A stretch of 38,501 bases of DNA from an uncultured Chitinophagaceae bacterium (GTDB taxonomy: Bacteria > Bacteroidota > Bacteroidia > Chitinophagales > Chitinophagaceae): contig CALLZY010000009.1 of the NCBI GenBank assembly GCA_937858715.1, positions 1-38,501 of the forward strand. Reading direction: 5' to 3'. The number at the start of each line of letters is the position of its first letter. Position 1 is the first letter of the stretch. The notes under the pieces were generated by a model that was not told where the DNA came from, searched no databases, and saw nothing but the letters and a program-made list of their open reading frames with translations. The position numbers were made by a program, and so were the translations under genes. Shown in pieces: positions 1-38,501 of the stretch.

Positions 1-1116
1 TATAAGATTGCCCAGACGCAAAAGCACAACTCTTACGAGAACCGTAAGGAAGTGGTAAGGGAAACCACACTGGCTTCATTTAAGAAACATCCGAATGTAA
101 TCCCTGAATTCAGCCAGGAACTGAAGGATGCTTTCTATGCCAATGCAAATAATGATTTCCGGGAGGCTACATTATATCCGCAGCACTCACAGCCGGGAAT
201 CAAATGGGGCATGAGTATTGACATGAACAGTTGTACAGGATGCAGTGCCTGTGTGGTTGCCTGTCATGCCGAAAACAATGTGCCGGTAGTAGGTAAAAGC
301 GAAGTGCTTCGCTACCACGATATGCACTGGCTGCGTATTGACCGCTATTTCATCAGCGATGAAAAGAATCCTAGTGAACTGAAAGGTGTGGTGTTCCAGC
401 CGATGATGTGCCAGCACTGTGACAATGCTCCTTGTGAAAATGTTTGTCCTGTTGCTGCCACTAACCATAGCTCGGAAGGGATCAACCAGATGACGTATAA
501 CCGTTGTATTGGTACAAGGTATTGCGCCAACAACTGTCCTTATAAAGTACGTCGCTTTAACTGGGCTGATTATACCGGAGCAGACAGCTTTAAAGATAAC
601 CGTGACCAGAAACTGGTGGGTAAGCTCGACAGTGTGATTGAGCAGATGAACGATGACCTTACCAGGATGGTGCTTAACCCGGATGTAACAGTTCGTTCAA
701 GAGGTGTGATTGAGAAATGTTCTTTCTGCTTCCAGCGGTTACAGGCTGGCAAACTGGAAGCTAAGAAAAACAATGAGCCGCTTAAAGATGGCAGCGTAAA
801 AACAGCCTGCCAGGCTGCTTGTGCCACCGGAGCCATCGTATTCGGAAATGTGCATGATAAAGAAAGCCATATCTATAAAACAAGGGAAGAAAACAGCAAA
901 CGCAGTTTTGCAGTATTGGAGCAATTGCATGTGCTGCCTAATGTAACGTATATGGCCAAAATCAGGAATACTGATGAAGAAGATGCACACTGGGGCGGCG
1001 GACACGAAGGTGGTGGCGAACACAAAGTTGAAGGAACACACACAGGAACAAGTGAAATGCTGACTGACACAGTTGTGCTTCCATCAACGCCAAAGCCGGA
1101 AGGGGCGCATCATTAG
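1..1116 (+). CDS. actB: Alternative complex III iron-sulfur subunit ActB, C-terminal part (5' end outside window)
   Basis: The open frame runs in from base 1 without a start (the first codon is TAT), so only the C-terminal ferredoxin-like part of ActB is present. It carries four cysteine groups typical of the DmsB/NrfC-like half of ActB: CTGCSACVVAC, CQHCDNAPCENVC, CIGTRYCANNC, and a final group starting CSFC and ending CQAACATGA. In the family these hold three [4Fe-4S] clusters and one [3Fe-4S] cluster that pass electrons within the quinol:cytochrome c (or quinol:oxidase) oxidoreductase at the periplasmic face. The C-terminal tail is rich in Gly and His (HWGGGHEGGGEH), likely unstructured. 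actC follows after 157 bases. The missing part should hold the molybdopterin-like domain. The call is firm because of the downstream actCDEF order. Confidence 0.95.
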   Translation, partial: YKIAQTQKHNSYENRKEVVRETTLASFKKHPNVIPEFSQELKDAFYANANNDFREATLYPQHSQPGIKWGMSIDMNSCTGCSACVVACHAENNVPVVGKSEVLRYHDMHWLRIDRYFISDEKNPSELKGVVFQPMMCQHCDNAPCENVCPVAATNHSSEGINQMTYNRCIGTRYCANNCPYKVRRFNWADYTGADSFKDNRDQKLVGKLDSVIEQMNDDLTRMVLNPDVTVRSRGVIEKCSFCFQRLQAGKLEAKKNNEPLKDGSVKTACQAACATGAIVFGNVHDKESHIYKTREENSKRSFAVLEQLHVLPNVTYMAKIRNTDEEDAHWGGGHEGGGEHKVEGTHTGTSEMLTDTVVLPSTPKPEGAHH

Positions 1117-1273
1117 AAATGATGAATATTGAACAAGAAATGAAGAATGGTGAAAAAGGAAGCAGATGATTTCGGTGTTAGCATTCAATGTTCATTATTC
1201 AATATTTTAAGGAGTTGATTTAATAAAAATAAAAGCTAAAAGCCGGTGGCCGATAGCTAAAAGAAAAACAGAT
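1117..1273. repeat. actB-actC spacer with imperfect hairpin and a direct repeat
   Basis: This 157-base A+T-rich spacer lies inside an operon. AATATTGAA at 1125-1133 is the exact reverse complement of 1198-1206, and the match continues imperfectly inward (about 18 of 25 positions), which would give a long hairpin. Nearer actC, AGCTAAAAG occurs at 1234-1242 and again at 1255-1263 (21 bases apart), flanking a GCC-GGT-GGC palindrome. AAGGAG at 1208-1213 is Shine-Dalgarno-like but about 60 bases from the actC start. No short ORF in it looks real. Confidence 0.6.
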
Positions 1274-2722
1274 ATGTCATTACTCAGATACGAATCGCAT
1301 GTAAGGGCACCATTGGTGGATGGTAATAAGGATTATCACCAGGTAACAGAAGATATCTGCCGCCCGGTGGAGGCTAAGCCTAGTAAACTCTGGTGGATGG
1401 GTTTTCTTATTTCTGCCGCCTTGCTGGTGTTTGGTATTATTTCGGTAACCGTTGAGGTGATTTATGGTACCGGCCAGTGGAACCTGAACAAAACAGTAGG
1501 TTGGGGCTGGGACATCACCAACTTCGTATGGTGGGTGGGTATCGGTCACGCCGGAACCCTGATTTCTGCCATCCTGTTGCTCTTCCGCCAGGGCTGGCGT
1601 ACCGGTGTAAACCGTGCGGCTGAGGCGATGACCATCTTTGCGGTAATGTGTGCGGGTCAGTTTCCTATCTGGCACATGGGTCGTGTGTGGAATGCTTTCT
1701 TTGTACTTCCTTACCCGAATACAAGAGGTCCGCTGTGGGTGAACTTTAACTCACCGCTGCTGTGGGACGTATTTGCGATTTCAACTTACTTCACTGTATC
1801 ATTATTATTCTGGTATTCCGGTTTGTTGCCCGACCTAGCCACACTGCGTGACAGGGCTAAGAAAAAATGGGCTAAGAGTTTTTATGGTGTTGCCGCTTTC
1901 GGCTGGACAGGAAGTACCAAACACTGGCAACGTCATGAGTCTTTATCGTTAGTTCTTGCAGGGTTAAGTACACCGCTGGTATTATCAGTACATACAATCG
2001 TATCATTCGACTTCGCCACTTCTATCGTTCCGGGCTGGCATACAACTATCTTCCCGCCTTACTTTGTTGCGGGTGCCATCTTCTCTGGTTTCGCCATGGT
2101 GCAAACACTGCTGGTGGTAACGAGAAAAGTATTAGGCCTCCAGGAGTATATTACTATTGAGCATATTGAAGTAATGAACAAGGTAATTGTGCTTACTGGT
2201 TCTATTGTGGGTATTGCCTACCTGACAGAGCTGTTTATGTCATGGTACAGCGCTGTTCCGTATGAAGAGTTTGCATTCTTCAAAAACAGGCTTGACCTGA
2301 GCAGCCCATACGGATGGAGTTACTGGATAATGATGGGCTGTAACGTACTTAGCCCGCAAATATTCTGGAGCACCAAGATGAGGAGAAACCTGACGCTTAC
2401 TTTCTTTATGTCAATATTGATAAACATCGGTATGTGGTTTGAGCGTTTTGTAATTATCGTTACGTCCATTTACCGTGACTATCTGCCTTCGGCGTGGAGT
2501 ACTTATTACACTCCTACTATCTGGGAGGTTGGTTTCTATCTGGGTACATTCGGATTGTTCTTTACCTGCTACTTCCTGTTCTCTAAATTCTTCCCTGTTA
2601 TCGCTATTGCAGAGATCAAACACATATTGAAGAGAAGCGGCGATAATTATAAAGAAGCAAACCTGGGAATAGAAACAGAAGGTGTGGAAGAGTTTGGACA
2701 TAAACATTTGGAGCATCATTAA
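1274..2722 (+). CDS. actC: Alternative complex III membrane subunit ActC (NrfD/PsrC family)
   Basis: A 482-residue polytopic protein of the NrfD/polysulfide-reductase membrane-anchor family, the quinol-interacting subunit of alternative complex III. I see about ten hydrophobic segments, the first after residue 35 (WWMGFLISAALLVFG). A conserved block follows, with WWVGIGHAGTLISA and FPIWHMGRVW, whose acidic, His and Arg residues are typical of ActC. The long C-terminal tail is soluble and ends in His residues. The ATG at 1274 is supported by the expected N-terminus, YESHVRAPLVDG, which is characteristic of ActC. It sits between actB and actD, as in other Act operons. Its length is normal for the family. 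Confidence 0.95.
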   Translation: MSLLRYESHVRAPLVDGNKDYHQVTEDICRPVEAKPSKLWWMGFLISAALLVFGIISVTVEVIYGTGQWNLNKTVGWGWDITNFVWWVGIGHAGTLISAILLLFRQGWRTGVNRAAEAMTIFAVMCAGQFPIWHMGRVWNAFFVLPYPNTRGPLWVNFNSPLLWDVFAISTYFTVSLLFWYSGLLPDLATLRDRAKKKWAKSFYGVAAFGWTGSTKHWQRHESLSLVLAGLSTPLVLSVHTIVSFDFATSIVPGWHTTIFPPYFVAGAIFSGFAMVQTLLVVTRKVLGLQEYITIEHIEVMNKVIVLTGSIVGIAYLTELFMSWYSAVPYEEFAFFKNRLDLSSPYGWSYWIMMGCNVLSPQIFWSTKMRRNLTLTFFMSILINIGMWFERFVIIVTSIYRDYLPSAWSTYYTPTIWEVGFYLGTFGLFFTCYFLFSKFFPVIAIAEIKHILKRSGDNYKEANLGIETEGVEEFGHKHLEHH

Positions 2723-2743
2723 AAATGGAAAGTGAAATTGGGG

Positions 2744-2777
2744 ATTTTGAAATTTCCCGGTTTCTCAATTTCAAAAT
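2744..2777. repeat. Perfect 11-bp hairpin in actC-actD spacer
   Basis: ATTTTGAAATT at 2744-2754 is perfectly complementary to AATTTCAAAAT at 2767-2777, with a 12-base loop. It lies in the 62-base gap between actC and actD. No run of T follows, so it is not a classic terminator. It may tune relative expression or mRNA stability. The same kind of A+T-rich hairpin recurs in other operon-internal gaps of this window. Confidence 0.65.
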
Positions 2778-2784
2778 ATAGTAT

Positions 2785-3381
2785 ATGGGAGTTAAAAAAT
2801 TTGTTGTTGGAAATTTTTACGATGAAGCAGTATTGTTTCCTGCTGTAAAAAAAGTACGCCAGGCCGGGTATAAAATTCATGATGTGTACACACCGCATCC
2901 GATACATGGCCTGGACCATGCCATGGGTTTGCGTGAAACCAGTTTACATACTGCCGGGTTCATTTATGGAATCACCGGTACTGCAACTGCCGTTGGTTTT
3001 ATTACCTGGGCGCTGACTGTTGACTGGCCGCTGAATTTTGGCGGTAAGCCCTTCTTTTCTTTGCCTGCATGGATTCCCATTGCATTTGAGTTGACTGTAT
3101 TGTTTGCTGCAGTAGGAATGGTGCTTACATTCTGCTATCTGTGCCAACTGGCTCCTTTTGTAAAGAAAGACCATTTCAACCCCCGCTCAACTGATGATAC
3201 GTTTGTAATGGCGCTGGAGTGTTCGGATAAAACAGATGATGCAGAACTGATCAGCTTTTTACAGGCTGCCGGTGCTGCCGATGTACAGGTGATGCACAAA
3301 GAAACAGACTGGTGGTGGGGCCGTTATGGAAAAGAAACCAAACGTTTTGAAAAACAAGTTCCGGCTCAACCGGAACATTAA
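2785..3381 (+). CDS. actD: Alternative complex III subunit ActD (DUF3341)
   Basis: A 198-residue protein matching the DUF3341/ActD family. The N-terminal soluble part contains a conserved YKIHDVYTPHPIHGLDHAMG stretch (about residues 30-50) that is diagnostic of ActD. Two transmembrane segments follow (about residues 60-80 and 95-120), then a cytoplasmic C-terminal domain with an 'AAGAADVQV' element. ActD is a structural membrane subunit of the complex and carries no redox cofactor. It sits 62 bases after actC and 21 before actE. The start is the ATG directly preceding the conserved GVKKFVVGNF N-terminus. Confidence 0.95.
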   Translation: MGVKKFVVGNFYDEAVLFPAVKKVRQAGYKIHDVYTPHPIHGLDHAMGLRETSLHTAGFIYGITGTATAVGFITWALTVDWPLNFGGKPFFSLPAWIPIAFELTVLFAAVGMVLTFCYLCQLAPFVKKDHFNPRSTDDTFVMALECSDKTDDAELISFLQAAGAADVQVMHKETDWWWGRYGKETKRFEKQVPAQPEH

Positions 3382-3402
3382 TAAATACCTAATTCGGGAA
3401 GA

Positions 3403-4026
3403 ATGAGAAAGTTTTTAATACTGTCAGGAATTACAATCATAACTGTGGCCATGGTTAGCTGCAACAAGGTGAGGCGCAGTCCCGGCCGTGTGTATATGCC
3501 AGATATGGCGTACAGCCGTGCCTACGAAACCTATGCTTCCACGCAGGCATTGAAGGACAGAAATATTAATTATACCGCTCAACCTGTTTCCGGTACTATT
3601 GCCCGCGGTGATTTAAAATGGACTTATCCTTATAAAGCAGATTCGGCAGGATATGCAAATTCTGGAACGGTTAAGAACCCGTTGCCGCCACTTACTGCGG
3701 AACAAAAGACAGAAGCAGAAAGATTATACCTTATTTATTGTGGTGTTTGCCATGGTGAGAAAATGGATGGTAATGGTCCCCTGTATAAAGGCGGTGAAGG
3801 ACCTTTTCCTAACAAGCCCAGGGATTTGATGGGTGATCCTGTTGCTCTGAATATGGCAGAAGGAACCATGTTTCATTCTATTACCTACGGAAGAAATTCA
3901 ATGGGCAGTCATGCTTCGCAGTTAACAACCACACAGCGCTGGATGATTGTTCATTATATAAAAGGGAAACAAAATCCGGCCGGAGCTGCTGCCCCTGTTG
4001 TTGATAGTACAGCCAAAAAGAACTAA
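3403..4026 (+). CDS. actE: Alternative complex III monoheme cytochrome c subunit ActE (lipoprotein)
   Basis: A 207-residue exported lipoprotein. The N-terminal hydrophobic stretch ends in a lipobox (VAMVSC, Cys20). A single c-type heme site CGVCH is at residues 113-117, followed by the usual G-x-G-P loop (DGNGP). NSMGSH, about 50 residues further on, supplies a likely axial Met. ActE relays electrons from the complex to the terminal oxidase or a soluble cytochrome on the periplasmic side. It lies 21 bases after actD and 32 before actF. The mature protein should be lipid-anchored in the inner membrane. Confidence 0.95.
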   Translation: MRKFLILSGITIITVAMVSCNKVRRSPGRVYMPDMAYSRAYETYASTQALKDRNINYTAQPVSGTIARGDLKWTYPYKADSAGYANSGTVKNPLPPLTAEQKTEAERLYLIYCGVCHGEKMDGNGPLYKGGEGPFPNKPRDLMGDPVALNMAEGTMFHSITYGRNSMGSHASQLTTTQRWMIVHYIKGKQNPAGAAAPVVDSTAKKN

Positions 4027-4058
4027 TAAGTATTTGAAGACTATATAAACGAACACTG

Positions 4059-5321
4059 ATGTCAATAAGAGAAAACTTTGTAGTACCGAAAAAATATAAC
4101 ACCGTTGCTTTTGTACTGATGGCTTTGGGTGTTATTGCCATTATTGGTTTGTATCTTACCACACACCGTGGCGGCGGCACAGAAGAAGAGAAAGCGATTC
4201 AGGATGCCCGTTTCTGGGCCAGCCTGCTGCAAAACAGCGTTTATTTTCTGCTGGTGGTAAATGCATCAATGTTCTTTATTTGTGCCACTACATTAGCATG
4301 GGGCGGCTGGCAAATGGCGTTCCGCAGGGTTCCTGAAGCTATTTCGGCTGTTGTGCCTGTAATTGGTGTTATTGCGGTAGGTATATTGCTTGCGATTGTT
4401 TATGGCGACAATCACACCATTTATCACTGGACAGATGCAAAGCATGTTGAACACGACCACATACTGAATTTTAAGAAAGGATTTTTAAACAAAACCTTCT
4501 TTACAGCATTTACCGTTCTTACAGTAGCATTGTGGTGGGCACTGGGCTGGAAAATGCGCCAGCTTTCCCGCAAGACAGATGACAATCCGTTTGCCACACA
4601 AAAGGAAGCCAGAAAGTATATCTGGAATAATACCATTTGGGCGGCCATGTATATGATTGTGTTTGCCTTAACGGTAATGTCCACCCTGCCCTGGCTGTGG
4701 CTTATGAGTATTGATGCACACTGGTACAGCACCATGTACAGCTGGTACACATTTGCCAGCACTTTTGTAGCCGGCATGGCACTTATTGCACTTTTTGTTG
4801 TGTATTTAAAGAATAACAACTATCTTGAATATGCGAATGAAGAGCACCTTCATGATATAGGTAAGTTCATGTTTGCATTTTCTGTATTCTGGACTTACCT
4901 GTGGTTCTCACAGTTCATGCTGATATGGTATGCAAATATGCCTGAAGAAACCACCTACTTTAAGCCAAGGGCGCAAGGCCCTTACAGTGGTGTTTTCTGG
5001 CTGATGTTTATCATCAACTTCATCGCACCGTTCCTCATATTGATGAGGAGAGGCTCAAAAAGAAATTACGGTACTGTTACCCTGATGGCAGTTGTCATTA
5101 TTTTTGGTCACTGGCTTGATTTGTACCAGATGGTATTTCCGGGCCCGATGACAAGTAAAGAAACAGGTACAACCCAGGTGCCTATGATATTGTGGGATTT
5201 GGGAGTGGCTCTTGGATTTGCAGGTCTTATTATGTTTTTAACCGGAAGAGCTTTAACCAAGGCTCCGCTGCTGGCCAAAAACCATCCATTTGTAAAGGAA
5301 AGCCTGATTCACCATACATAA
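4059..5321 (+). CDS. actF: Alternative complex III membrane subunit ActF (second NrfD-like subunit)
   Basis: A 420-residue polytopic protein, the second NrfD-like membrane subunit of alternative complex III, related to ActC but shorter. I count about ten hydrophobic segments. A conserved central block has FNKTFFTAFTVLTV, then MSTLPWLWLMSIDAHWYSTM and a later WSQFMLIWYANMPEE-type region (here WFSQFMLIWYANMPEET), all characteristic of ActF. It follows actE by 32 bases and is followed by coxB after 231 bases. It should form the transmembrane scaffold together with ActC and possibly a proton path. The start ATG fits the family N-terminus (ENFVVPKKYNTVAFVLMALG). Confidence 0.95.
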   Translation: MSIRENFVVPKKYNTVAFVLMALGVIAIIGLYLTTHRGGGTEEEKAIQDARFWASLLQNSVYFLLVVNASMFFICATTLAWGGWQMAFRRVPEAISAVVPVIGVIAVGILLAIVYGDNHTIYHWTDAKHVEHDHILNFKKGFLNKTFFTAFTVLTVALWWALGWKMRQLSRKTDDNPFATQKEARKYIWNNTIWAAMYMIVFALTVMSTLPWLWLMSIDAHWYSTMYSWYTFASTFVAGMALIALFVVYLKNNNYLEYANEEHLHDIGKFMFAFSVFWTYLWFSQFMLIWYANMPEETTYFKPRAQGPYSGVFWLMFIINFIAPFLILMRRGSKRNYGTVTLMAVVIIFGHWLDLYQMVFPGPMTSKETGTTQVPMILWDLGVALGFAGLIMFLTGRALTKAPLLAKNHPFVKESLIHHT

Positions 5322-5552
5322 TTGTATGGAAGGTATGAAAGAGAAGTGCGAAATGATATGAAGCGTTGAGGTGTGCTGATGCTGTTTTGAAATGTTTTTG
5401 ACGGATGGAATTATTAAGGCTCGTTACTCCGGTCAGAAAAACACCTGAAGCAGAAAAAAGAATGTCTGATACATTGTGCATAGCATAACGTTCTGAAGCA
5501 GACAAAAACCAACATAAATAACCAACATTTTTTAGCATTAGATTGTATAAGT

Positions 5553-6596
5553 ATGCAAACTATCTTTGTTATTGCCATCCTTGTGCTTGGGTTTATTGTA
5601 ACCTTTCAGATAGCCAAGGCCAGCGAATACGTAGCTGTTCTCCGCGGATTAGAAACTTCCAGAAAACAAAGCAACCGGATTAATGCGGCATTATTGCTGG
5701 TGTTCCTTATTGTGGGACTGATTGGTGTGTTTTATGCCAACGCCAAACTGAAAGGGAAAATACTGGGAGCACCTGCCTCAGACCATGGTGTACTGGTTGA
5801 CAGGATGCTGTATGTGACCCTGGCCATTACAATTATCGTATTCTTTGTTACACAAATTCTTTTGTTCTGGTTTTCTTTCAAATACCAGGAATCTGATAAA
5901 AGAAAGGCTTTTTATTTCCCGCATAATAATAAACTGGAGGTAATCTGGACTGCCATACCAGCTATTACGCTGACCATTCTCGTGGGCTTTGGTATTTTCT
6001 ACTGGTACAAAATCACTGGTAAAGCACCAAAAGAGGCGATGGTGGTAGAAGTTGTAGGTAAGCAGTTTGGCTGGATGTACCGTTACCCCGGAGCAGACAA
6101 AGAGTTAGGCAGAAAGTATTTCAAAAACATCAATGCAGAAAACAACAACCCGCTGGGCCAGATATGGGAAGACGGTAATAACCATGATGATGTGTTTGTA
6201 GAGCAGGAAATGCATTTAGTGGTGAACAAACCCGTTAAATTAGTTATCGGCGCACAGGATGTCATTCACAGTGTGGGGCTTCCTCATTTCAGGTTAAAGA
6301 CAGATGCGGTACCCGGCACACCTACCACTATGTGGTTTACGCCGACCAAGACAACAAAGCAGATGAAAGAAGAAACAGGCAATCCTGATTTTACTTTTGA
6401 GCTTGCCTGCGACCAGATGTGCGGCCGTGGTCACTGGAGTATGAGAGGAACAATTATAGTGGAAACACAGGAAGAGTTTGATATGTGGCTGGCTAGTAAA
6501 AAACCACAATACCTGGTTGCGAATCCCGACAAAGATCCCAGTATTAAGAAAGACACCGTTGCAACACCAGCTCCAATAGCTGCTGTTATCAAATAA
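5553..6596 (+). CDS. coxB: Cytochrome c oxidase subunit II
   Basis: A 347-residue subunit II of an aa3-type oxidase. Two clear N-terminal-half membrane segments (about residues 45-65 and 90-115) follow a hydrophobic start, then WTAIPAITLTILV, a subunit II hallmark. The C-terminal cupredoxin domain has the CuA site: HSVGLPHFR provides the first His, and CDQMCGRGHWSM provides Cys, Cys, His and Met. A Pro/Ala-rich tail follows. CuA accepts electrons from ActE or another cytochrome c. It opens the cox part of the cluster 231 bases after actF, so it may also have its own promoter. I could not pick one with confidence. Confidence 0.96.
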   Translation: MQTIFVIAILVLGFIVTFQIAKASEYVAVLRGLETSRKQSNRINAALLLVFLIVGLIGVFYANAKLKGKILGAPASDHGVLVDRMLYVTLAITIIVFFVTQILLFWFSFKYQESDKRKAFYFPHNNKLEVIWTAIPAITLTILVGFGIFYWYKITGKAPKEAMVVEVVGKQFGWMYRYPGADKELGRKYFKNINAENNNPLGQIWEDGNNHDDVFVEQEMHLVVNKPVKLVIGAQDVIHSVGLPHFRLKTDAVPGTPTTMWFTPTKTTKQMKEETGNPDFTFELACDQMCGRGHWSMRGTIIVETQEEFDMWLASKKPQYLVANPDKDPSIKKDTVATPAPIAAVIK

Positions 6597-6618
6597 GAAA
6601 CGAAACAAAAACCTGCAG

Positions 6619-6632
6619 CAACCGAAAGGTTG
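6619..6632. promoter_or_regulatory. Small GAAA-tetraloop hairpin between coxB and coxA
   Basis: CAACC (6619-6623), loop GAAA, GGTTG (6628-6632), followed by TTTAAAAAC. It lies in the 58-base gap between coxB and coxA. The stem is short (5 bp), but the GNRA-type loop is stable. It could be a weak attenuator or processing site. Chance occurrence is possible. Confidence 0.3.
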
Positions 6633-6654
6633 TTTAAAAACATAATCACATAGT

Positions 6655-8448
6655 ATGAGCGCAGCATTGCACCTACATTCTGAAGCAGCCGGTTCCCACG
6701 AACATCACGGGCACCATAAGCAAAGCTTTATTTCGAAGTACATCTTCAGCATGGACCACAAAACAATTGGTAAGCAGTTCCTGATTACCGGTATTGTTTG
6801 GGCCATCATCGGAGGATTGTTTTCTGTACTCTTCCGTTTGCAGTTGGGTTATCCCGATCAATCGTTTCCTATACTGGAAACCATTTTTGGTAAATGGGCT
6901 AAAGGCGGACAAATTCAGCCGGAGTTTTATTATGGTCTTGTTACCATTCACGGAACGGTGCTGGTGTTTTTCGTACTTACGGCAGGCTTAAGCGGAACCT
7001 TTGCCAACCTGCTTATTCCGTTGCAGGTGGGTGCAAGGGATATGGCTTCACCGTTTATGAATATGCTTTCATATTGGTTTTTCTTCCTGGCAGGTGTGGT
7101 TATGCTGGCATCCATTTTTGTTCATACAGGCCCCGCTTCTGGTGGCTGGACAACTTACCCGCCGCTAAGTGCACTAAGACAGGCTGGCGACGGACAAAAA
7201 ATCGGAACCGACTTATGGCTAATCAGCATGGCGTTGTTTATTGTGTCATCTCTGTTAGGCGGTCTTAATTATATATCCACCATTCTGAACATGCGTACCA
7301 AGGGTATGAGCATGACCAAAATGCCGCTTACCATGTGGGCAATGTTCTTTACGGCTGTGTTGGGTGTTCTTTCGTTCCCTGTGTTATTGTCTGGTGCAAT
7401 ACTTTTGCTCTTTGACCGTAACCTCGGTACCAGTTTTTACCTGAGTGATATTGTTATCAATGGTGAGATATTGCCAAATGAAGGAGGCAGTGCAATTCTG
7501 TATCAGCACCTTTTCTGGTTCTTGGGTCACCCAGAAGTATATATCATCTTGTTACCGGCGATGGGTATGGTGTCAGAAATACTCTCTGTCAATTCCAGAA
7601 AACCAATCTTTGGTTATATGGCAATGCTGGGGTCGATGTTTGCAATTGCAATCCTTGCCTTCCTGGTGTGGGCACACCACATGTTCGTAACAGGATTAAA
7701 TCCATTCCTTGGTTCAGTATTCGTATTATTAACGCTGCTAATTGCGGTGCCTTCTGCCATTAAGGTATTTAACTGGCTTACTACTTTGTGGAAGGGAAAT
7801 ATCAGGTTTACACCAGCAACGTTATTTGCAATCGGGTTTGTGAGTTTGTTTATTTCCGGAGGCTTAACAGGTATCTTCCTGGGTAACTCAACAATTGATA
7901 TTCACCTGCACGACACCATGTTTGTGGTGGCACACTTCCATATTGTAATGGGCGTTGCTTCATTCTTCGGAATGTTTGCGGGAGTGTATCATTGGTTCCC
8001 CAAAATGTTTGGCCGCTACATGAACAATACAATTGCTTACATCCACTTCTGGGTAACAATGGTAGGTGCGTATCTTATTTTCTGGCCGATGCACTACCAG
8101 GGACTGGCCGGTATGCCCCGCCGCTATCTTGATAAAAGAGGATGGGCATCGTTCAACCAGTTTGGAGATGTTGACAAGATGATTACTGTTGTTTCTATTA
8201 TCGTATTTGCCGTACAACTGATGTTTGTCTTCAACTTTTTCTATTCCATTTTTAAAGGAAGAAAGGTTACTACAAAGAATCCGTGGGGTGCGAATACCCT
8301 TGAATGGACAACTGAAATTAACCCGGGCCATGGTAACTGGGAGGGTGAAATACCTGAAGTACACAGGTGGCCATACGACTACAGTAAGGATGGAAGAGAT
8401 TTCATTCCGCAGACAGAGCCAGTAGGCGCAGATGAGAGTAAACATTAA
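6655..8448 (+). CDS. coxA: Cytochrome c oxidase subunit I (A1-type heme-copper oxidase)
   Basis: A 597-residue catalytic subunit that reduces O2 to water and pumps protons. All expected ligands are visible: TIHGTVLVFF (heme a His), GHPEVY (CuB His with the crosslinked Tyr and the A1-type proton-channel Glu), WAHHMF (two CuB His), and HDTMFVVAHFHIVMG (heme a3 and heme a His). PLQVGARDMA supplies the D-channel Asp and AIKVFNW the K-channel Lys, so this is an A1-type pump. The N-terminus is His-rich (HEHHGHHK) before the conserved KYIFSMDHKTIG start. It sits 58 bases after coxB. Confidence 0.98.
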   Translation: MSAALHLHSEAAGSHEHHGHHKQSFISKYIFSMDHKTIGKQFLITGIVWAIIGGLFSVLFRLQLGYPDQSFPILETIFGKWAKGGQIQPEFYYGLVTIHGTVLVFFVLTAGLSGTFANLLIPLQVGARDMASPFMNMLSYWFFFLAGVVMLASIFVHTGPASGGWTTYPPLSALRQAGDGQKIGTDLWLISMALFIVSSLLGGLNYISTILNMRTKGMSMTKMPLTMWAMFFTAVLGVLSFPVLLSGAILLLFDRNLGTSFYLSDIVINGEILPNEGGSAILYQHLFWFLGHPEVYIILLPAMGMVSEILSVNSRKPIFGYMAMLGSMFAIAILAFLVWAHHMFVTGLNPFLGSVFVLLTLLIAVPSAIKVFNWLTTLWKGNIRFTPATLFAIGFVSLFISGGLTGIFLGNSTIDIHLHDTMFVVAHFHIVMGVASFFGMFAGVYHWFPKMFGRYMNNTIAYIHFWVTMVGAYLIFWPMHYQGLAGMPRRYLDKRGWASFNQFGDVDKMITVVSIIVFAVQLMFVFNFFYSIFKGRKVTTKNPWGANTLEWTTEINPGHGNWEGEIPEVHRWPYDYSKDGRDFIPQTEPVGADESKH

Positions 8449-8472
8449 TAATGTAAGGAGAGAAAATAACCG

Positions 8473-9426
8473 TTGAAAAGAGAAAACACATATAAGCAAG
8501 GGCTGGGCAGTGTATTAAGTTATATACCTGAATTGATTATGCACAGGATTAAAGATTATATGCAGCTGATTAAGCCATCGCTGAGCATAATGGTGGTATT
8601 CAGCAGTGTAATCAGCTTCTTGCTCACCAAAGGTGCTGATGATTATGTAGCCGGAAAATGGACGATGATATTGTTGCTTTTTATTGGGGGAATGTTGGTG
8701 ACTGGCAGCGCCAATGCCATTAACCAGGTGGTGGAGAAAGACTCTGATGCACAAATGAAAAGAACGGCCAAACGTCCTGTTGCTGTCGGAAGGATAAGTG
8801 AGACTGAAGGATGGATTTTTGCTATCATTACTGGTTTGGCCGGTGTGATCATGTTGGGTCAGTACTTTAATTGGCTTACGGCAGGTATTGCTGCATTCAG
8901 TTTGTTCTTGTATGCGTTTATTTATACGCCACTGAAGAAGGTAAACTCTATTGCTGTGCTGGTGGGTGCCGTACCGGGTGCATTACCTTGTTTAATAGGA
9001 TGGACTGCAGGTGAAAACAATCTTGCTGTTGGGGGCTGGGTACTATTTGCATTCCAGTTTTTCTGGCAGTTTCCGCATTTCTGGGCAATAGCCTGGGTGG
9101 CGCATAAAGATTACTCTTCGGTTGGATTTAAGTTATTGCCGGCCGATGAGGGCCCAACAAAGTTTACAGCATTGCAGGCAATTGTTTATTCGCTGGTGTT
9201 GGTGCCTGTAACATTTGCTCCTTATTATGTGGGTATGTGTGATTATCATGGAGTACAGGGAACAATCAGTTTGGTATTAATAGCAATGGCCAATCTTTTT
9301 ATGATCGGGAGGTGTGTGACATTATATAAGAAAATGGATGTGGCTTCAGCGAGAAAGGTAATGTTTGGAAGCTATATGTATTTACCGGTGGTGATGTTTG
9401 CTTTATTATTAGCGAAAGCGGTGTAA
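8473..9426 (+). CDS. ctaB: Protoheme IX farnesyltransferase (heme O synthase)
   Basis: A UbiA-superfamily prenyltransferase that adds farnesyl to heme b, making heme O on the way to heme A for the oxidase. The family motif is NQVVEKDSDAQMKRTAKRP (first Asp of the usual pair replaced by Glu), followed by a second conserved loop YTPLKKVN and about eight or nine membrane segments. The TTG at 8473 has AAGGAG 12 bases upstream and gives 317 residues. An ATG at 8539 (HRIKDYMQLIKPS follows) gives 295 residues, closer to the usual length, and could be the real start. It is encoded between coxA and the subunit III genes (9-base gap downstream). Confidence 0.93.
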   Translation: MKRENTYKQGLGSVLSYIPELIMHRIKDYMQLIKPSLSIMVVFSSVISFLLTKGADDYVAGKWTMILLLFIGGMLVTGSANAINQVVEKDSDAQMKRTAKRPVAVGRISETEGWIFAIITGLAGVIMLGQYFNWLTAGIAAFSLFLYAFIYTPLKKVNSIAVLVGAVPGALPCLIGWTAGENNLAVGGWVLFAFQFFWQFPHFWAIAWVAHKDYSSVGFKLLPADEGPTKFTALQAIVYSLVLVPVTFAPYYVGMCDYHGVQGTISLVLIAMANLFMIGRCVTLYKKMDVASARKVMFGSYMYLPVVMFALLLAKAV

Positions 9427-9435
9427 AAAAATTAC

Positions 9436-10008
9436 ATGAGTGTGAACGCAATAAATATTGAACCAAAGGCAAAAACGCATCCGCATAAGTTTACGATGTG
9501 GATGGCGATTGCGAGTATAATAATGATTTTCGCCGGGCTTACCAGCGCCTATATTGTAAAAAGCAACCAGGCCAACTGGAAACCGGTAGCAGTGCCGCAA
9601 ATATTCTGGCTCTCCACTTTGGCGATATTGGTGAGCAGCTTTACCCTTGAACTTGCTATCCGTTCCTTTAAACAAAGGGTTATGCACTGGTACCGGATGA
9701 TGATGGCTATTACATTATTATTAGGTGCAGGTTTCCTGCTGTTGCAGTGGATGGGGTTTATGGAATTGTGGTCGCAGCAGGTAACATTTAAAGGCTCAGG
9801 AGCCGGACAGTTTTTGTATGTCATCTTTGGAGTGCATGGATTGCATGTGCTGGGAGGTGTGGTGGTGCTGGCTATCCTGCTGCTGAAAGCATTATTTATT
9901 AAACAACGTTCCGATGTTGTATCGCTGCAGGTAACCGGAATGTACTGGCATTTTGTAGATGCATTATGGATTTACCTGCTGGTATTCTTTATGTTGATAG
10001 GAAAATAA
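9436..10008 (+). CDS. Cytochrome c oxidase subunit III, short paralog
   Basis: A 190-residue heme-copper oxidase subunit III protein with five predicted membrane segments. Family marks are the N-terminal FAGLTSAYIVKS segment, FGVHGLHVLGG with conserved His residues, and the C-terminal YWHFVDALWIYLLVF signature. Subunit III stabilises subunit I and its proton uptake path and carries no metal. It starts 9 bases after ctaB and is followed by a second, longer subunit III gene after 32 bases. Tandem subunit III genes are common in Bacteroidetes oxidase operons, so this is probably one of two co-assembled proteins, not a remnant. Confidence 0.93.
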   Translation: MSVNAINIEPKAKTHPHKFTMWMAIASIIMIFAGLTSAYIVKSNQANWKPVAVPQIFWLSTLAILVSSFTLELAIRSFKQRVMHWYRMMMAITLLLGAGFLLLQWMGFMELWSQQVTFKGSGAGQFLYVIFGVHGLHVLGGVVVLAILLLKALFIKQRSDVVSLQVTGMYWHFVDALWIYLLVFFMLIGK

Positions 10009-10040
10009 AATAAATAACAGAAACAAATACGATAACCAAC

Positions 10041-10787
10041 ATGTCAACAACAGTAACAACACACCAGACCAAGTGGTGGAGTGGCGGGAAAAGCCCCTTC
10101 AACCTGGAGTATGGTAAAGTGATGATGTGGTACTTCCTGATGAGTGATGCTTTTACGTTTGGCGCATTTCTTATTTCGTACGGAACCATCCGCTTCAGCC
10201 AAAACTTCTGGCCAGACCCGAACGTAGTATTCAATGCTTTTCCGGGTGCAGGACATGCTAATCTGCCCTTAGCCTTTGTAAGCGTTATGACTTTCATCCT
10301 CATCATCAGTTCGGTAACGATGGTGAAAGCCGTTCATGCAGGGCATAAAGGAGATAGGCAGGGTGTAATGAAGTGGTTGTTCTGGACGATTGTTGGTGGT
10401 GTGGCGTTCTTAAGTTGCCAGGCCTGGGAGTGGCATCACCTTATTACCGGCGAACATGCTGTGCTTGTAAACGGGAAAATTGAAATGTGGGGGCAGAACA
10501 TGCGTCACAATCCCTGGGGTCCGATAGCAGAAGGAGTAACTTTTAATGGTGAACATGTTCGTACACCCGGACCCGTAGCGTTTGGCGGATACTTCTATGG
10601 TATTACCGGCTTCCATGGCTTCCACGTATTCTCCGGTGTTATTATCAACATAGTAATGTTGTTGATGACACAGAAAGGAGTATTTGAAAGAAAAGGCCAT
10701 TACCTGATGATAGAGAAGGCCGGACTGTACTGGCACTTTGTGGATTTGGTTTGGGTATTTGTGTTCCTGTGCTTCTATTTGATATAA
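10041..10787 (+). CDS. coxC: Cytochrome c oxidase subunit III, long paralog
   Basis: A 248-residue subunit III. After a polar N-terminus it has WYFLMSDAFTFGAFLISY (the characteristic first segment with Ser-Asp). A periplasmic loop with a Trp/Asn/Pro-rich insertion (about residues 140-180) follows. FHGFHVFSG and the C-terminal YWHFVDLVWVFVF signature complete it. It shares the last motif with the preceding 190-residue paralog. Both presumably bind the same subunit I, or they alternate. The ATG at 10041 follows a 32-base gap. Confidence 0.94.
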   Translation: MSTTVTTHQTKWWSGGKSPFNLEYGKVMMWYFLMSDAFTFGAFLISYGTIRFSQNFWPDPNVVFNAFPGAGHANLPLAFVSVMTFILIISSVTMVKAVHAGHKGDRQGVMKWLFWTIVGGVAFLSCQAWEWHHLITGEHAVLVNGKIEMWGQNMRHNPWGPIAEGVTFNGEHVRTPGPVAFGGYFYGITGFHGFHVFSGVIINIVMLLMTQKGVFERKGHYLMIEKAGLYWHFVDLVWVFVFLCFYLI

Positions 10788-10807
10788 ATAATCTAAAAAT
10801 AGAAATC

Positions 10808-10845
10808 CCAAATTCCATTCTCAGGAACTATAGGTTGGAATTTGG
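10808..10845. repeat. 10-bp hairpin before the subunit IV gene
   Basis: CCAAATTCCA at 10808-10817 pairs perfectly with TGGAATTTGG at 10836-10845 across an 18-base loop. It lies 29 bases ahead of the likely ATG of the subunit IV gene, with no T-tract directly after it. It is another of the A+T-rich hairpins found in gaps within operons here. Confidence 0.6.
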
Positions 10846-10874
10846 AATTCAATAATTTGAAATTTAACTATTTT

Positions 10875-11336
10875 ATGCAACATCCCGCATTTGAAGAAGT
10901 ATCGTTTTACCAGCATCATGATGACGATACTTTCAATAAGAAAATAAAGAAGACTACAATATTGCTGTCTGTAATCACCATTATTGAACTGGGTATTGGC
11001 TTGTTAATATACAATATTCATAAAGGCGAGCACCCTAATGATACTCTTGTTCTGATGTTTAAAGGCCTCGTTTGTATTCTTACACTGGCCAAGGCTTTTT
11101 ATATTGTTTCTGTGTTTATGCACCTGGGCGATGAAATCAGGAACTTCATCATGACCATAGTAGTGCCCCTGCTGTTGTTTATCTGGTTTATTATTGCCTT
11201 TCTGTGGGATGGTAATTCGTATAAAAATCTGCGTAACGAGTTTGATAAAGATTTTAAAGTACGAACAACACCAAGCAGTCATCACAGTACTGTTGTTCCG
11301 GGGGTGAAGCCGGGTGAGGCTGAACTGAAGAAATAA
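10875..11336 (+). CDS. Cytochrome c oxidase subunit IV family protein
   Basis: A 153-residue protein with three hydrophobic segments (TTILLSVITIIELGIGLLIY, VLMFKGLVCILTLAKAFYIVS and a final FIMTIVVPLLLFIWFIIAFL-type helix). This is the layout of prokaryotic oxidase subunit IV (COX4_pro-like). The motif 'VSVFMHLGDE' after the second segment is typical. I prefer the ATG at 10875. An in-frame TTG at 10842 would add 11 residues but lies inside the hairpin just upstream. It is the last gene of the oxidase run before a strong hairpin. The C-terminal tail is polar and ends in Lys residues. Confidence 0.88.
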   Translation: MQHPAFEEVSFYQHHDDDTFNKKIKKTTILLSVITIIELGIGLLIYNIHKGEHPNDTLVLMFKGLVCILTLAKAFYIVSVFMHLGDEIRNFIMTIVVPLLLFIWFIIAFLWDGNSYKNLRNEFDKDFKVRTTPSSHHSTVVPGVKPGEAELKK

Positions 11337-11355
11337 GGGAGGATAAATTTTTGTG

Positions 11356-11400
11356 AACCATTAGACCTTTTTTCTGTTAACAGAAAGCGGTTTAATGGTT
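11356..11400 (+). terminator. Nested hairpin after the oxidase genes, likely terminator
   Basis: AACCATTAGACC (11356-11367) pairs with GGTTTAATGGTT (11389-11400), with one G-U pair. The loop contains a perfect palindrome TTCTGTTAACAGAA (11372-11385). The outer stem runs into TTTTACTTTTG. The position, 20 bases after the subunit IV stop, fits a terminator or attenuator separating the oxidase genes from the SCO-DUF420 pair. The AACCATTA / TAATGGTT arms recur in the hoxY-hoxU gap. Confidence 0.6.
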
Positions 11401-11401
11401 T

Positions 11402-11409
11402 TACTTTTG
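11402..11409 (+). promoter_or_regulatory. Possible Bacteroidetes -7 element upstream of the SCO gene
   Basis: TACTTTTG matches the Bacteroidetes -7 consensus TAnnTTTG exactly and lies 19 bases before the GTG start of the SCO gene. I see no good TTG at the expected -33 position because the upstream hairpin occupies it, so this is a tentative call. Confidence 0.35.
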
Positions 11410-11428
11410 TGTAATAAACAACTAATAA

Positions 11429-12229
11429 GTGAATCAAAAAGCTCTGTATGCGGTTCTGCTGGCACTCGTAATACCGATAGTCGCCTATTTTATAGTAAAA
11501 ACGAAAAGTGAGCAGGATATACATATGCCACGGCATTATCTGCCCGACTCTGTGGTTTCTGTCGTAAAGAAAGGAAAAAGAACAACCGACACGGTGTGGC
11601 ATCGGTTGGCTGATTTTTCGCTTACAAACCAGGATGGGATGATAGTAAACTGGGACAGCCTGAAAGGGAAAATAGTGATTGCTGATTTCTTCTTTACACA
11701 TTGTCCTACGATTTGCCCGCCGATGACCCGTAACATGAAAAGACTACAGGAGTCTATTCATAACGGTAAAAGAGTGGGTGATAAGACTAATAGACTGGTG
11801 CATTTTCTTTCGTTCAGTATTGACCCGGAGAGAGATACCACTGAAAGATTAAAATACTGGGCCAACCGCTTTCAGATTGACCCGGAGAAGTGGTGGCTGC
11901 TTACAGGAGACAAGAAAGTGATTTACGATATGGCGCTGAATGAAATGAAATTGGGGCTGCAGGATGGAGAAGGCATAGATACCAATTTTGTACACAGTGA
12001 TAAGTTTGTGCTGATAGACAGCAACAGGCATGTCCGGGGTTATTATAGTGGCCTGGATTCTGTTGAGCTGGCACAGTTGTCTGAAGATATCGTCATGCTG
12101 ACGATGGAGAAGGACCCAAATTCAAAAAGTTTTTTTGCGGGTAAGCTGGAAATAATGGCAGTCGCCTTTTTGCTGGCTATTTTTGGTGTTGGCCTGTTAT
12201 TGTTTTTGTTAAAGAAGAATAAATCATGA
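11429..12229 (+). CDS. SCO1/SenC-family copper chaperone for the oxidase
   Basis: A 266-residue thioredoxin-fold protein. It has an N-terminal membrane anchor (about residues 5-23), a periplasmic SCO domain, and a second hydrophobic segment near the C-terminus (about residues 240-260) ending in KKNKS. The copper/redox site is HCPTIC (Cys92 and Cys96), and the third ligand is His189 in NFVHSDKFVLID. SCO proteins deliver copper or act as thiol reductases for the CuA site of subunit II. The start is a GTG at 11429, which gives a normal positively charged anchor. The last 4 bases overlap the next gene, so the two are translationally coupled. Confidence 0.93.
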   Translation: MNQKALYAVLLALVIPIVAYFIVKTKSEQDIHMPRHYLPDSVVSVVKKGKRTTDTVWHRLADFSLTNQDGMIVNWDSLKGKIVIADFFFTHCPTICPPMTRNMKRLQESIHNGKRVGDKTNRLVHFLSFSIDPERDTTERLKYWANRFQIDPEKWWLLTGDKKVIYDMALNEMKLGLQDGEGIDTNFVHSDKFVLIDSNRHVRGYYSGLDSVELAQLSEDIVMLTMEKDPNSKSFFAGKLEIMAVAFLLAIFGVGLLLFLLKKNKS

Positions 12230-12816
12230 TTATGCTTTCATCCACCTGGAAAAAAAATGATAAGAAAGCGAAGCTTCTCATTTTTGGGTTTTCAATAATT
12301 GTGTTTGCTGCTGTTGTAATTCTTGGCCGTGTAAAACTGAATATTCAAACAGGGTTTGATGTGCATGTCTTTGCAAAACTGAACGCAGTTATTAATAGCT
12401 GTGTGGCAGTATTGCTGGTGACTGCTTTAATTGCTATAAAAAGCAAAAAGCAGGACTTGCACAAAAACCTGATGCTGGCGGCCATGTTCTTGTCAGTACT
12501 TTTCTTAATCAGCTACATCGCCCATCATCTGCTGGCAGGAGAAACAAAGTTTGGCGATGCTGATTTAAACGGAATTGTTACAGAAGCAGAAAAATCTTTG
12601 GTTGGCAACAGCCGGTTAATTTATTATATCATTTTAGGCACCCATATTCCGCTGGCAGGCATCATCCTTCCTTTTATTTTATTTTCTGCTTACCGGGCAT
12701 TAACCGGAGAGTATGAAAAACATAAAAAGTTAGTCCGTATTACCTGGCCTGTTTGGTTTTATGTGGCCATAACCGGTGTGGTGGTATATTGGATGATCAG
12801 TCCGTATTATGGGTGA
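12226..12816 (+). CDS. DUF420 (YozB-like) membrane protein, likely oxidase assembly
   Basis: A 196-residue protein with five predicted membrane segments and the conserved His pattern of the DUF420 family: FDVHVFAKLNA, LHKNLMLA, YIAHHLLAGE, GTHIPLAG and HKKLVRITWPVWFYV. DUF420 proteins accompany SCO genes and heme-copper oxidases in many bacteria and are thought to help cofactor insertion. The exact role is not established. The ATG overlaps the SCO stop (ATGA). It ends the respiratory cluster and converges on the response regulator with 26 bases between. Confidence 0.9.
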   Translation: MIMLSSTWKKNDKKAKLLIFGFSIIVFAAVVILGRVKLNIQTGFDVHVFAKLNAVINSCVAVLLVTALIAIKSKKQDLHKNLMLAAMFLSVLFLISYIAHHLLAGETKFGDADLNGIVTEAEKSLVGNSRLIYYIILGTHIPLAGIILPFILFSAYRALTGEYEKHKKLVRITWPVWFYVAITGVVVYWMISPYYG

Positions 12817-12842
12817 TTTTTTGTAATAATGGATTATAGTGC

Positions 12843-13604
12843 CTAATCCTGTACCAGCCATTTCTCAAACAATTTAATATTCTCTTTTACCACCTCAAAC
12901 TTTGCGGGAAAATTGCGAAGCCGGATAAAGGGCTTTTCAAATTTTTCTACATAGGTTTTTACAACAAGGTATGAACGGCTTTTGGCAACGAAATATTCAA
13001 CTCTGTTTTGCTGCAGGAGTTCATAGCATTTATTCCATTGCAAAGGCACATGGATTTCTTTGGTGTGATTGTCAATATAAAAAATCCGGGTGCGGGGCTG
13101 CGAAGGGTGCTGGCAAATACAGATTAGTTTGTTGAGGGATATCAGCACTTTGTTTCCGGAAGTATCAGTTATCCAAATACCGGCTCCTGTTTTTTCTTTT
13201 GCAGTTGCTTTTTCTGCGGCTTCCTGTAAATAGACAGGGAGATGGTTTCGCAGGTTTTCCCAAAATGGTTTTACAAGGTATTTGTCAACCTTATAATTAT
13301 TGGTGATCTCCTGTGGTATTTCAGGATTATCCTTTTGAAAGCCGGTATTAAAGATGATGTAGGGGTCATAGCCGTGAATATTTTGTACCGTTTGCAGCAC
13401 TTCGTAAGCACTACCCCCGTTCAGCCCCCAATCTAAAAAAAGCAGGTGTGGTTTTTCTCTTTTGATGGTGGCAACACTGTCCTTAATCCCGGTGCAATAC
13501 CCCAGCGATAGCCAGTTGCTGAATTTCGCCATACGGCGGATAATGCCTTCGCAAACATCCGGGGCATTCTCAATTACCAAAAAAGTATAAACGTTATCCT
13601 TCAT
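12843..13604 (-). CDS. LytTR-family response regulator
   Basis: A 253-residue protein with an N-terminal receiver domain (residues 5-125) and a C-terminal LytTR DNA-binding domain (about 150-250). Asp58 in LLFLDWG is the phosphoacceptor, Thr87 (FNTGF) the switch residue and Lys112 (LVKPF) the conserved Lys. The acidic pocket is reduced: the usual Asp-Asp or Asp-Glu pair reads Glu12-Asn13. The C-terminal domain shows the expected FIRLRNFPAKFEVV-like strand and a conserved YLVVKTYVEKFEK segment. The gene overlaps the upstream kinase gene by 11 bases, so the pair is coupled. Its target is likely the direct repeat upstream of the kinase, plus unknown sites. Confidence 0.92.
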   Translation of the reverse strand: MKDNVYTFLVIENAPDVCEGIIRRMAKFSNWLSLGYCTGIKDSVATIKREKPHLLFLDWGLNGGSAYEVLQTVQNIHGYDPYIIFNTGFQKDNPEIPQEITNNYKVDKYLVKPFWENLRNHLPVYLQEAAEKATAKEKTGAGIWITDTSGNKVLISLNKLICICQHPSQPRTRIFYIDNHTKEIHVPLQWNKCYELLQQNRVEYFVAKSRSYLVVKTYVEKFEKPFIRLRNFPAKFEVVKENIKLFEKWLVQD

Positions 13605-16600
13605 AGCTCAGGTTTAGTGGTATGTAAATGTGTACTCCGGTTCCATAAGTGATATTGTTTTCGTGGTATATGCCGTCGCTATACTTTATGCTTATTTGCC
13701 CGCTATTTGAATTATTGACTATGTCAATTATCTCTGAAATGTTTTTGGAACCGGTACCATGTTTGGTATAGTTGCTTAGTGTCGCCGATTTTTCCCGCCC
13801 GACTCCATTATCTGTTATGGCTACCACTATACCGTTTTCTTGTCTTTGCAGGGAGATGGAAAGTTTCCAGGGTTTTTGTTCCCTGTTGCTGAGGCCATGC
13901 AGCAGGGCATTTTCAACGGGTATTTGCAGGATACCCATTGGCAATAGCAGGTCTTTAAGTTTTTCAATTTGCGTAGCATCGGGCAGGCTTGTCTCCAATT
14001 GTTTCAGGTACATAAGGCGGTGTATATGGATAATGTTTTCGACCAGCTTCCATTCATTGCCAAAAGAGTGAAGTGTTTTTTGGTTTTTTGCATGGTTGAA
14101 AATCAGGTTCACACTTTCGCCCAGGCGGCTTAGCACTGTTTCAGCTTCGGGCTTATCGTCCATTTGTGCGCCAATGGTATTTAGTGCATTTAAAATGAAG
14201 TGCGGACGAAACTGGCTGCTGAGGGAAATCAATCGAAGGTCTGCTAACTTTTTTTCCTGCTCCGCCTTAAAGGTATGCAGTTCGGCCTCTTTTGTCCTGG
14301 CCTGTTGTTCGGCAATTTGTTTTTTTCGCCTTATGTTGACAAAGTAAATAGTAGTAGTGATTATCAATGCACTGATAAAGGCCCAGAACCACCATTGCTG
14401 CCAGAGAAATTTCCTGATGACAAAGCGATATTCATAGTGTGTGGTGCTGCCATCTGTTTCGTACACCTCCACTACAAAGCGGTATGCACCGTTTTTGATA
14501 TTTTTTAATTCAAACTCATTTTGCAATGAAGGTGCGGGTAATGCCAGGCTGTCGCCATCTTTTACTACGGCAGCGCTGATATAGCGGGGCATCCTGTCAT
14601 TGCTAAGCAGGCGGACTTGGAAATCGAACGAAGAAACAGACGGGTGAAAGGACAAAGGTTTTTGTGCATCACATTCAAAACGAAATGCCGGGGAAGAAGC
14701 TATCACTGTTATGCCGGCTTTTGGCGCCGGTAGCTGTAGCCATTGCTTTATGTCCCATTGATACAGCATGTCAGTGGTACTGAACCACACAGTACTGTCT
14801 TTTATAGAAGTAAGCGATGTGTTTTGCTCGGTAAAAGAAGTAAAGCCTGCTTCCTGTGGGTTCAGGTAGCGTAATACGGTTTTCTTTTTCAGGTGAAAGC
14901 TGTCAAGGTTTAGCAGCAGCATTTTATCATAAGCGCTGATAACGAGCCAGTCTTTATAAATGCAAAGTGATGTGATGGCTTTGGCAGCGTTAAGCAAGGG
15001 GTGTGATAACTGGTTGCAGTTTTGCGGTGAGGGTTCTTTGCTGTAATCGTTATAATACCATAAACCTTTACCAAAGCTGCCAATCCAAACGGTGCCCCGG
15101 GCATCAGAAAGCGAAGAATACCCGCCCCAGGAAGTTTCTTTCTTTTCCACAAGCCAGCTTGATGCCTTACCGGTGGCGGGATTATAAACCGCAATACCCC
15201 TTTTAGAATGGCCACACCAGATGCGGCCTGCCGTATCTTCTGTAATGGTAAGAATATTGAGGAGTTTAATGCCCTTCGCTGAATCTATTTTTTCCCATCG
15301 GGGAGCATTGTGCTTAAGGCTTTCCGTAGCGGTTCTCCATAAGCCGTTAAAATTGCCCGTTCCGTAATAGAAATATTTTTTATCCCGGCTGATGAGTGTG
15401 AAAAATCCATAAGTGCCATACAAAAGTCTTGTACGGCTTCCGGTATTGCTTACTTTAATGAGACCATTCGGAAAGTCTTCTGTTACGAAGTACATATTTC
15501 CATTAAACCAGCTTCCGCCATTGGTAATCCTCTCGGTAATACCGGGCAACTGTATTGTTTTTCCGTTGCTGATGATGCTTATACCTCCGTTATACGAACC
15601 AGCCCAGACCGTACCTTTATCATCCTGCCGGAGGGAGAAGATTGAATTGGCGTTACTCTTGTTAAATAAAAAAGGGTATCTTTTTATACTAGTAAACACC
15701 CGAATGGGCTTTGTGCCGGTTGAAAGATAAAATGACTGCCGGGTACTGTCATAGAAATGAAGATTAACATCCCCTTCTGACAGGAAGCTAACCCCGATGT
15801 CTTTTTCATTAGTGATATTTAAAATAGTGGAATAACCTTCCGGTGCCGATCGTACCCCGTAAGGATACTGGCCAGGCACTATTTCCAATATCAATTTTTC
15901 TTTTTTCGTAAATGGTTTTAGCCGGTTGAGTTTTCCATTCCTGACGTCCACCGACTTATTGGCTTCTTTTAAAAGCAAACTAAAAGTTTCTTCGTTTTTA
16001 AAATCATAAACCCAACCACAGGTTACAGGATATTCCTTTAGCTGTTCAACTTTTTTTTGTTCATAATTTAAATGGAAAAACCGCAACGTATTAGCAGCGG
16101 CCTGATAAAATACCAGATGGTCTGCCACCGATGAATATAAAAAATAAGCAGGTGGGGTAACGAGCAGTTCTTTATTAGTTTCCCAGGGGTGCAATGTAAT
16201 CCCATCAAAATGGCCAGCCGCCACTATTCCATTTTTTGCATACAGGTAATAAATTATATTATCCTTTACTCTGTAATCAATCCACTCATCATGTTCTATT
16301 ATTTTGTTTACGGTATCCTGCTTAATGATGGCGATGCGTTTACTGTCGAAGTACCATGCCTCTGAGGCATTCAGTTCCAGGAAATTTCCGGTAGTGCCCG
16401 GCAGCCTTGAAATTTTTTCCAGAGGGATATTGTAATTGTTGCCGATAATGGCAGCATCCCCATCATATGTTTTTGTGTACATTTTGCCGGAAGCACCGGA
16501 ATATAGTGCGGCGTAATTAAATCCGGCATACCCATCTTTCTCTGAAAGCACATGCGAACCCGCCACAACGGCTGGCGTCTGTGCAAGAACGACCTGCAAA

Positions 16601-16638
16601 CAGGCCGTGCAAAATAGCAGCAGAATGGTTGTTCTCAC
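13594..16638 (-). CDS. LytS-type sensor histidine kinase with periplasmic propeller sensor
   Basis: A 1014-residue membrane kinase. It has a signal peptide (1-20), a long periplasmic region of repeated beta-propeller blades (about 21-665, with elements such as DKGTVWAGSYNGGISII and DARGTVWIGSFGKGLWYY), and a Y_Y_Y-like domain (about 670-742). One membrane segment lies near residues 746-770, followed by a coiled coil with KEAELHTFKAEQEKKLADL. The kinase core is the His_kinase (LytS) type: FRPHFILNAL with phospho-acceptor His813, then an ATPase domain with a DNGVGREKS G-box. It overlaps its response regulator by 11 bases. This hybrid-like sensor build, without fused receiver, is typical of Bacteroidetes. 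The ligand is unknown. Confidence 0.93.
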   Translation of the reverse strand: MRTTILLLFCTACLQVVLAQTPAVVAGSHVLSEKDGYAGFNYAALYSGASGKMYTKTYDGDAAIIGNNYNIPLEKISRLPGTTGNFLELNASEAWYFDSKRIAIIKQDTVNKIIEHDEWIDYRVKDNIIYYLYAKNGIVAAGHFDGITLHPWETNKELLVTPPAYFLYSSVADHLVFYQAAANTLRFFHLNYEQKKVEQLKEYPVTCGWVYDFKNEETFSLLLKEANKSVDVRNGKLNRLKPFTKKEKLILEIVPGQYPYGVRSAPEGYSTILNITNEKDIGVSFLSEGDVNLHFYDSTRQSFYLSTGTKPIRVFTSIKRYPFLFNKSNANSIFSLRQDDKGTVWAGSYNGGISIISNGKTIQLPGITERITNGGSWFNGNMYFVTEDFPNGLIKVSNTGSRTRLLYGTYGFFTLISRDKKYFYYGTGNFNGLWRTATESLKHNAPRWEKIDSAKGIKLLNILTITEDTAGRIWCGHSKRGIAVYNPATGKASSWLVEKKETSWGGYSSLSDARGTVWIGSFGKGLWYYNDYSKEPSPQNCNQLSHPLLNAAKAITSLCIYKDWLVISAYDKMLLLNLDSFHLKKKTVLRYLNPQEAGFTSFTEQNTSLTSIKDSTVWFSTTDMLYQWDIKQWLQLPAPKAGITVIASSPAFRFECDAQKPLSFHPSVSSFDFQVRLLSNDRMPRYISAAVVKDGDSLALPAPSLQNEFELKNIKNGAYRFVVEVYETDGSTTHYEYRFVIRKFLWQQWWFWAFISALIITTTIYFVNIRRKKQIAEQQARTKEAELHTFKAEQEKKLADLRLISLSSQFRPHFILNALNTIGAQMDDKPEAETVLSRLGESVNLIFNHAKNQKTLHSFGNEWKLVENIIHIHRLMYLKQLETSLPDATQIEKLKDLLLPMGILQIPVENALLHGLSNREQKPWKLSISLQRQENGIVVAITDNGVGREKSATLSNYTKHGTGSKNISEIIDIVNNSNSGQISIKYSDGIYHENNITYGTGVHIYIPLNLSYEG

Positions 16639-16715
16639 TCTGTAAATATAAGCTGCAGCAAGACAACGGGCAGCAGTTTCGTGAAGGGATTTGAGGGTTT
16701 GGTGATTGGCTCAAG

Positions 16716-16745
16716 TGTTTCATGACGAAGGCGGCTTGTTTCATG
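16716..16745. promoter_or_regulatory. Putative LytTR operator: two perfect 9-bp direct repeats
   Basis: TGTTTCATG occurs at 16716-16724 and again at 16737-16745, a 12-base spacer and 21-base period. LytTR-domain regulators bind pairs of 9-bp direct repeats two helical turns apart, so the geometry fits. The site is 78-107 bases upstream of the kinase start and within the 192-base gap shared with the divergent lipoprotein gene. The bases do not match the AgrA-type consensus closely, so this is inference from position and spacing. Confidence 0.55.
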
Positions 16746-16830
16746 TATTAATAATTTCTATAAGGATGATTGATAATTATTATTGATATGCAATTCATTT
16801 CTTTTCGCCAGTTAAAAAGAACATAAGCTA

Positions 16831-17553
16831 ATGTTTAAACAAAAAATTCCGTATAATTCAATTTTCTTTTTTCTATTGATGGGTTTAATTACTCAAGGGT
16901 GCACCAAAGACGTTGACCCTGAATGGGCGGCCTCAGTCTTTGGCTCAAAAGAAGCTTTGCCTCAAAAAATTCTGGATGCCCAGAAATACGATGCTTTTCC
17001 TGCCGCCCGGCGAACAACATATTTCCATGAAGATTTTACGAATAATGCTAATGCCTGGCCTTTATTATCTCCAACTACAAGCATTTCGGGAGGTGTTTTC
17101 TTTTCTTACGGCAGACAGGCTTTAATAACCAAACAAAAGCCAATTGATGAAACAAAAGATTTTGAGGTTGAAATGATAATTGGATTTAGGGATATGCTTT
17201 CTGTAAGTAACAATGGCGTGATATGGAACTATAATAGCAGCACCAAAAAGTATTGGGGGGTTTTCAATACACCTTCAAGCGAAAATGCAAATGAAAATAT
17301 GGCATTATGTGGACAGTTTAACAATGGGACAAATGAAGTAAACACTGGCGTTAACAAAGTATTAAATTATAATGCAAATGGCATTAGCTGGAATAAATAC
17401 ACTATGCGAAAAGTGGGCGACTATATTATCACATTTATAGATGGTGTGAGAATGTCAACCAGAAAATACATATCCACCGGGGGAAACAGTATAGGCATTA
17501 ATGACCCTGGCGGCATTGGGGTTGATAAGATTTATATTGACTACATTAATTAA
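16831..17553 (+). CDS. Lipoprotein with lectin-like (concanavalin-type) domain, function unknown
   Basis: A 240-residue exported lipoprotein. Its hydrophobic leader ends in ITQGC (Cys24). The rest reads like a beta-sandwich of the LamG/3-keto-disaccharide-hydrolase type: YFHEDFTNNANAWPL, then DFEVEMIIGF, GVIWNYNSS, KKYWGVFNT, YTMRKVGDYIITFIDGVRM and a final GIGVDKIYIDYIN strand. This 'F-x-D-x-F ... FYVNG' pattern is seen in carbohydrate-binding or glycoside-associated folds, but no catalytic residues can be assigned. It is divergent from the kinase across the putative LytTR site, so it may be a target. It is followed after 6 bases by a beta-barrel gene. Confidence 0.75.
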   Translation: MFKQKIPYNSIFFFLLMGLITQGCTKDVDPEWAASVFGSKEALPQKILDAQKYDAFPAARRTTYFHEDFTNNANAWPLLSPTTSISGGVFFSYGRQALITKQKPIDETKDFEVEMIIGFRDMLSVSNNGVIWNYNSSTKKYWGVFNTPSSENANENMALCGQFNNGTNEVNTGVNKVLNYNANGISWNKYTMRKVGDYIITFIDGVRMSTRKYISTGGNSIGINDPGGIGVDKIYIDYIN

Positions 17554-17559
17554 TTCAAT

Positions 17560-18231
17560 ATGAAAATTAAAGTATTTAGCAGTTTATTATTTTGTTTGAT
17601 ATGCCAGGTTTCCGTTGCACAGGGAAAAGCATTTCCTGAAAATAAATACAGGGATAGTTACAACGCCTACCAAATTACCGGCTTTTCAATTGGCGGCGGG
17701 TATAGCAGCAGCCATTTTTTAAATGATGTGTATGGGGTAAATATGGAAGAGGCAAAGATAAAAAGTGGTTTTGGCTATGCTGCCAATATGAGGCTCATAT
17801 ATAAGTCAGTTTTTGCAGAACTAACATATTTCATTTCAAATTTTAATGGCGATGGGATGAAACAGGCTCTTGCCCTGCCGGAAGAATATGCCTTCACCCA
17901 CAGAGGAGTGGAGGCAACGGCCAATTTTATACTTATGCCAGCCAGCAGCGGAATTTCATTTATTAAACCATACATAGGTGCAGGTTACCAGATAGGTGAG
18001 GCTGCCATTACTACAAAGCAATCCTTTATTATTGGTAAAGACCTGCACAGTAGTGAGAAAACAAATGCAGTCCTTGGGCAGGTGGGAGTATTGCTCTTTC
18101 CATCAAAGCAGGTTTATATAAGTGCCGCCTATAAACGAAGCTTCGATTCGTTTCAGAAAAACAAAGGCCATTCAAGATTGGAAATAGGGTTTGCCTATTT
18201 ATTCGGCGGTGGCGACATAAGAATGAAATAA
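17560..18231 (+). CDS. Small outer-membrane beta-barrel-like protein, function unknown
   Basis: A 223-residue exported protein with a signal peptide (residues 1-20, cleavage near VAQG) and no lipobox. Alternating short strands with aromatic ends (FSIGGGYSSSHF, FGYAANMRLIYKS, VFAELTYFISNF, VEATANFILMP, IKPYIGAGYQIGEA, GVLLFPSKQVYISAAYKRSF and LEIGFAYLFGGG) suggest an eight-stranded barrel of the OmpA/PorT-like type. It begins 6 bases after the lipoprotein gene and is followed after 32 bases by another lipoprotein. The three probably form one envelope operon. No specific function can be assigned. Confidence 0.7.
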   Translation: MKIKVFSSLLFCLICQVSVAQGKAFPENKYRDSYNAYQITGFSIGGGYSSSHFLNDVYGVNMEEAKIKSGFGYAANMRLIYKSVFAELTYFISNFNGDGMKQALALPEEYAFTHRGVEATANFILMPASSGISFIKPYIGAGYQIGEAAITTKQSFIIGKDLHSSEKTNAVLGQVGVLLFPSKQVYISAAYKRSFDSFQKNKGHSRLEIGFAYLFGGGDIRMK

Positions 18232-18263
18232 AACCATCTTAACATCTTATAAAGTTGGCTTCA

Positions 18264-20450
18264 ATGAAAAAATTAAACTCATATTTTATTTTCTCCGTGT
18301 GCGGGAGCTTATTGTTACAGTCTTGTTATGTATTAAAACCAGATTCTTCAGGAGTGTCAGCTCCAGATTATAATCAGCGGATTGAAATAACAAATCCTCA
18401 TTATAACCGGGTCATGTCCCCGACTGGCTATGGCGTATTGGCTGCAAGTATTGCAGCAGGAAGTTATGCCGGTATGCAGGCAAAAATCGTACAGACACAA
18501 AAAGGTACTGTACGGACAGATAACAAACCGGTAAATGCAATAATAGGTGCAGCTCTTGGTTTTGGAATAAATATGCTGGGTAATAAATTATTTGCTAAGG
18601 AAAGGAGGGTTCCAGTGACAGATTTTTCCAAATGGGTTTATTCAGCCAATAAAGAGTATGTGCCCATATTAAATATCAAGGGGGAATATTCTGTTTTTCA
18701 TAAATCAGCCGAACAAAATTTTGTAGTGAAAAATGCAAAAGACCTGAATGATTTTGTAGCGGCGTTTCCATCAAGTAACAGCTTGGTTGATGTGCTTTCC
18801 GATGGAGTTAAAATTGTATCCCGGAACGACCTGGTTACTATTGAAAAAAAAGTTAAGCATTCGGGGGCTATTGGCTTTTTAAGAACAGTAATTATCCGTA
18901 ATTCAGTTTCAACGAAGGAATTGTTTTCTTCGGCAGAACAATATGGCGATCAAGGTTTAAATATCGAAACTATAGCAGTTGAGAAGGTAAGCAACAAGGA
19001 GGATGTAGAAAATTTTGTGGCAAAGTATCCGGCTTCTTCATTCAAAAAATTTGTTTTTTTGAATGCACTTAAAAATTGCACTGACAAAGAATTTGAATAT
19101 CTGATGAATTTCTATCCGGCTTTTCGCGATATAGCTGCTGAAAAAGGTGAAAGTCTGCAAGCCCGGCAGAAAAGCAATTATTTCAAATTATTTGCCTATG
19201 CACAGGGAGCTATTAATACTTTACAACAGTATCTGGAGTTAGCCAAGCAGACAAAAAATATCAGTTATCCGTATAAACAGTATGATATTTTGGGGTTGTA
19301 CTGGGACAAACAATTGGCAAATCCTTCTGTATCGGGGAATGTGCTAATTGCTGAAACAAAAAACCTGTCAGAGCTCCTCAAAAACAGCAGCCGTGAACTT
19401 AAGTTGGATAATATTGATGTAACCGGGTATATCCGGGGCAGGCTGGAGGATGAAGTTAAATCCTCGGTGAGTATTTCATTTGGTAAATTAAATAAAGTGG
19501 CCAGTGATGAAGACTGGAAACACTGGCAATTTAACTTTCTATCAGATAAAATATTTCAATATCAGCCCACGGTTGATAATGTAGCGGGTATTTATTCTGC
19601 TACCATTACCAATAGCAGCAAATTTGATTTGCCGGTGATGGTAAAAATGGAAGCTGACTTAATGCTAAGTCTTAAAGTGGGCGGAGTGCTGGGGACGGCT
19701 GGCAATGTGTTGGCTACATTAACAGAAGGGCGCAGTATGAATGAGATGATGGGGGATATAACAAGTTTGGGTAAAGGGAGTGAAAAATATTATGATGTAA
19801 TTAAAGCCAAATCTGAATCTGATGTTTTACTTCCTGTGCGCAGTAAAGTTCCTTTTAATAATGCAGGACTTAGTTTATGGGGAATTTATTCCACTAAGTA
19901 TGAAGTTGAGGCCAAAAACCTGTCGCAGGCTGTTAGTATAGCCGATCATGATATTAACCAGGAAGTATTAAAAAAGCAGGCTCAATGGGCGCAAAACATT
20001 GTTAATGGAACTTATGATGCAAAGTTAAGGGGTATTATCAGCGGGAAGGAATATGATATAGAAGAGGAAAATGAAAAGTGGGAAGATTTTATGAGGCGAA
20101 ACCATACAGAATCGGCTGAAGGAAGGTATTTCGTAGCTAAAAACACAGACACACATGTTTCGGTGTTACTGAAGCCAAACGAGGAAACAGGATTGCTTAA
20201 CATATACACTGATGATGATGAAGAATCAATGAATGAGGGGTATTCTTCCTTAGTGTATTCCAAAGCCAACCCGGGAAAAAAGTCGGGTACATCAAATTCT
20301 ATGGAGGATAATACCGTGAATTACAAGTTTTCGGCTAATGATTTTCCGCTTATCGTTCAGGTAAATTATAAAGGCGAAAATGGCAAGTATATAAGTGCAA
20401 CGATTACACTGAATGCACCCGGTTCTTATGAAATGCATATAAATAAATAA
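18264..20450 (+). CDS. Large lipoprotein of unknown function with glycine-zipper segment
   Basis: A 728-residue protein starting at the ATG at 18264. An in-frame TTG nine bases earlier is less likely. The leader ends in LLLQSC (Cys21), a clear lipobox. Residues about 50-115 are Gly/Ala-rich (GVLAASIAAGSYAGMQ and NAIIGAALGFGINMLG), like glycine-zipper membrane segments. Two similar stretches, DLNDFVAAFPSS and DVENFVAKYPAS, begin with 'D-x-x-x-F-V' and suggest short helical repeats. The middle and C-terminal parts read as beta-rich. I do not recognise the family. It is the third gene of the envelope set and is followed by a long weakly coding gap. Confidence 0.75.
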   Translation: MKKLNSYFIFSVCGSLLLQSCYVLKPDSSGVSAPDYNQRIEITNPHYNRVMSPTGYGVLAASIAAGSYAGMQAKIVQTQKGTVRTDNKPVNAIIGAALGFGINMLGNKLFAKERRVPVTDFSKWVYSANKEYVPILNIKGEYSVFHKSAEQNFVVKNAKDLNDFVAAFPSSNSLVDVLSDGVKIVSRNDLVTIEKKVKHSGAIGFLRTVIIRNSVSTKELFSSAEQYGDQGLNIETIAVEKVSNKEDVENFVAKYPASSFKKFVFLNALKNCTDKEFEYLMNFYPAFRDIAAEKGESLQARQKSNYFKLFAYAQGAINTLQQYLELAKQTKNISYPYKQYDILGLYWDKQLANPSVSGNVLIAETKNLSELLKNSSRELKLDNIDVTGYIRGRLEDEVKSSVSISFGKLNKVASDEDWKHWQFNFLSDKIFQYQPTVDNVAGIYSATITNSSKFDLPVMVKMEADLMLSLKVGGVLGTAGNVLATLTEGRSMNEMMGDITSLGKGSEKYYDVIKAKSESDVLLPVRSKVPFNNAGLSLWGIYSTKYEVEAKNLSQAVSIADHDINQEVLKKQAQWAQNIVNGTYDAKLRGIISGKEYDIEEENEKWEDFMRRNHTESAEGRYFVAKNTDTHVSVLLKPNEETGLLNIYTDDDEESMNEGYSSLVYSKANPGKKSGTSNSMEDNTVNYKFSANDFPLIVQVNYKGENGKYISATITLNAPGSYEMHINK

Positions 20451-21093
20451 TAGTTAAATTAAGATCCTGGTTATTGAAATGTCAGGGAGATAAAAAATAA
20501 CGATTTGCTGTGTTATAATATACTTGTGTTATTCCTGCTAATGAAGCACCCGTATACGTCCAGGAGGAAAGGGCGGCAGAATAGTATCATGCGGTTTGGT
20601 GAAGGGTTTTTGGGGTTTGATGCTGTTATGGGTTTTGTTTTTCAGGGTTTACCTGCTGAAAATTGTTCGCCAGCTTTGCATATTTACGCAGCAGGGGTTC
20701 TATCTGCCTTTGTTGCATAAAGAAGGTTTATACAAATACTGGAACGAACTACCAGATTTGTATAAAATTTTGAGCCATACCATTATGGCAAATATACTCG
20801 TACTCCATGAAACAGTTGTTTTTTCCATGGGTGTTGTATTGGCAAAGTGGGTGTACCGCTGGGTTGTGTATAGCAGTAGGGCTATGCCATTTACAAGAAG
20901 ATAAACTTATTTATACAAGGATGTGGCTATAATGTTGCAGTGGAGTAGTAAAAAAGTGTTGGTGCGGTTTTTTGGAGGTTTGATGTCTGACGAGGAGATA
21001 GTAAATGCTAAAGTGTATTAATTTGCATTTGAACAGTTCCAATAGAAATAACGGCACTACTACTAATCGGGATAATTGTAAAAAACATTTATT
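20451..21093. other. 643-base gap, no confident gene
   Basis: This stretch separates two secreted-protein genes. It holds two overlapping short frames in different phases (20505-20720 and 20596-20904), neither with a good start context. No tRNA, tandem repeat or strong terminator is evident. The last 100 bases before 21094 are A+T-rich and contain ATTAATTTGCATTTG (21018-21032), which loosely resembles a Bacteroidetes -7 region. It may be a decayed gene plus a promoter. Confidence 0.5.
20620..20904 (+). CDS. Possible small membrane protein or gene remnant
   Basis: A frame of 94 codons from an ATG at 20620 (the frame stays open upstream to about 20545). The product would be hydrophobic at its start (MLLWVLFFRVYLLKI), with a second hydrophobic stretch (ETVVFSMGVVLAKWVYRWVV). 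The composition is plausible for a small two-helix membrane protein, and the frame has no close ribosome site. I recognise no family. It overlaps another frame by about 100 bases. It could equally be a decayed gene. Confidence 0.25.
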   Translation: MLLWVLFFRVYLLKIVRQLCIFTQQGFYLPLLHKEGLYKYWNELPDLYKILSHTIMANILVLHETVVFSMGVVLAKWVYRWVVYSSRAMPFTRR

Positions 21094-22107
21094 ATGAAAA
21101 AAGGGATGTTACTATTTTTAGTTCTTTATACTTGCATCAGCATTGCTGTATCTCAGCCGTACCCCTACCCGGTTTTGGAAAAGGGCGGGTCATCAGAGGC
21201 TTTGCATGGCATTTCCACGAAAATGTTGTACAGGACAGAAATTCGGTCAAAAGCTAAACAAACCGAATTAATAAAAAAAATAAAAGGGTTTCTCATTGAG
21301 TCAGGTCTTCTTGATACTGAAAATGCCAGGCTTGATAAGATTACCGATAAGCTTAGTAGTTTTTCTATACCACTTCAATTCAGGTCGGGTTTTGTGGCAG
21401 GCAAAGGGAAAACAATCTTAGCTAAGAGATTACGGCATCCGGTTGTCTTAAGTTTTGATGCAGAATTTGTATTTGCAGACTCTATAATCTCCATCACATT
21501 TACAAACTTTACGGAAAAGGTATTTTACGAAATAAAGTATTATAGCGAAGGAAATTATGCGCCAGAATTAGGGAGTAATTATGCTGTGGGCGACCCAATC
21601 CCTGCTAAGATTGAAAAGTTGAAGGATGATGTAATGCAGGGAGCAACATTGTTTGGAAAGATAATGACGGTTTATGATGCCGGTGGCACTTCGGGCACCA
21701 TAAAACTTTCATCGAAAGGGGTTTCTGTTGAAAGCGACAATAGAATAAAGGATAAGTTCAGCGAATTAAACAAAACTCTTAACGAACAATACAATATTAT
21801 TGATGATGCAGTGGCAAAAAAAATAGGGCTATGGCTATCAGGCCCAGTTCCATTGGAGTATTTCAACAAACTACTTCCCAAGTATAAAAAATATCTTGAA
21901 ACAGCATCAGGCAGAATTGGCGAAGGTTATTTACTTGTGGTTGACAACGACCGTTGGGATAATTATTTTGAAAAAGTAGTTTTTAATGACGCTCTGTTAA
22001 ACATTGCTAATTTGATAAGTGGCGAGATAAAAGAAATTAAAAAAGACAACGTAGTTAAATACATATTTTCTGAAGGAATACTACAGCCTGTTCAAACCCC
22101 GAAATAA
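21094..22107 (+). CDS. Exported protein of unknown function
   Basis: A 337-residue protein with a signal peptide (MKKGMLLFLVLYTCISIAVS, cleavage before QPYPYP) and no lipobox. It is rich in Lys, with a central alternating pattern (VVLSFDAEFVFADSIISITF) typical of beta strands, and helices towards the end. I recognise no domain. It is followed 5 bases later by a second secreted protein, so the two are probably co-translated and may act together. The start ATG is preceded by AACATTTATT, without a Shine-Dalgarno site, as for most genes here. Confidence 0.75.
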   Translation: MKKGMLLFLVLYTCISIAVSQPYPYPVLEKGGSSEALHGISTKMLYRTEIRSKAKQTELIKKIKGFLIESGLLDTENARLDKITDKLSSFSIPLQFRSGFVAGKGKTILAKRLRHPVVLSFDAEFVFADSIISITFTNFTEKVFYEIKYYSEGNYAPELGSNYAVGDPIPAKIEKLKDDVMQGATLFGKIMTVYDAGGTSGTIKLSSKGVSVESDNRIKDKFSELNKTLNEQYNIIDDAVAKKIGLWLSGPVPLEYFNKLLPKYKKYLETASGRIGEGYLLVVDNDRWDNYFEKVVFNDALLNIANLISGEIKEIKKDNVVKYIFSEGILQPVQTPK

Positions 22108-22112
22108 CCACG

Positions 22113-24119
22113 ATGAATCGGCAGGTTTTCCTTTTGTTGCTATTTTTTTTAACTCACTGCCTTGCTTTTTGTCAGGAGCTTATTTTGGCTGAAGCTCCGG
22201 TAGAGCCACAAAAAATTAACAGCAGGATTGCATCCGCATTATTGGCCAATGATTTCAATACATTTTTCTCAATTTTAGAGAAAGATAAAAGCCTGGTAAA
22301 TTCATCCGTAATTGAAGTGGAATTATCCGGCAATTATGGCCTTACTTATAAAAAACGCCAAAGCCTGCTGCATTACCTCGTTCGCCGTGTTATCAACAAA
22401 ACCATTGAGGTAAGTATTGTGCAAAGATTTCTTTCATTCAATCCTGATTTAGCAGTAGAGTTTGATAAGAAAAATGTTTTTTACTATCTATTGGATTACG
22501 TCGCATCACATCCCATTGTTGAAGTGGGAGAAGTGGAAGAAATGCTAAAAGCAATTAGCAACCAACCTGCGTTTAATATTAACAAACCCTACTCAAACTT
22601 TTTACCTCCGTTGCCATATTTGTTGCGTACTAATCATGAATTTTTAAATGGAAAGTACTCGGAGAATTACATTAGTGAGGATATCATTATGTATTTCATT
22701 GAAAAGGGGGCTAACGTCAATACATATGACCAGGTAGAAAACAATCTTACTACTTTTAGTATACAAGGCCATTCCAAAAAATTGATGCAGTACCTGCAAA
22801 ACAAAGGTGGGAATTTTGACAATAAAAACCTGTCAGGTAAAGATGCTTTCTATTTTGCTGTACAGTCAAACAATACAGGAGTTGTAAAGAATATTGTTGA
22901 GAATGGCTATAAGCTTACACTTGCCAAGGCAAATGAGCTAAAAATATCAGAGGTACTAAACAAAACGAACAGCGATTTACTTACTTATTTAACACAGGCA
23001 CTTTTTAAAGAAATTAAAACGTATGAGGATATTGTAGGATTCATTCATCTTTTTACCGAGAGCAAAAACAAGATACTTGAAAGCAACGTTTATATATCAG
23101 TGGGTATACCAGATAATAAAACCCCTCAATTTGTATCTTTTTATGAAACAGGCAGTGATAAACTATCCGCTGAAAACCAGAAAAAGATACTGACCCTGAA
23201 AACAAGATACTTAAACAACGTTTCAGGCATAAAGGACTTAATAACCAGATTACAACACTATCCATTGTTTAATTTGAAGTCATTTACCCTGGACTATTAT
23301 TCATCTGAAGAGACTACAAATCTTTTGCTGAATGAAATTGACCAGGTAAAAGACTTGCTCCTTCACCCTACAACGAAAAATTTTCTAAAGAACAATATAA
23401 ACGAAGCAAGGTCGGTAGCAAAAACATTTGCCTCAAACTTTGATTTTTGGATTACGGCCAATCCCAGGCAGTATTTAAAATTTACGAAAGCTACATTTAG
23501 CGTTCCGCCGGGGTCTGACTTTATACATTTATTAACCGAACTAAAAAAGTATTTACTAAGCCTAAAGAGGGAACACCTATCAATTATTGGAATAGATGCC
23601 GAGAAAAATGTTGAGGAAATTTACGGCATTGGTATAAAAGAAAACAAAGGTATTGTGTGCTTTCGTTGGTACAGGGAAGGAAAAATGGGAGACGATGATT
23701 TTCTTGCAGTTAATACCGGCTTTTCAGCACTATCTGATAAAATTAAAAATTACCTGCAACAATGGGGTTGCTCGGTAATTAAAACTGACTATTTAGGTTC
23801 AATGGCTTATGATGAAGAAAGGATAAGACGAAGAGAAGAAAGTAAAATTGAGCAATGTGAGAATTGTGTGATTGATGTTAACAAATCCGAAGTGCCAAGA
23901 ATTGTTGAAAAATCGAGCCTCATATTTGGTACTTATACAGACAAGGAGTATGGAATGATAACGATGAAAAATGGCTCTACTTATAAATGGGACAAAAAAG
24001 GAGACACATATATTTATGTACAAGAAGGCCTGCTTGGAAGTAGGCAAGAGTTTAGTTCTTTTGAGAAAATGTATGCGAGCCTGATAAAGAGCTGCAGAAC
24101 TTATTATTGTAATCAGTAA
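22113..24119 (+). CDS. Secreted protein with ankyrin-like repeats, function unknown
   Basis: A 668-residue protein with a signal peptide (first 19-21 residues, cleavage near AFCQ). Residues about 30-290 look like degenerate ankyrin repeats: ASALLANDFNTFFSILEKD, SLLHYLVRRVINK, IIMYFIEKGANVNTYD, LMQYLQNKGGNFDNKNLSG and AFYFAVQSNNTGVVKNIVEN follow the helix-turn-helix pattern and the ankyrin 'ANVN' turn. The remaining 380 residues are unrecognised and contain a Cys pair, CENC, near residue 585. Secreted ankyrin proteins usually bind other proteins, so a partner such as the preceding exported protein is possible (inference). Confidence 0.75.
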   Translation: MNRQVFLLLLFFLTHCLAFCQELILAEAPVEPQKINSRIASALLANDFNTFFSILEKDKSLVNSSVIEVELSGNYGLTYKKRQSLLHYLVRRVINKTIEVSIVQRFLSFNPDLAVEFDKKNVFYYLLDYVASHPIVEVGEVEEMLKAISNQPAFNINKPYSNFLPPLPYLLRTNHEFLNGKYSENYISEDIIMYFIEKGANVNTYDQVENNLTTFSIQGHSKKLMQYLQNKGGNFDNKNLSGKDAFYFAVQSNNTGVVKNIVENGYKLTLAKANELKISEVLNKTNSDLLTYLTQALFKEIKTYEDIVGFIHLFTESKNKILESNVYISVGIPDNKTPQFVSFYETGSDKLSAENQKKILTLKTRYLNNVSGIKDLITRLQHYPLFNLKSFTLDYYSSEETTNLLLNEIDQVKDLLLHPTTKNFLKNNINEARSVAKTFASNFDFWITANPRQYLKFTKATFSVPPGSDFIHLLTELKKYLLSLKREHLSIIGIDAEKNVEEIYGIGIKENKGIVCFRWYREGKMGDDDFLAVNTGFSALSDKIKNYLQQWGCSVIKTDYLGSMAYDEERIRRREESKIEQCENCVIDVNKSEVPRIVEKSSLIFGTYTDKEYGMITMKNGSTYKWDKKGDTYIYVQEGLLGSRQEFSSFEKMYASLIKSCRTYYCNQ

Positions 24120-24250
24120 CGGAGAGTTACCATATCTTTTTGGTTTCTCTCGTAGATCCCGTTTTTTGTTCAAATAACTATTTTGGAGATTTTGATACTG
24201 AAGGCATTTATTTTCTTGCAATTATAAAAATGACTTAGAAACTGTTTGAG
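24120..24250. other. Spacer with probable IS end
   Basis: Between the ankyrin-like gene and the transposase remnant, this spacer begins with an imperfect hairpin (GAGAG 24122-24126 region against CTCTC 24147-24151) and later T runs, possibly a weak terminator. The last 20 bases (GACTTAGAAACTGTTTGAG at 24232-24250) sit where an IS5-family terminal inverted repeat would be expected. The matching opposite end is not visible. Confidence 0.35.
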
Positions 24251-24425
24251 TTAATTAAATTTTTTCCCCATTAGGTTTAGCATTGCAATATATAGAAAGC
24301 TGATAGCTGATTCTTTTGTTCTCTCATAATCTATTACCAGCCGTCTGAAATTTTCGATCCATGCAAAAGTTCTTTCTACTATCCTGCGTTTTGGTATTAC
24401 TTGCCACTTACCGCTATCATCGGCG
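24251..24425 (-). pseudogene. IS5-family (IS427-like) transposase, C-terminal remnant
   Basis: On the minus strand, reading toward 24251 (stop TAA), the frame gives DDSGKWQVIPKRRIVERTF, then AWIENFRRLVIDYERTKES and AISFLYIAMLNLMGKKFN. The VERTFAWIENFRRLVIDYERT block is the conserved C-terminal part of IS5/IS427 transposases, including the catalytic Glu region. The frame is cut upstream by a TGA near 24424 and no start or N-terminal two-thirds exist, so it is a dead fragment. It lies between the envelope genes and the rhaM-like gene and marks a past insertion or deletion. Confidence 0.8.
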
Positions 24426-24523
24426 GTTCAGGCATCTACAAGTTTATTAAACAATAATTTTAATTGGCAAAACTGACAGCATTCACCACCTTCACATAAT
24501 ATTGTAATGTAAATAATATTACT

Positions 24524-24853
24524 ATGCCCCGCTATTGCCTTGCCCTCGACCTGAAAGATGACGAAGCCCTGATCAGCGCTTATGAAGCGCATCATAGAAA
24601 TGTATGGCCAGAAGTGCTGGACAGCATTAAAGGCTCCGGGATTACCACTATGGAAATTTATCGTGCCGGCAATCGTCTCTTTATGATAATGGAAACAACT
24701 GATGTGTTTTCGTTTGAAAGAAAAAGTGAATTGGATGCAGCAAATAAAAAGGTGCAGGAATGGGAAACATTGATGCTGAACTTTCAGCAATACTTACCAT
24801 TTGCCAGGCCGGGAGAAAAATGGGTATTGATGCAGAATATTTTCAGACTGTAG
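24524..24853 (+). CDS. rhaM: L-rhamnose mutarotase family protein (DUF718)
   Basis: A 109-residue protein with a dimeric alpha/beta-barrel fold. Family marks are the N-terminal ALDLKDD, the catalytic-site HHRNVWPEVLDSIKGSG with its His and Trp, YRAGNRLFMIMET, and the C-terminal PGEKWVLMQNIFRL. The family interconverts the anomers of L-rhamnose (some members use L-fucose). Substrate cannot be told from sequence. No other sugar genes are near, so it is isolated here. It converges on the next gene with an 11-base overlap of the coding ends. The start ATG gives the expected length. Confidence 0.9.
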   Translation: MPRYCLALDLKDDEALISAYEAHHRNVWPEVLDSIKGSGITTMEIYRAGNRLFMIMETTDVFSFERKSELDAANKKVQEWETLMLNFQQYLPFARPGEKWVLMQNIFRL

Positions 24854-25511
24854 CGGTAAAGGGCTGCTTACTTTTCTTTTGTCTCCTGTAAATAAAAAGA
24901 GCCAACATGGTAATCGCTGCACCTGCTACCGCCAGGGCAATATCTTTATGCGCATCCCACACATCACCCTGGGTAGCTACATAGGTTTCGCCGGTTTCTT
25001 TTGTAGTTAGTTCTGCTACTGTCCACTCAATTAATTCGAAAATACAGGCAAGGCTTAAGGTTATTTCTACAGGCAAAATATACTGCCAGCGGCCTTTCAC
25101 ATTTAACCTGTTTAACAAATATTCATGTAGTGGGTAAGCCAGTAAGAAACCAAAGCCGAAATGCACAACCCTGTCGTAAGGGTTTCTCCACAGGTTATAT
25201 TTTTCCTGGAAGTATTCCCCAACGGGGTTTTGTGTATAGGCATACATAGCCCCAAAGATGTGCAGCAGCAAAAAAAGAAAGAAGAAGAGGTAGCTCAGGT
25301 CACTGAATGTAAACCTCCTGTAACTCAAAATGCACCAGACTGAGAAGATAAACACCAGCATATTTTCAATAAACCAATCCGTAACATCAATACAGTTGAT
25401 GTACATAAAAAACCACAGTGCTACAAATGATATGACTAAGGTGATCAAAAAACCGTTGGTTGAAAATGGCAACCGGCCAGCCTTAGTTGCCGTGGAAATA
25501 TTTTTAAACAT
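24843..25511 (-). CDS. DUF2238 (YjdF-like) integral membrane protein
   Basis: A 222-residue protein with about six membrane segments. Conserved features are YDRVVHFGFGFLLAYP, the FELIEWTVAE segment and TQGDVWDAHKDIALA near the C-terminus, all typical of the DUF2238/YjdF family. The function is unknown. Polar residues inside the helices (Asp, His, Glu) suggest a transport or enzymatic role, but nothing specific can be said. It overlaps the rhaM-like gene tail to tail by 11 bases. It is divergent from the hydrogenase protease gene across 153 bases containing an 8-bp inverted repeat. Confidence 0.85.
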   Translation of the reverse strand: MFKNISTATKAGRLPFSTNGFLITLVISFVALWFFMYINCIDVTDWFIENMLVFIFSVWCILSYRRFTFSDLSYLFFFLFLLLHIFGAMYAYTQNPVGEYFQEKYNLWRNPYDRVVHFGFGFLLAYPLHEYLLNRLNVKGRWQYILPVEITLSLACIFELIEWTVAELTTKETGETYVATQGDVWDAHKDIALAVAGAAITMLALFIYRRQKKSKQPFTATV

Positions 25512-25548
25512 ACAGTTGTGTTTGCTTACGGAAGGTAAAATAAGAAAT

Positions 25549-25591
25549 CAAATCTGCTGTATGCTATGTGTCATTTTGTTTAACAGATTTG
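25549..25591. repeat. 8-bp inverted repeat in divergent yjdF-like / protease gap
   Basis: CAAATCTG at 25549-25556 is the reverse complement of CAGATTTG at 25584-25591, 27 bases apart. CAAATCTG resembles the minus-strand form of the Bacteroidetes -7 box (one mismatch) for the yjdF-like gene. It could be an operator or simply overlapping promoter elements. Low certainty. Confidence 0.3.
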
Positions 25592-25664
25592 TAACAGGGC
25601 AAGGCTTGATTAACATGCTTTATTGGTAGTATTCAGCTTTGATAAATACTGTAGCTTAGCATTT

Positions 25665-26117
25665 ATGAAAATCGGTCCCCGCATTCTTGTAGCAGGTATT
25701 GGTAATCCCATCCGCAGCGATGATGGCATCGGTCCGTATATCTGCCGGTGTATTGAAGAGGGGAAGTGTAAGGGTGTAACAACTGCCATTTATCATCAAC
25801 TGCACACTGAACTAACTGAGGAATTTCTTCAGTTTGATATGGTGATTATTGCTGATGCCGCTGTTGAGGGTGCTGATGTTGAATTCTACCGTTTAGATGA
25901 AAAAGGAATAAGCCCTGTTGCTTCTTCACATCATGTTAATGCCACGTTACTGCTGTCGCTGGCAAAACATTTGTATCAAAAAGAACTGAACATAATGATA
26001 TGTTCGGTGAGGGGATATGATTTTGAAATGGGAGAAAAATTTTCTAATGCGGGAAAAAATAATGCTGACGAGGCCGTCAGCATTATCTTGAATTGGATTT
26101 ATAAGCAGTTGGTTTAA
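25665..26117 (+). CDS. hoxW: [NiFe]-hydrogenase maturation protease for the first Hox hydrogenase
   Basis: A 150-residue endopeptidase of the HybD/HycI/HoxW family that removes the C-terminal peptide of the large subunit after Ni insertion. The GIGNPIRSDDGIG motif supplies Asp20 (equivalent to the first Ni-sensing acid). IIADAAVEG gives the second acid, and SSHHVNAT the His. The start is the ATG at 25665; an earlier in-frame TTG at 25623 is not needed. It is convergent with the large subunit gene (4 bases between their ends), so the pairing is strong but transcription differs. A second, diverged protease gene serves the second hydrogenase. Confidence 0.9.
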   Translation: MKIGPRILVAGIGNPIRSDDGIGPYICRCIEEGKCKGVTTAIYHQLHTELTEEFLQFDMVIIADAAVEGADVEFYRLDEKGISPVASSHHVNATLLLSLAKHLYQKELNIMICSVRGYDFEMGEKFSNAGKNNADEAVSIILNWIYKQLV

Positions 26118-26121
26118 CGGA

Positions 26122-27552
26122 CTAATTTCTTTCCACTCTTTTTACCAGGTTTCCCTTTTTATCTTTTACTTCAATTACCATTGGCATTTGTCCCAAGGCA
26201 TGTGTAGAGCAGGATAGACAGGGGTCATAACAGCGAATGGTAGATTCTACCCTGTTCAGCATACCTTCTTTGATGTCGTCACCTTTCACATATTGCCTGG
26301 CTACTTCAAGTACGGAACGGTTCATAGAGGGATTGTTCTGACCGGTGGCAATAAGCAGGTTTACTTTCAGCAGCTTTCCTGTTTCATCTGTTTTGTAATG
26401 ATGGAACAAAGTACCTCTTGGTGCCTCAGAACTGCCAATGCCTTCTGTATAATTCCAGCGGCCATGGTGCTGAATGTTTAATGAAGTCACTTCCGGATCT
26501 TTCAGTATGCGTTCTGCATCTTCCACGTCGCTCAGGGCTTCAATTAACCTTGTGTAGTGGTAATAGAAAGTGCCATGTACCGGTTTGCCACCACTCATGT
26601 GCTTGAATTTTTCAAACTCTTCCTGTGCCTGTGGTGTTTTCATACGGCTGCAAACGTTGAGGCGTGCCAGTGGCCCCACCCTGTAAAAACCTCTGTCGAA
26701 ACCATAAGGCTTGAAGTAAGGATATTTCAGGTATGACCAGTTAACAGAACGTTCGGCTATAAATTCAAGATATCTTGTGGGATCAAGCTGATCCTGCAAA
26801 ATAATGCCATCACCATCCATGAAGCGGAGCTTGCCATCATACAGTTCATGTTCGCCGCCGGGCCCTACAGTTCCCAGGTATAATGTGGGAGATGTGGCGA
26901 AGGTGTTTACCATCTCAGCATTTTCTTCATGAAACTTCTTGATGATATTGATTCCAAGATGAACAGTTTCCAATGCTTCAGGAATCCATTTGAGCAAAGC
27001 CTTCCTGTTTTCTTCTGTAAGCGGATAGGCCATACCTCCGGGTACGATACCCATAATGTGTATTTTCTTACCGGTGATGCGTTCACTAAGCTCCTGTCCG
27101 AATTTCCTTAACCTGATACCACGAACAGCTATGTCAGGAAATTTTTCTGCCATACCGAGAATATTTCTTTTTGCCGGATCGCTGTCATATCCCATCAAAA
27201 AGTCTGGTGAAGACAGGTGGAAAAAAGAAAGGGCATGTGATGAAAGATTCTGTCCAATGTGCATAAGCCTGCGCAGCAGGTTGGCTGTGTAAGTTGGCCT
27301 GAGGCCTTGTATCATTTCACAGGCTTTTACGCTGGCCAGAGTATGGCTGGTTGGACAAATGCCACAGATACGTGGAGTGATGGTGGGCATCTCGGTGTAC
27401 ATACGGCCTTCACAGAATTTTTCAAAACCCCTGAACTCATTTACATGAAACAATGCATCACTTACATTGCCGTTATCATCGAGTTCGATTGTTATATTGG
27501 CATGTCCTTCTATCCTGGTTACAGGAGAGATAAATATTTTACGCTTATCCAT
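26122..27552 (-). CDS. hoxH: [NiFe]-hydrogenase large subunit, first cluster (HoxH-type, group 3)
   Basis: A 476-residue catalytic subunit carrying the Ni-Fe(CN)2CO site for H2 oxidation or evolution. The L1 motif is [10 protein letters not shown] (Cys63 and Cys66). The L2 motif is DPCLSCSTH (Cys445, Cys448, His451), followed by a 25-residue tail removed during maturation. L1 continues TLASVKACE, unlike the VSHHLAAAKA of the second cluster, so the two large subunits are well diverged. It overlaps hoxY by 8 bases. The operon order hoxE-F-U-Y-H points to a group 3d-like, NAD(P)-linked cytoplasmic enzyme. The group assignment is inference without a tree. Confidence 0.95.
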
Positions 27553-28087
27553 ATTTCAATTTTTTAGCCTCACTTAAATTAGGTATTCTGTCGTTCAAAA
27601 ATTCAAACAATACATAGAAGATAGTGTCTGCATCGGGCGGGCAACCGGGAATTACAAAATCCACTTTCACCACCTCCTGAAGAGGAACTACTTTGTCGTT
27701 CAGTTTTAACAGTGACGGATGGTCGGGCACCAGGCCAATGTGATCGTTGCTGATGGCATGTACATAGGATGTTTCAAACACATCTTTCAGATCGAAGTAG
27801 TTGCGCATGCCGGTTACATTGGTCATCACAGCACAATCGCCAAAGGCGATGAGTGTTTTGCAATGCTTGCGGATGTGCAATATTTCCCGGTGATGTTCAT
27901 CGCTGGTAACAGAACCTTCCACCAGTGCAATGTCCACTTCGGGAAATTCCTTACCGTCTACCACCGGACTTTTAACGATGTCGGCCAGCTTGGCAACATC
28001 CAGTATTCTTTCGTCAATATCCAGCAAAGACATATGGCAGCCGGAACATCCGCCGAGCCACACCGTTGCTAATTTTTTCTTACTCAT
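27545..28087 (-). CDS. hoxY: [NiFe]-hydrogenase small subunit, first cluster (HoxY-type)
   Basis: A 180-residue short small subunit. It binds the single proximal [4Fe-4S] cluster with Cys14 and Cys17 (WLGGCSGCHMSLLDID), Cys85 (AFGDCAV) and Cys149 (IPGCPPD). There is no Tat signal and there are no medial or distal cluster cysteines, as expected of cytoplasmic group 3 enzymes. It passes electrons from HoxH to HoxU. It overlaps hoxH by 8 bases, and the gap to hoxU upstream is 88 bases with a strong hairpin, which may reduce or time its translation. Confidence 0.95.
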   Translation of the reverse strand: MSKKKLATVWLGGCSGCHMSLLDIDERILDVAKLADIVKSPVVDGKEFPEVDIALVEGSVTSDEHHREILHIRKHCKTLIAFGDCAVMTNVTGMRNYFDLKDVFETSYVHAISNDHIGLVPDHPSLLKLNDKVVPLQEVVKVDFVIPGCPPDADTIFYVLFEFLNDRIPNLSEAKKLKYG

Positions 28088-28109
28088 TTTGATATTATTA
28101 ATTCAGTTG

Positions 28110-28170
28110 AACCATTAAGAAATTAAGGTTCATTAAGAATTTGTTTAATTGTCTTAATGCCTTAATGGTT
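28110..28170. repeat. Nested hairpin in the hoxU-hoxY gap
   Basis: AACCATTAAG at 28110-28119 pairs with CTTAATGGTT at 28161-28170. Inside it, CATTAAGA at 28131-28138 pairs with TCTTAATG at 28152-28159. The double stem fills the 88-base gap between hoxU and hoxY. The AACCATTA / TAATGGTT outer arms are the same as in the hairpin at 11356-11400. It may be an mRNA processing or stability element, or a copy of a dispersed palindromic repeat. Confidence 0.65.
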
Positions 28171-28175
28171 AAAGT

Positions 28176-28883
28176 TTACAATTTCATTTTCCTTCTTTCC
28201 ACCAGTTCTGTAACCATTACGGGGTTCTTTTCTAACTGTCCCTGTACAATGGCTTTTGGCCAGATGGCGCCTGTAGGACAAGCATGCAGGCATTTGCCAC
28301 ATGATGTACAAGTGGTGGATTGTCCCCAGGGTGTGTTGAAGTCGGAAATAATGCGTACCTGGTGGCCACGGTTCATCACATCCCAGTTGTGGGCGCCTTC
28401 CACTTCATTACATACTCTTACACAACGGGTACACATAATGCAGCGGTTGTGATCCATAACATACCATGGGTGTGATGTGTCCACTTCGCATTGCGGGAAC
28501 AGGTGCGGATAGCGGATATGATCAAGTTCAACTTTGTAACCCAGGTTTTGCAATTCGCATTTTCCATTTGATACACAAACGGCACATACGTGGTTGCGTT
28601 CGGCAAAGAATAATTCGGTAGTAATGCGCTGGTACCTTTTAATCCTGTCGGTTGTAGTCTTAATGGACATATTCGGTGCCACTTTGGTGGTACAGGCAGA
28701 AAGCAATTTGTTGATGCCTTCCACTTCAACAAGGCAGAGACGGCAGGCACCAATATCAATGATACCTTTCAGGTGGCACATGGTTAGTATTTCGATTCCG
28801 TTTTCCCTGCATACTTCCAGAATGGTCTTTTGCGGTTCAACGTCAAACTTTTTTTCATCTATTGTAACAGATATCTTGTTCAT
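28176..28883 (-). CDS. hoxU: Hydrogenase iron-sulfur subunit HoxU, first cluster
   Basis: A 235-residue NuoG-N-like electron-transfer subunit linking HoxF and HoxY. All cluster ligands are present: [2Fe-2S] Cys36, Cys47, Cys50, Cys64; the His-ligated cluster His98, Cys100, Cys103, Cys109; and two [4Fe-4S] clusters from C148IMCTRCVRVC158 and C192TSCGKCLHAC202. It sits 20 bases after hoxF and 88 before hoxY. This complete set is the reference for judging the shortened HoxU part of the second cluster, which aligns residue for residue up to position 158. Confidence 0.95.
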   Translation of the reverse strand: MNKISVTIDEKKFDVEPQKTILEVCRENGIEILTMCHLKGIIDIGACRLCLVEVEGINKLLSACTTKVAPNMSIKTTTDRIKRYQRITTELFFAERNHVCAVCVSNGKCELQNLGYKVELDHIRYPHLFPQCEVDTSHPWYVMDHNRCIMCTRCVRVCNEVEGAHNWDVMNRGHQVRIISDFNTPWGQSTTCTSCGKCLHACPTGAIWPKAIVQGQLEKNPVMVTELVERRKMKL

Positions 28884-28903
28884 ACAACTTTCTTTGAAAT
28901 GGT

Positions 28904-30544
28904 TTACGCTTCTTTCAAAATTTTACTTTCATATTCCTGCCTGAAGTGGCGGAGTGTACTGAGCAAAGGATTGGGTGCAGAACCACCCAGGCCGCACAGG
29001 CTGGTTTCTTTTACATACACAGCCAGTTCTTCAAGCCGGTCAAGGTCAATTTGTGAGGCTTTGCCATCATATATTTTCTGAAGCAGATCATGCATCATTT
29101 TTGTTCCCACACGGCAGGGTACGCATTTACCACAACTTTCATCCATGCAGAACTCCATGAAGAAACGGGCCACATCCACCATGTCTGAACTTTGATCCAT
29201 CACAATCAAACCGCCAGAACCCATAATGGAGCCAAGGCTGGTGAGTGATTCGTAATCCATTTTTACATCAAGATGTTCCGCAGGAATACAACCTCCGGAA
29301 GGACCACCTGTTTGCGCTGCTTTAAATTCGCCACCACCCTGTATGCCACCACCAATTTCAAACACCACTTCACGCAATGTTGTGCCCATTGGTACTTCTA
29401 TCAATCCTGAGTAGTTAATTTTTCCTGCGAGGGCAAATACTTTTGTACCGGCACTTTTAGCAGTACCTGTTTCACTATACCATTCACCATCGTTTTGAAT
29501 AATCGGTGCTATCGCCGCAAAGCTCTCAACATTATTAATCAGCGTTGGCTTTCCCCACAGGCCGGATTCGGCCGGGAATGGAGGTCTTGGTTTTGGTGTT
29601 CCCCGTTTTCCTTCAATGGAAGCGATAAGGGCAGTCTCTTCACCACAAACGAATGCTCCGGCACCAATCCTTACTTCCATTTCGAAAGAAAATTCGCTGC
29701 CAAGGATATTCTTGCCAAGCAGCCCATGCTTTGTAGCTTGCTTGATGGCCTGCTCGAAACGTTTAATTGCCAGAGGGTATTCGCCACGGATGTAAGCAAA
29801 ACCTTTACTTGCACCAATTGCATAACCGGCAATGGTCATGCCTTCTATAATGCGATGTGGGTTGCCTTCCAGCACACTGCGGTCCATAAAAGCTCCGGGG
29901 TCACCCTCATCTCCATTGCAGATAACATATTTCTGAGGGCTTACGTATTTATAAACGGTTTCCCATTTCAAACCTGTTGGATAACCGGCACCGCCACGGC
30001 CACGGATGCGGCTTTGCTTTACTTCAGAAATCACTTCTTCAGGGCTCATCCTGAACAGTGCTTTATCTAATGCCTGGTATCCGCCAACAGCGAAATAGTC
30101 TTCTATTTCTTCGGGGTTAATGTCGCCGCAATCTTTCAAAGCAATCTTCAGCTGCTTTTTAAAGAAAGGATCTTCGCTGGCATTAACGAAAGGCTTTTCT
30201 CTTGAGTCGGCAAACAGCAGCATGTCTTCTATTGGTTTGCCTTCCACAATCTGGCTTTGTATAATCCTGTCGAGATTTTCGCAGTTCACATGCTGATAGA
30301 TAGTATTCTCAGGCAGGTGTTTTACCAATGGTCCCTGGTTACAAGGGCCCATACAGCCTGAAGGAACGACTTCTATTTCTTTATCCAGTCCTCTTGTCTT
30401 TATTTCATCCTGAAGCTTTTTAAGCACTTCTTCCGAGCCGGATGATATACAGCCGGCCCCGCAACATACACATATCTTGTGCTTCATTTGCTTGTGCTTG
30501 TCCTTAGCCTTTTCTACGATGGCCTGTAATTCATGTCGGTTCAT
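28904..30544 (-). CDS. hoxF: Hydrogenase diaphorase subunit HoxF (NuoF-like), first cluster
   Basis: A 546-residue FMN/NAD(H)-binding subunit. An N-terminal thioredoxin-like [2Fe-2S] domain (residues about 20-105, CVCCGAGC and SGCMGPCN) precedes the NuoF core. That core has the glycine-rich loop [49 protein letters not shown] and the [4Fe-4S] ligands [10 protein letters not shown] plus SLCGLGG. It oxidises or reduces NAD(P)H coupled to H2. It overlaps hoxE by 4 bases (ATGA type) and is followed by hoxU after 20 bases. All motifs look intact, so NAD(P) activity is expected. Confidence 0.95.
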
Positions 30545-31065
30545 ATATTTCCAATTTTCTCGTTAATTGAATTGATGACGGCTTCTTCGGTTACTTTACC
30601 ATGCACATCATTATCTATTACAACGGCAGGGGCAAGTCCGCAAGCGCCAATGCAACGGGCTACCTGCACACCCAGTTTGTTGTCGGCTGTAACCTGTCCG
30701 GGTTTTAAAGCAAACTGGCTTTCAATCTTATTGAGTAAAGCCTGTGCTCCTTTAACATAACAGGCAGTGCCTGTGCAAACAAGACAGGTGTGCTCGCCTT
30801 TTGATTTAAGGGAGAAGAAATGATAGAATGTAACAGTTGAGTACACTCTGGAAGGCGGCAGGCGAAGCTCTTTTGCAATGAAATCCAGCACTTCTTTTGG
30901 CAGAAAGCCAAATGCATTTTGCGCAGTGTGCAAAATCTCAATCAGTGCATCGGGCTTGTAGCCTTCTTTTTTCATTTTGGCAGCAATGAGCTTTACCCGT
31001 GGATCAGTCTTAGACAGCTCATGTGCATGAGCAGGATGATGATGGGTATGATGTGTTGCAGTCAT
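30541..31065 (-). CDS. hoxE: Hydrogenase subunit HoxE (NuoE-like), first cluster
   Basis: A 174-residue NuoE-type thioredoxin-fold [2Fe-2S] protein. The four ligands are Cys97 and Cys102 ([12 protein letters not shown]) and Cys138 and Cys142 ([11 protein letters not shown]). An N-terminal His-rich stretch ([11 protein letters not shown], residues 5-15) precedes the domain and might bind Ni or other metals (inference). It is the first gene of the minus-strand operon hoxEFUYH. It overlaps hoxF by 4 bases and begins at the 326-base control region shared with the divergent second hydrogenase operon. Confidence 0.94.
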
Positions 31066-31170
31066 ATCACTTAATGTTTAAACAGTCTTTTAAATCTGGC
31101 GAAGAGGGAATGTTGAGGCAGTTTACCCTGCAAAAAAATATGTTGAGTAAGCGTATCACATGAATGGCAA

Positions 31171-31188
31171 TCGAAAGAATGCTTTCGA
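31171..31188. promoter_or_regulatory. Palindrome TCGAAAG-N4-CTTTCGA
   Basis: A perfect 7-bp inverted repeat with a 4-base loop, located 106 bases upstream of hoxE of the first cluster and 204 upstream of the second operon. It could be an operator for an unknown regulator or form a hairpin in the hoxE leader. It has no T-run after it on either strand. Confidence 0.45.
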
Positions 31189-31207
31189 AAAAGCGAGGCT
31201 AAGCTAT

Positions 31208-31223
31208 TGTGACAAAAATCACC
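31208..31223. promoter_or_regulatory. CRP/FNR-family-like binding site
   Basis: TGTGA at 31208-31212 and TCACC at 31219-31223 separated by six bases give TGTGA-N6-TCACC, one base from the classic CRP-family palindrome TGTGA-N6-TCACA. It lies about midway between the divergent starts. The regulator cannot be named from sequence. It matches the form used by CRP/FNR superfamily proteins. Confidence 0.5.
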
Positions 31224-31297
31224 TAAGCATGACTATTATCAACCCGTATCCTGTTTTTAAGCAATCGGGCATTTATCAATAGACAGACCTTAAAAAC

Positions 31298-31311
31298 TTG
31301 ACTTTAATCAT
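31298..31311. promoter_or_regulatory. FNR-like site TTGAC-N4-ATCAT
   Basis: TTGAC-TTTA-ATCAT at 31298-31311 resembles the FNR consensus TTGAT-N4-ATCAA with two mismatches. It is 80 bases upstream of the second operon start (31392). It would fit oxygen-dependent control of the fused hydrogenase, but the match is imperfect and could be chance in A+T-rich DNA. Confidence 0.35.
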
Positions 31312-31391
31312 ATTAGGCTATGACCTGCTTAATTTTTTTCGGCTTATCCCGGTTGTAATTTGTTAGCATCTTCAACCAAAAAATCCCGGAC

Positions 31392-33131
31392 ATGAAAGAA
31401 CCTCTTCAAACCCGGATGATGGATCAGTTGTGGGATTTACAATTAAGTAATGGTTATATTACCGATGAGGATGTAATAAGATTGTCACACCAGTTCAACC
31501 TTTCTGAAATAGAAGTGGAAGGTGTGGTTTCTTTTTATCATTTTTTTCACCGTAAGCCCACAGGCAAATACACTATTTATCTTAACAACAGTATTGTGGC
31601 TGATATAAAAGGGTTCAGCCGCATCAAGGAAACGCTGGAACGTGAAACCGGAGCCACCTTTGGCTCTGTTGACCGGACCGGGACTTTTGGTTTGTTTCTT
31701 ACGCCGTGTATTGGCCTGAGCGACCAGGAACCATCGGCGCTGATTAACTTCTATCCGTTTACCAATCTTAATGCGATTAAGATTAAAGACATCGTTTCTT
31801 CTCTTAAACGTGGTGTTGATCCGGAAACTATCTGCGATTTGCCTGCAGATAATATCCGCTATACACCTCCGGGAAACAAAACTGTTTTTTTTAAGGAATT
31901 TGTTAATGGTTCTGCATTAGCAAGAGCTGCCACACTTGGGCCTGATGGTGTGCTGGAAGATTTGAAGAAAGCAGAACTGGCCGGCCGGGGTGGTGCCTAT
32001 TATCCTACCTGGAAAAAATGGAATGCAGCCCAATTGCAGTCATCAGCAACAAAGTATGTTATCTGCAACGCCGATGAAGGAGAGCCAGGTACATTTAAAG
32101 ACAGGGTGCTGATTAATACACAAGCCAGCACACTGATTGAAGGAATGATTATTTGCGGATATACTATCGGCGCCGAAAATGGAATTATTTATCTGCGTGG
32201 AGAATACCGCTGGCTAAGGAATAAACTTGAAACAGCCATTGAAGAATACCGGAAAGCAGGGCTGTTGGGAACTGATTGCGGAAATATAAAAGGATTCAAT
32301 TTTGATATCCGGGTGCAGATGGGTGCCGGCTCTTATGTTTGTGGTGAAGAAACAGCACTGCTTGAATCACTGGAAGGAAAAAGAGGCGAGCCAAGAACCA
32401 AGTGGTATTTCCCGGTTGAGAAAGGATACCTGCAGCAACCCACTGTAATTAATAATGTGGAGACCTTTTGTGCCGCAACAAGAATTATTGAGATAGGTGC
32501 AGATACGTACATGAGCCAGGGCATTCCGGGTTCACCCGGGGTAAAACTGCTGAGCGTATCAGGTGATTGTAAGCTGCCGGGCCTGTATGAAATTGAATGG
32601 GGTATGACGGTGGCTGAACTGCTGGAACTGTGTGAAGCAGAAGACCCGTATTACATACAAGTGAGCGGCCCTTCAGGTGAGTGTATCTCCATCAAAGAAA
32701 AATACCGGCGCATTTCCATGCTCGACCTGCTGGCCCGAAAAGACATACGTTGCGGTGGTTCGTTTATGATATTCAGTAAACAAAGAGACTTGGTAAAAGT
32801 GCTGCTGAACTTTTCAGAATTCTTCATGTCAGAATCATGCGGCATTTGCACACCTTGCCGTGCAGGCAATTTTATTATTCAGCGCAAACTGGAAAGATTG
32901 CAGAACGGCCTGGCCAACGAAGCCGATTTAAAGGAACTGAAAAGCTGGGGCACCATTATGAAAAATACCAGCCGGTGTGGCTTAGGCAAAACCGCTACCA
33001 ACAGCCTTATATATGCAATGGATAAGTTTCACGACTATTTTATGCTGCGGCTGGATAAAGAATACAACGGCCTGAACCTGAAGTTTGATATTGAGGCAGC
33101 AACAGAAGAATATGAGAAATACAAAATCTGA
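31392..33131 (+). CDS. hoxF: Fused HoxE-HoxF-like diaphorase subunit, second hydrogenase (degenerate NuoE part)
   Basis: A 579-residue protein with a NuoE-like domain (about 1-140) fused to a NuoF-like core (about 165-560). The NuoE part keeps the fold signature (VEGVVSFYHFFHRKPTGKY), but only Cys106 of its four [2Fe-2S] ligands. The other three positions are Asn65, Ala70 and Ser110, so the cluster is probably absent. The core keeps [36 protein letters not shown] and the [4Fe-4S] ligands Cys483, Cys486, Cys489 and Cys529. The flavin/NAD loop reads GRGGAYYPTWKKW, with Tyr203 and Trp207 where Gly is normal, so NAD binding may be altered. It leads the plus-strand operon, 5 bases ahead of the next gene. 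Confidence 0.92.
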   Translation: MKEPLQTRMMDQLWDLQLSNGYITDEDVIRLSHQFNLSEIEVEGVVSFYHFFHRKPTGKYTIYLNNSIVADIKGFSRIKETLERETGATFGSVDRTGTFGLFLTPCIGLSDQEPSALINFYPFTNLNAIKIKDIVSSLKRGVDPETICDLPADNIRYTPPGNKTVFFKEFVNGSALARAATLGPDGVLEDLKKAELAGRGGAYYPTWKKWNAAQLQSSATKYVICNADEGEPGTFKDRVLINTQASTLIEGMIICGYTIGAENGIIYLRGEYRWLRNKLETAIEEYRKAGLLGTDCGNIKGFNFDIRVQMGAGSYVCGEETALLESLEGKRGEPRTKWYFPVEKGYLQQPTVINNVETFCAATRIIEIGADTYMSQGIPGSPGVKLLSVSGDCKLPGLYEIEWGMTVAELLELCEAEDPYYIQVSGPSGECISIKEKYRRISMLDLLARKDIRCGGSFMIFSKQRDLVKVLLNFSEFFMSESCGICTPCRAGNFIIQRKLERLQNGLANEADLKELKSWGTIMKNTSRCGLGKTATNSLIYAMDKFHDYFMLRLDKEYNGLNLKFDIEAATEEYEKYKI

Positions 33132-33136
33132 ATGTT

Positions 33137-34411
33137 ATGTCAAATCTGGTAAATATTACAATTGACGGGAAAGCCATTCAGGCCGAAGAAGGAAAGAACC
33201 TGATGCTGGTGGCAAGGGAGAATGGCATTTTTATTCCCTCGCTTTGTTTTTATGAACATATTGAACCGCCATTAGGCACCTGCCGTGTCTGTACTTGTAA
33301 AATAAATGGTAAATACAGCCCTGCCTGCACAGAGAAAATAACTGAAGGGCTGACAGTGGAAGTAAACACTGAAGAACTGGTTGACAGCCGGAAAGCTTTA
33401 GTGGAAATGATGTTTGCCGAAGGCAATCATATTTGTCCTGCCTGTGAAAAAAGCGGACACTGCGATTTGCAGCACATGGGTTATGAACTCGGAATTTCTT
33501 CAACAAGATTTCAGCACTTGTTTAAGGACAGGGCAATTGATTATAAACCCAGCCGGATGGTAATGGAGCACAACCGTTGCATTAAATGCCTGCGTTGTGT
33601 GGTGGATGTAAAAACGGAAGACGGGAAAAAAGTTTTCAACTATCAGGACAGGGGCAATGAAACTTATGTGGGAATTGATTATGAGCAGGAAGAAAAACTT
33701 TCGGAAGAGCAGGTGATGAATGCCATGAGAATTTGTCCTACCGGTGCCATTATTGTACGGGGTGTAAGCCTCGCTAAACCATTTGGCGACCGTAAGTATG
33801 ACATGGATTCAGTGCAGAAAGACTATTCAAAAAGAAAACAGGGGCACCGGTCAAGGCCAACCATGATGGAGAAAAAAATTGTGGCTACCGTATCACTGGC
33901 GGGATGTTTCGGTTGCCACATGTCGCTGCTTGATATTGATACGGACCTGCTGGATGTGGTGGAGCTGATTTCGTTTGACAAATCGCCGCTCACCGATTTT
34001 AAAAACTTTACATCCCGTTGTCACATAGGCATTATAGAAGGTGGTGTTTGCAACTCAGAGAATATTGAAACGTTGCGCAAGTTCAGGGAGCATTGTGATA
34101 TTCTTGTTTCGCTGGGCGAATGTTCTATCTGGGGCGGATTGCCAACTATGCGAAATTCCATTCCGCTGAGTGAATGCCTGGAAGAGGCTTACCTCAACTC
34201 ACCAACCAGCGAACCCGGGGCCAATATTGTTCCTTATCACGAAGACCTCCCGAAAATATTGGACAGGGTGTATGCCTGTAGCGAGATAGTGAGAATTGAT
34301 TATTTCATTCCGGGTTGCCCGCCTGATGCGAATCATATATGGAAAGCGGTTAAAAATATTTTGTGGGGAGAAGAATACTCCATTCTGTACTCCGAGTTTA
34401 AGTATGACTAA
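33137..34411 (+). CDS. Fused HoxU-HoxY: iron-sulfur subunit joined to hydrogenase small subunit, second hydrogenase
   Basis: A 424-residue fusion. Residues 1-205 match HoxU: [2Fe-2S] Cys37, Cys49, Cys52, Cys64; His98, Cys100, Cys103, Cys109; and one [4Fe-4S] from Cys148, Cys151, Cys154 plus Cys200. The second [4Fe-4S] is completely gone: its CxxCxxC is deleted and its fourth ligand is Val158. A basic linker (residues about 210-245, KDYSKRKQGHRSR) leads to a HoxY domain with Cys257, Cys260, Cys329 and Cys394 for the proximal cluster. There is no stop or frameshift at the junction, so the fusion is genuine in this sequence. It starts 5 bases after the HoxEF gene. Confidence 0.93.
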   Translation: MSNLVNITIDGKAIQAEEGKNLMLVARENGIFIPSLCFYEHIEPPLGTCRVCTCKINGKYSPACTEKITEGLTVEVNTEELVDSRKALVEMMFAEGNHICPACEKSGHCDLQHMGYELGISSTRFQHLFKDRAIDYKPSRMVMEHNRCIKCLRCVVDVKTEDGKKVFNYQDRGNETYVGIDYEQEEKLSEEQVMNAMRICPTGAIIVRGVSLAKPFGDRKYDMDSVQKDYSKRKQGHRSRPTMMEKKIVATVSLAGCFGCHMSLLDIDTDLLDVVELISFDKSPLTDFKNFTSRCHIGIIEGGVCNSENIETLRKFREHCDILVSLGECSIWGGLPTMRNSIPLSECLEEAYLNSPTSEPGANIVPYHEDLPKILDRVYACSEIVRIDYFIPGCPPDANHIWKAVKNILWGEEYSILYSEFKYD

Positions 34412-34426
34412 TAAACTGTTTGTTCT

Positions 34427-35878
34427 ATGACCAGGAAAATAACCATAGACCCTGTAACAAGAGTGGAGGGCCACGGCAGGGTAACCATACATCTTGATGA
34501 GTACGGCCAGGTAAAAGACTCTTTCTTTCATATAGTGGAGTTCCGGGGCTTCGAAAGGTTTATACAAGGACATCCATATTGGGAAGCGCCGGTGCTGGTA
34601 CAAAGGCTTTGTGGTATATGTCCGGTAAGTCACCATCTTGCTGCAGCAAAGGCTATTGATCAGTTGGTGGGCATTGACCCAAAAGATTTGTCTCCTGCTG
34701 CAACCAAGTTGCGCCGGCTGATGCACTTTGGCCAGATTTTTCAGTCACATGCCCTGCATTTTTTTTATCTCGCTTCACCAGATTTGCTGTTTGGAGTTGA
34801 TGCTCCCGCAGAAAAAAGAAATGTGGTGGCAGTAGCTGTCGAAAACAGGGAACTGGCAGTAAAAGGAATAACCATGCGGCGTTTTGGTCAGGAAATCATC
34901 AAAGCAGTGGCTGGCAAAAAAATCCACGGCATACTGGCAGTGCCCGGAGGTGTGCATAAAACCTTCACACAACGGGAACGGGATTTCTTCATGGATGGAA
35001 AGGAGATTGAGAATATAGATACTATGATTGAATGGTCTTTAGGGGTGATTGATTTTATGAAGGGGTATCATGAAAAAAACAGGAAACTGCTGGATGAATT
35101 TGCAGAGTTTCCATCTGGCCACCTCGGCATGGTAAATGAACTGGGGGCAATGGATTTGTATGATGGCAAACTAAGGGCAATTGACCACGAGGGAAACAGG
35201 ACGCTGAATGATATTTCCACTGATTTGTATGAGCAATATTTCAGCGAAGCGGTAGCACAATGGTCGTACATGAAGTTTCCATACCTGAAAGGGGTGGGAA
35301 GGGAAAAAGGCTGGAACAGGGTTGGTCCGCTGGCAAGAATAAACCTGTGCGATTTTATTCCCACGCCGCTGGCTGAAAAGGAAAGGCAGGCTTTCATCGC
35401 ATTTACAGGCAAGAAGATAAATAACAGCACCATGTACTCACACTGGGCAAGATTGATAGAAGTGCTGCATGCTGCCGAAGTAATGAAAGAGCTGCTGAAT
35501 GATCCTGAACTTTTGGGAGAAGACCTGGTAAGAAAAGGAACACCCCGTTCAAAAGGTATTGGTATTATTGAAGCACCGAGGGGCACACTAACGCATCACT
35601 ACGAAGTAGATGAAAAAGGGATGATTACCCGTTGTAACCTCATTGTATCCACTACGCATAATAATGATGCAATGAACACTGCGGTGAAATGGGTGGCCAA
35701 TAATGTTATCAGCCGAAAAGGCGCTATCACTGATGGTATGCTCAACCAGGTGGAAGTAGCCATCAGGGCATATGACCCTTGTCTTAGCTGTGCCACCCAG
35801 GCAATGGGTAAGATGCCACTGAAAGCAGAACTGTACAATTATAAAGGAGAGATGATAGATGAGCGATTTAAATACTGA
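34427..35878 (+). CDS. hoxH: [NiFe]-hydrogenase large subunit, second cluster (HoxH-type)
   Basis: A 483-residue catalytic subunit. L1 is RLCGICPVSHHLAAAKA (Cys62 and Cys65), close to classic group 3d HoxH. L2 is DPCLSCATQ (Cys452, Cys455), followed by a 25-residue tail as in the first cluster. The usual His (or Arg) that ends L2 and precedes the maturation cut is Gln458 (codon CAG at 35798). All four metal-binding cysteines remain, so an active site can form. The last 20 bases overlap the dedicated protease gene, coupling synthesis of substrate and protease. It is one of two well-diverged large subunits in this window. Confidence 0.95.
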   Translation: MTRKITIDPVTRVEGHGRVTIHLDEYGQVKDSFFHIVEFRGFERFIQGHPYWEAPVLVQRLCGICPVSHHLAAAKAIDQLVGIDPKDLSPAATKLRRLMHFGQIFQSHALHFFYLASPDLLFGVDAPAEKRNVVAVAVENRELAVKGITMRRFGQEIIKAVAGKKIHGILAVPGGVHKTFTQRERDFFMDGKEIENIDTMIEWSLGVIDFMKGYHEKNRKLLDEFAEFPSGHLGMVNELGAMDLYDGKLRAIDHEGNRTLNDISTDLYEQYFSEAVAQWSYMKFPYLKGVGREKGWNRVGPLARINLCDFIPTPLAEKERQAFIAFTGKKINNSTMYSHWARLIEVLHAAEVMKELLNDPELLGEDLVRKGTPRSKGIGIIEAPRGTLTHHYEVDEKGMITRCNLIVSTTHNNDAMNTAVKWVANNVISRKGAITDGMLNQVEVAIRAYDPCLSCATQAMGKMPLKAELYNYKGEMIDERFKY

Positions 35879-36326
35879 TATAAAAAAGATTTTGGTTATC
35901 GGCATAGGCAACTGTGGCCGTCATGACGACGGCCTGGGCTGGAAGTTTACCGAGATGATATCAAAACACAGCCAGGGAAAAGTTGATTCTGAATACAGGT
36001 ACCAGTTACAGGTGGAGGACTCAGTGCTGGTGAGTAAGTATGATACGGTAATATTTGCTGATGCTTCTCACTCCAAACTGAAACAGGGATTTGAGATACA
36101 CCGCTGCAGGGCGGCAACACATTATTTCTACTCATCGCATATGCAAACACCTGAAACTATTTTATACCTCGCAAAAGAATTGTACAATAAGATTCCTAAA
36201 TCCTTTATTGTGGCTATTAAAGGCCATATTTGGGGGCTGGGTACCACACTGAGCCGTGTGGCTGAAAAGAATCTTGAAAAAGCTGTTTTGTCTTTTGAAA
36301 AAGAGTTTTTTAAAGTTGCAACATAG
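35859..36326 (+). CDS. hoxW: [NiFe]-hydrogenase maturation protease for the second hydrogenase
   Basis: A 155-residue HybD/HoxW-family endopeptidase. The first motif is GIGNCGRHDDGLG, the second IFADASHSK and the His is in YFYSSHMQTPETIL. These are the expected Ni-sensing positions. It overlaps the end of the second hoxH by 20 bases (ATG at 35859), so it is surely its partner. The sequence differs from the first protease, including Cys-Gly-Arg in place of Pro-Ile-Arg after GIGN. It may be adapted to a large subunit with Gln instead of His before the cleavage point (inference). Confidence 0.92.
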   Translation: MSDLNTDIKKILVIGIGNCGRHDDGLGWKFTEMISKHSQGKVDSEYRYQLQVEDSVLVSKYDTVIFADASHSKLKQGFEIHRCRAATHYFYSSHMQTPETILYLAKELYNKIPKSFIVAIKGHIWGLGTTLSRVAEKNLEKAVLSFEKEFFKVAT

Positions 36327-36380
36327 ACAGTAAACGGTGTACAGCTTCCGTTTTGCTGATAAAAATCAGGCAGCAAAGTA

Positions 36381-36422
36381 ACAATTGTCACTATGACAGT
36401 TTTACAATTGTCTGACATGTCA
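36381..36422. promoter_or_regulatory. Stacked palindromes upstream of the hyf-like operon
   Basis: ACAATTGTC occurs at 36381-36389 and 36404-36412 (23 bases apart), each containing the palindrome ACAATTGT. Overlapping these are TGTCA-CTA-TGACA (36386-36398) and the perfect palindrome TGACATGTCA (36413-36422). The block sits 84-125 bases before the likely hyfB ATG (36506). It looks like a tandem operator for a dimeric regulator binding ACAATTGT or TGTCA/TGACA half-sites. The regulator is unknown. Confidence 0.6.
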
Positions 36423-36505
36423 TGCCCGGTAATGATGAGCATCATTTCCCGCCCCCTGAATTCTGTCTAATATCGCATTCTCAAATTGACCTAAAATTTT
36501 GGCTC

Positions 36506-38371
36506 ATGTCTTCTTATATCGCCAGTTTATTCATACTGCCGCTTGTAGTAAGCGGCTTGCTACTCCTGCTGCCTAAGCAGCCGGCACGGTTCCTGGTCAT
36601 TGTTTCTGCTGTGGCCTTATCGGCTTTATCGCTCTACCTGTTTATTAATGTGGACGAACCGTATAAATTCGGTGTGCCGCATTATGTAAATGAAATAGTG
36701 GCCGGAGCTGATATTCTGCTGCTGCTTTATTTTGGATGGATTGCCATCCGCAGGAAAAACCTGCTGGTGGGTGTGATGAGTGTGCTGCAGCTCGGAGGGC
36801 TGTTGTATTTACTGAAAACATTACCAGCCGATCATTCAATGCAGTTTATGGTGGACAAGCTGAGTACATTTATGTTTCTGCTTATTAATGTTATCAGTGG
36901 CGTAATTGCCATCTACTCGTTGAAGTATATCGATGAAGAAGACTGCAGCAGTTTCCGTAAAAAATATTTTCTCTCCATCTTGTTCTGGTTTATTGCAGTA
37001 ATGAACCTGATTGTTTCATCAGACAATATGGAATATTTCTTCCTGTTCTTTGAGTTAACTACTCTGGCTTCATTCCTCTTTATCGGGTTCAGAAAGGATA
37101 AAGAATCAGTTAATAATGCACTTACCGCTTTATGGATGAACCAGATTGGCGGGCTGGCCATACTGGCAGCTATTTTCTTTATAGCATATAACGGTTATGG
37201 AGAAGCCACATTTACCAACCTGCTGGAAAATACCGGCGCAACTGGTATTTTATTGCCGCTGGCTTTATTGAGTGTTGCAGCTTTAATCAAAGGAGCCCAG
37301 ATGCCTTTCAGCAAGTGGCTGCTGGGTGCGATGGTGGCTCCCACACCGGTTAGTGCCCTTCTCCATTCATCAACCATGGTGAAGATTGCACCATTTATTA
37401 TTCTTCGCCTGTCTCCGGCACTGAGGGATACACCTGTTGCTACTGTGATTATTGCATTAACAGGTTTTGTGTTTATCGCTGCGGCCATCGGCGCATTATC
37501 TCAGGATAATTTCAAACGCATATTGGCTCATTCTACTATTGCTCTGCTGGCATTAATGATTATGATGGGTGCTGTGGGCACCCCGGTAACTATTGTTGCC
37601 GCACTGGCCCTCATCCTGTTCCATGGTATTTCAAAATGTATGCTGTTCCTTAATGCGGGCATATTAGAAAGGGTCTTCCACCTGAAGCAGTCATCCGATA
37701 TGGATAAACTGGGCGAAAGCGGACCGTTTACTTCGCTTGTCATCACCATTGGATTTATGTCGTTGCTGCTGCCGCCATTCGGCGCCTTTATTGGTAAGTG
37801 GATGAGTATTGAAACCCTTGGAGCTATGACAGCAGATAAGAAAATTTTAGGCGCATTGGTGATGGTGGCTGTTGCCTGTGGTGGTGCTGTGTTGTCCTTA
37901 CTGTATTTTAAAGTAATGGGCCTCATGATTGCCCGAAGCGGGGAAAATGATAAACTTAATTTTGAAAAAACAGGTTCTATTTTTTCAGGAACCATTTATG
38001 TACTCATCGGGTTGATTATTTTGAGTATGCTTGGTTTGCCCTGGCTGGTTACAGAATATTTTGCCCCTGTTGCTGAAGAATCTCTTAAAATGAATGTGCC
38101 TGTGATAACAGAAGGCTGGAATGTATATATCGGCCCGATGAAACTGCCGCTGGTTCCATTGCTGATAGCATTCTTCCTGCTGCCGGTTACTATTATTGCG
38201 GCCATGTTCGTCCGCTTTAAGAATGTGGACAGGGCGAAAGAATATATGTGTGGTGAAAAAGTAAATTATACTTTCTCCTCCTTCTATTTTTCAACAGATA
38301 AGGCTACTCCATATTTCTATGCAACAGGTGTTCTGTTTTTTGTTGCATTAATTATTGTGGCACTGATATAA
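36506..38371 (+). CDS. hyfB: Complex-I-like antiporter subunit, HyfB/NuoL-like, of a membrane-bound hydrogenase-type module
   Basis: A 621-residue polytopic protein of the NuoL/MrpA/HyfB family with about sixteen hydrophobic segments. Key marks are FFELTTLASFLF (conserved Glu of the antiporter fold), WMNQIGGLAIL, and ALIKGAQMPFSKWLLGAMVAPTP with the channel Lys. ALLHSSTMVKIAP, LAHSTIALLALM and the C-terminal EYMCGEKVNY (a YxCGE motif common in group 4 hydrogenase and Hyf subunits) complete the set. I chose the ATG at 36506. An in-frame ATG at 36422 would add 28 hydrophilic residues and overlap the operator. The next gene is NuoH/HyfC-like, so the order matches hyfB-hyfC more than complex I. 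Confidence 0.85.
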   Translation: MSSYIASLFILPLVVSGLLLLLPKQPARFLVIVSAVALSALSLYLFINVDEPYKFGVPHYVNEIVAGADILLLLYFGWIAIRRKNLLVGVMSVLQLGGLLYLLKTLPADHSMQFMVDKLSTFMFLLINVISGVIAIYSLKYIDEEDCSSFRKKYFLSILFWFIAVMNLIVSSDNMEYFFLFFELTTLASFLFIGFRKDKESVNNALTALWMNQIGGLAILAAIFFIAYNGYGEATFTNLLENTGATGILLPLALLSVAALIKGAQMPFSKWLLGAMVAPTPVSALLHSSTMVKIAPFIILRLSPALRDTPVATVIIALTGFVFIAAAIGALSQDNFKRILAHSTIALLALMIMMGAVGTPVTIVAALALILFHGISKCMLFLNAGILERVFHLKQSSDMDKLGESGPFTSLVITIGFMSLLLPPFGAFIGKWMSIETLGAMTADKKILGALVMVAVACGGAVLSLLYFKVMGLMIARSGENDKLNFEKTGSIFSGTIYVLIGLIILSMLGLPWLVTEYFAPVAEESLKMNVPVITEGWNVYIGPMKLPLVPLLIAFFLLPVTIIAAMFVRFKNVDRAKEYMCGEKVNYTFSSFYFSTDKATPYFYATGVLFFVALIIVALI

Positions 38372-38382
38372 AATGATTTGTT

Positions 38383-38501
38383 ATGAATGATTACCTGATT
38401 CCGGTTTTACTGATTGTGCTGGCCCCTGTTATCGGCGGTTTGATTTACGGCTTTGAAAGGGTGGTAAAAGCAAGGATGCAGAGAAGAATTGGCCCGCCAT
38501 T
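38383..38501 (+). CDS. hyfC: NuoH/HyfC-like membrane subunit, 5' part (cut by window end)
   Basis: The first 39 codons of an open frame starting with ATG at 38383, 11 bases after the HyfB-like gene. The product begins with a hydrophobic segment (LIPVLLIVLAPVIGGLIYG), then FERVVKARMQRRIGPP, the signature of the complex-I subunit-1 family (NuoH, HyfC, HycD). This is the membrane arm subunit that contacts the quinone or hydrogenase module. The rest lies outside the window, so whether a hydrogenase large subunit follows cannot be seen. Confidence 0.85.
   Translation, partial: MNDYLIPVLLIVLAPVIGGLIYGFERVVKARMQRRIGPP

Follow-up and report, generated by a model that had tools for sequence, protein, structure and literature searches.

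The closest described relatives of the enzyme analysed here are soluble hydrogenases of two kinds, distinguished in part by their iron-sulfur clusters. In the available sections of a 2024 paper (PMC11647496), the HoxFUYH enzymes of H. thermoluteolus, R. opacus and R. eutropha are reported to lack HoxE, the [2Fe-2S] cluster of HoxF and one [4Fe-4S] cluster of HoxU, and not to react with ferredoxin, while the Synechocystis enzyme, which is of the HoxEFUYH type, is reported there to react with it. A further source (PMC8880783, again in its available sections) gives the chain of redox centres as FMN-F1-U1-U2-U3-Y1-[NiFe] and describes an A4/A5 branch as missing, and the available part of another (PMC3189943) likens HoxF to a fusion of Nqo1 with Nqo2 (that is, with a HoxE/Nqo2-like part) without the N1a [2Fe-2S] cluster. 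HoxU itself resembles the N-terminal part of NuoG/Nqo3 of complex I, although the complex I chains are much longer. In Cupriavidus necator H16 (plasmid pHG1, locus L078) the genes follow the order F-U-Y-H-protease, with hoxU and hoxY as separate genes that overlap by 4 bp, and in the Hydrogenophilus thermoluteolus structure 5xf9 the two subunits are likewise separate chains (B and C). To our knowledge, the characterised members of group 3d all have HoxU and HoxY as separate chains.

In the window (the whole stretch of 38,501 nucleotides that was analysed), an operon of the order hoxEF-hoxUY-hoxH-protease (31392-36326) was found in which HoxU and HoxY share one frame, next to a hoxEFUYH operon that lies head to head with it. 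The features that bear on the analysis are as follows.

26122..31065, minus strand: the window's other operon, hoxE-F-U-Y-H, with two ferredoxin-type clusters in HoxU
31392..33131, plus strand: hoxF with a fused HoxE-like N-terminal domain, most [2Fe-2S] ligands lost
33137..34411, plus strand: hoxUY fusion gene, a single open frame of 424 amino acids
33245..33328, plus strand: HoxU [2Fe-2S] site, C37, C49, C52, C64 (conserved in 73 of 73 fused proteins; role by homology)
33428..33463, plus strand: HoxU His-ligated [4Fe-4S] site, H98, C100, C103, C109 (73 of 73; role by homology)
33578..33736, plus strand: the remaining ferredoxin-type [4Fe-4S] site of HoxU, C148, C151, C154, C200 (alignment and ligand conservation)
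33812..33868, plus strand: linker between HoxU and HoxY (low conservation, low pLDDT)
33905..34318, plus strand: HoxY [4Fe-4S] site, C257, C260, C329, C394 (73 of 73; role by homology with the small subunit)
34427..35878, plus strand: hoxH, [NiFe] large subunit with CGIC and DPCLSC motifs
35859..36326, plus strand: hydrogenase maturation protease (NCBIfam TIGR00072)

The first-pass annotation had read the gene as a HoxU-HoxY fusion, and both its single open frame and its domain matches bear this out. The HoxU half (approximately residues 1-225) contains the Pfam domains Fer2_4, NADH-G_4Fe-4S_3 and Fer4_Nqo3 within residues 4-205, which are iron-sulfur domains of the NuoG/HoxU kind, and is followed by a variable linker (approximately 226-244) and a HoxY half (approximately 245-424), in which residues 257-406 match Oxidored_q6, the small hydrogenase subunit family. 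The top PDB sequence match of the HoxY half was 5xf9_C (chain C of the Hydrogenophilus NAD-reducing hydrogenase, E 4e-50), and the first two of the HoxU half were 7t2r_A and 5xf9_B, so that this structure was the best or near-best match for both halves. An AlphaFold2 model, built with 45 of the 73 fused proteins aligned, was too weak for cluster-to-cluster distances (mean pLDDT 66.7, pTM 0.43, and pLDDT below 50 over residues 232-240); used as a Foldseek query, it placed both chains of 5xf9 among the top ten, with 5xf9_C ranked first (rmsd 6.7 A) and 5xf9_B tenth (5.8 A).

Alignment of the fused HoxU with that of the neighbouring operon (28176-28883; ligands H98, C100, C103, C109, C148, C151, C154, C158, C192, C195, C198 and C202) agreed with the cysteine and histidine positions first assigned to both proteins, and confirmed that one complete [4Fe-4S] site of the fused HoxU is missing with all four of its ligands, while the remaining sites are intact. 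The absent site is the partner ferredoxin-type one: position 158 is a valine, and the columns of C192, C195 and C198 hold no cysteine (the alignment there reads V158, gap, V, A). The CxxCxxC motif had been described as deleted; its absence stands, but a clean deletion does not, the segment having given way to one that is, on balance, two residues shorter, so that the final cysteine is C200 in the fused HoxU and C202 in its neighbour. None of the 16 ligand positions of the fusion varies among the 73 fused proteins. The linker, by contrast, is their least conserved part (mean conservation 0.42 over residues 221-240) and varies in length; together, invariant ligands and a variable linker fit a plain tether.

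Taken with its operon, hoxUY very probably encodes the HoxU and HoxY parts of a cytoplasmic, group 3d NAD-reducing [NiFe] hydrogenase of the C. necator type, in which a cluster was lost and the two subunits were then fused. The traits of group 3d HoxFUYH enzymes are present: (i) an operon of HoxF, HoxU, HoxY and HoxH with a maturation protease; (ii) a HoxU with a [2Fe-2S], a His-ligated [4Fe-4S] and one ferredoxin-type [4Fe-4S] site, the last as in C. necator HoxU, and a HoxY with a [4Fe-4S] site; and (iii) a HoxH with both CxxC motifs (CGIC and DPCLSC, which we take to be the N- and C-terminal nickel motifs) and a HoxE-like domain without [2Fe-2S] ligands. None of 68 aligned HoxEF rows (67 near-full frames from the loci described below and the window's own) retains more than two of the four columns C97, C102, C138 and C142, numbered on the window's HoxE, where they are presumably the [2Fe-2S] ligands. 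Separate HoxU and HoxY chains are the one trait that the single frame of hoxUY lacks, but this is a matter of gene structure and does not define membership in group 3d. The gene order is otherwise that of C. necator, in which the protease is followed by a gene for a cyclic-nucleotide-binding-domain protein (presumably HoxI); tblastn found no HoxI relatives beyond C. necator in the other loci, the flanks of which are short. HypD, a maturation protein, is encoded in the same genome as hoxUY. The cyanobacterial-type HoxEFUYH enzymes, including that of the window's other operon, have subunits homologous to those of the fused enzyme, but differ in that their HoxE is a separate protein with its cysteines present (rather than a domain within HoxF) and in that their HoxU (as in Acaryochloris, L080, and the neighbouring operon) retains the second ferredoxin-type [4Fe-4S] site that the fused HoxU lacks.

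A scan of genome contigs with peptide patterns of the fused protein, one of them taken from the linker, returned 73 loci, in 70 of which the HoxU and HoxY parts share one open frame. Of the three exceptions, L072 derives from a metagenome-assembled genome that is frameshifted at several points (also in hoxEF), and L073 and L076 run off their contigs. Because the patterns came from the fused protein, this proportion is proof of a real fusion and not a measure of its frequency. By their record titles, the loci belong to Bacteroidota (56), Balneolota (8), Pseudomonadota (6), and Rhodothermota, Myxococcota and Planctomycetota (one each); near copies (more than 98.5% identical) make up two pairs among the fused rows, the row L037 is also fused, and the fused frame is present in the strains Ginsengibacter hankyongi, Robiginitalea marina and Flavivirga rizhaonensis. 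HoxEF is found around 71 of the 73 and HoxH around 70, the gaps lying at or close to contig edges. Samples of whole genomes were searched for a complete fused frame. Of 395 genomes from the window's phylum, 14 had a match at E 1e-40 and 7 of those carried the frame (the window's own counted); it was also found in 2 of 36 with a match at 1e-30 among 369 from the class of the Lysobacterales member (one being that member), and in 1 of 22 with a match (again the member itself) among 235 from the phylum of the Polyangia member; among 246 from the phylum of the Pirellulaceae member there was none in the 24 with a match, that member's own copy being cut by a contig end. The fusion is therefore mainly a trait of the Bacteroidota group and is rare elsewhere in these samples.

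The state of the HoxU clusters was tabulated for 193 rows, reduced to 162 once identical ones were removed. In all 72 rows scored as fused, one ferredoxin-type cluster keeps its four ligands and the other has none left. Unfused HoxU genes adjoining hoxY fell into a single-cluster class of 52 distinct genes, including those of C. necator H16 and Lichenicola (L079), and a two-cluster class of 14, including that of the window's other operon. The first count is 53 rows less L072, which belongs to the fused clade but is frameshifted, and includes L168, which is split over two frames; the second is 15 rows less one, the neighbouring HoxU having been entered twice (as window_U1 and L002). The unfused 5xf9_B, when aligned, has the one-cluster pattern through CILCGLC and ARICPVGAL. 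Separately, the Pirellulaceae copy (L076) has a cysteine at column 158, but its sequence diverges after residue 156 of the match, just before the contig end, and the cysteine could reflect either a frame problem or a different form. Three NuoG-like rows (L004, L150 and L181) also lack the second site, but they lie on a separate branch, which makes theirs a separate change.

Trees were built with the trait columns removed. The larger comprised 127 rows (56 fused), with rows at least 88% identical to a retained one dropped and the two L168 pieces, L065, L072 and L076 left out; the smaller comprised 81 rows, with the fused ones thinned to 21 and the long-branch L129 and rows without HoxY left out. 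In the smaller tree, a single branch parts single-cluster HoxU, fused and unfused alike, from two-cluster HoxU with support of 100/100. In the larger, SH-aLRT support is 97 for the main fused clade and 98 for its grouping with its sister, the C. necator type; the nearest unfused relatives of the clade are L078, L102 and L104. One fused row (L101 of genome G573, from the class of the Lysobacterales member) was placed among unfused HoxU, and its whole operon lies in L190:

L190 (G573) 6336-7598, minus strand: second, independent HoxUY fusion, within a complete hox operon

Forcing all fused rows into one clade was rejected (AU p 0.00056, in the 81-row tree with 21 fused); the fusion therefore arose at least twice. 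The branch of the cluster loss lies deeper than the fusion, and on this ordering the loss came before it. The trees are unrooted, and the reading of the change as a loss (rather than a gain) rests on two-cluster rows lying outside HoxU as well, with the deepest fork weakly supported (66). As judged from these sequences, the cluster was thus lost within the ancestry of the single-cluster HoxFUYH enzymes, and the fusion followed later, at least twice.

Several other readings of the gene were weighed against this one. One, a worry raised by the first-pass annotation, is that the stop codon between the two genes went missing through misassembly or a sequencing error. In its favour, the neighbouring unfused genes mostly overlap, and a single indel error would fuse them: in the unfused single-cluster class, hoxU and hoxY overlap in 37 of 52 pairs (by 4 bp in L102 and L104, as in L078) and lie no more than 15 nt apart in the other 15, these single values being approximate because HoxY was assumed to begin at the start codon closest to the HoxU stop. 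The open fused frame shared by 70 of 73 loci from separate assemblies makes such an error vanishingly improbable; neither chance nor misassembly accounts for that record, and the fusion is real and conserved. Another suggestion, that an internal start in the linker (MMEKK, residues 242-246) additionally yields HoxY as a chain of its own, draws on a methionine that 40 of the 73 fused proteins have in the stretch aligned with residues 222-246 and on the HoxY of unfused relatives, which begins at about the same place; with Met codons alone considered, the other 33 have none there, and this reading is unlikely.

The first-pass annotation had further proposed that the second [4Fe-4S] cluster was lost specifically from the fused protein, as a change coupled to the fusion that shortened its relay, and had named beforehand a general loss among unfused homologues as the observation that would overturn this. 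The uniform lack of the cluster among the 72 fused-scored rows is what would be expected on that proposal, but the same lack in 52 distinct unfused HoxU, in 5xf9_B and, by the available account in PMC11647496, in the HoxFUYH enzymes as described, together with the deeper position of the loss on the trees, leaves it highly improbable. The contrast from which it started was with a different subtype, the HoxEFUYH of the neighbouring operon, the HoxU of which retains the extra cluster; the missing cluster is the normal state of the HoxFUYH type and is already in print. Nor, probably, was the main relay shortened: PMC8880783, in the part available, places the missing A4/A5 as a branch off the chain, and if A4 corresponds to the second ferredoxin-type site, then the loss concerns a side branch and leaves the main relay unbroken.

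On the preferred reading (an early loss followed by fusion), electrons from H2 would pass from HoxH to the HoxY [4Fe-4S] cluster (C257, C260, C329, C394), then through the His-ligated [4Fe-4S] cluster of HoxU and the cluster held by C148, C151, C154 and C200 to the HoxU [2Fe-2S] cluster, and from there by way of the [4Fe-4S] cluster and FMN of HoxF to NAD+. HoxU lost its extra [4Fe-4S] cluster in a common ancestor of the single-cluster enzymes, before the fusion, and the HoxE-like domain of HoxF lost its [2Fe-2S] cluster as well. The enzyme is predicted to be specific for NAD and not to react with ferredoxin. The simplest origin of the fusion itself would be a stop loss or a small indel where hoxU and hoxY overlap, and its effect would be to tie the diaphorase and hydrogenase parts together by a variable linker about 20 residues long.

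The surroundings of the operon offered some further observations. A head-to-head pair of group 3d operons of unlike cluster content occurs in 4 of the 73 loci (L009, L011, L013 and L056), several of the others being too short to judge. A NuoL-like antiporter gene begins 3' of the fused operon (36422-38371, plus strand), as it does in 8 of the 73 loci. The gene stands, in Ginsengibacter hankyongi, at the head of a run of NuoH-, NuoB- and NuoC-like genes (L007 9331-13270, plus strand; L192 800-5986, minus strand) that also encodes a two-cluster ferredoxin and a large subunit in which the motifs RVCGLC and DPCLSC occur; judging by these genes, the run beside the group 3d operon is apparently a membrane [NiFe] hydrogenase, presumably of group 4.

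The cluster loss was thus already known, while neither the HoxU-HoxY fusion nor its second origin was found reported in one open literature library (which most papers of subscription journals lie outside); the available sections of one account of hoxF, hoxU, hoxY and hoxH in a Cyclobacteriaceae metagenome-assembled genome (PMC12942990) do not mention a fusion. The enzyme is an otherwise ordinary NAD-reducing soluble hydrogenase with a real and conserved fusion of hoxU to hoxY. Soluble hydrogenases serve in NADH regeneration and are known to suffer from dissociation into a hydrogenase half and a diaphorase half; a naturally tethered form, in which a linker about 20 residues long is tolerated, available in strains of Ginsengibacter, Robiginitalea and Flavivirga, could have practical use. 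For the biology of these bacteria, a tentative and so far rather doubtful suggestion is that a widespread clade covalently locked the hydrogenase to the diaphorase module by way of HoxUY, on at least two occasions, and that in some Chitinophagaceae, where this enzyme lies head to head with a HoxEFUYH that retains the clusters associated with ferredoxin use, H2 metabolism may be split between an NAD-dedicated enzyme that does not dissociate and a ferredoxin-linked one.
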